A stretch of DNA of 64,000 nt. Source: Kordiimonas laminariae (GTDB lineage Bacteria; Pseudomonadota; Alphaproteobacteria; Sphingomonadales; Kordiimonadaceae). The notes under the pieces are model-generated. The model was given only the letters and a program-made list of their open reading frames with translations. It was not told the origin of the DNA and searched no databases. The stretch spans positions 186,001-250,000 of the forward strand of contig NZ_JAKQZA010000003.1 of NCBI RefSeq assembly GCF_023008165.1, written 5' to 3'. This document shows, piece after piece, positions 1 to 64,000 of the stretch. Numbering within the stretch: the stretch's first letter is position 1; each line of letters opens with the position of its first letter. The translations under genes were made by a program, and so were the position numbers.

Positions 1-570
1 ACCCAGAAAATTTGTAGGCGGCATCATCAACGCAGTTTGCCACGCCTCTGGCGGCAACATCTGTTCAGTCATCAAGCGGAACAACTGGCTCTTAGAGTAA
101 GGTTTTCCATGCCCGAATGGTGTTGCTTCAGCAGCAGACCATGTACGCATACGGTTCGGCACAACCACAACAACCTGCCCGCCCGGTGCCAACACACGCC
201 ACACTTCTCTAAGTAAATGTGTTGGTTTATGTGCATGCTCAAGTGCATGTACAAGTAGCACTCGATCAATTGAAGAATCAGCAAGTGGTAGGTTATACTG
301 GTCCACAAGTGCAGTCTGACTGTCACCTAAGGTCGGCCAGTGGCATACACCTTGCCGCTCTGGCATAAATGCGAGAAATTTTGCGAGGCTATCTTCGCCT
401 TCACTGCCCGCCAAGGCATCCAGATACGGTAATGTATAACCAAGACCAATCGTAATAGCGCCAGTTTGCGTTGGCAAAAGCCCTTTAACGCGCGCAGAAA
501 TAATCTGAGCTGCTTGAGTACCCAAACGTGTTTCATAAAACCTATGTAAAGTGAGTACATCAGGTCTCAC
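1..570 (-). CDS. Class I SAM-dependent methyltransferase, C-terminus cut by window edge
   Basis: The reverse strand is open from a GTG at 570 to the first base, giving 190 residues with no stop, so the C-terminus is lost at the window edge. The N-terminus (VRPDVLTLHRFYETRLG) fits short alphaproteobacterial methyltransferases of the Methyltransf_11 type. A post-II acidic segment and the run LREVWRVLAPGGQVVVVVPN (about residues 120-140) are the usual motif IV-V region. The glycine loop is weak (ITIGLGYTLPYL, about residues 39-50). The GTG lies 11 bases inside the end of the phaC-like gene, which suggests translational coupling. Substrate unknown. Two short ORFs in another frame over this stretch are shadows. 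Confidence 0.72.
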   Translation of the reverse strand, partial: MRPDVLTLHRFYETRLGTQAAQIISARVKGLLPTQTGAITIGLGYTLPYLDALAGSEGEDSLAKFLAFMPERQGVCHWPTLGDSQTALVDQYNLPLADSSIDRVLLVHALEHAHKPTHLLREVWRVLAPGGQVVVVVPNRMRTWSAAEATPFGHGKPYSKSQLFRLMTEQMLPPEAWQTALMMPPTNFLG

Positions 571-1795
571 GCGATATCTCCAACCAGTTAACCAGCGGTT
601 CCCATAGGCCTTTTTTAGCCCTGTCACCAACTACCATACCTATATGCCCTGATGGTGGCACATGTTTTGTGACACTCGAGATTTTTTCAGCAATCGCAAA
701 CGCGCTCGCTTGCGGCACCAAACGATCCCCCTTCGGCGCAACAACAAAGGTAGGACAGTCAATATCTTCAGGCCTCACAGGCAGTCCAGCAACCAACCAT
801 TCTCCTTTCATGGTCAAGTTCTGTTCGTACCAATAAGACAAACACTCCTGCCCCACTTTTTTAGCTAAAGGGCCTCCATTATTTGCCCACATCTCCATGG
901 CAGCAAAAAAATCAACTGCTTCGCCTTCATGCTTTCCATCTGCATAAGCACGGAACTTACGGTCATTCAACGTGGGATCAACACTTGTGAAAAAAGTTTG
1001 CAACACATCCACACCAACTGTGCTGCCTTCCACGAGTTTATCTAAAAACCTTAGCATTTGGGGAGCATTGCGCCTGCCGGGGTGGGGTTTATCTGTATTA
1101 AAATCCCATGGTGCAGCTAGCAGTACTAACTGAGAAATCAATCCTTCTGTTCGGGCTGCGACAGCCACACTCAAAGTTCCCCCCATACAGTAACCAACGA
1201 GAGGGATAGCCTTACCCGCCATTTGAACAACATGCTCGATAATCGGTATTAACCGTTCAGAGATATATCCATCCAAACCAAAATATTTTTCCTCATCCCC
1301 TGGGTCACCCCAATTAACAAGGAGTGGTCTATACCCTTGATTTCTTAGGAAGGTTGCCAAACTTCTTCCAGGCATCAGATCAAGAATATAATGCGGGTTA
1401 ATAAGGCTAGGCACCAGAAGAATAGGTGCCCCCTCTCCACCCAAATCATGTAATTTCACACATCCAATTTCATATGTAATCGGGGCATCCGTAACTGGTG
1501 GCTCGAAAGCATGTGCTAGATATTGGTTAAGACCTTTCAGAAATTTATTCTTTCTTACAGATGCCTGCTTCTCAAGCTCTTTCTGGAAAGCAGCGTCAGA
1601 CACACCATCAAGTTGTTCTTTTAGGTTTGCCACCGCCGCTTCAAGTTGAGGATGCCAGACACCAGAATCAAGCCCAGCTTTACCGGCAAGTGTGGCTCCA
1701 CCCCAGATAGCTTCACTATTGGTGAAATGAAGAGACAAAGGCCTCGGCCCTTTGATCCTGCCAGACATAGTCATTTTACCGTTTCTGCTCATCAA
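560..1795 (-). CDS. Short PhaC-type polyhydroxyalkanoate synthase / alpha-beta hydrolase
   Basis: 411 residues, clearly shorter than class I PhaC enzymes (near 590). The PhaC hallmark block runs from VPSLINPHYILDLMPGRSL (about 128-146) to the nucleophile motif GYCMGG with Cys203. Asp357 (KGDRLV) and His384 (SGHIGM) complete the expected Cys-Asp-His triad. The family polymerises hydroxyacyl-CoA into storage polyester at the granule surface; length and a Cys nucleophile recall class III PhaC, which needs a PhaE partner. A second start at 1774 (ATGACTATG) directly follows the stop of the upstream small gene (TAAAATG) and may be the real one. Divergent phaR supports the role. A PhaC-like hydrolase of other function cannot be excluded. 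Confidence 0.8.
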   Translation of the reverse strand: MMSRNGKMTMSGRIKGPRPLSLHFTNSEAIWGGATLAGKAGLDSGVWHPQLEAAVANLKEQLDGVSDAAFQKELEKQASVRKNKFLKGLNQYLAHAFEPPVTDAPITYEIGCVKLHDLGGEGAPILLVPSLINPHYILDLMPGRSLATFLRNQGYRPLLVNWGDPGDEEKYFGLDGYISERLIPIIEHVVQMAGKAIPLVGYCMGGTLSVAVAARTEGLISQLVLLAAPWDFNTDKPHPGRRNAPQMLRFLDKLVEGSTVGVDVLQTFFTSVDPTLNDRKFRAYADGKHEGEAVDFFAAMEMWANNGGPLAKKVGQECLSYWYEQNLTMKGEWLVAGLPVRPEDIDCPTFVVAPKGDRLVPQASAFAIAEKISSVTKHVPPSGHIGMVVGDRAKKGLWEPLVNWLEISRET

Positions 1796-2018
1796 AAGCG
1801 GGGGAAAGAAGCGCTTTCAGATCATCAGGTGTTAAAAGCTCTTTATCCACAGACCACAGGCGGATATTTTCCTGCCACAAGTCTAAAAACTCAGCGACAT
1901 ATTCTTCAAGTTCAGTGTTTTTAGTCATAACGTGAGTATAGAAAAACTCGTCAAAGACAGAAGAAGTTTCTTTTTTGCAGGCGCACAATTTTTCTTGCGG
2001 CAGCGCACCAAATACCAT
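1776..2018 (-). CDS. Small acidic protein upstream of phaC, unknown function
   Basis: 80 residues from an ATG at 2018 with a good ribosome site (AAGGA, nine bases upstream); an internal ATG at 1928 would give a 50-residue protein. The C-terminal half is acidic and likely helical (EEYVAEFLDLWQENIRLW), with leucine and tryptophan spaced as in amphipathic helices. Its stop lies one base before the alternative phaC start, or 20 bases inside the longer phaC reading frame, so the two genes are almost certainly co-translated. I recognise no family. Position and helical character make a synthase-associated subunit or phasin-like role possible, but that is inference only. Confidence 0.55.
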   Translation of the reverse strand: MVFGALPQEKLCACKKETSSVFDEFFYTHVMTKNTELEEYVAEFLDLWQENIRLWSVDKELLTPDDLKALLSPAFDEQKR

Positions 2019-2089
2019 TTAATCATTTCCTTGTAGGGACAACAAACTAAGGATAACGCTTCTTGACAGCGTTATCATTTGAGGGACAC
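2019..2089. promoter_or_regulatory. Divergent intergenic region between phaC operon and phaR
   Basis: This 71-base gap separates the leftward phaC operon from rightward phaR and must hold promoters for both. A short inverted repeat, CGCT..gacAGCG (around 2056-2074), and the GAGGGACAC ribosome site before the phaR ATG are visible. PhaR proteins bind both PHB granules and promoters of phasin and phaR genes, so this gap is the natural operator location, but no known PhaR motif could be confirmed by eye. Confidence 0.4.
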
Positions 2090-2656
2090 ATGGCGCGTAA
2101 GAAACGTTTGGCGGGGGAGCCAATCACCATTAAAAAATATGCAAATCGCCGTTTGTATAACACTGAAACTTCAAGCTACGTGACACTAGACCATCTAGCC
2201 GAGATGATTAAAGCTGGCGAAGAGCTGGTTGTTATGGATGCAAAATCCGGGGAAGATCTAACCCGTTCGGTTTTAACTCAGATCATCGTGGAAAAAGAAA
2301 ATTGCGATGAAAATATGCTGCCAATTTCATTCCTGCAGCAACTCATTCGCTTTTACGGCGATAACATGCAAACACTTGTGCCTGCATACCTTCAAAGCAC
2401 CATGGATATTCTAAACAAACACAAAGACCAGATAAATCTAACCTTTAGTGATACTGGTCACGGAAATATGATCCCACTTTTTGAAGAAATGGTGCGTCAG
2501 AATATGGCTTTCTTCGAACAATCCATGCATATGTTTATGCAAGCAGGTGCTGAAAGCACAAATGAGCCCGCAGACGCAGCAGACGACACAGACATTGCGG
2601 AACTACAAGCTCAGCTAAAAGCCCTGCAGGAAAAGGTGGATAAGATAAGCACATAA
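2090..2656 (+). CDS. phaR: Polyhydroxyalkanoate synthesis repressor PhaR
   Basis: 188 residues from the ATG at 2090, chosen because GAGGG precedes it by five bases and the protein then starts MARKKRLAGEP; an earlier in-frame ATG at 2063 lacks this. The N-terminal PHB accumulation regulatory domain (PHB_acc_N) is plain: ITIKKYANRRLYNTETSSYV at about residues 12-31, then two PHB_acc repeats (MLPISFLQQLIRFYGDNMQ and IPLFEEMVRQNMAFFEQ). The C-terminus is acidic with a short coiled coil. PhaR binds nascent PHB granules and releases phasin and phaR promoters. Its position divergent from a phaC-type gene supports the assignment. Confidence 0.93.
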   Translation: MARKKRLAGEPITIKKYANRRLYNTETSSYVTLDHLAEMIKAGEELVVMDAKSGEDLTRSVLTQIIVEKENCDENMLPISFLQQLIRFYGDNMQTLVPAYLQSTMDILNKHKDQINLTFSDTGHGNMIPLFEEMVRQNMAFFEQSMHMFMQAGAESTNEPADAADDTDIAELQAQLKALQEKVDKIST

Positions 2657-2713
2657 CCCGCACACCGCCTTTCCAGACAGTAGCTTCGGCATTAAGAGGA
2701 TAGGAAAAGGCGC

Positions 2714-3895
2714 ATGCCCGTAATTTTGTTTGCAGTATTTATTGACCTTCTTGGGTTCGGCATTATCGTGCCGGTGCTCCCCTTCATTGTGCTGAATTTC
2801 GGTGGCGATTCCGTGTCTGGCATGGCACTGGTTTCAATCTATTCCTTAGCAGCCTTTATTATGGGACCAATCTGGGGGCGCTTTTCAGACAAATTTGGCC
2901 GCAAACCCGCACTAGCTGGCACATTCTTAGGCGCAACTATCTCCTATATTACTTTAGGCATGGCAGATACGCTTCTTCTCTTGTTTCTCGCTCGTGCAAT
3001 GTCAGGTGCCATGGCGGGGAATATAGGTATTGTAATGGCAGCTATGGCTGATGTGACTACTGAAGAAAATCGCGGCAAAGCCATTGGCTGGATCGGCGCA
3101 GCTTTTGGTCTGGGCTTTGCGTTAGGCCCCGGCATTGGTGGCATTCTCAGCACCATCGGCGGCAATGGCGATCCCAACATTTTCTGGGCAGGGATGACTG
3201 CGGCATGTTTATCATTTACAGCAATGATTCTCACCACCATCTTTGTGCCGGAAACGAACAAGAAGAAAACAGAAAACGAAGACCATAAAGATGTTCCTCG
3301 GTGGACCAGTGTATTCAAACAACCCGGTCAAACAGCGCTTCTTGCAATGTTTATTATAACGGCTATTGGCCAGAGCATCAGCTTTGCTATCACACCATTT
3401 TGGGCTGAACGGGTGCTTGGCTGGAACTCAGCGCAAGTAGGTTACCTGTTAATGGCATCAGGTGTATGCGTGTTTTTCATTCAGCTTTTTGCCATTGGGC
3501 CACTATTCAAGAAATTCGGTGAGGTTAAATCCCTCGGTATGGCACTTGGTTTCCACCTGATTGGTGTTGCGATTATTCTTTATGGCCCTGCTGAACCTAT
3601 CACAGCCATTCTAGGCTTCCCGATCATTATGAGCGGCATGACCCTTACCTTCCCCGCACTTAACAGCCTTGTATCCAGGCGTACCGATGAGCGTTTGCAA
3701 GGTACAGCGCTTGGAATTTCGAATGGCCTATCATCTCTTGGCAGGATTGCAGGCCCTATCACGGCAGGAACGGTATTTACTGCAAGTGTCGCGGCACCGT
3801 TTTATATTATAGCCTCAACGGGGATACTTGTAATTTTTTGGACAGTTTGGGAACTATCCGCACGCCCAAGCCACATAAAAGCGCCAGCTGAATAA
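2714..3895 (+). CDS. MFS transporter, TetA/DHA1-like drug:proton antiporter
   Basis: 393 residues, about 12 membrane segments. Motif A between helices 2 and 3 reads GRFSDKFGRKP, and the antiporter motif C in helix 5 reads GWIGAAFGLGFALGPGIGG, both characteristic of DHA1 drug:H+ antiporters such as the TetA group. A central charged loop (ETNKKKTENEDHKD) divides the two six-helix halves. It starts 57 bases after phaR and may be read through from it, though no functional link is evident. Substrate cannot be told from sequence. Its TAA abuts the TGA of the convergent lipoprotein gene with no base between. Confidence 0.88.
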   Translation: MPVILFAVFIDLLGFGIIVPVLPFIVLNFGGDSVSGMALVSIYSLAAFIMGPIWGRFSDKFGRKPALAGTFLGATISYITLGMADTLLLLFLARAMSGAMAGNIGIVMAAMADVTTEENRGKAIGWIGAAFGLGFALGPGIGGILSTIGGNGDPNIFWAGMTAACLSFTAMILTTIFVPETNKKKTENEDHKDVPRWTSVFKQPGQTALLAMFIITAIGQSISFAITPFWAERVLGWNSAQVGYLLMASGVCVFFIQLFAIGPLFKKFGEVKSLGMALGFHLIGVAIILYGPAEPITAILGFPIIMSGMTLTFPALNSLVSRRTDERLQGTALGISNGLSSLGRIAGPITAGTVFTASVAAPFYIIASTGILVIFWTVWELSARPSHIKAPAE

Positions 3896-4537
3896 TCAAC
3901 TGGTACATGCTTGAAGGTTGCTGCTTACCCAAGCTCCGTGTTCGCGGGCGATATCATTCAACGCGCCATTAAAAGCAGCTACAATATCATCATGAGAACC
4001 GCCTACAACATTCTCTGTACGGGTATAAACGGGATGCCCCACAAGATAGGCATCCTGAAGCCTGATAAGAGATAACTCTATCTCAATATTCACCATATCA
4101 CTGCTACCATCAGCACTTGGCGCAAACTCCATTTTCCAGACCTTCACATCCATACGGCAGTTAACGCGGACATCAAGTCCCTTATCACTCACGATATTAG
4201 CAACTGTTTCAGCGCGCAAGGAATGCACCAGATAGTCCTGCATCAAATCCGAAAGGTGCCCAGCCCAGCTTACTCCTTTCAACACGGTACGCTTGTTATT
4301 ATCCAGCGCGACAACAACCTCAGTACCGTCAATACCGCTACTCATCACTGGATGAGAAACATACATTGTTGCACCATCATTCGTGTTGCTCGAAGCTATT
4401 TTCGGATATTCGAGAGTGTAAACTTCATCAGCGGGGCCATCGTCGCCAAAAGAAATCAATGGGCCACATCCACCCACCACCGCCATAAGGCCAAGTGCGG
4501 TTCCAAGTTTGGCAGTTTTCAATAGCTTATGCATCAT
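3896..4537 (-). CDS. ABC-type transport auxiliary lipoprotein (PqiC-like)
   Basis: 213 residues with a lipoprotein signal: a short positive start, a hydrophobic run and the lipobox VGGC with Cys24. The body fits the ABC-type transport auxiliary lipoprotein family (ABC_trans_aux, related to PqiC), including the stretch TEVVVALDNNKRTVLKGVSWAGHLSDLMQDYL cut here by function: a beta-strand, then the segment that leads to a helix. In MCE systems such lipoproteins sit in the outer membrane and receive or anchor the MCE tunnel. The start overlaps the end of the mlaD-like gene by four bases (ATGA), so it is the last gene of the operon. Confidence 0.82.
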   Translation of the reverse strand: MMHKLLKTAKLGTALGLMAVVGGCGPLISFGDDGPADEVYTLEYPKIASSNTNDGATMYVSHPVMSSGIDGTEVVVALDNNKRTVLKGVSWAGHLSDLMQDYLVHSLRAETVANIVSDKGLDVRVNCRMDVKVWKMEFAPSADGSSDMVNIEIELSLIRLQDAYLVGHPVYTRTENVVGGSHDDIVAAFNGALNDIAREHGAWVSSNLQACTS

Positions 4538-5505
4538 TTTGTGCCGTCCTCAGTTTTGCGGGTTTCCAGGTCATACTTTGCTTCTTTTTTACCAAAGATA
4601 GCGCCGGCGGGGTTTTGCTCAATACGGCTCATCAGTCTCGAAAGACTTTGCGCTGTTGTTCTCAGGTCCACGATCATGCGTGTTACTTCTGGTAAGCTAT
4701 TCCCAATAAACTGTGTTACGTTTTCTTGGTTAGCTGCCACCAAGGCATCAATTCTCGCCAGCGTCATATTCGCTGTTTTCAAGGTTGCTGTTGCTTCTGC
4801 GATCATCAGTTTAGCGTCTTCCTTGATCAGCTCATCTCCAGATGCTGCCAAGGCAGACACATTAAGTACCGCCGTATTCGCATTCGCCAGTACAGTACGT
4901 ACTTCGGCAACAATTTGATCAAGGTCTTGTGTACCTCTTGCGATATTACCAGTTAACTGATCTGCATTTCTAAGTGTGCTGGAAACAGATGCGATATTCT
5001 CATCGCTCATCAACTTCTTCACCTGCACTACAGCGGCAATTGCTTCATTGATAAGGTTTGGAGCGTTTTCATATAGCGCCTGAAAGGCTGATGCCTCAGA
5101 CGGGATAACAGGTCTGGAGAAAGCACCATCTGCCACAATTTGTGGTGCCTCTGGCGGACCGCCATGCAGTTCGATATAAGCAACGCCTGTCAGTCCTTGG
5201 AATTCCAGTTTGGCAACCGAACCCTCATTCACTGGCACGTCTGATTTAAGGCGGACAACGACAAGTACTTTCTGCGGATCATTCGGAGCGAGTGTGATAT
5301 CCCGCACATCCCCAACAGGAATACCTGAATAATAAACGATACTACGCTTATAAAGCCCTGAAACTGTACCTTCAAAATAGATTTCATAATCTACATATTC
5401 AGCGTCCAGATCCACTTTCGCGATCCAAATCGCAAATGCTACAAGCCCCGCAAGGAATGTTAAAACGAAGCCACCAACGATGATATGGGATGCTCTGGTT
5501 TCCAT
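4534..5505 (-). CDS. MlaD-family MCE domain protein (lipid transport)
   Basis: 323 residues: an N-terminal membrane anchor (about 8-30), one MCE domain (about 38-115, with FEGTVSGLYKRSIVYYSGIPVG) and a long helical C-terminal tail rich in Ala, Asn and Thr (about 150-300). This is the one-MCE-domain architecture in which the tails of six subunits form a periplasmic channel for phospholipid. The neighbours supply ATPase, permease and outer-membrane lipoprotein, making a complete MCE transporter. Longer than E. coli MlaD (183 residues) because of the tail, as in PqiB-like or alphaproteobacterial forms. Confidence 0.9.
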   Translation of the reverse strand: METRASHIIVGGFVLTFLAGLVAFAIWIAKVDLDAEYVDYEIYFEGTVSGLYKRSIVYYSGIPVGDVRDITLAPNDPQKVLVVVRLKSDVPVNEGSVAKLEFQGLTGVAYIELHGGPPEAPQIVADGAFSRPVIPSEASAFQALYENAPNLINEAIAAVVQVKKLMSDENIASVSSTLRNADQLTGNIARGTQDLDQIVAEVRTVLANANTAVLNVSALAASGDELIKEDAKLMIAEATATLKTANMTLARIDALVAANQENVTQFIGNSLPEVTRMIVDLRTTAQSLSRLMSRIEQNPAGAIFGKKEAKYDLETRKTEDGTK

Positions 5506-5509
5506 TAGT

Positions 5510-6292
5510 TTATTCCTTTATTCCTGCGGCACGGGCACGGGGGCCGCCAAAATATTCCTGCACCCAAGGATGGTCATATTGCTGTACTTCTTCAAGGGGT
5601 GCCGTGATCAGCATTTTTTTATCACCTAACACTGCGATCCTATCACAGACTCGCACAAGCGTATCCAAATCATGTGTTACAAGGAACACAGTTAGGCCAA
5701 GAGATTTACTCAGATTTTTCACGAGACCATCAAAAGCGGCAGCGCCAATTGGGTCAAGGCCAGCTGTGGGTTCATCCAGAAACAGGATTTCTGGATCAAG
5801 CGCCAAGGAGCGCGCAAGGGCTGCACGCTTTCGCATACCGCCTGACAAATCCGCGGGGAATTTATTTGCAGCATCAAGAGGCAACCCTGCCATCGAGATT
5901 TTGCTACTAGCCAAATCCTCCAGAAGGTTTTGCGAGAAATTATAGTGCTCTCGCATAGGAGCCATCACATTCTGAGCAACTGTAAGAGCAGAGAACAACG
6001 CACCATCCTGAAACAGCACACCCCAGTGCCTGCGTGAAAGTTGTGCTTCATCAGCAGTCATATAGTTCTGGTCAATGTCATTGATTTCAATCTGACCAGC
6101 CACCTGACGGTTAAGCCCAATGATTGTACGCAAAAGCACGGATTTACCAGCCCCTGACCCACCAACAACACCTAGGATCTCACCTCGTTTTACATCGAGA
6201 TCAAGTCCCTTATGCACAACATGACTGCCAAAGGCATTCACAAGGCCGCGTACTCGGATAATCACATCATCTGTTTGAACTGTGTCATCCAT
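5510..6292 (-). CDS. MlaF-family ABC transporter ATP-binding protein
   Basis: 260 residues, a single nucleotide-binding domain. Walker A is GGSGAGKS (44-51), the ABC signature LSGGM (149-153), Walker B ILFLDEP (169-175), followed by the D-loop TAGLD and switch His in VTHD. LSGGMRKR is the form typical of the MlaF/Ttg2A group. It powers the MCE lipid transporter with the permease encoded six bases upstream and the MCE protein encoded four bases downstream. Confidence 0.93.
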   Translation of the reverse strand: MDDTVQTDDVIIRVRGLVNAFGSHVVHKGLDLDVKRGEILGVVGGSGAGKSVLLRTIIGLNRQVAGQIEINDIDQNYMTADEAQLSRRHWGVLFQDGALFSALTVAQNVMAPMREHYNFSQNLLEDLASSKISMAGLPLDAANKFPADLSGGMRKRAALARSLALDPEILFLDEPTAGLDPIGAAAFDGLVKNLSKSLGLTVFLVTHDLDTLVRVCDRIAVLGDKKMLITAPLEEVQQYDHPWVQEYFGGPRARAAGIKE

Positions 6293-6298
6293 AGCCTA

Positions 6299-7438
6299 TT
6301 AAATCCCAACACTTGTGAAGAAAATTGCAAACAGCGCATCCAGCACAATCACAAGGAAAATAGAAGTAACAACGCTTTTCGTCGTGCGAGCTCCAAGTAC
6401 ATCTGCACTACTTGCCACCCTTAAACCCTGATAGCAGCCACAGGCGCTTATAACAGCCGCAAAAAATGGTGCTTTGATAATACCAACAATAAAATGTTCA
6501 AATTCAATAACGTCTCGGAAATACACGAGGAAATTCCCAGGTGATATATCGAGCTGTGCCCATGCCATCGCTATACCACCTGCAATTCCCATCATATCAG
6601 CATAAAAGGTAAGAAGCGGCAATGTAATCATAAGTGCCATCAAACGCGGAAGCACAAGAACATCAATGGGATTCATCCCCAACGTTTTCATTGCATCTAC
6701 TTCTTCATGAAGTTTCATGGAACCAATTTGCGCTGTAAAAGCACTACCGGATCGGCCAGCAATGATAATGGAGGTCAAGAGCACTCCCATCTCGCGCAAA
6801 TGAATAATTCCCAGCATATCAATGACAAAGACATCAGCTCCAAACTTTGCAAGCTGGATTGAGCCTTGGTTCACCATCACAGCACCGATAAGGAATGAAA
6901 TAAGTCCCACGATCCCCATAGCCTTCACGCCAACGGCATCCATCTGGTGTACAAGCGGGATAAAGCGAATTCGGCCTGGGGCGAGAAGTGTACCAAAGAG
7001 CCTGATAAGCACGAGACCAATGAAGCTGATAAGACGCGTGATAGAAGCCGTTGCATTCATGAAGCCATGCCCAGCTTCAGCAACTGGTATCAAATACCAC
7101 GGCAGTGTTTCAGGTTCTGTTTCCACTGGCGCAGGCTTTGCTGCAACCACATCTAACAGATGCTTATGCTCCGCTTTCACCCCTGTAAGCAGTGCGACAC
7201 CCTTATCTTCAAACCGGGAAGCGAAACGTCGGATAAGAACGGCCCCGGTGGTATCAAGCTGCTCAAGGCCAGAGCAATCGATCACCACCTGATCACCCGC
7301 TTTCAAAAGCGTGTTAGACATATCGGCATCAATAGCAGCGGCATTATCAATAATCCATGCGCCAGAAAAATGCACAATGGAACTAGGTGTGCCGCTTTCA
7401 ACACAGATAAATTCATTTCTGTGGATCGCCTCTGCCAT
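6299..7438 (-). CDS. MlaE-family ABC permease with N-terminal STAS domain
   Basis: 379 residues from the ATG at 7438, preceded by AGGGAG; an upstream in-frame ATG at 7477 has no such site. Residues 1-100 form a STAS domain like MlaB (VVIDCSGLEQLDTTGAVLIRRF), and residues 130-379 the MlaE permease (DUF140) with the conserved EVDAMKTLGMNPIDVLVLPR block. In E. coli MlaB and MlaE are separate proteins; here they are one polypeptide, a form known in other proteobacteria. It is the first gene of the MCE operon. The gap to the divergent gene at 7580 must contain its promoter. Confidence 0.92.
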   Translation of the reverse strand: MAEAIHRNEFICVESGTPSSIVHFSGAWIIDNAAAIDADMSNTLLKAGDQVVIDCSGLEQLDTTGAVLIRRFASRFEDKGVALLTGVKAEHKHLLDVVAAKPAPVETEPETLPWYLIPVAEAGHGFMNATASITRLISFIGLVLIRLFGTLLAPGRIRFIPLVHQMDAVGVKAMGIVGLISFLIGAVMVNQGSIQLAKFGADVFVIDMLGIIHLREMGVLLTSIIIAGRSGSAFTAQIGSMKLHEEVDAMKTLGMNPIDVLVLPRLMALMITLPLLTFYADMMGIAGGIAMAWAQLDISPGNFLVYFRDVIEFEHFIVGIIKAPFFAAVISACGCYQGLRVASSADVLGARTTKSVVTSIFLVIVLDALFAIFFTSVGI

Positions 7439-7579
7439 ATGCTCCCTGCTCTTGACATTAGTCCCCGCTATCCTCACATAGCGGGCGCAACCTTTAATCT
7501 GTTGCCATAATAGCTTATACAGAGAGTTGCCGAGTTTACGCTTAAAAACAAGCCCATAAGATTATTGTAAGACCAAAAA

Positions 7580-8980
7580 ATGACACTTGATCCCCAAAAC
7601 CCTTTGCATGCTTTTGCTCTGTGGACATCTACAGCAGATAGAAAATGGTCAGATCTAGCACTGGATCGTGCCCGTGACGCAATTACAGACACCGTCGCTG
7701 TGATGATCCCTGGCGCAAAAGAGCCTGTAACCAAGACAGTGCAAAAGCTAGCACAGAAATGGGGTAAAGGATCAATTAACACCGTTGGCTTCAAAGACAG
7801 CTTGTCTGCGCCAATGGCAGCTCTTCTGAATGGAACTGCTGCTCACGCGCTGGATTTTGATGATAACTTTGACCCGGCAAAGGCACATGCTTCCGCAGTT
7901 CTTGTACCTGCCCTGCTTGCAGTAGCGGATGAAATTGATGCAAACGGGCAAGACTTACTTGATGCCTACATCGTTGGCCTTCAGATCATTGGTTTGGTTG
8001 GTCAGGGTGTAAATCCATACCACCGCAGTCGGGGCTGGCACGCTACAGCTACAGTGGGCGCGGTTGGTTCGGCAGCAGGATGCGCGCGTCTCATGGGTCT
8101 TGACCCAGAAAAAACTGCGCACGCTATCTCCCTCGCCACAAGCATGGCAGGTGGGTTTATGAGCCAGTTTGGCACCATGACAAAACCACTCCACGCAGGT
8201 CTTGCGGCAGCGGGTGCCGTTCAAGCAGCGCAGTTTGCAGAAGCTGGTGTAACTGCAGGCAGTGAAACACTGCACGGTGAAAAAGGTATGGGTACACTGA
8301 TGGTAGGCGCAGACGTAGAAGAACTACGCGCCTTTATGGCTGACAAAGATGAACACGGCCAAAAAGTGAAATTCCGTACTGAAAGCATTGGCGAGCCACT
8401 CCACATTGAGAAATATGGTTTGAAGCTCAAACGCTTCCCTAACTGCGGCAGTGTACACCGCTCTCTCGACGGTCTATTGGAACTGCGCAGTAAACATGGC
8501 TTCACAGAAAAAGATGTTGAAAATATTTTCGTACGTGCACCAGCGGCCCATCTCCGCAATCTTATGTACGAACGCCCGACAAACAGTATGGAAGCGAAAT
8601 TCAGCTTGGAGTATGGTTTGACCGTTGGTCTACTAACTGGAAATGCAGGCCTCGCTGATTATATGGACGAAGTAGTAGAACGCCCGGAGGTAACAGCCCT
8701 TCTGCCACTCGTGAAAAAAGAATATGTGGAAAAACTGGAATCAGATTTTCCAACAGAAGTGCATGTGACTTTAAAATCCGGAGAAAAAGTTTCAACAAAG
8801 GTTGACATGCCAGTCGGTTCCAGCGCAAACCCTTTGTCAAATGCACAGCTTTGGGAAAAATTTCAGGCTTGTGTGAATGGTATCTTATCAGAACAACAAA
8901 TTGGCGCTATAAGACACGAGCTTGAAGCAACGCGTGATAGTATGAAAGTGCGTTCGCTAACTGGTTTGTTAACTGGATAA
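7580..8980 (+). CDS. MmgE/PrpD family protein
   Basis: 466 residues with the MmgE/PrpD fold along the full length: the N-terminal helical domain with GTAAHALDFDDNFDP (about 92-106), GWHATATVGAVGSAAG, and the C-terminal domain starting near KRFPNCGSVHRSLD. Members include 2-methylcitrate dehydratase and cis-aconitate decarboxylase, but the family also holds many uncharacterised proteins, and no methylcitrate-cycle genes (prpB, prpC) are nearby. The length matches the family. I therefore keep the call at family level. It is transcribed alone, divergent from the MCE operon. Confidence 0.87.
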   Translation: MTLDPQNPLHAFALWTSTADRKWSDLALDRARDAITDTVAVMIPGAKEPVTKTVQKLAQKWGKGSINTVGFKDSLSAPMAALLNGTAAHALDFDDNFDPAKAHASAVLVPALLAVADEIDANGQDLLDAYIVGLQIIGLVGQGVNPYHRSRGWHATATVGAVGSAAGCARLMGLDPEKTAHAISLATSMAGGFMSQFGTMTKPLHAGLAAAGAVQAAQFAEAGVTAGSETLHGEKGMGTLMVGADVEELRAFMADKDEHGQKVKFRTESIGEPLHIEKYGLKLKRFPNCGSVHRSLDGLLELRSKHGFTEKDVENIFVRAPAAHLRNLMYERPTNSMEAKFSLEYGLTVGLLTGNAGLADYMDEVVERPEVTALLPLVKKEYVEKLESDFPTEVHVTLKSGEKVSTKVDMPVGSSANPLSNAQLWEKFQACVNGILSEQQIGAIRHELEATRDSMKVRSLTGLLTG

Positions 8981-9025
8981 AAATATATATAATGAGCCTC
9001 ATAATATAGGCTCAGGGACAATACT

Positions 9026-9835
9026 ATGGGTCAACAGCTTAAAGCCACTGCACTTATTCTTGCGGCAAGCCGCCGCGGACCTGCTGATGAAGTGGCAAAA
9101 ATTCAAAACCTCAGTCACAAATGCCTTGTTGTCATTGATGGTATGGTAATGCTTGAACGCGTTGTACGCGAAATTAAAGCTGCCAAAGATATTGACCGCG
9201 TCTTCGTTTCCATTGAAAGCCGCGAACTGCTTGAATCAGTGCCTGCACTTAAAGAAATGCTGGATGCTGGTGAAATCCACTACCTGCCGAGTGAAGATAA
9301 CCTTTTCCTTTCTGTAAAAGGCGCTGCGGAGACCATAGACAATCCTTGGCCGTTGGTGATTTCAACAGGCGACAACGCGCTGCACACATCAGAGATGGTT
9401 GACCATTTCACCGCTGAGATTGGTGCTGAAGCAATTGACAGTGCCGTAGCGATGACACCATCAGATGTAATCCTGAAAGCCTACCCAGACGGCAAGCGTG
9501 CATTCCACGAACTAAAAGATGGTGGTTGGTCTAGCTGTAATCTCTATGCTCTCATGAATGAAAAAGCACTCACTGCTGCCAAGGTATTTGAAGGCGGTGG
9601 CCAGTTTGGTAAACGTCCTAAGCGCATCATGGCAGCATTTGGCCTGTGGTTCATGATGCTTTATAAATTCCGCTGGGCAACTATTCACCAGCTTGCTGGC
9701 CTGCTTTCGCGCCGATGGAACATGAAGCTTCGTGTGGTACGCATGCCATTTGCCGATGCACCAATCGATGTAGACAATCCAGGTGATTTTGCACGCACAG
9801 AAGAGATTCTTCAATCTCGCCGTGCAGCGCAATAA
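9026..9835 (+). CDS. Nucleotidyltransferase family protein (NTP_transf_3-like)
   Basis: 269 residues. The N-terminus has a Rossmann-like nucleotidyltransferase start, TALILAASRRGPADEVAK, with HKCLVVIDGMVMLERVV following. The usual LAGGxSxRMGxxK loop is altered, the double Gly being replaced by AlaSer. ISTGDNALH (about 111-119) is in the position of the metal-binding Asp, and DAPIDVDNPGDF near the C-terminus is the usual closing motif of this family (DIDTPEDL). Likely a MobA-like or sugar-nucleotide-type transferase. It starts 45 bases after the MmgE/PrpD gene and ends before a strong terminator. Confidence 0.78.
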   Translation: MGQQLKATALILAASRRGPADEVAKIQNLSHKCLVVIDGMVMLERVVREIKAAKDIDRVFVSIESRELLESVPALKEMLDAGEIHYLPSEDNLFLSVKGAAETIDNPWPLVISTGDNALHTSEMVDHFTAEIGAEAIDSAVAMTPSDVILKAYPDGKRAFHELKDGGWSSCNLYALMNEKALTAAKVFEGGGQFGKRPKRIMAAFGLWFMMLYKFRWATIHQLAGLLSRRWNMKLRVVRMPFADAPIDVDNPGDFARTEEILQSRRAAQ

Positions 9836-9860
9836 GACCTAATCGCAAATGAATTCCCAT

Positions 9861-9893
9861 AAGCCTGCCTTGGAACAAGGTAGGCTTATTTTG
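9861..9893 (+). terminator. Rho-independent terminator
   Basis: A 12-bp stem (AAGCCTGCCTTG / CAAGGTAGGCTT, one G-T wobble) with a three-base loop, followed by ATTTTGTTT. It lies 25 bases after the stop of the nucleotidyltransferase gene. Confidence 0.85.
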
Positions 9894-9953
9894 TTTGCGG
9901 CTCTTGCCTTGTATTTTTCCGAACGGTACAGTTAAGAAAAAAGGGATAGTCCA

Positions 9954-10919
9954 TTGCGCGCAGATAGCACGACCACATTCAGAACTCTGTACCCAACAAT
10001 TGAGCCATATTCTGTACAGCATTTAGCTGTGGATGGTGGGCATCAGATTTACGTGGAGCAATCCGGCAACCCAAACGGTATACCGATCCTGTTTGTGCAC
10101 GGCGGCCCCGGTGGCGGCACAAGCGGTATTCAGCGCCGCTTCTTCAACCCGAAAAAATTCCGTATCATTTTGTTTGATCAACGGGGGTGCGGTAAAAGCC
10201 GCCCTCATGCTTCTCTGGAAAATAACACCAGCTGGGACTTGGTTGCCGATATGGAGGCCATTCGTAAGCATTTAGGCATTAATCGCTGGTCACTATTTGG
10301 TGGTTCATGGGGCAGCACCCTCGCACTGCTTTATGCGCAGGCATATCCCGCTCAAGTGGATAATCTTATCTTGCGCGGTATTTTCCTAATGCGCCAAAGA
10401 GAACTAGACTGGTTCTATCAAAACGGTACACGCTCTATCTTCCCCGAGGCTTGGGATCGTTTTGAACGCGTTATTCCAGAGGAAGAGCGCGGCGATATGA
10501 TTACCGCATATTACAAACGCCTAACCGAAGTTGAATACACCGAAGACCAGTTAATTTTTGCGAAGGAATGGAGCCTTTGGGAAGGTAGCACAGTAACATT
10601 GATGCCTGATCATGAGCAGCGGTCCCATTCAATTGACCCGGTATTTGCATTAGCGTTTGCACGTATTGAAGCACACTATTTCAAACATAAAGGCTGGCTT
10701 GAAAGCGACGATCAGCTTCTAACGGACGCAAAGAAACTGATAAATATTCCCACGACAATTGTTCAAGGCCGTTACGACGCAATATGCCCACCGATCTCAG
10801 CTTGGGATCTATCAAAAGCAATGCCTTGGGCCAAACTGAAGATGGTACCCGTTGCAGGCCACTCTGCCTTTGAGCCGGCCATTCAACATGAGCTAATTTG
10901 CGCAACTGACGCTATTTAA
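9954..10919 (+). CDS. pip: Proline iminopeptidase
   Basis: 321 residues from a TTG start; no ATG or GTG is usable before the conserved N-terminus RTLYPTIEPYS, and AAGGG lies nine bases upstream. This is an alpha/beta hydrolase of peptidase family S33. HGGPGGG (49-55) forms the oxyanion region, GGSWGS holds the nucleophile Ser118, and GRYDAICPP and AGHSAFEP carry the catalytic Asp and His. Full length matches the prolyl aminopeptidase family, which releases N-terminal proline from peptides in the cytoplasm. Confidence 0.9.
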   Translation: MRADSTTTFRTLYPTIEPYSVQHLAVDGGHQIYVEQSGNPNGIPILFVHGGPGGGTSGIQRRFFNPKKFRIILFDQRGCGKSRPHASLENNTSWDLVADMEAIRKHLGINRWSLFGGSWGSTLALLYAQAYPAQVDNLILRGIFLMRQRELDWFYQNGTRSIFPEAWDRFERVIPEEERGDMITAYYKRLTEVEYTEDQLIFAKEWSLWEGSTVTLMPDHEQRSHSIDPVFALAFARIEAHYFKHKGWLESDDQLLTDAKKLINIPTTIVQGRYDAICPPISAWDLSKAMPWAKLKMVPVAGHSAFEPAIQHELICATDAI

Positions 10920-10932
10920 CTGAGTATCTGTA

Positions 10933-11388
10933 ATGAAAAGTTTTCTACTCACGCTTCTTTCTAGTCTGTTTCTCTTTACGAGTGATCTAGCAGCTTTTGA
11001 TGGTAATCATTCCCACGGCATTACAATCGACCAGCCATGGGCGCCGCATACCGGCAGGCGCACTATGTCTGCGGCGGTATATTTCAAAATCCACAACAAC
11101 ACACACCATGCTGACAAGCTGGTAGGTGTTGAAACTGATTTAGCTGAAATTGCAATGCTACATCGTTCTTATGAAGATGATGGCATCATGAAAATGGATC
11201 ATGTAGAAGCACTTGAAATACCTGCAGGCGGGGACGCAGCGCTAGAACCCGGCTCTTATCACATCATGCTGATGCGCCTCGAGCAACCACTGAAACGCGG
11301 CGAGGTGTTCCCTCTCAGCCTTCAATTTGAAAAAGCAGGCACGGTGCAGGTTATCGTGGAAATCACTGGTGTTGGTGGGCCAAAGTAA
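10933..11388 (+). CDS. Periplasmic copper chaperone PCu(A)C family
   Basis: 151 residues with an N-terminal signal peptide (about 1-21). The PCu(A)C fold is recognisable: QPWAPHT, then the ligand set of the H-M-x10-M-x21-H-x-M type, here around MLHRSYEDDGIMKM and the later SYHIMLM. These proteins bind Cu(I) in the periplasm and deliver it to the CuA site of cytochrome oxidase. It lies 13 bases after pip. The stop is two bases from the convergent hemH stop, and the two gene ends can fold into an imperfect hairpin. Confidence 0.9.
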   Translation: MKSFLLTLLSSLFLFTSDLAAFDGNHSHGITIDQPWAPHTGRRTMSAAVYFKIHNNTHHADKLVGVETDLAEIAMLHRSYEDDGIMKMDHVEALEIPAGGDAALEPGSYHIMLMRLEQPLKRGEVFPLSLQFEKAGTVQVIVEITGVGGPK

Positions 11389-11390
11389 AA

Positions 11391-12401
11391 TTACTTGAGC
11401 CAACCAGCCAATTCTTTTTCTGTAACACTGTTGAGTACTTTCATACCAAGTGCGGTATCATTCAGGCACGGAATATAATGGAAGTGGGTACCGCCTGCTT
11501 CCAGAAACGTTTCCCGAAGCTCCATATTGATTTCCTCAAGTGTCTCAAGGCAATCTGAGCTAAAAGCTGGGGCCAGAACAGCAAGCTTCTTCACACCAGA
11601 TTTTGCCAGCTCTTCAACCGTTTTATCTGTGTAAGGGCCCACCCATTTTGTTGGTCCAACACGAGACTGGAAACTGGTAACAAGCTTGTCTTGCTCAAGC
11701 TTCAACTTCTCAGAGAGCAATCGGCTGGTTTTCCGGCACTGGCAAGGGTAAGGATCACCCTTTTCAAAATACTCATTCGGGATCGAATGGTAACTAGCCA
11801 GAATATGCTCCGGCTCCCAATCAATCTCTCCCAAACTTTCATCAACTGTCCGCGCTAAAGCTTCTATATACCCGGTCTCATCATAATAAGCTGGTACCGT
11901 ACGCACGGATGGCTGCCACCGCATGCTTTTCAGAACATCAAAGGCTTTATCATATGCTGTTGCTGTAGATGTTGCGCTATATTGAGGATAGAGAGCAAAT
12001 AGAACAATCCGGTCGCACCCTTTTTCTTTCAGCGCCTGTAAACCTGTTTCAATAGAAGGCATACCATAGCGAAATGCCCATTCCACATGAAGGCTATCCC
12101 CGAAATGATCTTGCATCTTTTCCGCCTGAGACCGGGAATAGGTCCTGAGCGGCGATTCCATACGCTCATAATCCCAGATTTTAGCATAAGCTTTTGCAGA
12201 TTTCATCGGCCGAAAAGTTAGTATTGGTCCATAAAGTACAGGTAACCACGCCAATTTCGGTACTTCAATCACTCGTGGATCAGACAAAAATTCAGCCAAA
12301 TACTTCCGTACAGCACAGTATGTCGGCGCATCCGGTGTACCTAGGCTAATCAATAAAACGCCTATGTTTCCGTGATTTATCTGAGGATGTTCATTTTTCA
12401 T
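11391..12401 (-). CDS. hemH: Ferrochelatase
   Basis: 336 residues with conserved ferrochelatase blocks: LISLGTPDAPT near the N-terminus, FAYRYG-like segment EWAFRYGMPS, and the active-site region ASYHSIPNEYFEKGDPYPCQC with the metal-binding His. APAFSSDCLETLEEINMEL near residue 270-290 is also typical. It inserts iron into protoporphyrin IX, the last step of heme synthesis. The start is an ATG with AGGA eight bases upstream. Two cysteines in CQC and one in SDCLE are present; whether an Fe-S cluster binds cannot be decided here. Confidence 0.96.
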   Translation of the reverse strand: MKNEHPQINHGNIGVLLISLGTPDAPTYCAVRKYLAEFLSDPRVIEVPKLAWLPVLYGPILTFRPMKSAKAYAKIWDYERMESPLRTYSRSQAEKMQDHFGDSLHVEWAFRYGMPSIETGLQALKEKGCDRIVLFALYPQYSATSTATAYDKAFDVLKSMRWQPSVRTVPAYYDETGYIEALARTVDESLGEIDWEPEHILASYHSIPNEYFEKGDPYPCQCRKTSRLLSEKLKLEQDKLVTSFQSRVGPTKWVGPYTDKTVEELAKSGVKKLAVLAPAFSSDCLETLEEINMELRETFLEAGGTHFHYIPCLNDTALGMKVLNSVTEKELAGWLK

Positions 12402-12552
12402 ATATTGGTCCTGACAGTCGGTGTTCCATTATATGGCGGAAAAGTCCGATCAGATCACCAATTTATTTATTTAAATTTACTATATCGCTTCATGAAATTT
12501 AAACCACCATAGCGATAATATTAAAACCAATGAAAAATGATGGCGTAGTGAA

Positions 12553-12942
12553 ATGAAAAACGACAGTGAAATAACGCGAAAGGAGCTTCTAGAAGATCTG
12601 GACAGATCAATAGAAAAAGCACTGGATGCAAAACTCACAGATATTACAGGTGCCCTTCTCCGCTTGAAAGCAAGCACCGTAGGATGGTGTGATCAGCCTA
12701 ACTGCGGCAAATGCCCTTTAGCGCCGCTACAATGTACATCAGGGCTTGAAGCCAAAGTTCAAGAACTCATTAATGAGCATCACGCCTTGAAACAGGATAT
12801 TTCAAAAGTAGGAAAGCAAGTTTCTCAAAAACTCGCATCTGCTAATCCCCCTAAGAAGCTCAGCAAGTTTAATCTGAAAAAAGCCACAACCGGCTCAACT
12901 CAGCAAGAAACTATTACTGAGGTAGAAATGTTTACCGAATAA
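12553..12942 (+). CDS. Small protein with four-cysteine cluster, unknown function
   Basis: 129 residues, no signal peptide and no membrane segment. The centre has WCDQPNCGKCPLAPLQC (about residues 45-61), a C-x4-C-x2-C-x5-C spacing that could bind a metal or an Fe-S cluster. The flanks are charged and helical, the C-terminal third basic then acidic. No family is recognised. It is divergent from hemH, which might hint at a heme or iron link, but only position suggests this. The 3' end overlaps the convergent downstream gene by 11 bases. Confidence 0.6.
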   Translation: MKNDSEITRKELLEDLDRSIEKALDAKLTDITGALLRLKASTVGWCDQPNCGKCPLAPLQCTSGLEAKVQELINEHHALKQDISKVGKQVSQKLASANPPKKLSKFNLKKATTGSTQQETITEVEMFTE

Positions 12943-14014
12943 TGCGCACGAGCATCGTTCCCGCTTCGCGGAACGGATCAGTTGCTCGGGCCAGTACTTT
13001 TCCTGCATGTGGCGCTATATAGCGCTTGTTTTCACTGCCAAATGCATCATACCCAATAGCAATTAATTGCCCCTTTTCTACATTCTCGAGCAAATCCACT
13101 TGCACGACCACAATACCACCATCTTCGGCATACACATTTGTATAATTGCCCCCAACAAATGAGGGAACTACTGGCTCAATAACCGACCCGGACAAAAATC
13201 CTTCCGCAACCATCAAGTTCTTAAGACCTAAAACAGCTCGTCTGATCATATCTGGCTGAAACACTTTTGGTGCGCCAAGTTCATAAGTTACGGCTGGCAC
13301 ACCCAATTTCATGAAAGTTGTTTCAAGAGTACCGCTCTGCCCTTCATCATTCTTGATAATATCCGGCATCAAGGCTTGTGCCATCTGTTTAACCTTGGCA
13401 TTTCGCATATCCGCAAAAACGAAGAGTGGATATTCAGTACCTGTTGTCTGGGTATGAAGATCAACCACCATATCCGCGTTGTTCTTCAATAGGTTATGCC
13501 AAATGTTTCCTACATAGCGAGCCGCAGTACCACCACCTGTAAGTTTGCCAGGGAAACGCCGGTTCAAATCATCCTTCGCACCATTTGCAGCAGATGTAAT
13601 AAAATGCCTGCTATTCCCAACAAGACCAGTTTGGTTGATACCCGGCACACTTATTATCGTACCTGCCAGAGTATCCGGATCAATATCTTCCATCAGCTTA
13701 TGAAGAGCGCGAATGCCGTTTAATTCATCACCATGAACAGCTGCAGTAAGAAGAAGGGTCTTACCTGTTTTTTTACCTTTTATTACCTCCACAGGGACAT
13801 GAATAGCAGCGCCTGCATTCTGCCTGCCTGCGAGAAAATAGAATCTGTGCCTGCCGGTTGGTAACTGTTTCGCTGCCAATCTAGTAATAATAGGCACACC
13901 ACCAACAATATCGCCAGTAAGATCAACTCCCATCCCAGGCTGGGTGGTTGCTGCGGTTCCCAGGGAACTAAAACAACATATCAATATGACAGTGATCTTA
14001 AACAGGCTTTTCAT
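12932..14014 (-). CDS. Secreted succinylglutamate desuccinylase/aspartoacylase family protein
   Basis: 360 residues with a cleavable signal peptide (hydrophobic 8-22, then AATTQ). The zinc carboxypeptidase-like fold of the AstE/AspA family is shown by HGDELNG (His94, Glu97), NRRFPG (151-156) and VDLHTQ (His187), with a later TYELGAP carrying the likely general acid-base Glu. A C-terminal beta domain with biotinyl/lipoyl-like GKVLARATDPF follows. AstE and AspA act in the cytoplasm, so the export signal implies a periplasmic amide hydrolase whose substrate is unknown. Confidence 0.82.
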   Translation of the reverse strand: MKSLFKITVILICCFSSLGTAATTQPGMGVDLTGDIVGGVPIITRLAAKQLPTGRHRFYFLAGRQNAGAAIHVPVEVIKGKKTGKTLLLTAAVHGDELNGIRALHKLMEDIDPDTLAGTIISVPGINQTGLVGNSRHFITSAANGAKDDLNRRFPGKLTGGGTAARYVGNIWHNLLKNNADMVVDLHTQTTGTEYPLFVFADMRNAKVKQMAQALMPDIIKNDEGQSGTLETTFMKLGVPAVTYELGAPKVFQPDMIRRAVLGLKNLMVAEGFLSGSVIEPVVPSFVGGNYTNVYAEDGGIVVVQVDLLENVEKGQLIAIGYDAFGSENKRYIAPHAGKVLARATDPFREAGTMLVRIIR

Positions 14015-14169
14015 AAAAATCCTTCATTTACAGTATGCTATACAGTATCAGATAACGGTAGAATTCCGCCATTCTGACAGCCTATCCATCACATTACCAT
14101 AGAAATTGAAGCTTGCGTATGAGCCACCGATAGTGCCTAATAATTGTCTGGAATTTTAAAGGAACGGAT

Positions 14170-14811
14170 ATGGGCGCGCATTGCTGCCACAATGAAGTGA
14201 AATTCGACGGCATGGATAAAGCATATAAACGTATGCTAATTCTGGTAGCCGCGATCAATGGCTTCATGTTCCTTGTAGAAATGCCTATGGGTTTTATGGG
14301 GCAATCTCAAGCGCTCAAAGCAGATGCGCTGGACTTTCTCGGAGACACCCTTACATATCTGATCTCTTTTGCTGTTATTGGACAGGCTCTGGCGCTGCGT
14401 GCAAAAGCGGCCCTCGCTAAAGGCATCAGCTTATTATTGATGGGAATATGGGTTCTTGGCTCTACCATCTACACTGTTTTTTACCTTCAACAGCCAGCTG
14501 CCCTTATTATGGGTTCTGTTGGTTTGGCGGCTCTTGCAGCCAATTTGTTGAGTGTTGTGCTCCTAATGAAATACAAAGATGGTGATGCCAACGTTCGGTC
14601 CGTTTGGTTGTGCAGCCGGAACGATGCAATTGGTAATGTGATGGTACTAATAGCCGCCTCTGGCGTTTGGGCTACAAACACAGGGTGGCCAGATTTAATT
14701 GTTGCCGGCATCATGGCAACCTTATTTATTTCTGGTGCTTTCACCATTATTAAACAGGCCCGGGGCGAATTAGCCCATGCGGCAGAACATTCGCACTCCG
14801 CTGCTGAATAA
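14170..14811 (+). CDS. Minimal cation diffusion facilitator-type transporter
   Basis: 213 residues with five or six membrane segments and no cytoplasmic C-terminal domain, so shorter than typical CDF proteins (near 300). The TM2 metal site is SQALKADALDFLGD, with Asp instead of His in the usual HxxxD, and the TM5 site is SRNDAIGN. CysCysHis at residues 5-7 and a His-rich tail (AAEHSHSAAE) may handle metal. The ribosome site AAAGGAACGG is good. It starts an apparent operon with the MFS gene ten bases downstream. Metal specificity is unknown. Confidence 0.78.
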   Translation: MGAHCCHNEVKFDGMDKAYKRMLILVAAINGFMFLVEMPMGFMGQSQALKADALDFLGDTLTYLISFAVIGQALALRAKAALAKGISLLLMGIWVLGSTIYTVFYLQQPAALIMGSVGLAALAANLLSVVLLMKYKDGDANVRSVWLCSRNDAIGNVMVLIAASGVWATNTGWPDLIVAGIMATLFISGAFTIIKQARGELAHAAEHSHSAAE

Positions 14812-14820
14812 GGATTTTTT

Positions 14821-16101
14821 ATGGATAAGCCAACACCGGGCTTCTTCGGCACCAGACGGTTTTTGCCGCTGTTTATTACGCAATTCCTCGGCGCCTTTAA
14901 CGATAATCTTTTTCGCTCAGCCATCATCATGCTTATCACCTTTGGCATGGCCGAACAGATTGGTACCGCCCCAGCAATCCTTAACAATGTAGCGATTGGG
15001 CTTTTCATCCTGCCCTATTTTATCTTCTCAGCACTTGCCGGACAGCTTGCGGATAAATATGAGAAATCAGGCCAGATTGTCTGGATTAAAATTTGGGAAG
15101 TACTGTTGATGCTGGTTGGCGCTTTAGGCTTCTATCTCGGTAGTTTGCCTATGTTAATTGCAGTACTGGCGGGTCTTGGCCTTCAATCAACATTCTTTGG
15201 CCCCATTAAATACAGCATTCTTCCTGAATTGATGAATCAAAAAGAGCTATTAAGTGCCAACGCGCTGATCGAGGCCGGAACCTTTATCGCCATTCTGCTT
15301 GGTACCATTATTGGCGGTTTGGTCGCCACAAGTGAAGGCGGGGTTTTGGGCGTCTCAGTTCTAACGATCATCGCAGCTCTTATCGGAGTGTTCTCAGGGA
15401 GGTTGGTGCCAAAAACAGTTCCAGCAGCACCTGACCTGAAAATCACCAAGAATGTTTTCGCATCCACACGTAACCAACTAAAAAAAGCGTGGTCTGTTGA
15501 TATCAGCCGTTATTCCATCTTAGGCATCAGCTGGGTATGGATGTATGGCTCTCTGTATATTACCCAAATCCCGGTAGTCGCAAAAGACCACCTCCGAGGG
15601 GATGAAACAGTCGTCACTATATTCATGGCTTGTTTTACACTGGGTATAGGCCTTGGCTCTATGCTGTGCAGTAAAATGTTGAAAGGTTCAATTTCCGCAC
15701 GGCTCGCTAAACCTGCTCTGCTTGGACTACTAGCTTTAGGAACAGCACTATACCTAGCTTTGCCAACCGTCAGTGAAAGCCAGAAGCTTTTGAACATAAC
15801 AGAGTTTATGCAAGTACCTTTCAACTGGTTTATTCTAGCCTTGTTACTCTCGACCGCAGCACTCGCTGGCATGATCATTGTACCCATGTATGCTATTCTG
15901 CAAGATAGATCAGATACATCTGAACGGTCACGCATGATTGCAGCAAACAATATCGTAAACAGTGGATTTATGGCTGGTGGTTCAATAATTGCGACGATTA
16001 TTGTTGCCGTAGGGTTAACGACCGCTGATGTGCTCTTAATACTCGCACTGGCAAACCTGCTACTTCTTCGCCCCGCGATAAAATTACATAAAATCCTTTA
16101 A
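14821..16101 (+). CDS. LplT-like MFS transporter (lysophospholipid family)
   Basis: 426 residues, about 12 membrane segments. The start RRFLPLFITQFLGAFNDNLF and the block TFFGPIKYSILPELMNQKEL with ANALIEAGTF are typical of the LplT/Aas transporter branch of the MFS, whose E. coli member flips lysophosphatidylethanolamine inward for re-acylation. In many proteobacteria the carrier is fused to an acyltransferase and AMP-ligase; here it stands alone. The lysoplasmalogenase-like gene 107 bases downstream also concerns lysolipids. Confidence 0.85.
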   Translation: MDKPTPGFFGTRRFLPLFITQFLGAFNDNLFRSAIIMLITFGMAEQIGTAPAILNNVAIGLFILPYFIFSALAGQLADKYEKSGQIVWIKIWEVLLMLVGALGFYLGSLPMLIAVLAGLGLQSTFFGPIKYSILPELMNQKELLSANALIEAGTFIAILLGTIIGGLVATSEGGVLGVSVLTIIAALIGVFSGRLVPKTVPAAPDLKITKNVFASTRNQLKKAWSVDISRYSILGISWVWMYGSLYITQIPVVAKDHLRGDETVVTIFMACFTLGIGLGSMLCSKMLKGSISARLAKPALLGLLALGTALYLALPTVSESQKLLNITEFMQVPFNWFILALLLSTAALAGMIIVPMYAILQDRSDTSERSRMIAANNIVNSGFMAGGSIIATIIVAVGLTTADVLLILALANLLLLRPAIKLHKIL

Positions 16102-16207
16102 TTTTCTGCAGATACCCATAAAGTTAGTGATGAGGGTAGCCAGGGGTGGCAGCGAGGCAATGTACATTGTCGGAGAGAATGATTAGCGAACGGGGGTTCC
16201 TGCTCTT

Positions 16208-16915
16208 ATGTACAATAAGAAATTAAGTCCGCTTAGAGAGAGCATCAGCCAGTTTTTCATACTAGCTTCGTTTGTCGTAGCACTCGTCTACGGTGGCCAG
16301 TGGTATCCACAGGAAGATTGGTGGCCTGTTATTACAAAAGGGGCAACCGTAAGCCTGATATCACTGTTTGTAATTGTTCGAATGCAAACTGTTAATCACT
16401 TCCTTCTATTCCTTGCGCTCATTGCGTCGGTCGCCGGTGATGTACTGCTTGCAATGCCTATTGAGAATAGTTTTATAAAAGGCCTTAGTGCGTTTCTCAG
16501 CGCTCATTTGATCTTCATTGGTTTATATTTAAAGAACAAACAAGCGTGGAGCGATATTTCCCGTCTGCGTAAACAGATTATGCTCGTTCTCTGGATCATT
16601 GCCGTTGCCTCTACAGCACTTTTATACCCCTATCTCGGCGACATGCTTATACCAGTTCTTGCATACACATTTGTTCTAACATCCATGGCAAGTGCCGCGT
16701 TAATGAGCCGTTTTTCGGCTATTCTTGTTGGTACAGGGGCTATTCTATTCCTCATTTCAGATGCTGTTCTGGGTGCTCGGCAATTCCTCAGTGTTCCTGA
16801 GTATTTTGGGCATATTGTTTGGGGGACATACTATTTTGCGCAACTGTTCATGACACTTGGCATCATGCTTACAGATGAACGTAGAACACATTATGGAGGT
16901 TATCGATTTGACTAA
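16208..16915 (+). CDS. Lysoplasmalogenase (YhhN/TMEM86 family)
   Basis: 235 residues, about eight membrane segments. The YhhN pattern is visible: SVAGDVLLAMP with its conserved Asp (about 77), ISDAVLGARQFL with a second Asp (about 188), and the closing WGTYYFAQLFMTLG. Family members hydrolyse the vinyl ether bond of lysoplasmalogens; in bacteria lacking plasmalogens the real substrate is uncertain. It follows the LplT-like gene on the same strand. The 106-base gap between them shows a GC-richer stretch but no structure I recognise. Confidence 0.85.
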   Translation: MYNKKLSPLRESISQFFILASFVVALVYGGQWYPQEDWWPVITKGATVSLISLFVIVRMQTVNHFLLFLALIASVAGDVLLAMPIENSFIKGLSAFLSAHLIFIGLYLKNKQAWSDISRLRKQIMLVLWIIAVASTALLYPYLGDMLIPVLAYTFVLTSMASAALMSRFSAILVGTGAILFLISDAVLGARQFLSVPEYFGHIVWGTYYFAQLFMTLGIMLTDERRTHYGGYRFD

Positions 16916-16962
16916 CCGATCCTTTTCAGGTCAAAAGACTGTATATCAAGGATGCAAAGGTT

Positions 16963-17865
16963 ATGATTATCGTGGACCAAGATAAAAAGAAACTTCAGAA
17001 AAAAGCTTCCACACTTGTTGAAGCACTCCCGTATCTTAAAAAATATGCAGGCGATATCTTCGTTATTAAATACGGTGGCCATGCAATGGGAGATGATACT
17101 CTGGCCCGACAATTCGCCGAAGATATCACTCTTCTAAAGCAAGTTGGTATCCACCCGGTAATCATCCACGGTGGTGGCCCACAAATTGGAAAGATGCTGG
17201 AACGCCTCTCAATCAAAACTGAATTTATTGATGGTCTTCGTGTCACCTGCAAGGCAACAATTGAGGTTGCTGAGATGGTATTATGCGGTTCTATCTGTAA
17301 ATCTATCGTCGGTGATATTCAAGCCGCTGGTGGTCGTGCTATTGGCCTTTCAGGCAAAGATGACGGCATGGTTATGGCCCGCAAGATGGAGCGGAAGAAA
17401 GCCGATCCAGATTCGAATATCGAAAAGGTAATTGATCTTGGTTTTGTTGGTGACCCTATTGAAATCAACACACGCATTGTTGAACAGGCAATTGAGGGCG
17501 GCGTGATCCCAGTAATTTCACCAATCGCTGCAGGTCTTGATGAACACACATATAATGTAAATGCAGACACCATGGCCGGCGCTATCGCAGGCGCACTTGA
17601 TGCTCGCCGTTTCTTCCTTCTTACTGATGTTCCAGGCGTACTGAATAAAGACGGGGAAATGCTTACAGAGTTGGACCGTGAGGAAATCAATGCACTCGTT
17701 GAAGAAGGCACCATTTCAGGCGGCATGCTGCCCAAAGTCGAGACATGCCTGAAAGCGGCTGAAAAAGGTGTAAACGGTGCCGTTATTCTGGATGGCCGTG
17801 TGAAACATGCCATCCTTCTCGAGATTTTCACTGAACGCGGCGCGGGTACCCTGATCAGAGCTTAA
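16963..17865 (+). CDS. argB: Acetylglutamate kinase
   Basis: 300 residues of the amino acid kinase family. FVIKYGGHAMGD (about 30-41), VIIHGGGPQIGKML, NVNADTMAGAIAGAL and the C-terminal GGMLPKVETCLKAAEKGV are classic ArgB blocks. It phosphorylates N-acetylglutamate in arginine synthesis. The N-terminal helix and long form (about 300 residues) are those of arginine-sensitive, hexameric enzymes. Its stop codon TAA is immediately followed by the TGA of the convergent gene; both lie in the loop of a perfect hairpin. Confidence 0.97.
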   Translation: MIIVDQDKKKLQKKASTLVEALPYLKKYAGDIFVIKYGGHAMGDDTLARQFAEDITLLKQVGIHPVIIHGGGPQIGKMLERLSIKTEFIDGLRVTCKATIEVAEMVLCGSICKSIVGDIQAAGGRAIGLSGKDDGMVMARKMERKKADPDSNIEKVIDLGFVGDPIEINTRIVEQAIEGGVIPVISPIAAGLDEHTYNVNADTMAGAIAGALDARRFFLLTDVPGVLNKDGEMLTELDREEINALVEEGTISGGMLPKVETCLKAAEKGVNGAVILDGRVKHAILLEIFTERGAGTLIRA

Positions 17866-17878
17866 TCAGCTCTGATCA
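17852..17878. terminator. Bidirectional hairpin spanning both stop codons of convergent genes
   Basis: A perfect 11-bp inverted repeat, TGATCAGAGCT at 17852-17862 and AGCTCTGATCA at 17868-17878, encloses a five-base loop. The argB stop (17863-17865) and most of the DUF2336 stop (17866-17868) fall in the loop. No clear T-run follows on either strand, so termination efficiency is uncertain. Confidence 0.6.
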
Positions 17879-19131
17879 ATAAAGTAGCTAAGATGCCACT
17901 CAAGTTCGTCCTTACCGATAGGATATTTATCGCCATCTTTACCACTTAGAAGCTGCGCGGTAGGAACAAGGGCGAACTTGGTCTGCAGTTCATAGGCTGT
18001 TCGCATTTTCAGTTCAGCTCGCCACGCAAGTGCCGTAACAGCACGGCCGCTTTTTGAATGAATGATCTGCCTGATTGTCATGGCAGGCAAATCAGCCATA
18101 ACAGCTAAACACTGGATCAGAAGTTCGCGGCGATTTTCGTTAACCTGTTCTATAACGAATTTATCATTCAACATGCCGCGGCTATAATAATCCTGTGCGG
18201 TTTTAGCTAGATTTGCCTCTTCACTTTCACCAACGCGTTCATTTTCAATGCGTTCTCGAACCCGATCAAGCAATTCTTCTGCCTGTGTTTCATCAAGCTC
18301 TGACTGTTCCATCATTGAATGGACAAGCGCAGATGCTACAAATCCAGCGATGCGTTTCATTGCTCTGATAGAAAGCTGTGGTCTTAGTGCAAGAGGCTTG
18401 TGCAGGTCCTCAACCGATTCCGCCTGTGAGATAATCTGATCAAGCGTGTCTTCCCGAATTTGCGCATTTTTGTTGGTAAGCAATGCCGCGATAGCTGGGA
18501 TTTCCAAACTCGCTGCAATATCATCCGCGACAACTTCAGAAACAAATTCACGGTTAGCAATTGCCTCAAGCGCAGTACCTGTTGCACCTGCAGCTATAAT
18601 TTCCCGCAAATCATCATCATTAAGCATTGGGGAATATTGAAGGATCGGCCCACAAACAATGGCTTCCATATCCCTAGCAAGCTTGTCCACAACATGCTTT
18701 GGTACATTGGTCGCAGATTTAATTTCCTCAGCAATAACAGCACGCACCTTAGGTAACTGATCCTGCGCCAATTCCTCCATAACTTTGATGGTTTTCTCTT
18801 GGAGCGCCGTACGTTCACCACTTTCAAGCCCTGGAACAATGCGGCCAATTTTGCGAGCTAGTTCTTCACGTACTTCTTCATCGTCATCATTCTGAAGAAT
18901 TTCGTCTGCCTGCACGGGTGCAGAAGGGTTTTGCGCAATTAATTTGCGAACCTCTGGCGATTTATCTTCCGCCAGATAATAAAGCACCTCTGGACGTGCA
19001 TCTTTTCTCGAAGCCAGTAGCAAACGTTCCTGATCGCTCCCCTGCTCGAGGATTTTTTCCTCATCTGCCTTGGAGAGTTTTTCTGGTAGTTTCTTTTGCC
19101 CACCAAGCATGGATTTTAATTTATCTAACAT
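17866..19131 (-). CDS. DUF2336 domain-containing protein
   Basis: 421 residues, soluble and mostly helical. The alphaproteobacterial DUF2336 region fills the centre, built of HEAT-like helical repeats (VLYYLAEDKSPEVRKLIAQNP, ELARKIGRIVPGL, KVRAVIAEEIK) and ending with RPQLSIRAMKRIAGFV and SGRAVTALAWRAELKMR. Function unknown; members have been linked to signalling and surface or motility regulation in a few alphaproteobacteria. The gene lies nine bases downstream of a diguanylate cyclase gene on the same strand, which suggests a shared cyclic-di-GMP context. Confidence 0.85.
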   Translation of the reverse strand: MLDKLKSMLGGQKKLPEKLSKADEEKILEQGSDQERLLLASRKDARPEVLYYLAEDKSPEVRKLIAQNPSAPVQADEILQNDDDEEVREELARKIGRIVPGLESGERTALQEKTIKVMEELAQDQLPKVRAVIAEEIKSATNVPKHVVDKLARDMEAIVCGPILQYSPMLNDDDLREIIAAGATGTALEAIANREFVSEVVADDIAASLEIPAIAALLTNKNAQIREDTLDQIISQAESVEDLHKPLALRPQLSIRAMKRIAGFVASALVHSMMEQSELDETQAEELLDRVRERIENERVGESEEANLAKTAQDYYSRGMLNDKFVIEQVNENRRELLIQCLAVMADLPAMTIRQIIHSKSGRAVTALAWRAELKMRTAYELQTKFALVPTAQLLSGKDGDKYPIGKDELEWHLSYFIDQS

Positions 19132-19140
19132 AGTATGCCC

Positions 19141-20787
19141 CTACGCCTCTTCTGGCGCCCCCGCAAATGCAATGTCATTTTTACCGGTTTTCTTAACATC
19201 ATATAGAGCGGCATCAGCACGTGCTGCCAAAACATCAAAGGCTAAATCAACACCAGGCACTGACTTGCAAATGCCAATAGATGCACCAAGCCTTAGATGC
19301 GCTCCATTAATTTTCTCTCGGATTGATGGCATATAATCGATCAACTCACGGGCTTTCACCGCGGCTGTTTCCTCATCAACATCCTCAATCCAGAGAACAA
19401 ATTCATCTCCACCCATTCGACCTGCCAAATCACATGGCCTGATGATGGACTGCATTTTCTCAGCCACCAAACAGATGGCATCATCCCCGGCATTATGACC
19501 GAGGGTATCATTCACTTCTTTAAAGTGATCAAGATCAATAAACACCATGCAACCAGACTGCTTGGTTCTCGATTGGTGTTTTAGCCGTGCTTCCACGCCT
19601 TCCCGCATCGCTCTGCGGTTTAGAAGATCAGTTAACTCATCTTTGCTGGACAGGCGATATAAGCGGTCAATCAGCTTTGCCTTACCAAACGCTGCGGTCA
19701 GAACATCAGCGATATCCGCCAGCAGTTCTTTTTCAAGATCAGACCATGGGCTAATCGTTGTATCGCGGCTGATAATTACCATACCCACATCTTCACCAGC
19801 GCTCTCTAGCTGGATAACAAGATGGCCACGGCTATCAATATTGATTTCGTGCACACCGCTATCCGCGCCCGAAAGGCTTTCCCAGATACTATCCAGATCA
19901 AGTTCTTCATCTAGATCACCGCAAATGGAAGCAGGCACCAAGCCTTCTTTATATTTCTTGAGCACTGACCATACGAGATCAGCTCTCATCACCTGAATAA
20001 GTTCTTTGGATGCGTTATCAAGCAGGTCTTGTGAGTTCTCAGTGCTGTTCAGGATTTGTGTGATCCGCTGTTGCACTGAAAGCCGTAGATTATCCAATCT
20101 TGTCTTGCGCTCGGCTTCGATCCGCTCTGTTACATCCCGGCACGAACCGCGCACAGCAACTATTTTACCCTCTTCATCGATCACAGGTTCAACCGCGAAA
20201 GAGGCATAACGTTTGATACCTGCAATTTCCGTAGAAACGCCATCCATATGTTTTTGAACTTGCTGGGTAAAAGGGCTACGGCCCGGCGCATTGTCCTTTG
20301 GCCAAAATACTGAATGAGCATCCTTACCGATCCAGCTTTCAGTTTTTTCGCCAAAGGCAACAGCCGGGGAAACAAACTTAAACCGACCAAGTGGGTCAAC
20401 CTCAAAGGAAAAATCAACCGCTGAATCAAGAAGCCCCTTAAGCATCGCCCGGCTTTCAATAAGCGCCTCTGTCATTTGATCAGCTAAGGTTGTTTCGCGC
20501 GCTACAAAAAACGCCCCGCCTTCATAGGGCGTTACAACAATCCAGCATTTGATATGACGTTCATCAGCCAGCCTGAACTCCTGAGGCTCCTGTGAGACAC
20601 TAACCTGCTCATAGGCATCAAGAAAGGCCGGATACCCTTCTTCCCAAAGACTAACAAGGCTTTCAGACGTGTCTGACTGGGCAACAAGCGCCTTACGCTT
20701 ATCCACATAAATGGCACAAATGTCGCTTTCATCCAGCACCAATTTTGATCGCCCTAAACTCTTGAACAAACTCACTATGTTCACCAA
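19141..20787 (-). CDS. PAS-GGDEF diguanylate cyclase
   Basis: 548 residues, no membrane segment. An N-terminal sensor-like region (1-110) is followed by a PAS/PAC domain (about 110-235, with FKFVSPAVAFGEKTESWIG and GSCRDVTERIEAERK), a GAF-like region (about 240-370) and a C-terminal GGDEF domain (about 385-540). The catalytic loop is intact, RMGGDEFVLW, and LTDLLNRRAM and FIDLDHFKEVND are typical. It should make cyclic di-GMP. No RxxD inhibitory site was confirmed. It is the first gene of a pair with the DUF2336 gene. Confidence 0.9.
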   Translation of the reverse strand: MVNIVSLFKSLGRSKLVLDESDICAIYVDKRKALVAQSDTSESLVSLWEEGYPAFLDAYEQVSVSQEPQEFRLADERHIKCWIVVTPYEGGAFFVARETTLADQMTEALIESRAMLKGLLDSAVDFSFEVDPLGRFKFVSPAVAFGEKTESWIGKDAHSVFWPKDNAPGRSPFTQQVQKHMDGVSTEIAGIKRYASFAVEPVIDEEGKIVAVRGSCRDVTERIEAERKTRLDNLRLSVQQRITQILNSTENSQDLLDNASKELIQVMRADLVWSVLKKYKEGLVPASICGDLDEELDLDSIWESLSGADSGVHEINIDSRGHLVIQLESAGEDVGMVIISRDTTISPWSDLEKELLADIADVLTAAFGKAKLIDRLYRLSSKDELTDLLNRRAMREGVEARLKHQSRTKQSGCMVFIDLDHFKEVNDTLGHNAGDDAICLVAEKMQSIIRPCDLAGRMGGDEFVLWIEDVDEETAAVKARELIDYMPSIREKINGAHLRLGASIGICKSVPGVDLAFDVLAARADAALYDVKKTGKNDIAFAGAPEEA

Positions 20788-20894
20788 TCCCCATCAGAAA
20801 ATAACAATAGTTTGACACTAAATTATAAATTGTCACTGTATCGTTAACTTTCTTGCTATAGATTAAATAAAAATGAAGACAGTTACGGATACAC

Positions 20895-21587
20895 ATGCTG
20901 AATTATAATAAAGTCGAATTTCATCCCACCCTTTCCGATAACAGAGACACGTGGGTGTTTGATTTAGACAACACTCTTTATGCCGCAGAATGTAACCTCT
21001 TTGATCAGGTTGACCAGAAAATCAGTGATTTCGTGCAGAACTTTCTGGGCATTGAACGTGAAGAAGCTCGGAAAATTCAGAAACAATATCTACTGGAAAA
21101 CGGTACGACACTAAATGGGTTGATGACCCACCATAACGTAGACCCGGAAGAATATCTTTCGTTCGTACATGATATTGATTTCAGTCCCATCGAGCGTGAT
21201 GAGAAACTAATATCTGCCATTCAAGAACTTGATGGCCGCAAACTGGTTTTTACAAATGCAGACAAACCTTACGCCACCAACATTATGAAGCGGCTCGGCA
21301 TTCATGATCTATTTGAAGATATCTTCGGCATAGTAGAGGGTGACCTGAAACCAAAGCCTGACATGGCTGTATATGAAAAGTTCGTCAAAACCTATGATTT
21401 TGACCCTAATAAAGCTGTTATGTTCGAAGACATGGTCAGAAACCTCAAACCAGCCCACCAATTAGGTATGGGCACTGTATGGATTAATACAGGCAGTGTG
21501 TGGGGCGAAGCTGATTATGATGCTGATATCGTACACGCAGAAACCAATAATCTTGCCACATGGCTGCATGCATACCTAAACCGCTAA
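20895..21587 (+). CDS. HAD-family pyrimidine 5'-nucleotidase
   Basis: 230 residues of the HAD superfamily. Motif I is VFDLDNTLYAAECNLF, motif II VFTNADKPYATN, motif III KPKPDMAVYEKF, and motif IV FEDMVRNLKPAHQLGMGTVWI. This set, with FDQVDQKISDFV after motif I, marks the pyrimidine 5'-nucleotidase (SDT1/PhoMer-like) group that is usually found beside dapD in alphaproteobacteria. It removes phosphate from pyrimidine nucleotides; a house-cleaning role is plausible. Same strand as dapD but separated by 145 bases with palindromes. Confidence 0.9.
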   Translation: MLNYNKVEFHPTLSDNRDTWVFDLDNTLYAAECNLFDQVDQKISDFVQNFLGIEREEARKIQKQYLLENGTTLNGLMTHHNVDPEEYLSFVHDIDFSPIERDEKLISAIQELDGRKLVFTNADKPYATNIMKRLGIHDLFEDIFGIVEGDLKPKPDMAVYEKFVKTYDFDPNKAVMFEDMVRNLKPAHQLGMGTVWINTGSVWGEADYDADIVHAETNNLATWLHAYLNR

Positions 21588-21666
21588 GCCTTTTATTAAG
21601 CGATACGCAAGTTATTCTATTGCTCACATTATGCTGAGCCAATTGACTCAAACAAAGTGAACGTTA

Positions 21667-21710
21667 TTGTTCATCAAAATTTTGATGAACAAATTGGAAT
21701 AGAATTCCAA
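21667..21710. repeat. Two adjoining inverted repeats in the dapD leader
   Basis: Positions 21667-21692 are a perfect 26-base palindrome (half-site TTGTTCATCAAAA followed by its complement). One base further, TTGGAAT (21694-21700), AGA, ATTCCAA (21704-21710) is a second stem. TGAAC just upstream (21658-21662) can also pair with GTTCA inside the first palindrome. There is no T-run, so an operator or leader structure for dapD is more likely than a terminator. Confidence 0.6.
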
Positions 21711-21732
21711 GACTAACCCAATGGGAAGCCAC

Positions 21733-22578
21733 ATGAGTTACGCTGATTTAGAAAACACCATCTCAAATGCTTTCGAAGCGCGCGATACAATTAACGGTCA
21801 GACAACCGGCGAAGTACGCGATGCAGTGAATGAAGCTCTTAATCTTCTGGATAGCGGTAAAGCCCGCGTTGCATCCAAAGAAGGCGGCGAATGGAAAGTG
21901 CATCAGTGGCTCAAGAAAGCAGTACTACTTTCATTCCGCCTGAACGATATGGAAATGATCGCTGGCGGCCCTGGTGAAAATACTAATTGGTGGGACAAAG
22001 TACCAAGCAAATTTGAAGGCTGGAGTGCTGATGACTTCGCAGCATCTGGTTTCCGTGCAGTGCCGGGAGCAATCGTACGTAAATCAGCACATATCTCCAA
22101 AGGCGCTGTACTTATGCCATCTTTCGTGAACCTTGGTGCTTTTGTTGGTGAAGGCACAATGGTTGATACATGGACAACGGTTGGCTCCTGCGCACAAATT
22201 GGTGCAAACGTTCACCTTTCAGGCGGCGTAGGCATTGGCGGAGTACTTGAACCACTTCAAGCTGGCCCGGTTATCATTGAAGATAACTGTTTCATTGGTG
22301 CACGTAGTGAAATCGCTGAAGGTGTTGTTGTAGAAGAAGGCGCCGTTGTTTCCATGGGCGTTTACATCGGCGCTTCCACCAAAATCGTTGACCGCGAAAC
22401 CGGCGAAGTATTCATGGGCCGTGTACCGGCATACAGTGTAGTTGTACCGGGTACACTTCCGGGCAAACCACTACCAGACGGCACACCTGGCCCGAACCTA
22501 TATTGTGCTGTTATCGTGAAGCGTGTTGACGAACGTACACGTTCTAAAACTTCCATCAACGAGCTACTAAGAGACTAA
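21733..22578 (+). CDS. dapD: Tetrahydrodipicolinate N-succinyltransferase
   Basis: 281 residues from the ATG at 21733, which has GGGAAG five bases upstream and gives the usual start [18 protein letters not shown]; an earlier in-frame ATG at 21721 overlaps this ribosome site. The central left-handed beta-helix of hexapeptide repeats is clear ([46 protein letters not shown]). It transfers succinyl from succinyl-CoA in the diaminopimelate/lysine pathway. dapE follows after six bases, so the two form an operon. Confidence 0.97.
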
Positions 22579-22584
22579 TATCGC

Positions 22585-23733
22585 ATGGCAATTGTTGACG
22601 CACTTGAACTTTCTCAAGCCCTGATCCGCCACGAAAGTGTAACACCTGATAAAGGTGATGCACTTGATACGCTAGCCTATCACCTTGAGAAAATGGGTTT
22701 TGCTTGCCACAAGATGGTGTTTGAAGAAGAAGGGACAGATCCTGTCCCTAACCTTTACGCACGCCTTGGCACAAGTTCACCCAACTTCTGCTTTGCAGGC
22801 CACACAGATGTAGTGCCTGTTGGAGCTGCAAACCGCTGGAGCGTTGACCCATTCGCGGCAGAAGTGAAAGACGGGCAGTTATGGGGCCGTGGTGCTTCAG
22901 ACATGAAAGCTGCCATCGCTTCTTTCGTCTCTGCAGTTAGCCGCTTCCTTGATAAGAACAACGGAGAGTTCAGAGGCTCTCTCTCTCTTCTTATTACCGG
23001 AGATGAGGAAGGCCCTGCAGTGAACGGTACCACCAAGGTGCTCGACTGGATGGAAGAGCGCGGCGAGAAGATTGATCTTTGTCTTGTTGGCGAACCAACA
23101 AACCCGCAAGAACTTGGGCAGATGATCAAAGTTGGCCGCCGTGGTAGCCTCCACGGCATGATCACGGTTGACGGTACACAAGGTCATGTTGCTTATCCGA
23201 ATGTTGCTCATAACCCGATCCCGGACATGGTGAAGGTTCTGGCAGAACTGAATAAGGAACCACTCGATGCTGGAAACGAACGTTTCCAACCATCAAACCT
23301 AGAAATCGTAAACGTGCATGTGGGCAACGAAAGCCATAATGTTATCCCGGCAGAGGCGCATGCGCGCTTTAATGTACGCTTTAACAATGAATTTACACCT
23401 GAAAGCCTGCAAGAGGAACTCATCCGCCGTATGGATCGTGCTGGTGTAGGTTATAAGATTGACTGGTGGCTATCTGGCGACAGTTTCCTTACACCAGAGT
23501 GCTCATTATCCACAGCTGTCGCAGATGCTGCTGAAAAGCACACAGGTCGCAGGCCTGAACTTTCGACAACAGGCGGCACGTCAGATGCACGTTTCATTAA
23601 AAACATGTGTCCCGTAGTGGAATTTGGCCTCGTGGGCGCAACAATGCATAAAATTGATGAACATGTTGCTGTAAGTGATATTGAGACGATCACTGATATC
23701 TATGAAGATGTGATTAACACATTGGTAAAATAA
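22585..23733 (+). CDS. dapE: Succinyl-diaminopimelate desuccinylase
   Basis: 382 residues, M20 peptidase family. Zinc ligands lie in FAGHTDVVPVG (His and the Asp/Glu set), GRGASDMKAA, TGDEEGPAVNGT with the catalytic Glu pair, and near the C-terminus ATMHKIDEHV. The dimerisation domain (about 180-290) is intact. It releases diaminopimelate from its N-succinyl form after DapD and DapC. It ends the dapDE operon and is followed directly by a strong terminator. Confidence 0.97.
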   Translation: MAIVDALELSQALIRHESVTPDKGDALDTLAYHLEKMGFACHKMVFEEEGTDPVPNLYARLGTSSPNFCFAGHTDVVPVGAANRWSVDPFAAEVKDGQLWGRGASDMKAAIASFVSAVSRFLDKNNGEFRGSLSLLITGDEEGPAVNGTTKVLDWMEERGEKIDLCLVGEPTNPQELGQMIKVGRRGSLHGMITVDGTQGHVAYPNVAHNPIPDMVKVLAELNKEPLDAGNERFQPSNLEIVNVHVGNESHNVIPAEAHARFNVRFNNEFTPESLQEELIRRMDRAGVGYKIDWWLSGDSFLTPECSLSTAVADAAEKHTGRRPELSTTGGTSDARFIKNMCPVVEFGLVGATMHKIDEHVAVSDIETITDIYEDVINTLVK

Positions 23734-23737
23734 GTCA

Positions 23738-23776
23738 GTTTGCTCGAATCAAATTTTCCGATTCGGGCAAACTTTT
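23738..23776 (+). terminator. Rho-independent terminator after dapE
   Basis: A 13-bp stem, GTTTGCTCGAATC at 23738-23750 and GATTCGGGCAAAC at 23760-23772 with one mismatched position, and a nine-base loop, followed by TTTT. It begins four bases after the dapE stop. Confidence 0.88.
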
Positions 23777-24203
23777 AAGTACTTTTCCCACAAACTTATC
23801 CACAGGCCATACTTTCTTCGAAAAAATTTATTTTTCAACATTCGATGTAATTTTAAGAATGGAAAATATTGAATTTTAGAAATATTATTACCATCTTAAC
23901 CATAAGATTTGTAATCTTTAATTGTGTACAATCCTGTATAACGATAAGATAACAACTATAAAGAACAACGAATTTCTCAATATCAATAATTTTCCACAGA
24001 CAATTAACAAGCGATCTATCTTGTTTCATGCATCGTTATAAAAACATCATATTAAAGAGAAAATAAATCTAAATAATTGTATAAAAATAGCATTTTTTAG
24101 CAAACTTTCTATTTCCTGACATTTGAGTCAAATGCTTAAACCCACATTTTCTGTTATAGTATTTTTGGGACGGGTTAGGGTTAGAAACATAAGGAGGTCT
24201 TTT
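23777..24203. other. AT-rich intergenic region with DnaA-box-like sites and a candidate promoter
   Basis: No gene is seen in these 427 bases. GC is very low (10 of 60 bases at 23821-23880). TTATCCACA at 23796-23804 is a consensus DnaA box and TTTTCCACA at 23990-23998 fits TTWTNCACA on the same strand. CATTTGAGTCAAATG at 24120-24134 is a perfect odd palindrome, about 20 bases before a possible -10 box TATAGT (24155-24160). A strong AAGGAGG ribosome site ends the region. It may be a replication origin, a regulated promoter, or acquired DNA. Confidence 0.45.
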
Positions 24204-24521
24204 ATGGGACAGACTTATCGGATCGACCTGATAGACCGAAGTAAGAGAAAATATTCTCTCGGGTCGGTAACAAAGGAAAGCGTAAAATGCTCCGCAAGAC
24301 TTGGCGGTCAGGTTTGCGTTAACGGTGCTCTTCAAGCCGCACCTGTAGATAAGCAAGTTTATCTGAAAACGGCATCTACACACGGCGACATCATGAAACT
24401 CTCCATTTCTGATGATGAAGAAACTTTCCTTGGTAATTTTTGCCTTTCATTTTTTGATCCACAATCGCAGCGCGCCATTTTCCGGTCCGTTGGCGGTGTG
24501 AACATTCTTCATGAAGCATAA
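24204..24521 (+). CDS. Small protein of unknown function, tandem paralogue 1
   Basis: 105 residues from an ATG with a strong ribosome site (AAGGAGG, six bases upstream). No signal peptide, no membrane segment; alternating polar and hydrophobic residues suggest a beta-rich fold. The sequence aligns over its length with the next gene: Y-R/K-I near the start, LGS at about 20-22, QV-Y/F-LK in the middle, then GNF..S.FD and a final I-F-x-S-x-G. No family recognised. It stands after the AT-rich region and 23 bases before its paralogue, so they are probably co-transcribed. Confidence 0.65.
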   Translation: MGQTYRIDLIDRSKRKYSLGSVTKESVKCSARLGGQVCVNGALQAAPVDKQVYLKTASTHGDIMKLSISDDEETFLGNFCLSFFDPQSQRAIFRSVGGVNILHEA

Positions 24522-24544
24522 TTACATCAATACAGGCGTTAAAA

Positions 24545-24937
24545 ATGAATAATCACTATAAAATATATGTCCTTAAGGACGACGGCGAGAAGGTGTGCCT
24601 AGGCTCTATGGCTGGCAAACATATTACTTATAACAGATATAGCGAAGGAATGCTGATTGCTGCAGGAAAGCTTTGGAATACATCTGTGGAAAATCAGGTA
24701 TTTCTCAAGTTTGTAACCCAGTTTCACGATACAATTCCTCTGCGTTTTGAAAGCTCAGAAAATATCTTTGAAGGTAATTTTACCTTCAGCAACTTTGATG
24801 CTGAACTCAGTATCGTGATCTTTGGATCAGAAGGCCCTGTATATGAAACTGAACAAACTGCTGAAGATTTTGATGAAGACGATATAGGCATTCACCGAAA
24901 ATCTCGCGCTGAAGGTTCGCTAGAACTATCACATTAG
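24545..24937 (+). CDS. Small protein of unknown function, tandem paralogue 2
   Basis: 130 residues, paralogous to the preceding gene (shared LGS, QVFLK, HDTI-x-L, EGNF, FD and FGSEG positions), with an extra acidic tail of about 30 residues (TEQTAEDFDEDDIG) ending in a basic patch. Soluble and probably beta-rich. Divergence between the two copies is high while the pattern is kept, so the duplication is old. Function unknown. The stop codon overlaps the stop of the convergent GFA gene by four bases. Confidence 0.65.
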   Translation: MNNHYKIYVLKDDGEKVCLGSMAGKHITYNRYSEGMLIAAGKLWNTSVENQVFLKFVTQFHDTIPLRFESSENIFEGNFTFSNFDAELSIVIFGSEGPVYETEQTAEDFDEDDIGIHRKSRAEGSLELSH

Positions 24938-25311
24938 CGAATATCTTCCACGTTCTGCTCCCAGTTGGCGCCGTCAAACTCTGATACTTTCAGAGACGAA
25001 ATCGTACTGCGGTCTATGCAGTTAACATTGATTGACCAGCCATCAGGGTGGCTACGGGGAACATAAAAGCTTTTAACACCGCACTTGCTGCAGAACAGAT
25101 GCCGCGCCGTCTGGGTATTAAAGCGGTATTCGGTCAGCCTCTCTTCTCCCTTAAGAAGACGAAACTCTTCTTTAGTGGCAAAGAGATGCAGGAAACCTGT
25201 TTGGCTACACATACTGCAGGTACATGATAGTGCTGAAATATCCGCTGGAGCATCTACTTCAAACTGTACAGCACCACAATGGCACCCACCTTTGTGTGTC
25301 ACTTTATTCAT
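24934..25311 (-). CDS. GFA family protein (glutathione-dependent formaldehyde-activating-like)
   Basis: 125 residues. The GFA zinc pattern is intact: [25 protein letters not shown] and [20 protein letters not shown] supply Cys ligands for a structural and a catalytic zinc. The family includes glutathione-dependent formaldehyde-activating enzyme and CENP-V-like proteins, and most bacterial members have no known substrate, so Gfa activity should not be assumed. Its ATG overlaps the recR stop (ATGA), so it is read as the last gene of the dnaX-ybaB-recR operon. Confidence 0.88.
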
Positions 25312-25916
25312 GAACTTACACTTCCTCTGGCACGAAGTGCCGCAGCTAGGGTACCATCATCCAGATAGTCAAGCTCTCCACCCACAGGTACGCCGTGCGC
25401 AAGAGCAGTTACTTTTACATCAAATTCTTCAAGTTTTTCGGCAAGGTAGTGGCTTGTTGTCTGGCCATCAACTGTAGCATTGAGTGCGAGAATAACTTCG
25501 TCAATCTCACCACTGCGTACTCGCCCAATAAGACTATCGACTGTAAGATCATCAGGGCCAATGCCGTCCAGTGCTGAAAGCGTGCCTCCCAGCACGTGAT
25601 ACTGTCCCCGGAAAGTTTCACTTCGGTCCAGCGCCCATAGATCAGACACATCTTCAACAACGCATATGGTGGTACGGTCTCGCCTCACATCTTCGCAAAC
25701 ATGACAGGGATTATGGGTATCTATATTACTGCATACCTCACAGATCTGTACTGTATCCGCCACATTCATTAGTGCATGCGCAAGCGGCACCATCACACTA
25801 TCTCGCTTCTTTAGAAGCTGAAGTGTAGAGCGGCGTGCTGAACGGGGTCCAAGCCCTGGCAATTTTGCCAGAAGCTGGATTAAAGCATCAATATCACTTC
25901 CATGGGACTTGGGCAT
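25308..25916 (-). CDS. recR: Recombination protein RecR
   Basis: 202 residues. Helix-hairpin-helix near the start ([16 protein letters not shown]), a zinc finger [16 protein letters not shown] (about 57-72) and a Toprim domain with [15 protein letters not shown] and the closing [22 protein letters not shown]. RecR acts with RecF and RecO to load RecA at gaps. The order dnaX-ybaB-recR is conserved across bacteria. It lies 12 bases downstream of ybaB. Confidence 0.97.
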
Positions 25917-25928
25917 AAATGGTTTCCG

Positions 25929-26246
25929 TTAAAACGGCATCTTCATGCCGCCTAAATCAAGACCACCTGTAATATCTTTCATTTGGTTAGCGGCTGCATC
26001 TGCTACTTTGGCTTTCGCTTGATTATGCGCCGCCAGAATAAGGTCTTCGAGCACTTCGCGGTCTTCGCTGGAATATAGACTATCGTCAATCTTTACAGAC
26101 TTCATATCACCTTTGCCGCTCAGCACTACTTTCACAAGGCCAGCCCCAGCCACACCTTCAACTTCCATGTTATCAAGCTCAGCCTGCATATCGCCCATTT
26201 TGGCCTGCATTTCCTGCGCTTTTTTCAGCATTTCTGTCATTTTCAT
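25929..26246 (-). CDS. ybaB: YbaB/EbfC family nucleoid-associated protein
   Basis: 105 residues, full length for the family: an N-terminal helix MLKKAQEMQAKMGDMQAELD, a beta core (GLVKVVLSGKGDMKSVKID) and the C-terminal helix region ILAAHNQAKAKVADA. YbaB dimers bind DNA without strong sequence preference. It sits between dnaX and recR as in most bacteria, 38 bases after dnaX. Confidence 0.95.
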   Translation of the reverse strand: MKMTEMLKKAQEMQAKMGDMQAELDNMEVEGVAGAGLVKVVLSGKGDMKSVKIDDSLYSSEDREVLEDLILAAHNQAKAKVADAAANQMKDITGGLDLGGMKMPF

Positions 26247-26283
26247 TGTCGTCTATCCTTCACTTAAGCGCCACTTGATATCC

Positions 26284-28059
26284 TTAGAAATCAAAGTCGC
26301 TCGCTTCTTCATCTGTTGTCTGGTCCGGCTCACCGCTATCAAGGCCCATGCCGTCATCACCTTCAAGCCGGCTATCCCGCACAGCAAGAAGTTCCGCTTC
26401 CGGGAACTGTGCGAGCAAAGCTTTCACGATCGGTTCCTCAAGCGCTTCATCCCGGCGCTGTTTAGTGCGAACCTGCTCTTTTTCCTTAACGGTGATATCG
26501 CCCTGCTGTTCGCTTACCGCGATCATCCAGTCAGCACCTGTCCAGTGTTTCAGGCAGGTTTTCACACGCATCAAGAAATCAGGCGGTGTTTTCCGGGTGA
26601 TGTTCATTTCAATCGAACCCGGCTTATAGCTCACCACGCGCACGTAATCTTTCAGCAGTACCGCGAGCTGAGCCTCGCGTTCCTTAGTGAACATGGCTAC
26701 GAGTTTTTCAAAATCAACAGGCATCGGGTATGGCGCATGATGCTCATCACCACCGTTTGGATTAAGCGCGATAACCTGTGCGCCCTGCTGCATAGTTGGC
26801 CCTGCTTGTGGTGCGGTCGCTTGCGGCCCCGCAGCCCCCATAGCCTGAACATTACCGCCACCGCCAGTTGGCATTTGCGTGGGCGCACCTGCTCCCGCTG
26901 GAGCGGTTTGAAGTTTCTTCACCAGATCAGCAGGGTTTGGTAGTTCAGCCGCATACGCAAGGCGAATAAGAACCATCTCAGCCGCAGCAATAGGACTAGG
27001 AGCCACTTTAGTTTCGCTCAGACCTTTAAGAAGCATCTGCCACGCGCGCGTGAGGTGCGGCATTGAGAGCTTTTTCGCCATCTCGCCGCCTTGGCTTTTT
27101 TCAGCCTCAGACACCAGTGCATCTGTGCCAGTGTCAGGCGTTACCTTTAAGCGTGTAAGCCAGTGAGCTACTTCCAAAAGATCATTTAGAACAACTGCCG
27201 GATCAGCACCGCTATCATACTGGGAACGAAGGGTCGTAAGTGCTTCAGCAATTTTGCCTTCCATCACCAATTCAAAAAGATCAAGTACCTGTGCCCGATC
27301 AGCAAGACCAAGCATATCTCTAACTTGTGTTTCGGAAACATTCCCGGCACCGTGGGCAATAGCCTGATCAAGAAGGGATAAACTATCCCGCACTGAGCCT
27401 TCAGAAGCCCGAGCAACCAGTTTGAGCGCTCCCTCTTCCGCTGTACAGCCTTCTTTTTCAACAAGGTTCGCAAGGTGCGCCACAAGCACATCAGCTTCCA
27501 CACGTTTCAGATCAAAACGCTGACAACGGGAAAGAACTGTAACGGGAAGTTTGCGAATTTCTGTGGTCGCAAAAATAAACTTCACATGCTCTGGTGGTTC
27601 TTCAAGCGTTTTAAGAAGTGCGTTAAACGCATTCTTTGAAAGCATATGTACTTCATCGATGATGTAAATTTTAAAGCGCGCAGAAACAGGTGCATAACGC
27701 ACACTTTCAATAATTTCGCGGATATCATCCACACCTGTGCGAGATGCAGCATCCATCTCTAGCACATCGACATGGCGCGATTCAGCAATAGAGACACAGT
27801 TTTCACATGTACCACACGGACTGATTGACGGACCATCATGGGATGTACAGTTAAGCGCTTTAGCAATAATCCGCGCTGTTGTTGTTTTACCAACACCGCG
27901 AACCCCGGTCATAATAAAAGCATGTGCAAGACGGCCTGTATCAATGGCATTCGATAGCGTGCGAACCATTGCTTCCTGGCCGATAAGTGTATCGAAATCC
28001 GCCGGGCGGTACTTACGGGCAAGAACCCTGTAACCCTGATCCTGATCTGCTGCGGTCAT
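26284..28059 (-). CDS. dnaX: DNA polymerase III subunit gamma/tau
   Basis: 591 residues. Walker A is GVRGVGKTT, the zinc module CTSHDGPSISPCGTCENC (about residues 70-90), the DExx box IIDEVHMLSKNAFNALLKTLEEPP and sensor motif TEIRKLPVTVLSRCQRF. The C-terminal tau region after about 385 is low complexity (Gly, Ala, Pro, Gln) then a domain that binds the polymerase alpha subunit. No A-AAA-AAG slippery heptamer was seen near residue 430, so a short gamma form by frameshift is not evident. It heads the dnaX-ybaB-recR-gfa operon; the SRP RNA lies upstream on the same strand. Confidence 0.97.
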   Translation of the reverse strand: MTAADQDQGYRVLARKYRPADFDTLIGQEAMVRTLSNAIDTGRLAHAFIMTGVRGVGKTTTARIIAKALNCTSHDGPSISPCGTCENCVSIAESRHVDVLEMDAASRTGVDDIREIIESVRYAPVSARFKIYIIDEVHMLSKNAFNALLKTLEEPPEHVKFIFATTEIRKLPVTVLSRCQRFDLKRVEADVLVAHLANLVEKEGCTAEEGALKLVARASEGSVRDSLSLLDQAIAHGAGNVSETQVRDMLGLADRAQVLDLFELVMEGKIAEALTTLRSQYDSGADPAVVLNDLLEVAHWLTRLKVTPDTGTDALVSEAEKSQGGEMAKKLSMPHLTRAWQMLLKGLSETKVAPSPIAAAEMVLIRLAYAAELPNPADLVKKLQTAPAGAGAPTQMPTGGGGNVQAMGAAGPQATAPQAGPTMQQGAQVIALNPNGGDEHHAPYPMPVDFEKLVAMFTKEREAQLAVLLKDYVRVVSYKPGSIEMNITRKTPPDFLMRVKTCLKHWTGADWMIAVSEQQGDITVKEKEQVRTKQRRDEALEEPIVKALLAQFPEAELLAVRDSRLEGDDGMGLDSGEPDQTTDEEASDFDF

Positions 28060-28155
28060 GCGTTATTATCTCCCTAGCGCTAGAGCATCATGACTAGCAG
28101 GATATAAAGCCTATTCAAAGACCTTTGGCAAAAATTTTAAAGGGAAGATTTGAGA

Positions 28156-28251
28156 AGGTGGGAGAACCGAATGACCCATTCGAAACCCGTTACGGCTGCT
28201 TCCTTTCGGACCTGACCGGATTGGCGGGCGGAATGTCCACCGGCCTCCCGC
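28156..28251 (-). ncRNA. ffs: Signal recognition particle RNA, small bacterial type (4.5S)
   Basis: On the reverse strand the sequence contains GGTCAGGTCCGAAAGGAAGC directly followed by AGCCGTAACGG, the conserved apical loop of bacterial SRP RNA (domain IV with the GGAA tetraloop-like and asymmetric AGCA parts). Flanking arms pair: GGGAGG and CGCCCGCC on the 5' side with CTCCCACC on the 3' side close a hairpin of about 96 bases. SRP RNA binds Ffh and guides ribosomes to the membrane. Location beside dnaX is common in alphaproteobacteria. Ends are approximate to a few bases. Confidence 0.93.
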
Positions 28252-28334
28252 GGCTTATATGGCGATTTTATTCTGGACTTGCAAGTAGAATCCTTCCGCC
28301 CTACCTAATTCTGGTATCACTCGGGAGGAATTTT

Positions 28335-29297
28335 ATGGCTTTAGCCGATATTACCACTGCATTTTCAGGCAATCCGCTGGACCGCGCCGACCATCTGCGT
28401 ACTGATCCTGAGATTTTCGGGGACTATATGCAGCGAGAAGATGCACGAATCGTCTTGCTTGCTGGTGAAAGCAGACAAACTGATGGAGAAGTTCGTGTCT
28501 CTCTCACCTCTGAAAGTCGTATCCTCACCGATGTAGTGGGGGATATTGCATGGCAAAGCCCGCGCAAATGCCGGTTTTTTCCCGTTGGCACAACCATTTT
28601 CCTAGGCCTTGATAACGGCTCCCCCCGTTATGCAGCAATGCTTAATGGCAGCGCTGATGATTTCACTGAAATGTTTGAAGCTGATGGTGCCAAGTTCAGA
28701 GACGGTCGCGGCATCGCCTTTAAACTAGGTGGCGCTCATCCTTCTCTCGGAATCATTGCGCAAGCAAAAAGCATGCTCTTATGGCATGAAAGCCACCGCT
28801 TTTGTGCGAAATGCGGAGAAGAAAGCAAGCTTGTAAAAGCAGGTTATGAACGCAAGTGTGCCGCGTGTGAAACCAGTCACTTCCCGAGAACTGATCCTGT
28901 TGTGATTATGCTGGTACGTGCTGGGGAAAAGGCACTGGTAGGTCGAGGTAAGGGCTGGCCAGAAGGACACTATTCAGCGCTTGCAGGCTTTATGGAGCCA
29001 GGTGAGAGCATGGAAGAAGCTGTTGCTCGCGAAGTGTTTGAAGAGGTGGGCCTCAAAACCACCAGGGTACACTATAAAGCAAGCCAACCTTGGCCATGGC
29101 CGTCAAGCCTAATGATTGGCGTAGAGGCATGGGTTAAAGAAGGTGAACTGAATATTGATAGTTCTGAAATTGAAGACGCTATCTGGATCACAAAAGAAGA
29201 TGTGCTAAAAAGCATGCGTGAAGAACACCCTTACCGTTTAGTGCCACCACCATTTGCCATTGCGCACAACCTAATCAAGGCCTGGATCGAAGAATAA
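28335..29297 (+). CDS. nudC: NAD(+) diphosphatase NudC
   Basis: 320 residues from the ATG at 28335 with GGGAGGAA just upstream. The frame stays open back to 28125, but that extension lies over the SRP RNA on the other strand and is not coding. A zinc ribbon FCAKCGEES..ERKCAACETSHFPRTDP (about 155-185) precedes the Nudix box GFMEPGESMEEAVAREVFEEVG, split here by its key residues G, E, REV, EEVG. SQPWPWPSSLMIG is the NudC-specific motif. NudC cleaves NAD(H) and removes NAD caps from RNA. Confidence 0.94.
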   Translation: MALADITTAFSGNPLDRADHLRTDPEIFGDYMQREDARIVLLAGESRQTDGEVRVSLTSESRILTDVVGDIAWQSPRKCRFFPVGTTIFLGLDNGSPRYAAMLNGSADDFTEMFEADGAKFRDGRGIAFKLGGAHPSLGIIAQAKSMLLWHESHRFCAKCGEESKLVKAGYERKCAACETSHFPRTDPVVIMLVRAGEKALVGRGKGWPEGHYSALAGFMEPGESMEEAVAREVFEEVGLKTTRVHYKASQPWPWPSSLMIGVEAWVKEGELNIDSSEIEDAIWITKEDVLKSMREEHPYRLVPPPFAIAHNLIKAWIEE

Positions 29298-29299
29298 GC

Positions 29300-29605
29300 A
29301 TGACGGCAGCTGTAAAAGAAAAGCTTGGGCAAGATTTTGCCACCCTACTGGATGCGGAAGAACATGAATTTGAGCAAAAGCTTGAAGCACTAATTCCCAA
29401 GATTAAAACACGTGAAGAGTTTATGGCTGTTCTTTTAGCGGTGACTGAAAGGAAGTTTTCTTGGGGGTATGTAGAACATACAGACCCGCACAGCTATATA
29501 GCGGCTATTCTATCGCTCATGGATGAAAACGATATCGGCGCAGGGAAAGAAAACCCTTGGTCCGCTATGGCGCATGCGCTTATCGGTGGTATATCTTACG
29601 AATAA
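29300..29605 (+). CDS. Conserved hypothetical protein downstream of nudC
   Basis: 101 residues, soluble, largely helical (acidic N-terminal half LLDAEEHEFEQKLEALIPKI) with a tryptophan-containing segment KFSWGYVEHTDPHSYIAAIL in the second half. No motif or family recognised. It starts two bases after the nudC stop, so it is co-transcribed and probably translationally coupled with it. Codon use resembles the neighbours, and no signal peptide is seen. Confidence 0.65.
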   Translation: MTAAVKEKLGQDFATLLDAEEHEFEQKLEALIPKIKTREEFMAVLLAVTERKFSWGYVEHTDPHSYIAAILSLMDENDIGAGKENPWSAMAHALIGGISYE

Positions 29606-29647
29606 TCCTGCCAGATTTTGTCATGGCGGTTCGCTATAGAGGTCGCC

Positions 29648-30454
29648 ATGAAATATATTATAGTAATTCTTTCTCTGATCTTCCTTTCAAACACCTTGAA
29701 AGCAGATACTTTCAACCACAATGGCGTAACTCTTGATTATACAGTCAGCGGTTCTGGTCCAGCGCTTTTCATGCTCCATGGTGGTATGGTTTCAAGAGAT
29801 GACTTATCCCTCCAAATCACGGTGCTTTCTGCTACACATAAAATCATTGCGCTGGATAGCCGCGAGCAAGGCCGCAGCAGCCAATCAACAGAACAGATAT
29901 CATATGAACTAATGGCCAGCGATGTACTCGCGCTTGCCAACCATCTTGGTATTCAGGAATTTAGCCTGTTCGGTCAATCAGACGGCGGTATTACAGCCCT
30001 GCATATCGCGATCAACCATCCAGAACGCGTGAAAAGCCTTATCCTCTTGGGCACACTTTACAATCATTCAGCAGTCTCTGAGGAAGCAAAAAACTATCTG
30101 CGAAATTATCAATGGCAACCCAATATGGCCGATGAAGGATTTGCAGGAATTTTCACAGAAGATTGGCTCAAGCATCACGGTTCAATGGACGGCTTTAATG
30201 ATCAACTTCAGGAAATGATTACCATGTGGGTATCAAGCCCAAACTTTACCGACGAGGACTTACATCGTATCACGGCAAAAACACTTATCATAAATGGCGA
30301 CCATGAAGATGTTGATCTCGCGCACACACTTACCATGTATGAGGCCATAAAAAACGCCCAGCTCTTCATCGTGCCGGGCGCTACGCATTTTCTGCATCAG
30401 GAAAAATCTGAGTTGCTGAATAACGTTATCAGTAGATTTTTAGCAGAAGCTTAA
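29648..30454 (+). CDS. Secreted alpha/beta hydrolase
   Basis: 268 residues from the ATG at 29648 with GAGGTCGCC before it. A signal peptide (MKYIIVILSLIFLSNTLKA) is followed by the hydrolase fold: HGGMVSRDD oxyanion loop, nucleophile elbow GQSDGG (Ser near 115), NGDHEDVD with the acid and GATHFLHQ with the His. Alpha/beta hydrolases of this size include lipases and esterases; the substrate is unknown. The last four bases overlap the stop of the convergent pterin dehydratase gene. Confidence 0.85.
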   Translation: MKYIIVILSLIFLSNTLKADTFNHNGVTLDYTVSGSGPALFMLHGGMVSRDDLSLQITVLSATHKIIALDSREQGRSSQSTEQISYELMASDVLALANHLGIQEFSLFGQSDGGITALHIAINHPERVKSLILLGTLYNHSAVSEEAKNYLRNYQWQPNMADEGFAGIFTEDWLKHHGSMDGFNDQLQEMITMWVSSPNFTDEDLHRITAKTLIINGDHEDVDLAHTLTMYEAIKNAQLFIVPGATHFLHQEKSELLNNVISRFLAEA

Positions 30455-30750
30455 GCCGCGAACTTTTCCATGGCTGTTGCCATTTCAATATCGAGGGATG
30501 TAACACCATCTGCATCATGGGTCGTCATCTTCACTTCCACACGGTTATAGACATTAAACCACTCTGGGTGATGATCCATTTTTTCTGCGAGTAACGCCGC
30601 ACGGTTCATAAACGCCCACGCTTCACTGAAATCAGCAAATTGGAATGTTTTATTAATGGCTTTTGCATCTGCATCATATGTCCACCCGCTCAGGCCTGTG
30701 AGAGCTGCACTACGGTCCTGTTCGGTCATTTTAGATGGTCTATCAGACAT
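30451..30750 (-). CDS. 4a-hydroxytetrahydrobiopterin dehydratase
   Basis: 99 residues, full length for the pterin-4a-carbinolamine dehydratase (PCD/DCoH) family. Active-site His are in KMDHHPEWFNVYNRVEVKM with a third His in TTHDADGVTSLD. It recycles the pterin cofactor made by aromatic amino acid hydroxylases, and may also help molybdopterin synthesis. No phhA is in the window. It lies nine bases downstream of the sirtuin gene. Confidence 0.93.
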   Translation of the reverse strand: MSDRPSKMTEQDRSAALTGLSGWTYDADAKAINKTFQFADFSEAWAFMNRAALLAEKMDHHPEWFNVYNRVEVKMTTHDADGVTSLDIEMATAMEKFAA

Positions 30751-30759
30751 GTGTACTTC

Positions 30760-31464
30760 CTAATTCAAAAGTTCTTCAACAAGGGCTGGTAGAAGTTCCC
30801 CTGCTTTTCCGTGGCGATGTTCCGCAAACATACTCGCCCCCTCGCTGGGTTCAAGGTTTACTTCAATAGTATGCGCATTTCCCTTTGCTCGCACCTCGGC
30901 AACAAACCCTGCTGCGGGATATACATTTCCGCTGGTACCAATTGAGATAAACAAATCACACTCAGCTAAATACTCAGCGATTCTATCCATGAAAAAGGGC
31001 ATTTCCCCAAACCATACGATATGCGGCCGCAGAGACGGTGCACGCCCACAGGATGGGCACTCTGTTTCCTGTGCACAGTCTTCCCGCCAATCATGAACCG
31101 ATGAACAAGCCTTACAGCGTACTTTTCTCAGTTCACCATGCATATGGATAATATTCGTACCACCGCCGCGTTCATGCAGATCATCTACATTTTGGGTAAT
31201 GATTGTTACTTTCCCGTCCAGTTCACGCTGCAACTTCGCCAGCGCCTTATGCGCAGCGTTTGGCTCAACTTCATTCAGTTGCCTGCGTCTTAAGCTGTAA
31301 AAACGTTGGACTAAATCCGGGTCACGTGCAAACGCTTCAGGCGTTGCAACATCTTCGATACGGTGCTTTTCCCAAAGCCCGTCATTATCCCTAAAAGTAG
31401 CGACACCGGACTCCGCCGATATCCCCGCGCCCGTCAGGATTACAATATTTTTATACTGCCCCAC
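30760..31464 (-). CDS. cobB: NAD-dependent protein deacylase (sirtuin)
   Basis: 234 residues, class III sirtuin. NAD-binding GAGISAESGVATFRDNDGLW, TQNVDDLHERGG, the catalytic His in IHMHGELRKVRC, and a zinc site from CKACSS and ECPSCG. The Tyr/Arg pair for succinyl/malonyl selectivity would be near the VATPEAFARDPDLVQRFYSLRRRQ segment, consistent with CobB/SIRT5-type deacylation, though this is not certain. Final FISIGTSGNVYPAAGF is typical. It forms a pair with the pterin dehydratase gene. Confidence 0.94.
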   Translation of the reverse strand: MGQYKNIVILTGAGISAESGVATFRDNDGLWEKHRIEDVATPEAFARDPDLVQRFYSLRRRQLNEVEPNAAHKALAKLQRELDGKVTIITQNVDDLHERGGGTNIIHMHGELRKVRCKACSSVHDWREDCAQETECPSCGRAPSLRPHIVWFGEMPFFMDRIAEYLAECDLFISIGTSGNVYPAAGFVAEVRAKGNAHTIEVNLEPSEGASMFAEHRHGKAGELLPALVEELLN

Positions 31465-31535
31465 GTAACTAGCCCCTTGTTTTGCCCCGCAAGCAGGCTA
31501 CTAATAATTTGGAAAAGTACAAGTGGGAGATCATC

Positions 31536-32012
31536 ATGGTTGCTGTTCTTTTTGTCTGCATGGGAAATATTTGTCGATCTCCCATGGCGGAAGGTACATT
31601 CAGAGACGCCGTAAAAAGTAATGGATTGGAAGCACAATTCATGATCGATAGTGCTGGTACAACGGGTTACCACGCGGGTGAAGCACCTGATCCACGCGCC
31701 AGAGAAACCTCAAAGAAGAACGGTATTGATATAGGTGGGCAACGTTCCCGCAAAGTTACGCAATCTGACTTCGAGGAGTTTGATTACATTCTTGCAATGG
31801 ATGAAGATAACATGTCTGATCTGTTCTCCCATTGTCCTCAAGAACACCAACATAAAATCACATTATTCCTCAGCCACGCACCGCATCTGCCAATTAATGA
31901 AATGCCAGACCCATATTATGGGCATGATCGCGGCTTTGATATGTGCTTTAACGCAGCAGTGGATGCTTCTGACGGCCTTCTAAACCTCATTAAGAAAGAA
32001 CAATCTCTCTGA
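31536..32012 (+). CDS. Low molecular weight protein-tyrosine-phosphatase family
   Basis: 158 residues from the ATG at 31536 (GGGAG 8 bases upstream); an in-frame ATG further upstream at 31482 lacks support. The P-loop FVCMGNICRSP holds the nucleophile Cys and Arg of the C-x5-R-S motif, and MPDPYYG carries the general acid Asp. The last base of the stop is the first base of the fructosamine-kinase ATG, so the two are translationally coupled. Bacterial enzymes of this family in such pairs can act on ribulosamine 5-phosphates rather than on phosphoproteins. Confidence 0.92.
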   Translation: MVAVLFVCMGNICRSPMAEGTFRDAVKSNGLEAQFMIDSAGTTGYHAGEAPDPRARETSKKNGIDIGGQRSRKVTQSDFEEFDYILAMDEDNMSDLFSHCPQEHQHKITLFLSHAPHLPINEMPDPYYGHDRGFDMCFNAAVDASDGLLNLIKKEQSL

Positions 32013-32878
32013 TGTCTGGTAGTGCACTATCAAAAAAACTGCACAAAGCACTGGGCGCTCGTATTATTCGCAGTCAGGCGTTACCAGGTGGTGATATCGC
32101 CGATGTCTCGCTCCTTGAGCTTGAAAACCACACCTATGTAGTGGCCAAACGCCCCAGAATGGACCAACCCGACACTACTGCTACTGAAGCTATGATGCTT
32201 AAGTATCTGGCAAAAAATAGCGAACTACCAGTTCCGAAGGTATTGTTTCAAACTCGCAGCATGCTAGTGATTAGCTATATTCCTAATGGCGCCCAAACAG
32301 ATCCTAAACAGGCTTCCGAAAACGCAGCCATACACATAGCCAAACTGCATCAGCGCAGTTCAAATCAATTCGGTTTTAAGGAAAACACGTGTATCGGCCC
32401 TCTGCCTCAACTCAATACCTTTGATAATAGCTGGGCCAATTTCTTCAAAGAACAGCGCCTTCTCGCCATGGCACGATCGTGCTTAAACACCGGGAAAATT
32501 GATCAAGCCTTCTATAAGCGGATCACCCAATTTTCCGAGAAGCTTTGCGACCTGATACCTGAAGAACCCAAGGCATCACTTCTGCACGGTGATCTATGGT
32601 CCGGGAATATGCTTTTCTCACAAGATAAAGCTGTTGGTTTTATTGACCCTGCAATTTCATATGGTCACAATGAAATAGACCTTGCATTCATAGAGCTTAT
32701 GGGTGGGCTTAGTGATCATTTCTTTGATGCTTATCAGCATGCAATGCCCATTGATGCTGGCTTTCATGAAGAGCGGAAATTCATTTATCAGCTATGGCCG
32801 CTTCTTGTACATGTTCGTCTATTCGGTGGCGGCTACGTACTGGATGTTGCTAACATTCTTTCTAAATTCGGATGCTAA
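32012..32878 (+). CDS. Fructosamine/ketosamine-3-kinase family protein
   Basis: 288 residues with the kinase-like fold of the fructosamine kinase family: FPGG-like GGDIADVSLL in the N-lobe, VAKRPR with the ATP Lys, HQRSSNQFGF, and the catalytic block LLHGDLWSGNM with the following GFIDPAISYGHNEIDLAF. Family members phosphorylate ketosamines on proteins so that the adduct falls off. Overlap by one base with the phosphatase gene makes a deglycation pair likely; bacterial homologues often prefer ribulosamines or erythrulosamines. Full length for the family. Confidence 0.92.
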   Translation: MSGSALSKKLHKALGARIIRSQALPGGDIADVSLLELENHTYVVAKRPRMDQPDTTATEAMMLKYLAKNSELPVPKVLFQTRSMLVISYIPNGAQTDPKQASENAAIHIAKLHQRSSNQFGFKENTCIGPLPQLNTFDNSWANFFKEQRLLAMARSCLNTGKIDQAFYKRITQFSEKLCDLIPEEPKASLLHGDLWSGNMLFSQDKAVGFIDPAISYGHNEIDLAFIELMGGLSDHFFDAYQHAMPIDAGFHEERKFIYQLWPLLVHVRLFGGGYVLDVANILSKFGC

Positions 32879-32974
32879 TTTCACACAGCTGTGAAGGCGT
32901 TTTCACTTTTTTCCGCCACAACACTTCCTATACTATAAGCTATAACCATAAGTAATACTGCGACTGAGGCTGTG

Positions 32975-33853
32975 ATGCGTTTTATGAAAAAGCTCGTAAA
33001 ATCTCTAAAATTCTGGATCGTTATTCTACTGCTGCCAATGGTTCTTGTTGGATGTTCTAGCTGGATTATGGATTTTGATTCTGATTTTGTAAGCGATGAA
33101 TTCGTAAGCCGTGAACAGCTTCAAGTGGATGATATCAGCCTCAGTTACCTAATCAGTGGTGATCCTAACGGTCAACGAGTTATTTTCCTACACGGCACAC
33201 CGGGGGATGCTGGTGGTAACTGGTATGAAATGCTGAGAAATGTTCCTGATGGATACCAGTTTATTGCCATTGATCGCCCAGGCTTTGGTCACACCAAACC
33301 ACGCAAACAAGTTGTGGAACTAGACAGACAAGCTGCTGTGTTGGAACCTCTTCTTGTCACTCGTAACGGAAAAGGAACAATCCTTGTTGGTCATTCCCTT
33401 GGCGGCCCAGTAGTTACAAATGCCGCTGCCAATTTCCCAGATAAAGTTGCTGGTATTGTCGTTGCTGCGGGCGCACTGGACCCCGACCTCGAGGAAGTGT
33501 TATTTATCCAACATGTTGGTAACGTCCCACCCTTTGTTTGGCTGCTTGATAAAACTGCTAAACATTCCAACAAAGAACTTATCGCACTTGAAGATGAACT
33601 GCGGTTACTTCAGCCGAAGCTTGCAGGTATTAGGCAGCATGTTCGCATTGTACACGGCACAGAAGACGAGCTAGTACCATATGAAAATGTACCCTTTATG
33701 GAAAAAGAGATGACGGGTGTTGCCTCTTTCAAAGTAACCACTATTGAAGGGATGAACCATTTCCTTCAGTGGCGTTCGCGGGATGAGCTGCGCGAAGCTG
33801 TTTTTGATATTTCTAAAAGCCTCGAAGAAGAACAGAAGACGGCTGCCCGTTAA
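32975..33853 (+). CDS. Lipoprotein alpha/beta hydrolase
   Basis: 292 residues from the ATG at 32975, preceded by GAGG at five bases (a GTG codon lies directly before it). A basic start, hydrophobic run and lipobox LVGC give a predicted lipid-anchored protein. The alpha/beta hydrolase fold follows: FLHGTPGDAGG, DRPGFGHTKP, nucleophile elbow VGHSLGGP, HGTEDELVP with the acid and GMNHFLQW with the His. A HxxHGTPG-like oxyanion loop hints at an epoxide-hydrolase or esterase subfamily, substrate unknown. The stop overlaps the convergent thpR stop by four bases. Confidence 0.84.
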   Translation: MRFMKKLVKSLKFWIVILLLPMVLVGCSSWIMDFDSDFVSDEFVSREQLQVDDISLSYLISGDPNGQRVIFLHGTPGDAGGNWYEMLRNVPDGYQFIAIDRPGFGHTKPRKQVVELDRQAAVLEPLLVTRNGKGTILVGHSLGGPVVTNAAANFPDKVAGIVVAAGALDPDLEEVLFIQHVGNVPPFVWLLDKTAKHSNKELIALEDELRLLQPKLAGIRQHVRIVHGTEDELVPYENVPFMEKEMTGVASFKVTTIEGMNHFLQWRSRDELREAVFDISKSLEEEQKTAAR

Positions 33854-34419
33854 GCGTATTCCGCTTCAGCATACATATCATCAAACACATCACCAAATCG
33901 GCTTTCTATCGTATAATAGGAGCCGTTTTGTGTAAGTTGACTTGAAAACAGACTGAAATGCGAAATGGTCTCGGCAGGCGTCTCCAGGGCTTCGTTAACA
34001 GAAAGCCAATCTCCCACTCTGGAATGAGCCTGTTTTCTGAATCGAGCCAATGTAACATGTGGCCTGTATTTTCGGTAATCAAGTTCCAGCTCTAAAGGCT
34101 CCAACGCCTGCAATATTTTTTCATGAAGATGTTTGAGCGGTCTTTTGTTCTCAACTCCTGCCCATAGAGCTTTAGGGCTTCCGGGTTTGCCAAACATACC
34201 AACACCGGAAAGGCTAAGTTCGAAAGGATCAAAGCTGACCCGAGCCAGTTCGCCTTCTATTTCACGCATGATATTTTTGGAAACGTCACCAATAAATGCC
34301 AGCGTGAGATGAAGTTGATCATCCCGTTGCCAATGAACTTCTTCCACACCACCTCGCGCCTCATCAAGGGCAGCGAACATACTATCTGGAATTTCCAGAC
34401 CAACAAACAGGCGTACCAT
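33850..34419 (-). CDS. thpR: RNA 2',3'-cyclic phosphodiesterase
   Basis: 189 residues of the 2H phosphoesterase superfamily. The two HxTx motifs are QLHLTLAFIGDV (about 41-52) and RPHVTLARFRK (about 118-128). The N-terminus MVRLFVGLEIPDSM is typical of ThpR/LigT. It hydrolyses 2',3'-cyclic phosphate RNA ends and may ligate tRNA halves in vitro. It lies 41 bases downstream of the arylesterase gene on the same strand. Confidence 0.93.
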   Translation of the reverse strand: MVRLFVGLEIPDSMFAALDEARGGVEEVHWQRDDQLHLTLAFIGDVSKNIMREIEGELARVSFDPFELSLSGVGMFGKPGSPKALWAGVENKRPLKHLHEKILQALEPLELELDYRKYRPHVTLARFRKQAHSRVGDWLSVNEALETPAETISHFSLFSSQLTQNGSYYTIESRFGDVFDDMYAEAEYA

Positions 34420-34460
34420 GGGGCCCTCCTTTTACTGGTCCATTAATGATACTCTTTATT

Positions 34461-35141
34461 TCAGTCGTGTGAAAGAGCCTCTATTACATAAGGGCCGATC
34501 TTTTCGATAATAATCGCTACACCTTCTTTTGTTGGGTGGAGACCATCTGATTGATTAAGACTTTGATCAGCTGCAACACCATCCAGGAAAAATGGATAAA
34601 AATCAGCGTTATATTTCTTCGCCATATCTGGATAGATAGTATCAAAAGCTCTACCATACTCTGGCCCCCAACTTGGGGTAGCCAACATACCAGCAAGAAG
34701 CACTTTAATGCCTTTATCTGAAAGGCTTTTCATCATGGCATCCATGTTTTCCCGTGTTACCTCAGGCTGCACACCACGGAGTGCGTCATTTGCACCAAGC
34801 TCAAGAATAACAAGATCCGGACGACCATTCTTGAAAGGAGCCAAAGACCAATCTAGACGAGAGCGGCCACCTGATGATGTATCACCAGAAACACCGCCAT
34901 TTGTAACTTTAACTGTTTTCCCAAGTTTTTCTGTGAGCCAAACCTCAAGCTGGTCCGTAAAACCATCACCAGCAGGAAGGCCATAGCCAGCTGTTAGGCT
35001 GTCGCCAAACGCGAGAATTTCAACAGCACCTTTCACATTCTCGTTATTTTGAATAGCTACGGCCTTTTCTGCGGAAAAAACCGTGAAAAAACTGGTAATC
35101 GCAATAATAACGAATATCTTTAGTGAGCTTGCAACTTGCAT
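34461..35141 (-). CDS. tesA: Periplasmic arylesterase / GDSL lysophospholipase (TesA-like)
   Basis: 226 residues with a signal peptide (hydrophobic to about residue 28). SGNH hydrolase blocks are all present: LAFGDSLTAGYGLPAGDGF (block I, Ser), GGVSGDTSSGG (II, Gly), LELGANDALRG (III, Asn), and DGLHPTKEGVAII (V, Asp and His). TesA-type enzymes cleave thioesters and lysophospholipids in the periplasm. The divergent ABC genes match the ybbA-ybbP neighbourhood of E. coli tesA. Confidence 0.92.
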   Translation of the reverse strand: MQVASSLKIFVIIAITSFFTVFSAEKAVAIQNNENVKGAVEILAFGDSLTAGYGLPAGDGFTDQLEVWLTEKLGKTVKVTNGGVSGDTSSGGRSRLDWSLAPFKNGRPDLVILELGANDALRGVQPEVTRENMDAMMKSLSDKGIKVLLAGMLATPSWGPEYGRAFDTIYPDMAKKYNADFYPFFLDGVAADQSLNQSDGLHPTKEGVAIIIEKIGPYVIEALSHD

Positions 35142-35218
35142 AATCTGCTCCTTGGGCCTGAATTAGGTGCTTTGAGTACAATAAATAAAATATTTGGCAG
35201 CGAAGGATAAAAATTACA

Positions 35219-35959
35219 ATGGCGAATAAAGCTGACGTGATCAAATTGTCGGATGTAACACTCACGCTCGAAAGCGGCGCGGGCCCGGTAAACATCCTAA
35301 AAGGTATCAATTTTTCTATCTCTGAAGGGCAATCCGTAGGAATTGTCGGGCCGTCGGGCTCAGGAAAATCATCTCTTATGAGTTTGATGACAGGTCTTGA
35401 ACAAGCAACAACCGGGGAAGTTGTTGTGGATGAACTTTCATTCACAGGTGCAGACGAAGATGCACTCGCGCGGCACAGGCTCAGCCGTGTTGGTATTGTG
35501 ATGCAGGCTTTCCATCTGATCCCAACCATGACTGCACTCGAAAATGTGGCAGTACCTCTTGAACTCGCCGGCAAAAATGATGCCTTTGAGATCGCAGCTA
35601 AAGAACTTGAACTTGTTGGCCTTGCCCACCGCATGGATCACTATCCTGCCCAGCTTTCTGGTGGCGAGCAACAGCGTGTCGCACTTGCTCGTGCTCTAGC
35701 GCCACAGCCAGCAATTCTTTTTGGTGATGAACCAACAGGTAACCTTGATGGCAAAACAGGCCGGGCAGTTATTGACCTGATTTTTGAGCTTGCAAAAGAA
35801 CGTGGTTCAACTCTTGTGATCGTAACGCATGATCCTGCCCTTGCTGATCGCTGTGACCGTGTGATTTCAATGGCCGATGGTAACATTATCGATGATACAG
35901 GCGACACAAGCTCTGTATCCGGCACTACAGATGCTGTTCGTGAAGTGGCACAAAGCTAA
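35219..35959 (+). CDS. ABC transporter ATP-binding protein (YbbA-like)
   Basis: 246 residues, a single nucleotide-binding domain of the MacB/LolD type. Walker A GPSGSGKSS, Q-loop MQAFHLIP, signature LSGGEQQRVALARAL, Walker B ILFGDEPTGNLD, switch VTHDPALADRC. Its stop overlaps the ATG of the FtsX-type permease gene by one base, so they form one transporter. The YbbAP complex has been suggested to act with TesA; substrate is unsettled. Confidence 0.93.
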   Translation: MANKADVIKLSDVTLTLESGAGPVNILKGINFSISEGQSVGIVGPSGSGKSSLMSLMTGLEQATTGEVVVDELSFTGADEDALARHRLSRVGIVMQAFHLIPTMTALENVAVPLELAGKNDAFEIAAKELELVGLAHRMDHYPAQLSGGEQQRVALARALAPQPAILFGDEPTGNLDGKTGRAVIDLIFELAKERGSTLVIVTHDPALADRCDRVISMADGNIIDDTGDTSSVSGTTDAVREVAQS

Positions 35960-38493
35960 TGCTTACCCGATCAGCTAGTTTACCAGTTTCCCTAAAACTG
36001 GCGCTAAGAGAGCTTCGTGGCGGGCTTAGCGGTTTTAAAATTTTTATGGCATGCCTGATTTTGGGCGTAACTGCGATCGCTTCCATTGGTTCGCTTACGC
36101 GCGCGATCCAAGACGGCATGCAGCGCGAGGGACAATCCATCCTTGGCGGTGATATTGAAATCAACATATTTCAGGCTCAAGCTGGTCCCAACCTCGAAGC
36201 ATGGATGCAAGCCGAAGGGGAAGTTTCAACAACAGCCCGTTTCCGCACCATGGCCCGAGTTGACGGCATACCGAAATCTACGCTCGCTGAGCTACGTGCT
36301 GTAGATAACCTTTACCCGCTATACGGCACCTTCAAAAGCACGGCATCGGCCCCTCTATCAGATCTCCTTGCGAAACAAGGCGATGTTTGGGGCACAGTGA
36401 TTGATCCGCTACTGGCTGACAAGCTTGAAGTAGCTGTAGGTGATAAGCTTGTTTTTGGCCGAGTGACAGCTGAAGTTAGAGCGTTAATTGAAACTGAACC
36501 GGACAAAGCCAATCTTGGCTTCCAACTTGGCCCATCAGCTTTCCTTGATATCAACGCGCTGAATGAAACAGGCCTTGTTACTACAGGCTCCCTTATCAAC
36601 TATCTTTACCGCGTCAAGGTCCCCAACCCTGAGAATGTAAAAGCGATCAGAGAAGATTTAAAAGAAGCGTTTCCAGACTCCCGCTGGCGTGTACGTGACC
36701 GTACTACTTCAGCTCCTGGTCTACGTCGTTTCATTGAACAAATGGGGATGTTCCTTACCCTTGTTGGTGTATCTGCGCTTGTTGTGGGCGGTGTCGGCGT
36801 AGGTAACGCGGTGCGTGGCTATATGGACCGTAAAACTAAAACCATTGCGACACTAAAAATTCTTGGTGCTGATGGCAGTATGGTTTTCAAAACTTACTTC
36901 TATCAAATTATCCTGATCAGTCTTGTTGCTATTGCGGTTGGCTTAACGGTTGGTGCGTTCCTACCTAGTGTACTTGCACAGATGCTGCCAGATAGCCTAC
37001 CTGTAAAACCGGAAGGTGGCGTATATCCTCTTGCTCTGGCTTTAGCTGCGCTATATGGACTGATGATCACTGTGGCCTTTACTGTGTGGCCACTTGGCAA
37101 AGCACGGGATTTACCTGCCGTACACTTGTTCCGTTCAATTGTTTCACCTGAGCGCCGCTGGCCTCGTATGATTTATATGGCAACTATTTTCGGCGCAGCA
37201 TTAGTAGTGGTGCTTCTAGCTGTAGGCCTTTCTGACAACCGTGCCCTTGCAGCTGGCTTTATGATCGGCGCGGGTGTAACGCTCGGTATTTTAAGGCTTA
37301 CTAGCTGGCTCATTGAACGTGGTGCAGCCAAGTTGCCACGGCCTAAAAATGCGATCCGCCGGATGGCTATTGCAAACTTACACCGGCCTGGTGCTGCAAC
37401 GGGTACAGTTGTTCTTTCCCTTGGTCTCGGCCTTACGCTATTTGCAAGCCTTGCTCTTATTGAAGGCAATCTAGGCAAACAGCTGCGTGAACAGGTACCA
37501 GAAGATGCACCAGCATTCTTTATGCTGGATATTCAGCCTTATCAGATTGATGAGTTTACTGAGATCGCAAACTCAGTTGAAGGTATGCGAGAACTTGTTG
37601 TGACCCCAAACCTGCGTGGTCGGGTAACTAAGCTCAATGATGTACTAGCAAAGGACGCAGAAGTATCTCAGGAAGTACGTTGGATTCTCCGTGGTGATCG
37701 CGGCCTTACATATCAAAACGACCTTGGTGAAGGCAGCACAATTGTGGAAGGTGAATGGTGGCCTGAGGGATATGATGGCGAGCCTGAAATCAGTCTTGGT
37801 AAAGAAGCTGCAGATGGCTTGGGCCTGACCATTGGCGATACTATGACGATCTCAGTTCTCGGACGTGAGATCACCGCCACCATCCGGTCAATCCGTGAAA
37901 TCAATTGGGGCTCTTTCGGCTTTAACTTTGTGATTATCTTTGATCCTCACACACTGAAAGCCGCGCCGCACACTATGATGGCAACCATCAGAGCAAGCGG
38001 TGAAGCTGAAAATGAACTGAATAAGAAAATTACGGCCAAGTTCCAAAACATCACCGCCATTCGCATGAAAGAAGTTCTTTCCAGTGTAAACAATATGGTG
38101 GATCAGATTGGCACCGCAGTACGTGCAACAGCTATCGTTGCGATTGCTGCTGGTATTCTGGTTCTTGCTGGCGCCATCGCCGCTGGTTTCCGTCAGCGGG
38201 TTTACGAAAGTGTTATCCTCAAGGTAGTTGGTGCTGTACGCGGCCAGATCTTGCGCGGATATCTTCTTGAATATGCTCTGATTGGCGCAGTAACAGCGGC
38301 TATTGCTCTTGGTCTGGGCAGCATCGTTGGCTGGCTTGTTGTGGAAAAAATGATGGAAATGGAGTTTACCTTCTTGCCGGTACCAATGATCTTTACAGTT
38401 GGCACCAGCTTGTTCATCACGGTGCTATTTGGATTATCATCCAGCTTCAAAGCACTTTCCATCAAGCCTAACGAAGTTCTCAGGAACGAGTAA
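35959..38493 (+). CDS. FtsX-type ABC permease (YbbP-like)
   Basis: 844 residues. It has the FtsX/MacB permease layout in duplicate: a membrane helix near 30, a large periplasmic domain, helices about 275-370, further helices about 400-490, a second periplasmic part, and a final FtsX domain with helices at about 715-830. LALRELRGGLSGFKIFMACLILG opens the protein as in YbbP. Length matches YbbP (about 800). It works with the ATPase encoded just upstream; the neighbouring tesA gene is divergent. Confidence 0.92.
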   Translation: MLTRSASLPVSLKLALRELRGGLSGFKIFMACLILGVTAIASIGSLTRAIQDGMQREGQSILGGDIEINIFQAQAGPNLEAWMQAEGEVSTTARFRTMARVDGIPKSTLAELRAVDNLYPLYGTFKSTASAPLSDLLAKQGDVWGTVIDPLLADKLEVAVGDKLVFGRVTAEVRALIETEPDKANLGFQLGPSAFLDINALNETGLVTTGSLINYLYRVKVPNPENVKAIREDLKEAFPDSRWRVRDRTTSAPGLRRFIEQMGMFLTLVGVSALVVGGVGVGNAVRGYMDRKTKTIATLKILGADGSMVFKTYFYQIILISLVAIAVGLTVGAFLPSVLAQMLPDSLPVKPEGGVYPLALALAALYGLMITVAFTVWPLGKARDLPAVHLFRSIVSPERRWPRMIYMATIFGAALVVVLLAVGLSDNRALAAGFMIGAGVTLGILRLTSWLIERGAAKLPRPKNAIRRMAIANLHRPGAATGTVVLSLGLGLTLFASLALIEGNLGKQLREQVPEDAPAFFMLDIQPYQIDEFTEIANSVEGMRELVVTPNLRGRVTKLNDVLAKDAEVSQEVRWILRGDRGLTYQNDLGEGSTIVEGEWWPEGYDGEPEISLGKEAADGLGLTIGDTMTISVLGREITATIRSIREINWGSFGFNFVIIFDPHTLKAAPHTMMATIRASGEAENELNKKITAKFQNITAIRMKEVLSSVNNMVDQIGTAVRATAIVAIAAGILVLAGAIAAGFRQRVYESVILKVVGAVRGQILRGYLLEYALIGAVTAAIALGLGSIVGWLVVEKMMEMEFTFLPVPMIFTVGTSLFITVLFGLSSSFKALSIKPNEVLRNE

Positions 38494-38594
38494 CTAGGAT
38501 ATATGGTTAAAATATAATGCGAAGGCGGTTGCAAGATCGCCTTCAAATGCCCATATTATATGGGAATGTAAGTTTATTCCTATGGGGAGTTGAC

Positions 38595-39308
38595 ATGGAA
38601 CGTTACAACACTGCCTACCGGGCTGGCACAGCTACCCAAACGGCTGAATTTGATGCAGGCCTTCGCGCTTATATGCTGAAGGTCTATAACTATATGGCAT
38701 CTGGTGTACTGCTGACAGGCATCATTGCGATGATTGTTGGTACAAACCAAGATCTGATGGTTGCTATTTATGGCGGCGGCCTTCGCTGGATCGTGGCACT
38801 TGCACCTCTTGCTTTCATTCTGGTGATGAGCTTTGGTGCACATAGAATGAGCTCTGGCACACTTCAAATGGTCTTCTGGGCCTTTGCTGCGGTTATGGGC
38901 CTTTCGATGGCTAGTATCTTTGCTGTATACAGCGCAGAAAGCATCGCACGCACCTTCTTCATAACGGCTGCATCTTTTGGTGCACTTAGCCTTTATGGTT
39001 ACACGACGAAGAAATCCCTTTCTGGCATGGGTACATTCCTGTTTATGGGCCTGATTGGTATTATCATTGCCAGCATCGTGAACTTCTTCCTGGCATCTTC
39101 TATGATGGCATTTGTGATCAATGTAGCAGGTGTACTGATCTTTGCTGGTCTTACAGCTTATGACACACAGCGCATTAAAGAGAGCTACTTTATGACCACA
39201 ACAGGTGAAGCTGTTGCTAAAGGCGCTATTATGGGTGCTGTGAACCTTTATCTGGATTTCGTGAACCTGTTCATGTTCCTACTGAACTTCCTCGGTGAAC
39301 GCGAATAA
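38595..39308 (+). CDS. Bax inhibitor-1/YccA family membrane protein
   Basis: 237 residues from the ATG at 38595 with GGGGAG upstream; a longer frame from 38517 has no ribosome site. Seven membrane segments, with the BI-1 block YDTQRIKESYF after the sixth and an Asp-rich C-terminal end ALNLYLDFVNLFMFLL. Related proteins form calcium leak channels gated by pH. Bacterial roles are little known. Alone between the ybbP-like gene and a strong bidirectional terminator. Confidence 0.93.
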   Translation: MERYNTAYRAGTATQTAEFDAGLRAYMLKVYNYMASGVLLTGIIAMIVGTNQDLMVAIYGGGLRWIVALAPLAFILVMSFGAHRMSSGTLQMVFWAFAAVMGLSMASIFAVYSAESIARTFFITAASFGALSLYGYTTKKSLSGMGTFLFMGLIGIIIASIVNFFLASSMMAFVINVAGVLIFAGLTAYDTQRIKESYFMTTTGEAVAKGAIMGAVNLYLDFVNLFMFLLNFLGERE

Positions 39309-39327
39309 TCGGTTCAATACAATCATT

Positions 39328-39362
39328 AAAAAAGCCCGGTCAAATTGGCCGGGCTTTTTTTA
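39328..39362. terminator. Bidirectional rho-independent terminator
   Basis: A-rich arm, then GCCCGGTC, a five-base loop and GGCCGGGC (one G-T wobble), then TTTTTTT. The A-run on the left gives a T-run on the other strand, so it serves both the BI-1 gene and the convergent redoxin gene. Confidence 0.92.
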
Positions 39363-39367
39363 TTATT

Positions 39368-40240
39368 TTATACTGGTGCAATGCCGTGTTCTTTTAGCAC
39401 CTCAATATAGGTTTCAGGTTCTGGTCGCACACGATAGTTATCCGTTTCATGGGTCCAGAGTACTTTACCCTCCCTATCAGTAATAATAACTGTGGGCATT
39501 ACCGTATCACTATCATACCCCATCGCCTGCATTCCCATAGGGGTACCGTAAGCAGAGAAAATGCCAAGCGCTCTAGCAGCAGCATTACCTTCATCCTGAT
39601 AAAACTCAATCCCTTCCACACCGAACTTCTTCGCTAGCGATCGGCTGTATTTCTGTGGTTGCGGAGAAATAAAAGCGACAGTCGCCCCAGCCTCTTTAAT
39701 GCCCGCGTAACCTGCTACCATTTCCTTCACTTGCGCTACACAAAGTGGACACCAATTGCCTCGATAAAAAACAAAGATTTTCGCACCAGATGAAAGGCGT
39801 TCGCTTGTAACAGCTTCACCATCTGTAGTTCTCAGTTCAAAGGGTGGCAACGCTTCGCCAACAGCCAGTTTAGAGGAACTACGATCCAGCTTTGAATACC
39901 AATGATCATAGAGAAGGAATAGAGCTGTCATACCAGTGGCTATGTAAAGTAGCTCAATATCATCGCCTTTTAACACACCATTAAAAAGCGTAAGCCCCAC
40001 ACCGAATACTGCCAACAGCAAAACAATATTCAGGTTATTACTGGTACGCGCTTTATCTTTCAAAATCATGATACGCATAACAAATAGCACAATAGGTGCA
40101 GATGTGAAAAGCACACCCAGATAGGAATAAAACTCATTCCCCGAAATGATATGTTGAATACTATTGATAGAGACAACAGTCGCTACCGTGAGATAAGCAA
40201 CAATGAATATAGATTTCAGCACGAACCAGCCCTCCAGCAA
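39368..40240 (-). CDS. Membrane-anchored peroxiredoxin/thioredoxin-like protein
   Basis: 290 residues. The first 120 hold about four membrane helices (with VLFTSAPIVLFVMRIMIL), the rest a thioredoxin-fold AhpC-TSA-like domain: FELRTTDGEAVTSERL, the catalytic GNWCPLCVAQV (Cys-Pro-Leu-Cys near residue 170) and the cis-Pro region TVMPTVIITD. Whether it acts as peroxidase or thiol-disulfide exchanger is unknown; the CPLC active site resembles peroxiredoxin-like proteins of the AhpC-TSA-2 type. It is transcribed alone between the terminator and the biotin genes. Confidence 0.82.
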   Translation of the reverse strand: MLEGWFVLKSIFIVAYLTVATVVSINSIQHIISGNEFYSYLGVLFTSAPIVLFVMRIMILKDKARTSNNLNIVLLLAVFGVGLTLFNGVLKGDDIELLYIATGMTALFLLYDHWYSKLDRSSSKLAVGEALPPFELRTTDGEAVTSERLSSGAKIFVFYRGNWCPLCVAQVKEMVAGYAGIKEAGATVAFISPQPQKYSRSLAKKFGVEGIEFYQDEGNAAARALGIFSAYGTPMGMQAMGYDSDTVMPTVIITDREGKVLWTHETDNYRVRPEPETYIEVLKEHGIAPV

Positions 40241-40301
40241 TTCCCTATAAACCGAGGATATAGCTGGAAGGCCCGATTAAACCAGTGATTAATCATCACA
40301 T

Positions 40302-41570
40302 TTATGTCTGATTGGCTTTTAACACCTGATAAATGGTGTTTGTAAGCTTAATGAGATCATCGTCACTAATCACCAGCGGCGGGGTTAGATAGACAATATC
40401 CCGGAACGGCCTGATCCAGACACCAGCTTCAACAAACAGCGGCTTCAACGCTTCAATATTAGAGGCATCCTCAAGCTGCACCACACCAATCGCGCCCAGC
40501 GTGCGCACATCTTTCACGTTTGGTAGTGCACGGCAACGCTCAAGTCCCTCAACAAGCAGTTCATTAATTCGCTTTGCTTTTGCGCCGTAGTCTTCCTGCT
40601 CAAACAAATCAAGAGAGGCGTTCGCGGCTGCACATCCAAGAGCGTGCCCCATATAGGTTGGCCCGTGCATCAAAGCTTTCATCGGATCATCATCATAGAA
40701 AGCATCAAAGATTTCATCTCGCGCCACACATACAGAAAGCGGTGACGCTCCGCCAGACAGTGCCTTGGAGAGCGTTACCATATCCGGCACAATATCCGCC
40801 TGCTCTATAGCAAAACGGGTACCTGTACGGTAAAAACCAGTGAAAATTTCATCCACAATGAAAAGCACACCCGCTTCATCACATGCTTCGCGGAGCCACT
40901 TAAGTGTTTCAGGACCATGCATCACCATGCCGCCTGCACCCTGCACAAGGGGCTCAGTGATCACAGCAGCAACGTCGGATGCATGTTCTTTGAGATATGC
41001 TTTAAACGCAGTTGCTTCCGTCTCATTGCGAGGCAGATCAGTAAGCATATTATCCATAAGGATATCCGAAAACAGACTGTGCATACCTTCATCAGGGTCA
41101 CACACTGCCATGGTACCAAGAGTATCGCCGTGGTATGTGCCGCGGAAATGCACAAATTTACTACGGCGCTCCCCCCGGTTAAGGAAATACTGCACTGCCA
41201 TTTTCATGGCTACTTCTACAGAAACAGAGCCTGATTCTGCAATAAAGCAGCGATTAAGATCACCAGGAAGCATATCAGCAAGACGTTTTGAAAGCTTAAG
41301 AGCAGGTTCGTTAACTAACCCGCCAAACATCACATGCGCCGCTTTATCAAGCTGGACTTTCATCGCTTCAACGATATGCGCATTACCATAACCGTGAGAG
41401 GCTGCCCACCAGCTGGAAATACCGTCAATAAGCTCGCGCCCATCCGCGAGCTTCAAGCGCACACCACCCGCAGATTCCACGGGAAGTGGCGGACGTGTTG
41501 TTTTCATTTGGGTGTAAGGGAGCCAGATATGCCCAAGCCCCTCAGAATACCATTCTGGACTATTTGGCAT
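40302..41570 (-). CDS. bioA: Adenosylmethionine-8-amino-7-oxononanoate aminotransferase
   Basis: 422 residues, class III PLP aminotransferase. N-terminal [10 protein letters not shown] is the BioA signature; [25 protein letters not shown] and the PLP lysine in LSKALSGG are intact. It makes diaminopelargonate in biotin synthesis. It overlaps bioB by 11 bases, so bioB-bioA form an operon on the reverse strand, divergent from bioF-bioD. Confidence 0.97.
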
Positions 41571-42585
41571 GACACTCTTTTTTAGCGTTCACTTCAGCAG
41601 GCTTCAGACCAAGCTTATTGAACAGCATCATGTCTTTATTATTTTCAGGGTTCGCAGTTGTCAGCAATTGCTCACCATAGAAGATGCTGCTTGCACCCGC
41701 CATAAAGCAAAACGCCTGAGTTTCTTCTGACATTTCCTGACGGCCAGCGGAAAGACGTACTTCCGATTTCGGCATCATAATGCGCGCAACAGCAATAGTG
41801 CGCACGAATTCAAACGGGTCAAGGCGCTCAAGATGCTCCATCGGAGTACCCGGTACAGCGACCAGCATGTTAATCGGCACACTATCAGGGTGATGCGGTA
41901 GGTTCGCAAGCGTCATAAGCATACCAGCACGATCTTCCGGCTTCTCGCCCATACCCACGATACCACCAGAGCAAACATTCATGCCCGCATTGCGCACACG
42001 TTCAAGCGTATCCAGCCGCTCCTGATACGAGCGCGTGGTGATAATCTCTTTATAGTATTCCTCAGACGTATCCACATTGTGGTTATAATAATCGAGGCCA
42101 GCATTCTTAAGGCGCAATGTCTGTTCATCATCAAGCATGCCAAGCGTCATGCATGTTTCCATGCCCAAGTCTTTCACACCTTCAACCATGGCTATGATAC
42201 TGTCCATATCCCGATCTTTCGGGCTAGTCCACGCCGCTCCCATACAGTAACGGGTTGCACCACCTTCTTTTGCTTTCTTGGCAGCATCTACAACACGCTG
42301 TACTTCCATAAGCTTGGTAGCGTCGAGTCCTGTAGTTTTCTTGTATTTAGCTGACTGGGAACAGTAGGAGCAATCTTCCGCACAGCCACCAGTTTTAATT
42401 GAAATCAGCTGGGACAACTGAACCTGATTTGGGTTGTGGTACAGGCGGTGAACACGCTGTGCTTCAAACACCAAGTCCATGAAAGGTAAGGCAAAAAGAT
42501 CCATGATCTCTTGCTTAGTCCAGTCATGACGGATTTCTGGTTCTTGGTTCATATCAGTTGTATCAATTTTAACCGGGGCATTCAT
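41560..42585 (-). CDS. bioB: Biotin synthase
   Basis: 341 residues from the ATG at 42585, preceded by AAGGAG; the frame extends four codons further to a GTG that overlaps this ribosome site. Radical-SAM cluster motif CAEDCSYC (about 60-67) with SQSAKY following, and later Cys and the conserved RLSAGRQEM. It inserts sulfur into dethiobiotin. First gene of the leftward bioBA operon. Confidence 0.97.
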
Positions 42586-42704
42586 ACTCTTAGCCACTCC
42601 TTAAAAGCATAGGCTCTGTTTGTGGGCAAAGTCGCGATATAGAGCCGTGAAGTCAAGCAAAATCACTGGTTGACGTATGGGTATCTAAACACTATCTGAC
42701 CCGC
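42586..42704. promoter_or_regulatory. Divergent bio intergenic region
   Basis: The 119 bases between bioB and bioF must carry promoters for both operons. A TTGACG box at about 42671-42676 and TATCTAAACACTATCTG to its right are candidates for the bioF promoter. I find no BioR site (TTATMKATAA) and no clear BirA operator. Regulation is therefore unknown from sequence. Confidence 0.4.
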
Positions 42705-43883
42705 ATGAGCACAGAAAACAAAGCACCCGCCAGCCTGAATGATTTTGCATCCGGCAAGCTTCAAGCGCTGGAAGCCAAAAACCAGCGCCGTACTTTGGTG
42801 AACACAAGCCGCACACAGGATATGGCCCTCTCCGTTAACGGTGGCCCTCGCCTGATCAGTTTTACAGATAATGATTATCTGGGCTTATCCACACACCCTG
42901 ATGTAGTGGCTGCCGCACAGGAAGCAAGTGCCCGCTACGGTGCAGGCACAGGCGCGAGCCGCCTGGTTACAGGCAACTGTCCACTGTACGCGGAACTGGA
43001 AGCTACGATAGCCCGTATTAAAGGCACGGAAGATGCCGCTGTATTTGGCTCTGGCTACATGGCGAACGTTGGCATTATTCCAACGCTTATTGGCCCCAAA
43101 GATTTGATCATTGCGGATGAACTGGTCCACACTTGCATTCATGCAGGTATCACGCTCTCACGTGCCACTTGCCATTTCTTCAGACACAATGATGTTGATC
43201 ATGTGAAAGAATTGCTTCGCGGGCACCGTCATGACTATGAACGTGTTCTAATCGTTGTAGACGGTATCTATTCTATGGACGGTGATCTGGCTCCGCTTCT
43301 GGAATTAGGCAGGCTGGCCAAGGTATTTGATGCCTGGTTGATGAATGATGACGCCCATGCACTTGGTACTGTTGGCGGAGGCCGTGGTTCAGCCCATGCA
43401 CTTGGTGCTGAAGGTTATGTACCACTGCAGATGGGCACCTTATCAAAAGGTGCTGGCTCATATGGCGGTTATCTGGCCGCATCAAAGCCTGTCATCGACC
43501 TGATGAAAACTCGTGCTCGGCCATTTATTTACACGACGGGCCTGCCACCAGCTGCTCTTGGTGCCAGCATCAAAGCGCTTGACCTGATTGAGAATGACAA
43601 AGCGCTCACAGAGCGCCCGCTTAAGCTTGCAAAGCAATTTGCAGCGGCACTTGGCTTGCCAGAACCTCAATCCCCTATCGTACCATTGGTGATTGGTGCT
43701 GAAACTGCTGCGCTAGATGCTTCCACTGAGCTTGCCGAAAAGGGCTATAAAGTGATCGCTTTCCGTCCACCTACCATACCAGAGGGTACTTCACGTTTGC
43801 GTTTCAGTTTTTCCGCAAGCCATAATGACGAAGACGTTGAGGGCTTAATTATGGCCTGTAAGGCTTTAGGGTATGGAGCATAG
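42705..43883 (+). CDS. bioF: 8-amino-7-oxononanoate synthase
   Basis: 392 residues, PLP-dependent alpha-oxoamine synthase family. NDYLGLSTHPDV, GTGASRLVTGN, FGSGYMANVG, DDAHALGTVG and the PLP lysine in GTLSKGAGSYGGY are as in BioF. It joins pimeloyl-thioester and alanine, the first step of the bicyclic part. No bioC or bioH is seen next to it. Leads the bioFD operon; the stop lies one base before the bioD ATG. Confidence 0.96.
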   Translation: MSTENKAPASLNDFASGKLQALEAKNQRRTLVNTSRTQDMALSVNGGPRLISFTDNDYLGLSTHPDVVAAAQEASARYGAGTGASRLVTGNCPLYAELEATIARIKGTEDAAVFGSGYMANVGIIPTLIGPKDLIIADELVHTCIHAGITLSRATCHFFRHNDVDHVKELLRGHRHDYERVLIVVDGIYSMDGDLAPLLELGRLAKVFDAWLMNDDAHALGTVGGGRGSAHALGAEGYVPLQMGTLSKGAGSYGGYLAASKPVIDLMKTRARPFIYTTGLPPAALGASIKALDLIENDKALTERPLKLAKQFAAALGLPEPQSPIVPLVIGAETAALDASTELAEKGYKVIAFRPPTIPEGTSRLRFSFSASHNDEDVEGLIMACKALGYGA

Positions 43884-43884
43884 T

Positions 43885-44559
43885 ATGAACGGTCTTTTCA
43901 TTACCTCTACAGGTACCGAAATTGGCAAAACCTTCGTAACTGCCTGCCTTTGCCATCAACTGAAAGCCGCTGGCAAACCCGTGCATGCTATCAAAGCTAT
44001 TATCAGTGGTATCGAAGATGACATGACAGGTACGGATACTGCCGTGATTGCTGAGAGTCTCGGGCTTGAGCCAACAGTTTCGACATGGAATGCCATTTCT
44101 CCATTCCGCTATAAAGCACCACTTGCACCAAGCATGGCAGCGAAACTCGAAGGTAAAACGCTAGATTATGATGCACTTATTGCTTTTTGCCGGAAACAAC
44201 TAAATGAAAACCCATTCACCCTTGTAGAAGGTGTTGGCGGCAGCTTTGTACCGCTTAATGATGATAAACTCGTTGCCAACTGGATTGCGGACCTGAAGCT
44301 GGATTCCATCCTCGTTGCTGGTAGCTATCTAGGAACCCTATCCCATATCACTGCAACACTTGAAGCTATGCAGGCACGCAAACTGCCTGTAAGAGCCGTC
44401 GTGATCAGCGAGACAGCCGGAGACGACCACCCGGATTTCATCGCCACCATTGAGCAGGTTAAGCATTGGACAGATATTCCGGTAATCGCGCTACCTCGTA
44501 TCAAAACGCCTGACCTATGGCGTGTAAGCCCCGACATGCTCAGCCAATTAAATCTCTAG
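43885..44559 (+). CDS. bioD: Dethiobiotin synthetase
   Basis: 224 residues from the ATG at 43885 (GGAG six bases upstream), one base after bioF. P-loop GTEIGKTF, VEGVGGSFVPL and the DDHPDF region near the C-terminus fit BioD. It closes the ureido ring from diaminopelargonate. With bioF, bioA and bioB this gives the four late biotin genes. A CTGCTGGGC / GCCCGGCAG stem just downstream may aid termination. Confidence 0.95.
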   Translation: MNGLFITSTGTEIGKTFVTACLCHQLKAAGKPVHAIKAIISGIEDDMTGTDTAVIAESLGLEPTVSTWNAISPFRYKAPLAPSMAAKLEGKTLDYDALIAFCRKQLNENPFTLVEGVGGSFVPLNDDKLVANWIADLKLDSILVAGSYLGTLSHITATLEAMQARKLPVRAVVISETAGDDHPDFIATIEQVKHWTDIPVIALPRIKTPDLWRVSPDMLSQLNL

Positions 44560-44715
44560 CAGGCAAGCCTTTCCCTGCTGGGCCATATATGCCCGGCAGC
44601 TTTCACCATCCAAGATACGAGCTTGATCAAAACCCCAGTATTCCAACCATTTCAAAACTGGCACAGCAGTTGCTCTTAATGTTCCAAACGTAATCACCCT
44701 GTGATGGAGCAACCA

Positions 44716-44943
44716 ATGCAACAAGAGCAATTACCTTTCGACCCGAATGTCTACTACGGTATCGTCGCTGATAACCTACTGAAGAACCTTGGTCCAAAGG
44801 CACTGCACTATGCAGATCATGCTCTGGCGAAAATGAAATCACTCGGTGATGAAAAAGGTTTGGATATCTGGCTTAATATTCATGAACACCTGATCATGCG
44901 CTCTATGCCAGAACATCACGCAGATACTGCAATGATCCACTAA
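44716..44943 (+). CDS. Small hypothetical protein
   Basis: 75 residues from the ATG at 44716 with GGAG six bases upstream (the frame opens at a GTG at 44701). Soluble and helical, acidic N-terminus, His at several places in the C-terminal part (NIHEHLIMRSMPEHHADT). No family recognised. It stands between the biotin genes and a structured element, on the same strand. Confidence 0.55.
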   Translation: MQQEQLPFDPNVYYGIVADNLLKNLGPKALHYADHALAKMKSLGDEKGLDIWLNIHEHLIMRSMPEHHADTAMIH

Positions 44944-44954
44944 AACACCCAGAT

Positions 44955-45064
44955 ACAGACAGGGCATCTCTCAGCACCCGGCACCCGAAGTCCTGTCTGT
45001 GACCGGAACATACCCAATTCCGGTCATAAGGCCCGCCCTTTCACCCAAGGGGCGGGTCTTTAAC
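44955..45064 (+). ncRNA. Candidate structured RNA of three consecutive hairpins
   Basis: Three stems follow each other: ACAGACAGG (44955-44963) with CCTGTCTGT (44992-45000), nine perfect pairs; GACCGGAA (45001-45008) with TTCCGGTC (45018-45025), eight perfect pairs; and CCCGCCC (45032-45038) with GGGCGGG around 45050-45056, then TCTTTAAC and a T-rich stretch. The last resembles a terminator. Could be a small RNA, a 3' UTR of the small gene before it, or simply a strong terminator. No coding frame is supported. Confidence 0.4.
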
Positions 45065-45106
45065 ATTTTACTCACACCTGCATAAAATTCGACGATTATG
45101 GTGAAA

Positions 45107-45125
45107 CACTATTGAAAACATAGTG
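45107..45125. promoter_or_regulatory. Inverted repeat upstream of LuxR gene
   Basis: CACTAT, seven bases, ATAGTG form a 19-base dyad about 50 bases before the GTG start of the LuxR-type gene. Size and position recall a lux box; no known regulator motif was matched. Confidence 0.35.
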
Positions 45126-45175
45126 CGCTAAAGGCTATTTATATAACTATGGGGGTCAGATAGAGATTGTAGAAA

Positions 45176-45961
45176 GTGCAATTAATTCATAGTTTTATTG
45201 AAAGCTTGGAGGCTTGCCAGTCAAATCTTCAAGTCTGGGAAGAATTCCTGGAATTTATTAGAGAGCGTAATTTTACACACGCTTCCTATAGCTACGGCTA
45301 CGCCACCCGAGAAGTTCCTTCACATACTATTGAAGGCAGTTCTAATCTACTTCATGTGTCCTTAGCCGGTAAAAGCTGGATTACCAGTATTGATGCAACC
45401 GTTATTGAGGGATATCGAAAAAAACGCGCAAAAAATCTGGACCCAACCAGGAACTATCTTGTGTCACCTACATTGAAACCATCCTTTCACGGCAAAACAA
45501 AACTGGAACCAAACGACCCATTCTATGATGTTCGTTTTGAATTCATGGATCATATGCATGAAAATGGCCTTCGTTCCTTTCTACTTATTCCTATCAAACA
45601 TTTGTTTGGTCGTAATAATGCTGATGTCAGCCTTTTCTGTGATATGGAAGTAGAAGATTTAGAAAATCAAATCGCACCGTCGGCAGTAAATGAATGCCAT
45701 ATTGCTGCACTTTACATGCATACGGTTTTCCAAAATCATATGCGCTATGTTTATGCCGAAGCACTTGGCATTAAGGGCAGACCATATGAAGTTCTGCAAA
45801 AGCTACATGCCGGTTACACCAATACTCAAATCGGGGAAATGTTAGGCATGTCAACTCCCACCGTATCCTTTCACTTGAAAGAACTTCGAGAAACACTTGA
45901 TGTTGCATCAACACGCGAGATATTACCCACTGCCTTAAGGCACGGCATTCTGGATGGGTAA
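45176..45961 (+). CDS. LuxR-type transcriptional regulator
   Basis: 261 residues from a GTG start. The C-terminus has a clear LuxR helix-turn-helix: YEVLQKLHAGYTNTQIGEML then GMSTPTVSFHLKELRETLDV. The N-terminal 170 residues look like an autoinducer-binding type domain (aromatic and acidic residues around HASYSYGYATREVP and DPFYDVRFEFMDHMHENG) but the match is weak. No luxI gene is in the window, so it is a LuxR solo here. The signal is unknown. Transcribed before tusA. Confidence 0.8.
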   Translation: MQLIHSFIESLEACQSNLQVWEEFLEFIRERNFTHASYSYGYATREVPSHTIEGSSNLLHVSLAGKSWITSIDATVIEGYRKKRAKNLDPTRNYLVSPTLKPSFHGKTKLEPNDPFYDVRFEFMDHMHENGLRSFLLIPIKHLFGRNNADVSLFCDMEVEDLENQIAPSAVNECHIAALYMHTVFQNHMRYVYAEALGIKGRPYEVLQKLHAGYTNTQIGEMLGMSTPTVSFHLKELRETLDVASTREILPTALRHGILDG

Positions 45962-46046
45962 AATACCTAAATTCATTAACGTGCTATTGAGAATTTAATT
46001 TTAAAGTTATCTTAGTAGTATAGGCAGCGAGAGGATTGCCGGGTTA

Positions 46047-46304
46047 ATGAGTAAACATCCAAACAAAATTGCTGTTGAATTAGATGCAACGGGCCTTATG
46101 TGCCCTATGCCAGTGCTGCGTGCACGTAGATTTCTTGACGATATGACAGTTGGTGAAATTTTACAGGTAACAGCGTCTGATCCAGCATCGGTGCATGATA
46201 TGCCTGCTTTCTGCCGCATGGCAGGCCATAAGCTTTTAATGGCATATGTAGAAGACGACAATTATATCTTTGAAATTGAGAAATGCCTGCCCTCAGAGAC
46301 ATAG
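46047..46304 (+). CDS. TusA-like sulfurtransferase
   Basis: 85 residues with the TusA signature ELDATGLMCPMPVLRARRFL, where Cys is the sulfur carrier. The rest, VTASDPASVHDMPAFCRMAGH, is the usual SirA/TusA fold, with a second Cys in the FCRMAGH part. TusA proteins pass persulfide sulfur in tRNA thiolation, molybdopterin or sulfur oxidation. The adjacent TauE/SafE and TIGR02186 genes on the other strand suggest a sulfur-compound context. Confidence 0.9.
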   Translation: MSKHPNKIAVELDATGLMCPMPVLRARRFLDDMTVGEILQVTASDPASVHDMPAFCRMAGHKLLMAYVEDDNYIFEIEKCLPSET

Positions 46305-46312
46305 GGAAGAAA

Positions 46313-47074
46313 TTATTTCTTCCCTAAAACACCTGCAAGCCAGCCAGCGCTTAAAGCCACAACAACGGCGGTTAAACCGTATAAAAATGGTGATCCATGA
46401 GCGAAGTCATAAGCGGCCCGTTCGAAACCTTCTTTACCAACATCTAACTTGATACGACTGCGATCTTTGATTTTACCGTCCTGAAACAAAAACGTTTCAA
46501 CAATAAAATCACCAACGGGTACGTTCGCTGGCAAGTGGATATCTGTCCTGAAAAGCCCCTGCGTTAGCTTGGTAACGCTATCAAGTTCCTGGCGGAACAA
46601 TTCTTCTCCAGCACGAAGGCGGAAAAGAGCCTCTCTAAAAGCGGGCTCGGGGGCTGCTACATCATCACCTGAGCGCACAACAAGTGGTAGGTAATCAAAC
46701 CCAATACCGTATTTTTCAAACACAGCTGCCGGAGCAATTTCATCCAGGGACGCAGTTGCAGCAACAGCATAATACCCTGGGGCAGACGGGAAAGTGATAT
46801 TCTGGTTATTAACCCAGATAACGCCAACCCTTTCTTTCTTGCGCACCACAGTTTCGCTATTTGGTCCGCGGACCACCACAACAACTTCATAAGGTGCACT
46901 ATCTGGGTCCTTGAGCGATGTGCCCACCGCCCCAAACAAGATCAACTGTGCACCATCAAAACTGTAACGTATCTCAATTTTATTGTTCGAGAGATCGGTT
47001 ACCAAAGCCATGGCGGGCGACGGTAAAACCACAGTTACAAACAGCATATAAATAAGAACAAGCAGACGCATCAA
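46313..47074 (-). CDS. TIGR02186 family membrane protein
   Basis: 253 residues with an N-terminal signal or anchor and a C-terminal membrane helix (LYGLTAVVVALSAGWLAGVLG). This is the alphaproteobacterial transmembrane family TIGR02186 (Alph_Pro_TM) that is repeatedly found next to TauE/SafE permeases. The bulk (about 25-225) is predicted periplasmic and beta-rich, with GPNSETVVRKKERVGVIWVN typical. Function unknown. Its ATG overlaps the end of the TauE/SafE gene (ATGA). Confidence 0.85.
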   Translation of the reverse strand: MMRLLVLIYMLFVTVVLPSPAMALVTDLSNNKIEIRYSFDGAQLILFGAVGTSLKDPDSAPYEVVVVVRGPNSETVVRKKERVGVIWVNNQNITFPSAPGYYAVAATASLDEIAPAAVFEKYGIGFDYLPLVVRSGDDVAAPEPAFREALFRLRAGEELFRQELDSVTKLTQGLFRTDIHLPANVPVGDFIVETFLFQDGKIKDRSRIKLDVGKEGFERAAYDFAHGSPFLYGLTAVVVALSAGWLAGVLGKK

Positions 47075-48009
47075 TGACCACCCTGCTCTGCTGCTTCTGC
47101 AACACTGTATAGTTCTTCTGGCTCAATCACCAATCCAAAGCCCATCTTGATACACACGCCTAACACCATAACAGCAAGAAGTGCTCGCAGCTGCTCGCCT
47201 TTCATTTTAAGGCCAACACGCGCTCCAACTTGTGCGCCAATCACCGCGCCGAACAACAATAGAACTGCAAGGAAGATATCCACTGTTTGGGTATTCACTG
47301 AATGGAAGATTGTGGTTAGTGCTGTAACGAAAATAATCTGGAACAGAGATGTTCCCACAACCACATTGGTCGGCATACCAAGGATATAAATCATGGCTGG
47401 AACCATGATGAAACCACCACCAACACCCATAATCGCCGCTAAAACACCCACAAGCATACCAATAGCAAGTGGCAGGATTGCAGAAATATAAAGGCGAGAT
47501 TTACGGAAACGCATCTTAAATGGCAGTGCATGTATCCAGGCTTTATGACGATCTTCCCGAGAAAGCTTTGGCGGCACATATCCTGTATACTGACGGTATA
47601 TGGCCCGCATACTTTCCCAGAACATCAAACCACCAACAGATCCAAGGAAAACCACGTAAGCAAGGGCGATCATCAGATCAACCTGCCCCAGTGATTTCAG
47701 ATATGTAAAGACCTGTGCCCCAAAGAAGGAACCAATAGCACCGCCCACAATAAGGACCGCTCCCATCTTTACGTCCACACCTTGCCTTCGCCAGTGCGCC
47801 AGCGCACCCGATACAGAAGCTGCAGTAATTTCATTGGATTCAGTCGCCACAGCAACAGCAGGCGGCACGCCAGAAAAAATTAACAGCGGTGTCATAAGGA
47901 AACCGCCACCAACTCCAAACATGCCTGAAAGAAAGCCAACAACAGCCCCCATTCCAATCACCAAAAATATGTTCATGGAGAGTTCGGCAATCGGCAGATA
48001 AAGAGGCAT
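47071..48009 (-). CDS. TauE/SafE family sulfite/organosulfur exporter
   Basis: 312 residues, eight or nine membrane segments. TauE/SafE repeats GFLSGMFGVGGGFLMTPLLIF and GVLAAIMGVGGGFIMVPAMIY are both present. Family members export sulfite or related anions. A start at 47976 (MNIFLVIGMG) is an alternative. First gene of the pair with TIGR02186. Substrate unproven. Confidence 0.9.
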   Translation of the reverse strand: MPLYLPIAELSMNIFLVIGMGAVVGFLSGMFGVGGGFLMTPLLIFSGVPPAVAVATESNEITAASVSGALAHWRRQGVDVKMGAVLIVGGAIGSFFGAQVFTYLKSLGQVDLMIALAYVVFLGSVGGLMFWESMRAIYRQYTGYVPPKLSREDRHKAWIHALPFKMRFRKSRLYISAILPLAIGMLVGVLAAIMGVGGGFIMVPAMIYILGMPTNVVVGTSLFQIIFVTALTTIFHSVNTQTVDIFLAVLLLFGAVIGAQVGARVGLKMKGEQLRALLAVMVLGVCIKMGFGLVIEPEELYSVAEAAEQGGH

Positions 48010-48274
48010 ACTGTTTTGGCCCTGAAAATAGCATGAAGTACGGAAGAAGGTCCGGTACCTGACATTCAGTTATTCTTAATACCCTAAGCTAAAAATAGAA
48101 TTAAGATCAATCCCGCATAAGGTCTTTTATGCAATTCAGATAAGTTTTTTTATCTATTCAAACCCGAAAACCACACGATTCGGTGACTTTCCGTTATCTC
48201 TTACTATCTTTCTTGGCTCAAAACCCCCAATTCCTTCGGGAATCCAGTGCCTTATAAAAGTGACTGAGAAACAC

Positions 48275-48319
48275 TTGACGTTAACGTCAACGGAACATAT
48301 TTTAATGTTCAGCATTAAA
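48275..48319 (+). promoter_or_regulatory. Candidate promoter and operator of the MerR/beta-oxidation locus
   Basis: TTGACGTTAACGTCAA at 48275-48290 is a perfect 16-base palindrome whose first six bases serve as a -35 box; TATTTT follows at 48298 after 17 bases. A second dyad, TTTAATG-TTCAG-CATTAAA, lies at 48301-48319. The palindrome resembles operators of LiuR-type MerR repressors (TTTACGTNNACGTAAA-like). Upstream, 48010-48274 shows no gene and no other clear element. Confidence 0.6.
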
Positions 48320-48329
48320 GGATGGTTTC

Positions 48330-48776
48330 ATGTCAAAACAAGAAAACAGAACCTATTCAATTCAGGATCTCGCAACCGAGTTCCACATAACCCCCCGGAC
48401 CTTGCGGCACTATGAAGAGCAAGGGCTCATCGCACCGCAGCGCCAAGGCCAAACACGTGTCTATAGCGGTGCTGACCGCGCCCGCCTTTCCTGGATACTC
48501 CGAGGTAAGCGAGTTGGTTTCTCCCTCGCTGAGGTAGGTGAGATGTTGGACTTGTATGATATTGGCGATGGCCGCCAAACCCAACGTGAAGTCGCTGAAA
48601 ACCGTTGCCGCGAAAGAATAACAGCCTTGAAGGCCCAACGGGACGATATTAACGCAACCATCGTGGAGCTCGAAGGCTTCTGCGATCTGCTTTCCAATTT
48701 GAAACGCTGTGAAAAAACCGGCCAGTGGGTTGATACCACAACCGGCGAAATCATGAGCAGCTTCAACCCTGAATAA
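48330..48776 (+). CDS. MerR-family transcriptional regulator (LiuR-like)
   Basis: 148 residues. A MerR winged helix-turn-helix leads: YSIQDLATEFHITPRTLRHYEEQGLI, then RQGQTRVYSGADRARL. A long coiled-coil dimerisation helix follows (REVAENRCRERITALKAQRDD). The C-terminus is short, with only single Cys residues, so it lacks a metal-sensing motif. It precedes beta-oxidation genes, as LiuR and its kin do in acyl-CoA catabolism. Effector, perhaps an acyl-CoA, is inference. Confidence 0.9.
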   Translation: MSKQENRTYSIQDLATEFHITPRTLRHYEEQGLIAPQRQGQTRVYSGADRARLSWILRGKRVGFSLAEVGEMLDLYDIGDGRQTQREVAENRCRERITALKAQRDDINATIVELEGFCDLLSNLKRCEKTGQWVDTTTGEIMSSFNPE

Positions 48777-48813
48777 ACAAATTAATAAGATCTCAACATA
48801 GATAGGAACACCC

Positions 48814-50607
48814 ATGCCAAGCTATAAGGCCCCTGTAAAGGACATGAGTTTCGTTTTGAATGAAGTGCTGAACCTCAGCCAGTATTCACACCTTCCGGGT
48901 TACGATGAAGCAACCCCTGATCTAATCTCCGCTATTCTTGAAGAAGGTGCGAAGCTTTGTGAAAACGAACTAGCCCCCCTTAACCTTTCAGGTGACCAAG
49001 AAGGCTGTCACCGCGCAGAAGACGGTTCTGTAACAACACCGAAAGGCTTCAAAGAAGCATACGCAAAATATACTGAAGGTGGCTGGCCTGGCCTTACAGA
49101 AAACCCAGATTTCGGCGGTCAAGGCATGCCTCACACACTTGGTTTCTGTCTTGAGGAAATGATGGTGTCTTCAAACATGGCGTTTGCTATGTATCCTGGC
49201 CTTACAGCTGGTGCACGTGCTGCTATCAATATTGATGGTACTGACGAGCAAAAGCAAACATACCTGCCGAAAATGATTTCTGGTGAGTGGACAGGTACCA
49301 TGAACTTGACTGAACCACACTGTGGCACAGATCTTGGTATGCTGCGCACTAAAGCAGAACCAAATGATGATGGCTCCTATGCAATCTCCGGCACGAAGAT
49401 TTTTATCTCAGCCGGTGAACACGACATGGCTGATAACATCATCCACCTTGTTCTTGCACGCTTGCCAGATGCGCCAAAAGGCGTGAAAGGTATTTCGCTC
49501 TTCATCGTGCCGAAATTCAATCTGAATGAAGATGGCTCCGTTGGTGAGAAGAACGGCGTCTCTTGTGGTTCCATTGAAGAAAAAATGGGTATTCACGGTA
49601 ACTCTACTTGTGTGATGAACTATGACAACGCGAAGGGTTTCTTACTAGGCGAACCTCACAAAGGCCTGCGCTCTATGTTCATCATGATGAACGCTGCACG
49701 TATTGGTGTTGCTGTTCAGGGTTATGGCCTTTCTGAAGTTGCTTACCAAAACGCTGTTGAGTATGCGAAAGACCGTATCCAAGGCCGTGCCCTTACTGGC
49801 CCTAAAATGCCGGAAAAAGCAGCTGATTCCATTATAGTACATCCAGATGTACGCCGTAACCTTATGAACGCCCGCTCTTTCAATGAAGCAGCGCGCGCGG
49901 CAGCTATGTGGTGTGCACTTCTTGTTGATGTATCACATAACGAACCTGACGAAGAAAAACGCCAGTGGGCAGATGATATCGTTGGTCTTCTAACTCCTGT
50001 GATGAAGGGCGTGTTTACCGATCGCGGTTTTGAATATTGCGCTAGCTCGCAGCAAGTATTTGGCGGCCACGGTTATATCTCTGAATGGGGTATGGAACAG
50101 TTTGTCCGTGATGCACGTATTACTCAAATTTATGAAGGTGCAAACGGTATTCAGGCGCTTGATCTTGTGGGCCGTAAACTTCCCGCAAATGGTGGTCGCG
50201 GCATTCAGGCTTTCTTCAGCTATGTAGGCAAATTCCTGTCTGCCAACAAAGAGAACGAAAAGCTTGCTGATTTCGTGAAACCACTCAGCAAAGCACTGAC
50301 TGATCTTCAAACAGCAACAATGTGGCTTGTGCAAAATGGTATGGCAAACCCAGATAATGCTGGTGCCGCTTCTACACCATATATGCACCTGTTTGGCCAT
50401 GTACTCCTTGGTTTCCAGTGGGCACAAATTGCAAAAATTGCAACTGAACAACTGGACGCAGGCACAAGTGACCCTACCTTCTATGAAAACAAGTTAATCA
50501 CAGGCCGTTATTACATGAACCGCCGCATGCCGGAAACTGCAGCCCTTCTTGGTGAACTGCAAACGGGTGCAGAAGATGTAATGGCGCTTGACGCAGCAAA
50601 TTTCTAA
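48814..50607 (+). CDS. Acyl-CoA dehydrogenase with C-terminal extension
   Basis: 597 residues, the long acyl-CoA dehydrogenase type with an extra C-terminal domain (FadE12-like). Substrate and FAD contacts are [18 protein letters not shown] and the helix with [16 protein letters not shown] near residue 440, holding the usual catalytic Glu region. The extension from about 470 to the end is alpha-helical. It introduces the trans-2 double bond in beta-oxidation. Starts 37 bases after merR and leads the fatty-acid operon. Confidence 0.95.
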
Positions 50608-50638
50608 GCCGCTTGGCACACTGAAAGGGATATTAAGA

Positions 50639-51844
50639 ATGACTGATGCTTATATTTATGATGCTATCAGAACACCGCGCGGACGCGGTCGTAAAGATGG
50701 CTCGCTCCACGAAATTACACCAGTTCAGCTTGCCACTCAGGCGCTAGAAGCAATTCGTGACCGCAACGACCTTGATACATCTGTTGTAGACGATGTGGTT
50801 CTTGGTTGTGTGGCTCCGGTTGGTGAGCAAGGTTCAAACATTGCACGTGTTGCAGCGATCAATGCTGGTTACGCAGAAACTGTTGCAGGCTTCCAGCTGA
50901 ACCGTTTTTGTGCGTCTGGCCTTGAAGCTGTGAACGTAGCAGCAGCAAAAGTTATGTCTGGTGAAGCAGATATGGCAATCGGCGGCGGTGTTGAAAGCAT
51001 GTCACGCGTACCAATGGGGTCTGATGGCGGCGCATGGCCGATGGATCCATCTGTAGCGTTCGACAGCTACTTCGTACCACAAGGTATTTCAGCTGATCTT
51101 ATTGCAACAAAATACGGCTATAGCCGTGATGATGTGGATGCATACGCTGTTGAATCCCAGAACCGTGCGAAAGCATCTTGGGATGATAACCGTTTTGCAA
51201 AATCCATCGTGCCAGTGAAAGACGTTGTAGGCATGACTGTGCTGGACCATGATGAGTTCATGCGCCCTGAAACAACAATGCAGTCTCTTGGCGCTCTTAA
51301 GCCATCTTTCGTACAGATGGGTGAATTCGGTTTTGATAACGTTGCAATCCAGAAATACCCAGAAATTGAACGTATCAATCACGTACACCATGCTGGTAAC
51401 TCATCCGGTATCGTAGACGGCTCTTCCGCCATTCTCGTTGGCACAAAAGAAATGGGTGAAAAGCTTGGCCTTAAGGCACGTGCTCGCATCCGCTCGATGG
51501 CATCTGTTGGTTCTGAGCCAACAATCATGCTTACAGGCCCATCTTTCGCGGCAGAGAAAGCACTGAAACGTGCTGGCATGAGCACATCAGATATTGATGT
51601 TTGGGAACTGAACGAAGCGTTCGCTTCTGTTGTTCTGCGCTTTATGGAAGCACTGAATATTGATCACAGCGACATCAACGTAAACGGTGGTGCTATCGCG
51701 ATGGGTCACCCACTTGGTGCAACTGGTTCCATGATCCTTGGTACTGTTCTTGATGAGCTTGAGCGTTCAAACAAAGAAACAGCGCTTGCTACACTTTGTA
51801 TTGGTGCAGGCATGGGTACAGCAACAATCATCGAACGCGTTTAA
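50639..51844 (+). CDS. Acetyl-CoA C-acyltransferase (thiolase)
   Basis: 401 residues from the ATG at 50639; an in-frame ATG at 50588 lies inside the preceding gene and is less likely. The thiolase Cys nucleophile is in [14 protein letters not shown] (near 90), the acid-base His in [15 protein letters not shown], and the second Cys in LCIGAGMG. It performs the thiolytic cleavage of beta-oxidation. Second gene of the operon, 31 bases after the dehydrogenase. Confidence 0.96.
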
Positions 51845-51876
51845 TCGCCAACTGATATTTTCGGGGATATTTGAAA

Positions 51877-54087
51877 ATGACTGAAACAATTCGTTTTGAA
51901 GTAGATGGCGATGGCATTGCACTTCTAACAATCGATCTGCCAAACACAGGCATGAACGTATTCAACGCACAGCTTATCGAAGACCTGGACACATGTGTGG
52001 ATAAGGTTCTTGCTGATGATGCGATCAAAGGTGCGGTTATCACATCTGGTAAGCCGGCGTTCCTTGCGGGTGCTGACCTAAACATGCTTGGCGGCCAGGC
52101 TGGCGGCGATGCAACACCAGAAGAAGCTTTTGAAAGCGCTTTCCGCTTGAATAAAATCCTTCGCAAGATGGAAACAGGCGACAAGAACCGTAAAGTTCTA
52201 GCAAAAGAAGGTACAAAACCTTTTGCAGCCGCTGTTAACGGCCTTGCGCTTGGTGGTGGTTTCGAACTCGTTCTTGGTTGTCACTACCGCGTGCTTGCAG
52301 ACGTACCTAGCATGCAGCTTGGTTTCCCAGAAGTTCAAGTTGGCCTGCTTCCAGGTGCTGGCGGTACACAGCGTCTACCACGCCTGATTGGTATTCAGGC
52401 AGCAGCACAAGCAATTACAACAGGCAAGCCTTTCAAAGGCCAAATGGCTGTTGGTCTTGGTATTGCTCAGGAAATCGCACCGCTTGAAGATGTGGTAACG
52501 AAAGCCAAAGAATGGGTTAAAAAATCTCCTTCTGCGCTCGCTCCGTGGGATAAGAAAGGCTTCAAATACCCAGGTGGTTCTGGCGCAATGCACCCAGGCA
52601 GCGTGCAAACATTTGTTGGTGCGAACGCTATGGCTCAAAAGCAAACACAGCATAACTACCCTGCGGTTCAGGCGATCCTTTCTTGCCTGTTTGAAGGTGG
52701 TGTTGTTGATTTCGATACAGCGATCCGTATTGAAAGCAAATACTTCATGAGCCTTCTTGCTGATCCGGTTGCCGGCAACATGATCCGCAGCCTGTTCATC
52801 AACAAGCAAGCAGTTGAAAAAGGTTCCCTTCGCCCTGAAGGTATCGAGCGCAAGAAAGTGAAGCGTCTTGGTATGCTTGGTGCTGGTCTTATGGGTGCTG
52901 GTGTTGCTTATGTTTCTGCGAAAGTAGGCATGGAAGTTGTGCTGTTAGACCGCGACGAAGCATCTGCCGAAAAAGGTAAAGACTACAGCCGTAACCTTGT
53001 GAAAAAAGGTGTTGAGCGCGGTAAGGTTTCTCAGGAAAAAGGCGACGCACTTCTAGAGCGCATTACAACAACATCTGATTATGCTGACCTTAAAGACTGT
53101 GATTTGATCATCGAAGCAGTGTTTGAAGCAGAAGACATCAAGAAAGATGTAACCGAGAAAACAGAAGCCGTTATTGGTGATGATATTGTGTTTGCATCAA
53201 ACACATCCACACTGCCAATTACTGGTCTCGCGAAAAACTTCTCTCGCCCGCACCAGTTCATCGGTATTCACTTCTTCTCACCAGTAGACAAGATGCCTCT
53301 TGTTGAAATCATCATGGGTGAGAAAACTGATGATGCAACACTTGCTCTAGCGCTTGACTATGTAAGCCAGATCAAGAAAACACCAATCGTTGTGAACGAT
53401 AGCCGTGGTTTCTACACAAGCCGCTGTTTCGGCACATACGTAACCGAAGGTTACGCGATGGTGAAAGAAGGCGTGAACCCTGCGCTTATCGAAAACGCTG
53501 GTAAGATGGCTGGTATGCCTGTTGGCCCACTTGCTGTGGGTGATGAGGTTGCGCTTGATCTATCCTACAAAGTGGGTATGGCAACGAAGAAGGCGCTTGG
53601 TGACGCATACGTAGAAAGCCCGGCAGACGGTTTCGTTGAGAAAATGGTTGTTGATCTAGAGCGTTTCGGCCGCAAGAACGGCAAGGGTAACTATGTGTAT
53701 CCTGAAGACGGTGGTAAGAAATACCTGTGGCCTGGCCTTCAGGATCATTTCCCGCTATCCGACGAGCAACCAACTGTAGACGAAGTAAAATCACGTTTCA
53801 TGGTTCGCCAGGCTGTGGAAGCAGCTCGCTGCTTTGAAGAAGGCGTTCTTATTGATGCCTCCTCCGGCGATATCGGTGCGATCTTCGGCTGGGGCTTTGC
53901 ACCATTCACAGGTGGCCCGTTCAGCTTTATTGACACATACGGTGTTGCTGAATTCGTAGCTGAAGCAGACCGCCTTGCTCAAGCATACGGCGCACGCTTC
54001 ACACCACCGCAAATGCTGCGCGATATGGCTAAAAAAGGTGAAACTTTCTACAGCAAAGGCGACACACGAGGCCGCCTCGCTGCATAA
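51877..54087 (+). CDS. FadJ/FadB-type 3-hydroxyacyl-CoA dehydrogenase/enoyl-CoA hydratase
   Basis: 736 residues. N-terminal enoyl-CoA hydratase/isomerase domain (about 10-190, with AVNGLALGGGFELVLGCHYRV) and a 3-hydroxyacyl-CoA dehydrogenase part beginning LGMLGAGLMGAGVAYVSAKVG (NAD loop GxGxxG), with the helical C-terminal domain to the end (PFTGGPFSFIDTYG). It hydrates and then oxidises enoyl-CoA. With the dehydrogenase and thiolase this completes one beta-oxidation cycle in one operon, ending in a strong terminator. Confidence 0.96.
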   Translation: MTETIRFEVDGDGIALLTIDLPNTGMNVFNAQLIEDLDTCVDKVLADDAIKGAVITSGKPAFLAGADLNMLGGQAGGDATPEEAFESAFRLNKILRKMETGDKNRKVLAKEGTKPFAAAVNGLALGGGFELVLGCHYRVLADVPSMQLGFPEVQVGLLPGAGGTQRLPRLIGIQAAAQAITTGKPFKGQMAVGLGIAQEIAPLEDVVTKAKEWVKKSPSALAPWDKKGFKYPGGSGAMHPGSVQTFVGANAMAQKQTQHNYPAVQAILSCLFEGGVVDFDTAIRIESKYFMSLLADPVAGNMIRSLFINKQAVEKGSLRPEGIERKKVKRLGMLGAGLMGAGVAYVSAKVGMEVVLLDRDEASAEKGKDYSRNLVKKGVERGKVSQEKGDALLERITTTSDYADLKDCDLIIEAVFEAEDIKKDVTEKTEAVIGDDIVFASNTSTLPITGLAKNFSRPHQFIGIHFFSPVDKMPLVEIIMGEKTDDATLALALDYVSQIKKTPIVVNDSRGFYTSRCFGTYVTEGYAMVKEGVNPALIENAGKMAGMPVGPLAVGDEVALDLSYKVGMATKKALGDAYVESPADGFVEKMVVDLERFGRKNGKGNYVYPEDGGKKYLWPGLQDHFPLSDEQPTVDEVKSRFMVRQAVEAARCFEEGVLIDASSGDIGAIFGWGFAPFTGGPFSFIDTYGVAEFVAEADRLAQAYGARFTPPQMLRDMAKKGETFYSKGDTRGRLAA

Positions 54088-54108
54088 ACCAGCTAAAAAT
54101 TAGCCAAA

Positions 54109-54136
54109 AGAAAAGGTCGCTTCGGCGGCCTTTTTT
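54109..54136 (+). terminator. Terminator after the beta-oxidation operon
   Basis: AAAAGGTCGC, loop TTCG, GCGGCC, then TTTTTT. A short stable stem with a UUCG tetraloop and one G-U pair, 22 bases after the stop. Confidence 0.92.
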
Positions 54137-54338
54137 ATTGGAAAATCCTGCACCATAAGGGGGTGGCGCAGGCTCGTAAGCTAAGGTAAATGAACCACCT
54201 GAAAACCGAGCGATTCTAATGAATGAGCCAATACAAGGGAAAAGAGTGGCTCAATCATTACTCTATTTGACGACAACTAACCTCTTCACATTCCAAAAGA
54301 ATTTTCTAAGCCGCAATTATTTTTCAAAAACTTCTTGC

Positions 54339-54396
54339 TTTTATGTTGTTCCATATGTACCCCTTAATCACACGGTACATATGGAACAACATAAAA
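54339..54396. repeat. Perfect 23-bp inverted repeat ending at the GntR start codon
   Basis: Left arm 54339-54361 (starts TTTTATGTTGTTCC) and right arm 54374-54396 are exact complements, separated by 12 bases (CCTTAATCACAC). The right arm ends at the base before the ATG of the next gene, leaving no room for a ribosome site. The rest of the gap (54137-54338) shows TTGACG at 54267 but no other clear element. Likely operator or translation-control hairpin. Confidence 0.75.
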
Positions 54397-54792
54397 ATGC
54401 AAATAATGATAGACATCGACAGCAACACTCCAATGTTCGCCCAGCTGATTGAACAGATCAAAAAGGCGGTGCAGACGGATTCCATCAAGCCGGGAGATGG
54501 ATTGCCTTCAATCAGGCAGCTCGCCAACGACTTGAATGTGAACAATAAAACAGTGGCAAAAGCATACCAATTGCTCGAGCGCGACAATGTTATTCAAACC
54601 AAGGGCTACAGAGGCACCTTTGTGCATCCTGATGCCAAGGCAAACTGTAGCTTTGATTTGAATGCATGGGTTTTTGAAAAACTCAGCGAGACGATAGAGA
54701 CACTCCGAAAAGCAGGTGCAACAGACAGTGAAATCCGTATCGCCTTCGGGGATGTAATCAACAATAGAACCTTCAAAGAAAAAGAGGCGTAA
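54397..54792 (+). CDS. GntR-family regulator, YtrA-like
   Basis: 131 residues (ATG at 54397; 54406 is an alternative start, both without a Shine-Dalgarno). A GntR winged helix-turn-helix fills the first 75 residues: IDIDSNTPMFAQLIEQIKKAV, LPSIRQLANDLNVNNKTVAK, AYQLLERDNVIQTKGYRGTF. The C-terminal tail of about 50 residues is a helix, with no FCD or UTRA sensor domain, as in the YtrA subfamily. YtrA regulators usually control the membrane-protein operon they belong to. The next gene starts one base after its stop. Confidence 0.85.
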   Translation: MQIMIDIDSNTPMFAQLIEQIKKAVQTDSIKPGDGLPSIRQLANDLNVNNKTVAKAYQLLERDNVIQTKGYRGTFVHPDAKANCSFDLNAWVFEKLSETIETLRKAGATDSEIRIAFGDVINNRTFKEKEA

Positions 54793-54793
54793 C

Positions 54794-55678
54794 ATGGCTA
54801 TCACGACACTCATTCTGTATCTAGCTTTCCTTAGCCAGATATTCCTGCTTTCCTTTTACTATCCATCGAGATTTATAAAACGTGCTCGGTATGTAATTGA
54901 AACATATCCGCCTACGGATTACCCAAAACTGTACCCCAGTTCATTCGGGTATGATTCCAAGGCTGCATATACAAGTGGATTAACCAGTTACAAAGTCATG
55001 AATGGTATCGCTATTTTGGTGGGCCTAGGGCTTCTCACCTGGGCAATCTACACAGGATATACCCCGAGCCCAACAGGTGGTGAAGAAGTCATCATAGTAG
55101 GATATCTGTTTGTGCAATCTTTCCCACATATAAGGGCAGAAATAGCAGCCTACCAGCAACTTAAAGCAATGCAGTATTTCGACAAAAGCACCAAGCGAGT
55201 AGCTGAGTTAGCACCAAGAAAATTATTTGATTTCGTTTCACCAATAGCGGTGTTGGCCGCAGCGGTTCTTTTCGTCAGTTGGCTTATGTTCTTCATTTCA
55301 TCAGAAGGTTCCATTACAGAATGGCAAGACAACGTTTATATCTCGCTGACAATACTTATCGCTGTTCATGTCGGCTATATCTTCGCGATACGGCAAGCTC
55401 TACACGGCAAAAAGCAAGACCCCCATCAAGCTACGAAAGACCAACTGGGTGCAATTGAAACCAAAGTGAAAATGTATGTTTATTCTCTGATTTTCATGAA
55501 CCTGTTTCTACTGCTCAACACGGCGATTGAAATATCAGGGCATGAGGTTCTCGACCCTATCGCTACTACTATATATTTTCAGGTCTTGGTTGGCTGCATC
55601 ATGGAACTATTATTCCGTACCCATAAGGTTGAAACCATTGATTATGAGGTATACCGGGGAACCAGCTCCCAACAATAA
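54794..55678 (+). CDS. Multi-pass membrane protein of unknown function
   Basis: 294 residues, about six or seven membrane segments (near 5-22, 68-88, 98-110, 147-172, 180-200, 232-250, 258-275). Charged loops include KRARYVIETYPPTDYPKLYP after the first helix and HGKKQDPHQATKDQLGAIETK between helices. No recognised domain, nucleotide-binding motif or catalytic site. It is coupled to the GntR-type gene (one base between), so it is likely the target and operon partner of that regulator. Confidence 0.6.
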   Translation: MAITTLILYLAFLSQIFLLSFYYPSRFIKRARYVIETYPPTDYPKLYPSSFGYDSKAAYTSGLTSYKVMNGIAILVGLGLLTWAIYTGYTPSPTGGEEVIIVGYLFVQSFPHIRAEIAAYQQLKAMQYFDKSTKRVAELAPRKLFDFVSPIAVLAAAVLFVSWLMFFISSEGSITEWQDNVYISLTILIAVHVGYIFAIRQALHGKKQDPHQATKDQLGAIETKVKMYVYSLIFMNLFLLLNTAIEISGHEVLDPIATTIYFQVLVGCIMELLFRTHKVETIDYEVYRGTSSQQ

Positions 55679-55697
55679 CAATACCCTAGCTCCAACT

Positions 55698-55724
55698 GGT
55701 GGCTGCCCCTACGGCCACCTTTTC
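55698..55724 (+). terminator. Terminator after the GntR operon
   Basis: GGTGGC, ten-base loop, GCCACC, then TTTT. It starts 20 bases after the membrane-protein stop. Confidence 0.7.
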
Positions 55725-55806
55725 TAACTCCGTAGTACACACCTTTTCACTCCTGCCAAAAACTGTCATGCTCCTTCCTTATCCTTTACTGAGAAAAGGA
55801 ATAGCC

Positions 55807-56151
55807 ATGGCCTATGATGAATATTTAACCGACCGTTTCAGAGAATGCCTGGAAGGTATTATGGATATCTCTGAAAAACGAATGATGGGTGGCGTGTGCT
55901 TTCTTATAAACGGCAATATGATTGGTGGAGCTGACCGCACTAAATCTGGCGAAGGCCGGTTCATGTTCCGTGTGGGCAAAGAAAATGAAACCGAAGCCCT
56001 AACAAGAGAAGGGGCAACTATCATGGAACAAGGTGGCAGGCGCATGAGCGGCCTTATTTTTGTTGCAGAAGATGCTTGCGAAGAAGATGAAATATTACAG
56101 GATTGGGTTTCACTTGCTTTAAGCTTTGTCTCTACCCTTCCACCTAAATAA
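55807..56151 (+). CDS. TfoX/Sxy N-terminal domain family protein
   Basis: 114 residues from the ATG at 55807 with AAGGA eight bases upstream. The TfoX_N pattern is visible: MGGVCFLINGNMIGGADR (about 32-49), EGRFMFRVGKENE and MSGLIFVAEDA. In gammaproteobacteria TfoX/Sxy controls competence; stand-alone N-terminal domains elsewhere have no known role, so no competence function is claimed. It ends ten bases before the next gene. Confidence 0.82.
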   Translation: MAYDEYLTDRFRECLEGIMDISEKRMMGGVCFLINGNMIGGADRTKSGEGRFMFRVGKENETEALTREGATIMEQGGRRMSGLIFVAEDACEEDEILQDWVSLALSFVSTLPPK

Positions 56152-56161
56152 GGATAACATC

Positions 56162-56821
56162 ATGGCTGGTTGGCATTTTGACCCAGAAACCATTGTATTT
56201 CTGAATGACCTGAAAGCGAACAATACCAAAGATTGGTTCACAGAAAATAAGGCTCGTTTCACGGCAGACTACAAAGAACCGGCTGATTTCTTTAAAAACA
56301 TTATGCAACACCAACTGGAAGACGCATTTGGCGAAAGCTATAATGCTAAAATATTCCGTATTTATAGGGACTTGAGATTTTCCAAAGATAAAACTCCCTA
56401 TAATACCCATCTTCATATTTCTTTTGTACCATCGGGGCTGAAAAGCCTCGCCTGGTATTTTGGCCTACAGGCCGAAAATCTGGTGCTTGGTACGGGTGTA
56501 TTTGGTTTTGAAAAAGACCGCTTAAATAACTTCAGAGAAACCATTGTCAGCAAAAAAGGGGATCAACTTGCAGATATCCTGGCTGATTTACAGGAAAATG
56601 GTTTCCGCATTGGTAAACCAGATCTGAAAAAGATACCGCGGGGTTTTGATGCAAACCACCCTAATGCCTACCTACTTCGCTATAAAGGTTTAACGGTATG
56701 GCGCGACTTTGCTGATACAACACCAGCTACATCCGGAGATTTGATTGCTCTTTGCACTAAAACCTACCGGGAGATGAAACCCTTCTTTGATTGGATGCAA
56801 TCTTTCTATCAAAGTTCTTGA
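56162..56821 (+). CDS. DUF2461 family protein (TIGR02453)
   Basis: 219 residues from the ATG at 56162 (AAGGATAACATC before it). The DUF2461 fold shows in PETIVFLNDLKANNTKDWF and FRIYRDLRFSKDKTPYNTH with the later FGFEKDRLNNFRE and FDANHPNAYLLRYKGL. Function unknown. The stop overlaps by 13 bases the stop region of the convergent ABC-membrane gene, and AAGTTC-TT-GAACTT over the ends can form a hairpin. Confidence 0.88.
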   Translation: MAGWHFDPETIVFLNDLKANNTKDWFTENKARFTADYKEPADFFKNIMQHQLEDAFGESYNAKIFRIYRDLRFSKDKTPYNTHLHISFVPSGLKSLAWYFGLQAENLVLGTGVFGFEKDRLNNFRETIVSKKGDQLADILADLQENGFRIGKPDLKKIPRGFDANHPNAYLLRYKGLTVWRDFADTTPATSGDLIALCTKTYREMKPFFDWMQSFYQSS

Positions 56822-57708
56822 ACTTCTTTCGCAGGCTCTTCAGTTTCCTCTGTTGACGGTGCATCTTTAAGACGTCCTGTGATCTCTTGTGTACGAATAT
56901 ACTGCTGGTACATATAGGGAAGGATAGTCACACCTTCCGCAAACTGGGATGCATAGGTGATTATGGCGAATACATCCCCCATATTAGCACCAATCAGCAA
57001 TACGGAATCGTAAAGAGAAAAAGCAATCATCAACACCACAAACATATAGGTCAGGCCAAAGTTTCTGGCTTCAAGATCAGAAAGAGCAATCCTGTGTTTA
57101 ACAAGGCTTCCGAAATGGCCTTCAAGCTTTTCCTTCTGCCGGCTCATGAAGACCCGCGCCCTTGCCTCAAGCTCATTGTTGATGAGTTTATTCAAGGAAA
57201 TCATACGCTTCTTAGACAAGAGAAAAACCAGACCAATAAGAAGCGCAGCGCCCACAGCCACCGTCCCTGTTAAGGGTGCAATGATAAAGAGCATGATAAG
57301 TGCGCCGCCAATAGCGAACACTGACGTCAATCCCATCGGCAGTTCATTCTCAAAGAAATCAATCACTTCCTTTAGTAGATCTGCCCGGCCAATGGCAGGA
57401 GACAAATCATCGTGGTTTTCAATTGCTTCCCCAGAAATATCTTCACTGATTTCCCGGTAAATAGCCCCATAAGCACGAGTATCATAGAAACGCCGGAGAG
57501 TGCCAACCACGATCATTCCAACTTCAACGCCAAGAAAAATATAAATGCCCAACCATTCTTTCCCCACCAGGCCGTTAATTGCCATACCAAGGGCCAAGGG
57601 CTCAAGAACCCTTAACAAGTTCTCAAGCACCAACATTAAGAATGTAATGGATATCTTGCCGCTAAATTTCTTTAGAATTTCACCGTGCGTAATGTTTTCC
57701 AAGACCAT
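56809..57708 (-). CDS. ABC transporter six-transmembrane domain protein without ATPase
   Basis: 299 residues, five or six membrane segments and the cytoplasmic helices of an exporter-type ABC domain (ABC_membrane_3 family). The segment SKKRMISLNKLINNELEARARVF has the coupling-helix layout. There is no Walker A or ABC signature in the protein or next to it, so it is a domain without its own motor. Such stand-alone proteins exist but their role is unknown. It is the last gene of a leftward set with the sterol-desaturase-like gene; the gap between them is 53 bases. Confidence 0.75.
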   Translation of the reverse strand: MVLENITHGEILKKFSGKISITFLMLVLENLLRVLEPLALGMAINGLVGKEWLGIYIFLGVEVGMIVVGTLRRFYDTRAYGAIYREISEDISGEAIENHDDLSPAIGRADLLKEVIDFFENELPMGLTSVFAIGGALIMLFIIAPLTGTVAVGAALLIGLVFLLSKKRMISLNKLINNELEARARVFMSRQKEKLEGHFGSLVKHRIALSDLEARNFGLTYMFVVLMIAFSLYDSVLLIGANMGDVFAIITYASQFAEGVTILPYMYQQYIRTQEITGRLKDAPSTEETEEPAKEVQEL

Positions 57709-57761
57709 CGCCCCTACCCGCTGTTCTATTTACAGGTTTGCATATTTTTTTTCCAAAGCCC

Positions 57762-58646
57762 CTAATCTTTTTTGGGTTCCCAATCAGGCGGCAAGAAAAA
57801 TGCTTTGATTTTATTGCCGAGACCAGGTGCGTTCCACATACGTTTAGCGAGCCATGTAAAACCGCAAAAGAACACTACAAGCGGATTTACGCTGTTGATT
57901 GGTTCTGTCACGCCGTAAACAACCTTCTCTTTTTCTTCTTCAAAGGTACCGAACATACGGTCCCAGATAATGAAAATACCGCCATAGTTCTTATCCAGAT
58001 ACTGAGGGTTGGAACCATGGTGTACCCTGTGATGAGAAGGCGTGTTCATCAAATATTCAATCGGACGAGGAAACTTACCGATAGTTTCTGTATGTAGAAG
58101 TGTTTGATACCCTTGTACCATTGCTTCAGCAAACAATATCAAGATTGGATTGAGTCCCATCAGCACCAAAGGCAAATGGAAGAAAATCGGTATAATACTA
58201 TCTAGTGGACCAAATCGGTACGCTACCGAAATATTAAAATATGGCGAGCTATGGTGCACAGCATGTGTGGCCCACCCAAAGCCCACTCGGTGCATAAAAC
58301 GATGCTCCCAATAATATGCAATATCCGCTAATATGAGCGCAGCTAGTATAGTCCAGCCATTGATTGGGAGTTGAACAACCTCAAGGTAATCAGCTGTTAG
58401 ATAAAAAATGCCGAGGTAAAAGCTAAAGATAGCAAGGCTGATTCCAATCATGCCAACAAGCGTTAAAAAATTTGCAATCGCATCACCAATGATATTCCAA
58501 CTTAGTGCTTTTCTCGCAAACAACTTTATCAGCTCAAAACCTAGAAAGAGCATAGAGACAACATAGATCCAGTCGCCAATTACAATCTCAAGGCCATAGA
58601 TTTCCGTTTCAGTGAAAGGAGTATTCAGAAATTCCATCATATCCAC
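57762..58646 (-). CDS. Sterol desaturase/fatty acid hydroxylase family protein
   Basis: 294 residues, membrane-embedded di-iron enzyme family. The His clusters are intact: HRFMHR (near 115), HAVHHSSP and HRVHHGSNPQYLDKN. This places it in the fatty-acid hydroxylase superfamily, acting on a lipid at the membrane; substrate unknown. GGGGAGG precedes the start. Nine bases after the DUF2141 gene, so they form an operon. Confidence 0.92.
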   Translation of the reverse strand: MDMMEFLNTPFTETEIYGLEIVIGDWIYVVSMLFLGFELIKLFARKALSWNIIGDAIANFLTLVGMIGISLAIFSFYLGIFYLTADYLEVVQLPINGWTILAALILADIAYYWEHRFMHRVGFGWATHAVHHSSPYFNISVAYRFGPLDSIIPIFFHLPLVLMGLNPILILFAEAMVQGYQTLLHTETIGKFPRPIEYLMNTPSHHRVHHGSNPQYLDKNYGGIFIIWDRMFGTFEEEKEKVVYGVTEPINSVNPLVVFFCGFTWLAKRMWNAPGLGNKIKAFFLPPDWEPKKD

Positions 58647-58655
58647 CTCCCCTTA

Positions 58656-59129
58656 CTATTTATAATAATGCATTTTTACAGACACTGTCCGTGTTTCATT
58701 GCCAACAGGCACACTGGCCTTGCGGAAGGATGGCTGATCAAGCGCATGTCGCGCCCCCGACATACCATATCCTTCAAGCGGTTCGTCGCCTCTGATATCG
58801 AAAACCCCATTTGCGTTTTCATCATGAAATAAAACCACAGCATAGTTACCTTGCGGTAAATCATGAAAACTAAAACTAGCCGCCTTACTCTTCAGCTTCA
58901 TGGTGATAGCCGCGTATGCTGCACGCTCATTATTATTATCATAAGCACGTTTGGTATCATGAATAGCCACCATCAACTGGCCTTTTGCATCCCTGATATT
59001 GGTTACATGCACAGTTAAAGTTCCTGTCTGCTCATTTTTAGTGGGCTTTACTTCTATACTCCCTGCGGAACAAGCAGTTGTACTTGCTAAAATAAAAGCG
59101 CTAGAAACAAGCAAGTTTTTAATGTTCAT
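58656..59129 (-). CDS. DUF2141 domain-containing secreted protein
   Basis: 157 residues with a signal peptide and a possible lipobox ending at Cys20 (STTAC). The DUF2141 pattern shows in GTLTVHVTNIRDAKGQLMVAI, FHDLPQGNYAVVLFHDENANG and FDIRGDEPLEGYGMSG. The fold is beta-sandwich-like and the family has no assigned activity, though it often neighbours lipid or isoprenoid enzymes. First gene of the operon under the TetR-type operator. Confidence 0.85.
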   Translation of the reverse strand: MNIKNLLVSSAFILASTTACSAGSIEVKPTKNEQTGTLTVHVTNIRDAKGQLMVAIHDTKRAYDNNNERAAYAAITMKLKSKAASFSFHDLPQGNYAVVLFHDENANGVFDIRGDEPLEGYGMSGARHALDQPSFRKASVPVGNETRTVSVKMHYYK

Positions 59130-59163
59130 TGAACGATCCTTCGTTTATGATCAATTTTGATAA

Positions 59164-59205
59164 TAAATAGGGATTGAATATTAAATTGTCAATATTGACA
59201 ATTTA
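59164..59205 (-). promoter_or_regulatory. Promoter of DUF2141 operon with overlapping TetR-type operator
   Basis: 59182-59205 is a perfect 24-base palindrome (half TAAATTGTCAAT). On the reverse strand it contains TTGACA (59192-59187), a consensus -35 box; TATTTA at 59169-59164 follows after exactly 17 bases as -10. The predicted transcript starts about 28 bases before the DUF2141 ATG. Bound repressor would block this promoter. Confidence 0.75.
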
Positions 59206-59216
59206 TGGAGACATAT

Positions 59217-59792
59217 ATGGCACGCCCAAGTGTGAAGGAAAAACGTACCGAGGAAATTTTAAACGCGTTTGAAAAATGCGTTGCTCGCTTTGGTGTGGAA
59301 GGTTCAACGCTTGAAAAAATTGCTGAAGAAGCTGGCCTCAGACGTAGCCTTTTAAGACATTATATCGGTAACAGAGACGAACTGATTGATGCCCTTATTG
59401 CACGCTATATTGAACGTTCAGATGCTGATATGCAACTGCTGGCAAACTCTCTGAAAAATGCATCTCCCCAGAAAATCATTGATTACCTATTCTATGAGGA
59501 AGGCGATCTTACTGCACAAGTATCCCAGGCTTTAATGGTTGCAGCTCCGGAACATGAAAACATCAGGAAACAACTTACAAGATGGACAAACGATTTCCAC
59601 GATCAACTTACCAATATTCTTAAAGCCATATACCCTGATGCAACCAAGGACAATCTTCATATCGTGAGTGCTGGCATTGAAGGCATTTATCTGAATGCTG
59701 TATCTTTTAATGTGTTAGACGATATGGAAAATATGAAGGCTGCATCAAAAGCAGCAGCTTTAAAGCTCTTACAAACACTTGATAAGACATAA
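59217..59792 (+). CDS. TetR-family transcriptional regulator
   Basis: 191 residues from the ATG at 59217 (GGAG, six bases upstream); a start four codons earlier is less likely. The N-terminal helix-turn-helix is ARFGVEGSTLEKIAEEAGLR then RSLLRHYIGNRDELIDALI. The C-terminal ligand domain is divergent, ligand unknown. It is divergent from the DUF2141-sterol-desaturase operon, with the 24-base palindrome between. Likely a repressor of that operon and perhaps of itself. Confidence 0.93.
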   Translation: MARPSVKEKRTEEILNAFEKCVARFGVEGSTLEKIAEEAGLRRSLLRHYIGNRDELIDALIARYIERSDADMQLLANSLKNASPQKIIDYLFYEEGDLTAQVSQALMVAAPEHENIRKQLTRWTNDFHDQLTNILKAIYPDATKDNLHIVSAGIEGIYLNAVSFNVLDDMENMKAASKAAALKLLQTLDKT

Positions 59793-59863
59793 CCCCTGCG
59801 CTTGCCTAAGTTACATACTTTAGTTTAACCTACAAGATACCGATGTGATAAACTAAATTATGC

Positions 59864-61708
59864 TTGGGCCTATTGTTGATTAACGCCGAACAATTCATTC
59901 AATCAACCCTTCAAAAAGCCCACGGCTTTCTGCAGAATAATCAGATTGTCCATTCAGAAAAACTGGTCCGCGATTTACTTAATCAATATCCCAATGAACC
60001 CAATAGCCTGCACCTGCTTGGCCTCATATATAAAAAAAACAATCAATTCGATGCCGCTGTTAGCTCTCTTGAAAAAGCCATCCAAAACGGCGCAGATACA
60101 ATTGCCGTTAGCAATAGCCTTGGCAGCACCTATTATGCTCAGGGTAATTATAAAAAAGCACTAGACACTTATGATAAAGTTCTTAGTGCCCAGCCACACC
60201 ATGCTGATGCGCTTTATAACAGCGCTTTAACAGCAATCGCACTTAACGAAGGAAACACAGCACTGAATTATGCCCAAACCGGCATCATCAATTACCCAAA
60301 TGACCCTAAGTTTAAATATATTGAAGCACAAGCTCTTGGCCAAACAGGGCAAATAGATGCTGCCATAGAAAAATATGAATACCTTTTAGAGCTCAACCTT
60401 TATGATTTTCAAACTCTATATGCCCTAGCCGTTTTGCTTAGGGAAAATGGCCGCTTCGAAGAGGCTAAAAAATATATCCTTATTGCTACCAGAGCATTGC
60501 CAAAATCCAAGGAAGCCTGGTTTGTGCTGGCTAACATCCACTATCAACTTGGTGAAGCAGAGGAGGCGGATATCGCCTTCAGACGTGTATTAACACTCGA
60601 TCCAATAGACACAGAAACACATCAGCTTCTTAATAATCTGTATTTCGAATTTGGGTATAATGACAAGTTTGCAAAATCTTTTGCGATTGGTATCGCACAG
60701 GCGCCAACCTCAATTCCATTACGCATCACAGAAATTGATGCCTTGTTACAAGCAGAGCGATATGATGAGTGTGCTGCAGCATTAAAAAAAGCAGAAAAAG
60801 ATCTAGGTACTCAAGCCGTTCTCAAAGCGCGATTTGGCACACTATGCGCCAGGAAAAAAGACCTTGAAGGCGCTGTTGATTATCTTGAAACCGCTCATCA
60901 GCTTTCTCCCGAAGATCCAGCGATCGCTACTTCGCTTGCACGTTACATGATTGGTATCGGCAAAGATACCGAAGCGCTTGATATTCTTGATACCGCCGAA
61001 AAAACAACGCCATTTGATCAAAACCTCTGGGCGCTGCGTGGTACCGCTTGGACAATTATGGGTGATCACAAAAAAGCAGATTGGCTTTTTGGATATGACC
61101 GCTTTGTAACTGCGCGTCATATAAATCTTCCAGCTGGTTATTTAGAACCAGAGGAATTTCTCAATGATCTGACTAATCAGCTAAATACACTACACACCGC
61201 TCAAAATGCCCCCATAAATCAAACGTTGAAGCATGGCACTCAAACTATCGGGCAATTACTTGAACATGATGTAGCTATTATTCAGTCATATAAACAGGCC
61301 CTTCAAAGCACCGTACAAGATATTATCAACGCTCTTCCAAATGATGATGAGCACCCATTTTTAAAAAGGAAAACGGGCGCATTCCGTTTTTCTGCCAGCT
61401 GGTCCGTTAAGCTGACACAAACAGGCTTTCACATCAGCCATGTACATCCAGCAGGCTGGTTATCAAGCGCTTTCTACGTTGCATTTGATAAATCCACTGT
61501 CAGCGATGATCCATCTCGCCCTGATGGATGGCTTCATTTTGGTGTACCAGGTATCGATCTGCCGGGAAAAGAGGTGCCGCCAGCTCGCCTTGTTAAACCT
61601 GAACCCGGGCTTTTAGCACTATTTCCATCCTATTGCTGGCACGGGACTAACCCCATTGTGGGCAACGGCGTTCGCTTAACTGCCCCTTTTGACGTGTTAC
61701 CCATTTAA
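59864..61708 (+). CDS. TPR-repeat protein with C-terminal 2OG-Fe(II) oxygenase-like domain
   Basis: 614 residues. About 11 TPR repeats fill residues 20-400 (for example SVLEKAIQNGA, YNSALTAIALNEG). A C-terminal putative 2OG-Fe(II) oxygenase of the 2OG-FeII_Oxy_5 type runs from about 480: FHISHVHPAGWLSSAFYV with candidate His ligands, then LALFPSYCWHGTNP and NGVRLTAPF with the distal His and the oxoglutarate-binding Arg. A TTG start is used; further TTGs at 59873 and 59876 are alternatives, and ATG at 59860 opens a seven-codon out-of-frame ORF overlapping the start. Role may be protein or peptide hydroxylation, unproven. Confidence 0.8.
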   Translation: MGLLLINAEQFIQSTLQKAHGFLQNNQIVHSEKLVRDLLNQYPNEPNSLHLLGLIYKKNNQFDAAVSSLEKAIQNGADTIAVSNSLGSTYYAQGNYKKALDTYDKVLSAQPHHADALYNSALTAIALNEGNTALNYAQTGIINYPNDPKFKYIEAQALGQTGQIDAAIEKYEYLLELNLYDFQTLYALAVLLRENGRFEEAKKYILIATRALPKSKEAWFVLANIHYQLGEAEEADIAFRRVLTLDPIDTETHQLLNNLYFEFGYNDKFAKSFAIGIAQAPTSIPLRITEIDALLQAERYDECAAALKKAEKDLGTQAVLKARFGTLCARKKDLEGAVDYLETAHQLSPEDPAIATSLARYMIGIGKDTEALDILDTAEKTTPFDQNLWALRGTAWTIMGDHKKADWLFGYDRFVTARHINLPAGYLEPEEFLNDLTNQLNTLHTAQNAPINQTLKHGTQTIGQLLEHDVAIIQSYKQALQSTVQDIINALPNDDEHPFLKRKTGAFRFSASWSVKLTQTGFHISHVHPAGWLSSAFYVAFDKSTVSDDPSRPDGWLHFGVPGIDLPGKEVPPARLVKPEPGLLALFPSYCWHGTNPIVGNGVRLTAPFDVLPI

Positions 61709-61746
61709 CCATCAATACAATTCGAACCTTCGACACCAGCCATAAA

Positions 61747-61772
61747 AAATGCCCGGCCATTAGCCGGGCATT
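61747..61772 (-). terminator. Terminator of the TonB-receptor gene
   Basis: AATGCCCGGC and GCCGGGCATT pair perfectly around a five-base loop. The A-run at 61744-61749 gives T6 on the reverse strand, so it mainly ends the receptor gene. Confidence 0.9.
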
Positions 61773-61807
61773 CATATTTAGGGAGATTAAGCTTCTCTAT
61801 CTAGGGA

Positions 61808-64000
61808 TTAGAAGCTGAATTTAGCACCAAAGAAGATGAAACGACCGCCAGCTTCATAAACACCTGCAACAGTGTTTGCTTCCACGTTAGCAGTTGGTGA
61901 TGGGCCAAATGCTGGGAGTACTGGTGGGTCATTATCAAATACGTTACGTACACCAGCACGTAGCTGTACATTCTCTGTAGCGTCCCAGAATACAGTCAGA
62001 TCGAAGTAGTGTTGAGCTTCAAGTGTAGCACTTGTTAGCTCACCGTTACCTTCGTCAGCAAATGTTGTGATTTCGCCAGTGTCTGTATCGATAGAAGAGA
62101 TACGGTCAACTGCAGCGAAATAACGCCAGTTTGCAGCTACTGTTACATCCCAAGGTGTCTGCCAGTTAGCGTTCACAATGTGACGGTATGTGAATGTTGG
62201 GTTACCACAACCTTGGTCGAAGAAGCCAACACAGTCGAATGTACCTGCACCAGGAAGCGGCGTAGATGTGTTTTCGAACTGGTATGTAGCAACATAGCTA
62301 AGAGCTAGGTCACCCCAGTCTTCGCCAATGCCAAAGTTGTAAGCAACTTGCCAGTCAAGACCTGAAGTTTTGAACGCACCGATGTTTGTGTTTGTTGTCA
62401 CAATGTTCGCTTGCTCACGTGGGAAGAAAGTAAGCGAGCCATCAGGACCACGGTTAATCAGGTTACAGAACTGTGCATCACCTGTATCAAGACATCTCTG
62501 TAGAGTGAATGATGCAGGGATTGTGCTTACTACATCAGTGATATCGATATTGTAGTAATCAACAGATACAGACAGACCAGGAATAGCTTCTGGCTGAATA
62601 ACAACACCAACAGTGAATGTATCAGATGTTTCAGGCTGTAGGTTCGGGTTACCACCAACAAGAACGTTAAGCTGACCAGAATCAGGTGGAATAGCACCGA
62701 ACTGAGCTGCTGTTACACCTGTATTCGCACATGCAGCAGCTGTAGCTGTTGGTGCATCATCTGTACCGGCGAAGCCCGCACATGGATCAGATAGCGAAGT
62801 CAGGTTTGTATTCTGTGGTAAGAATAGCTCACCAATGTTCGCCGCACGTACCGCACGCTGATACTGAACACGGAAACGGATGTCATCAACTGGTGCCCAA
62901 GAGATACCAAGTGAGTAAGCGTCCGCACCGAAGTCACCGCCTTCAACGTTGTTTAGAATATCAGTAGAGCTGTATTCAGAACGACGATAAGCACCTGTCA
63001 GTGTAAGTTCTTTCGCAAAGTCAGCACCCTGAATAATAGGAACCTGAACCTCTGTGAAGAAGTCATACACTTCTGTTTCACCGTTAGTTGGTAGTACAGC
63101 ACCACCAGAACCTACGAGACTACCGCTTTGGTTAGTACCATCAGCCTGTGTGCGTAGACCATCACGACGGAATTCGAAACCGAATAGAACCGCAACGCCA
63201 TCGTCAGCCCAAGGTGTAGCAAGACCGTAATCTGTTAGGTCACCGTTAATTGTACCACCAAACACTGTCTGAGTAATAGAACCCTGAGTAAGAGTTGGTG
63301 TATCTACATATTGACGTAGAGCATCAGCATCAACTGTTGCGTTCGGGTCAAATGCTGTTGTGAACGGAATACACGCAGGATCAGTACCATCTACTACAGA
63401 ACGACAAACAGGGTTGCCGTTTGCATCTGCTACGATATCAAGTGAGTTCGCTAGGTTAGCACGTGTAACCTGGTTAAACTGTAGACGAGCAAGATCTGTA
63501 CGACCTAGCTGACCAAATGCATCCCAGTTCCAGTTATCGTCAAGCTCACCACGTAGACCATATACCAGACGGTAGTTTGCAAGAGTACGGTCATCTGTAC
63601 GAGGACCACCTTCTACGAAACGACGACGAACTTCTGCTTGTACGAAACCGTCACCATCTGGATCACGTGAGAAGTTACCGTTTGAATCAACTGTACCACA
63701 AATTGTTGCAAGGTTATCGCCAAGAAGTGGGTTATCACAGTTAACCTGGTTGATAGATGAACCAAACGCCGCTGAAGGCGCAATGATTTGTGGAGAGTTA
63801 GAACGTGTATAACCGAAGTCAGCATATGCTTCGATATTGTCAGTCACGTTGTAACGGCCAGAGAAACCAGCGTTAATACGCTCAATCGCACGACGTACTG
63901 GGTTAAACGGGTTAAAGTTAAACGCGTTATTGAAGCCAGACGACAGTGAACCATCTTGGTTCAAAGAGAATGAGCCACCGCCAATAGCTTCACCATCAGA
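61808..64000 (-). CDS. TonB-dependent receptor, N-terminus cut by window edge
   Basis: The frame runs from the stop at 61808 to the window end without a stop, giving 731 residues; signal peptide and most of the plug are missing. The barrel shows alternating strands with many Asn, Asp, Thr and aromatic residues, LTGAYRRSEYSSTD, FRVQYQRAVRAANIGELFLP (the conserved TonB-receptor block RAPN-I-ELF), and a final strand ending in FFGAKFSF with C-terminal Phe. It is typical of the large receptors of sphingomonads and related groups that take up chelates or carbohydrates. Ligand unknown. Cysteine pairs in extracellular loops (NCDNPLLGDNLATICG, VCRSVVDGTDPAC) are usual for this group. Confidence 0.9.
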   Translation of the reverse strand, partial: SDGEAIGGGSFSLNQDGSLSSGFNNAFNFNPFNPVRRAIERINAGFSGRYNVTDNIEAYADFGYTRSNSPQIIAPSAAFGSSINQVNCDNPLLGDNLATICGTVDSNGNFSRDPDGDGFVQAEVRRRFVEGGPRTDDRTLANYRLVYGLRGELDDNWNWDAFGQLGRTDLARLQFNQVTRANLANSLDIVADANGNPVCRSVVDGTDPACIPFTTAFDPNATVDADALRQYVDTPTLTQGSITQTVFGGTINGDLTDYGLATPWADDGVAVLFGFEFRRDGLRTQADGTNQSGSLVGSGGAVLPTNGETEVYDFFTEVQVPIIQGADFAKELTLTGAYRRSEYSSTDILNNVEGGDFGADAYSLGISWAPVDDIRFRVQYQRAVRAANIGELFLPQNTNLTSLSDPCAGFAGTDDAPTATAAACANTGVTAAQFGAIPPDSGQLNVLVGGNPNLQPETSDTFTVGVVIQPEAIPGLSVSVDYYNIDITDVVSTIPASFTLQRCLDTGDAQFCNLINRGPDGSLTFFPREQANIVTTNTNIGAFKTSGLDWQVAYNFGIGEDWGDLALSYVATYQFENTSTPLPGAGTFDCVGFFDQGCGNPTFTYRHIVNANWQTPWDVTVAANWRYFAAVDRISSIDTDTGEITTFADEGNGELTSATLEAQHYFDLTVFWDATENVQLRAGVRNVFDNDPPVLPAFGPSPTANVEANTVAGVYEAGGRFIFFGAKFSF

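Follow-up and report, generated by a model that had tools for sequence, protein, structure and literature searches.

How does a perfect inverted repeat that ends at a start codon serve the two genes behind it? We addressed this question at one locus of the window, by which we mean the whole 64,000-nucleotide stretch of Kordiimonas laminariae DNA that was analysed. The repeat consists of two 23-nt arms (54339-54361 and 54374-54396, neither assigned a strand) that are 100% complementary and lie 12 nt apart, and a hand estimate puts the chance expectation for such a repeat in 64 kb at about 10^-8. The conserved parts of the left arm are the half-sites TGTTCC (54347-54352) and TGTACC (54356-54361), and the right arm carries GGTACA (54374-54379) and GGAACA (54383-54388). 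The coordinates of both arms agree with those in the initial annotation, which had them stop one base short of the ATG; the right arm in fact ends at 54396 and directly adjoins the start codon at 54397-54399. The accompanying claim that no ribosome site is left was roughly right, although a weak GGA, 11 nt ahead of the start codon, is the sole candidate for the GntR gene. Folded as RNA, the whole element has a free energy of -35.9 kcal/mol (z = -9.2).

The first gene (54397-54792, + strand) encodes a protein of 131 aa that we assigned to the YtrA subfamily of GntR repressors on the basis of its PF00392 match (E=3.2e-13), its structural model and its nearest solved chains. PF00392, the N-terminal GntR winged helix-turn-helix, was detected in the window protein and in all 26 aligned members. 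In the model this domain is followed by two C-terminal helices (88-105 and 110-130), and a length of about 120-130 aa with a short two-helix C-terminal domain is a mark of YtrA-type regulators. Foldseek comparison of the model retrieved 3by6, 4ham, 6sbs (YtrA) and 2ek5, all with a probability of 1.00 and with a large full-length rmsd, and phmmer matched the protein to 3by6 at E=1.2e-14. The domain architecture and the nearest solved structures bear out the YtrA-type assignment made earlier. The start codon at 54397 is supported by the motif MxIxIDI, which relatives share starting at that ATG, and a TDSExRxxF motif near the C-terminus is invariant across 81 proteins. An operon with ABC transporter genes is typical of the subfamily and not obligatory; here the second gene has no ABC family match. 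An ABC_membrane_3 domain was seen about 1.1 kb downstream of the operon, in a 299-aa ORF on the - strand (56809-57708) that has no ATPase domain.

The second gene (54794-55678, + strand) encodes a membrane protein of 294 aa for which the AlphaFold model and the charge pattern predict seven helices with an N-out/C-in orientation. The model comprises seven long helices (pLDDT 87.8, pTM 0.83), and the orientation follows from a positive-inside distribution of charges. No family was found for the window protein in Pfam or NCBIfam, so the earlier description of a six- to seven-helix protein with no known domain holds, now with seven helices modelled. A Foldseek search of the model against the PDB gave no match at E<=0.001. 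Among the relatives of the protein, matches to Pfam, NCBIfam and PDB sequences were weak and scattered, the strongest being MSC_0624_12TM in two members at 2.7e-6; given such matches and no PDB fold match, we rejected remote homology to a known family. Many of the most conserved residues fall in the predicted cytoplasmic loops and tail and none in the outer loops. The invariant motifs PKLYP, RxAxLxxR, GKKxDP and FxVY[KR] occupy the cytoplasmic loops and the C-terminal tail, and three glutamines within helices (Q15, Q108 and Q263) are each kept in 55-59 of the 59 sequences aligned.

The ORFs of the two genes end at 54792 and begin at 54794, which leaves one base between them and agrees with the coupling described before. 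We then asked how widely the pair occurs. A search of 101 genomes found the membrane protein in 27, among them the window's own, and an orthologous GntR gene (59-100% identity) lay directly upstream in all 27. A search with the GntR protein alone returned 28 orthologues at E<1e-60, namely the same 27 and one at a contig end, and the next GntR proteins appeared only at 1e-33, a clear gap between orthologues and paralogues. Across 385 genomes of the class, we found one full-length and one partial match to the membrane protein besides the window's genome, and a 399-genome sample of the phylum gave four full-length matches in other families; the full-length matches from class and phylum have the same operon, with 11 or 12 of 12 positions of the repeat's central core (described below). 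A single-protein scan of genome contigs with the membrane protein found nothing. A scan of named genomes with the GntR alignment returned 198 relatives, and we read the 80 best of them; some of these 80 loci come from the same genomes as in the 101-genome search. The isolates among the best 80 include Kordiimonas, Marinicella, Aliikangiella, Thalassotalea and Colwellia. The bins among them are labelled Acidobacteriota, Neomarinimicrobiota, Melioribacter/Ignavibacteria, Calditrichota, Latescibacterota, Gemmatimonadota, Opitutaceae, Krumholzibacteriia and others, and these labels need caution because the sequences assigned to other phyla come from metagenome bins and may have been mis-binned.

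A seven-helix gene lies downstream of the regulator in 75 of these best 80 of 198 loci. The remaining five comprise three contig ends, one broken frame in which the family motifs are still visible, and one locus (L112) with a different gene. L112 keeps the GntR gene and a perfect core, and its next large ORF resembles, by eye, a beta-lactamase/CubicO-type hydrolase. At L013 / L030 (G052), the seven-helix gene is present in two tandem copies behind one GntR gene. The distance matrices of the two proteins are correlated (r=0.47; permutations reached at most 0.19), a correlation that partly reflects the shared ancestry of both genes. Mean identity is 67% for GntR and 33% for the seven-helix protein. 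Beyond the operon, genes for a TfoX N-terminal-domain protein and a DUF2461 protein follow at 55807-56821, and the sister species G013 (L004) has the same neighbours.

The core of the repeat recurs with the pair. Alignment of the regions upstream of the 27 operons of the window's order revealed a 24-bp core, TGTACC-N12-GGTACA (54356-54379 in the window, no strand), that is intact in 26 of them, and a second half-site 9 bp further out (TGTWCC / GGWACA) flanks the core in many of these loci. Among the best 80 of the 198 GntR relatives, which span several labelled phyla and, outside the Proteobacteria, are mostly metagenome bins, the core is matched at 12 of 12 positions in 55 loci and at 10 or more in 75. 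In L005/L106 and L050, also among these 80, the operon is the same and the core could not be convincingly recognised. In L014 and L016, extra TGTAC-like half-sites within or next to the operator follow a 9-bp lattice, a spacing that suggests that more than one dimer may bind. A palindromic operator that spans about 24 bp, has distant half-sites and precedes the regulator's own operon is likewise a mark of the YtrA subfamily, and such an element is present here. The operator and the regulator also differ together: both half-sites are changed in five loci (left TGTAYT, right AGTACA or AGGACA), and at residue 51 of the recognition helix N51 occurs solely in these five loci, whereas all 76 other proteins have K51. 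This joint difference ties the GntR regulator to the operator, and the N51 group probably stems from one evolutionary event. From this pattern of conservation, we infer that the inverted repeat is the DNA operator to which GntR binds. The initial annotation had suggested an autoregulatory operator, and the core kept upstream of the operon across relatives supports that reading; the recurrence in other genomes that it proposed to look for was found for the GntR-membrane pair and for the repeat core alike.

The contact between repeat and start codon, by contrast, deserves less weight than it had been given. The outer 8-bp symmetry of the arms is absent in the sister species G013, whose membrane protein is 98% identical, and the distance from core to ATG, most often 17-19 bp, ranges from 13 to 65 bp and is sometimes longer. 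Judging by this comparison, the outer 8 bp of the arms is incidental, and it would be this extra symmetry, which the sister species does without, that brings the arms up to the start codon in the window.

We examined the promoter geometry around the core. Of 76 loci, 73 have a TTG at 20-22 bp upstream of the core, and in 57 of them the distance is exactly 21 bp. In the window it belongs to a predicted -35 box, TTGCTT (54335-54340, + strand), for which many relatives have TTGACT. From the fixed TTG spacing, we predicted a -10 element, TACCCC (54358-54363, + strand; TACCAT in many relatives), which sits 17 bp from the -35 box on TACC[A/C][T/C] inside the left half-site and matches the consensus weakly; a generic promoter scan at the locus gave no promoter match. 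The -35/-10 geometry places the predicted transcription start region between the arms, towards the right-hand side of the loop at 54369-54372 (+ strand), with a leader of about 26 nt. Since the TTG is held at 21 bp (+/-1), the core covers the predicted -10 element and start. The left arm would therefore lie outside the transcript and the leader would lack the hairpin; a transcript from the predicted start has no significant structure (z +0.87). A terminator-like stem followed by a T run (55698-55719, + strand) stands after the membrane gene.

These results bear on two other readings of the repeat. It could act in RNA, as a hairpin or leaderless-mRNA device that masks the start codon, and the great stability of the whole element and its position against the ATG would fit such a role. 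The initial annotation had seen a dilemma here, in that a hairpin of this length would mask the start unless the message is leaderless; the puzzle disappears if transcription starts between the arms, as the conserved -35 box predicts. Outside the invariant core, moreover, pairing of the arms is broken in many loci, the outer arm is broken in G013, and comparison with shuffles gave a few single positions that were nominally high and no consistent covariation. Arms that covary within the transcript, as an RNA regulator would have, were not found, and the core-to-ATG distance varies. With no consistent outer pairing and an unstructured predicted transcript, the element behaves as a set of protein-binding half-sites; we rejected the RNA hairpin, which we consider very improbable. 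Long perfect inverted repeats can also mark transposable elements, and the repeat might be a mobile-element end or another repeat unrelated to GntR. It is present in one copy in the 3.65-Mb genome, and in different classes and phyla it precedes orthologues of one and the same operon; on these grounds we rejected this reading as next to impossible. The same counts speak to the size of the regulon. The window's genome holds a single exact core, and congeners that have the core typically also show just one, at the operon. Matches with one mismatch are little above a reversed control (38 vs 30), so a wider GntR regulon was rejected as well.

We therefore propose the autoregulatory operator as the function of the repeat: the locus is very probably a two-gene, single-target operon autorepressed by its YtrA-type GntR protein. 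In the scheme that we infer, from GntR binding and start site to repression and inducer, a GntR dimer would bind TGTACC-N12-GGTACA, and additional protein at the outer TGTWCC half-sites, 9 bp beyond the inner ones, would probably aid its binding. Bound GntR would block RNA polymerase because the operator covers the predicted -10 element and transcription start. A signal, possibly a toxic compound or stress on the envelope or membrane, would weaken binding, and the released operon would be transcribed with a short, unstructured leader. The seven-helix protein and more repressor would then be made together, and the repressor would shut the operon off again.

The part played by the seven-helix protein admits a further idea, namely that it is a membrane sensor whose conserved cytoplasmic face binds GntR on signal and so relieves repression of the operon. 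The strict pairing of the two genes, the predicted N-out/C-in topology, which puts most invariant residues on the cytoplasmic side in loops and in the C-terminal tail, the invariant TDSExRxxF of the regulator and the single-site regulon all point this way. However, pairing and single-site regulation are equally expected of an ordinary effector operon, the seven-helix protein is far less conserved than GntR, and L112 has the regulator and operator without the membrane gene. We regard the sensor as unlikely. The fuller proposal, that an undescribed seven-helix family both senses and sequesters a dedicated YtrA-type repressor and that the unit is exchanged among distant, mostly marine bacteria, is speculative and rather improbable; if true, sequestration of the repressor would constitute a compact membrane-to-DNA feedback switch. 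For the proposed autorepressed operon itself, the operator makes regulation directly testable, and cultured hosts include Kordiimonas, Marinicella, Colwellia, Thalassotalea and Aliikangiella.

We compared the operon to described YtrA systems. A typical YtrA operator spans about 24 bp and has half-sites that lie far apart, and most YtrA regulons comprise just one operon (PMC4494728, PMC6746942). The Bacillus subtilis YtrA of ytrGABCDEF and the ABC-linked subfamily share with the window a small GntR protein with two C-terminal helices, a long palindromic operator with distant half-sites and a single autoregulated operon (PMC4494728, PMC12772383), whereas the window operon has no ABC transporter genes and a seven-helix protein of no known family. 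The YtrA-like operator of Xanthomonas citri, as cited in PMC6746942, is also a 24-bp palindrome with a different half-site (GGTG-N16-CACC). The absence of ABC genes had been called unusual, which holds against most YtrA operons; membrane-protein-only YtrA operons are nevertheless known from Sulfolobus and Streptomyces (PMC6746942). YtrASa (Saci_1851) of Sulfolobus acidocaldarius acts at a site over the start to repress the operon that encodes it together with a membrane protein (PMC6746942). As in the window, the YtrA-type repressor comes first and a membrane protein takes the place of ABC genes, the site covers the transcription start (in the window, the predicted one), the core is flanked by extra half-sites and the regulon is very small (PMC6746942). 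Whereas the window operon has a 24-bp core of N12 spacing, a single exact site and a -35 box of the bacterial kind, YtrASa has a 14-bp core with a compact dimer, and it has a second target gene (PMC6746942). The Streptomyces SCO3812 group, as far as it is cited in PMC6746942, also combines a YtrA-like regulator with a membrane protein replacing ABC genes, and is described there with a shorter alpha4 helix, unlike here. The window operon thus resembles the YtrASa/SCO3812 group in having a membrane protein without ABC genes and departs from it in lacking the compact 14-bp core shown for YtrASa; the likeness is one of operon layout. The membrane family, which was compared with Pfam, NCBIfam and the PDB, and the breadth of the module appear to be new. 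The result is a highly conserved module of regulator, operator and membrane protein, the last absent from Pfam and NCBIfam and with no solved fold, and YtrA operons with only a membrane protein, until now reported from Sulfolobales and actinomycetes, turn out to be widespread among Gram-negative bacteria.
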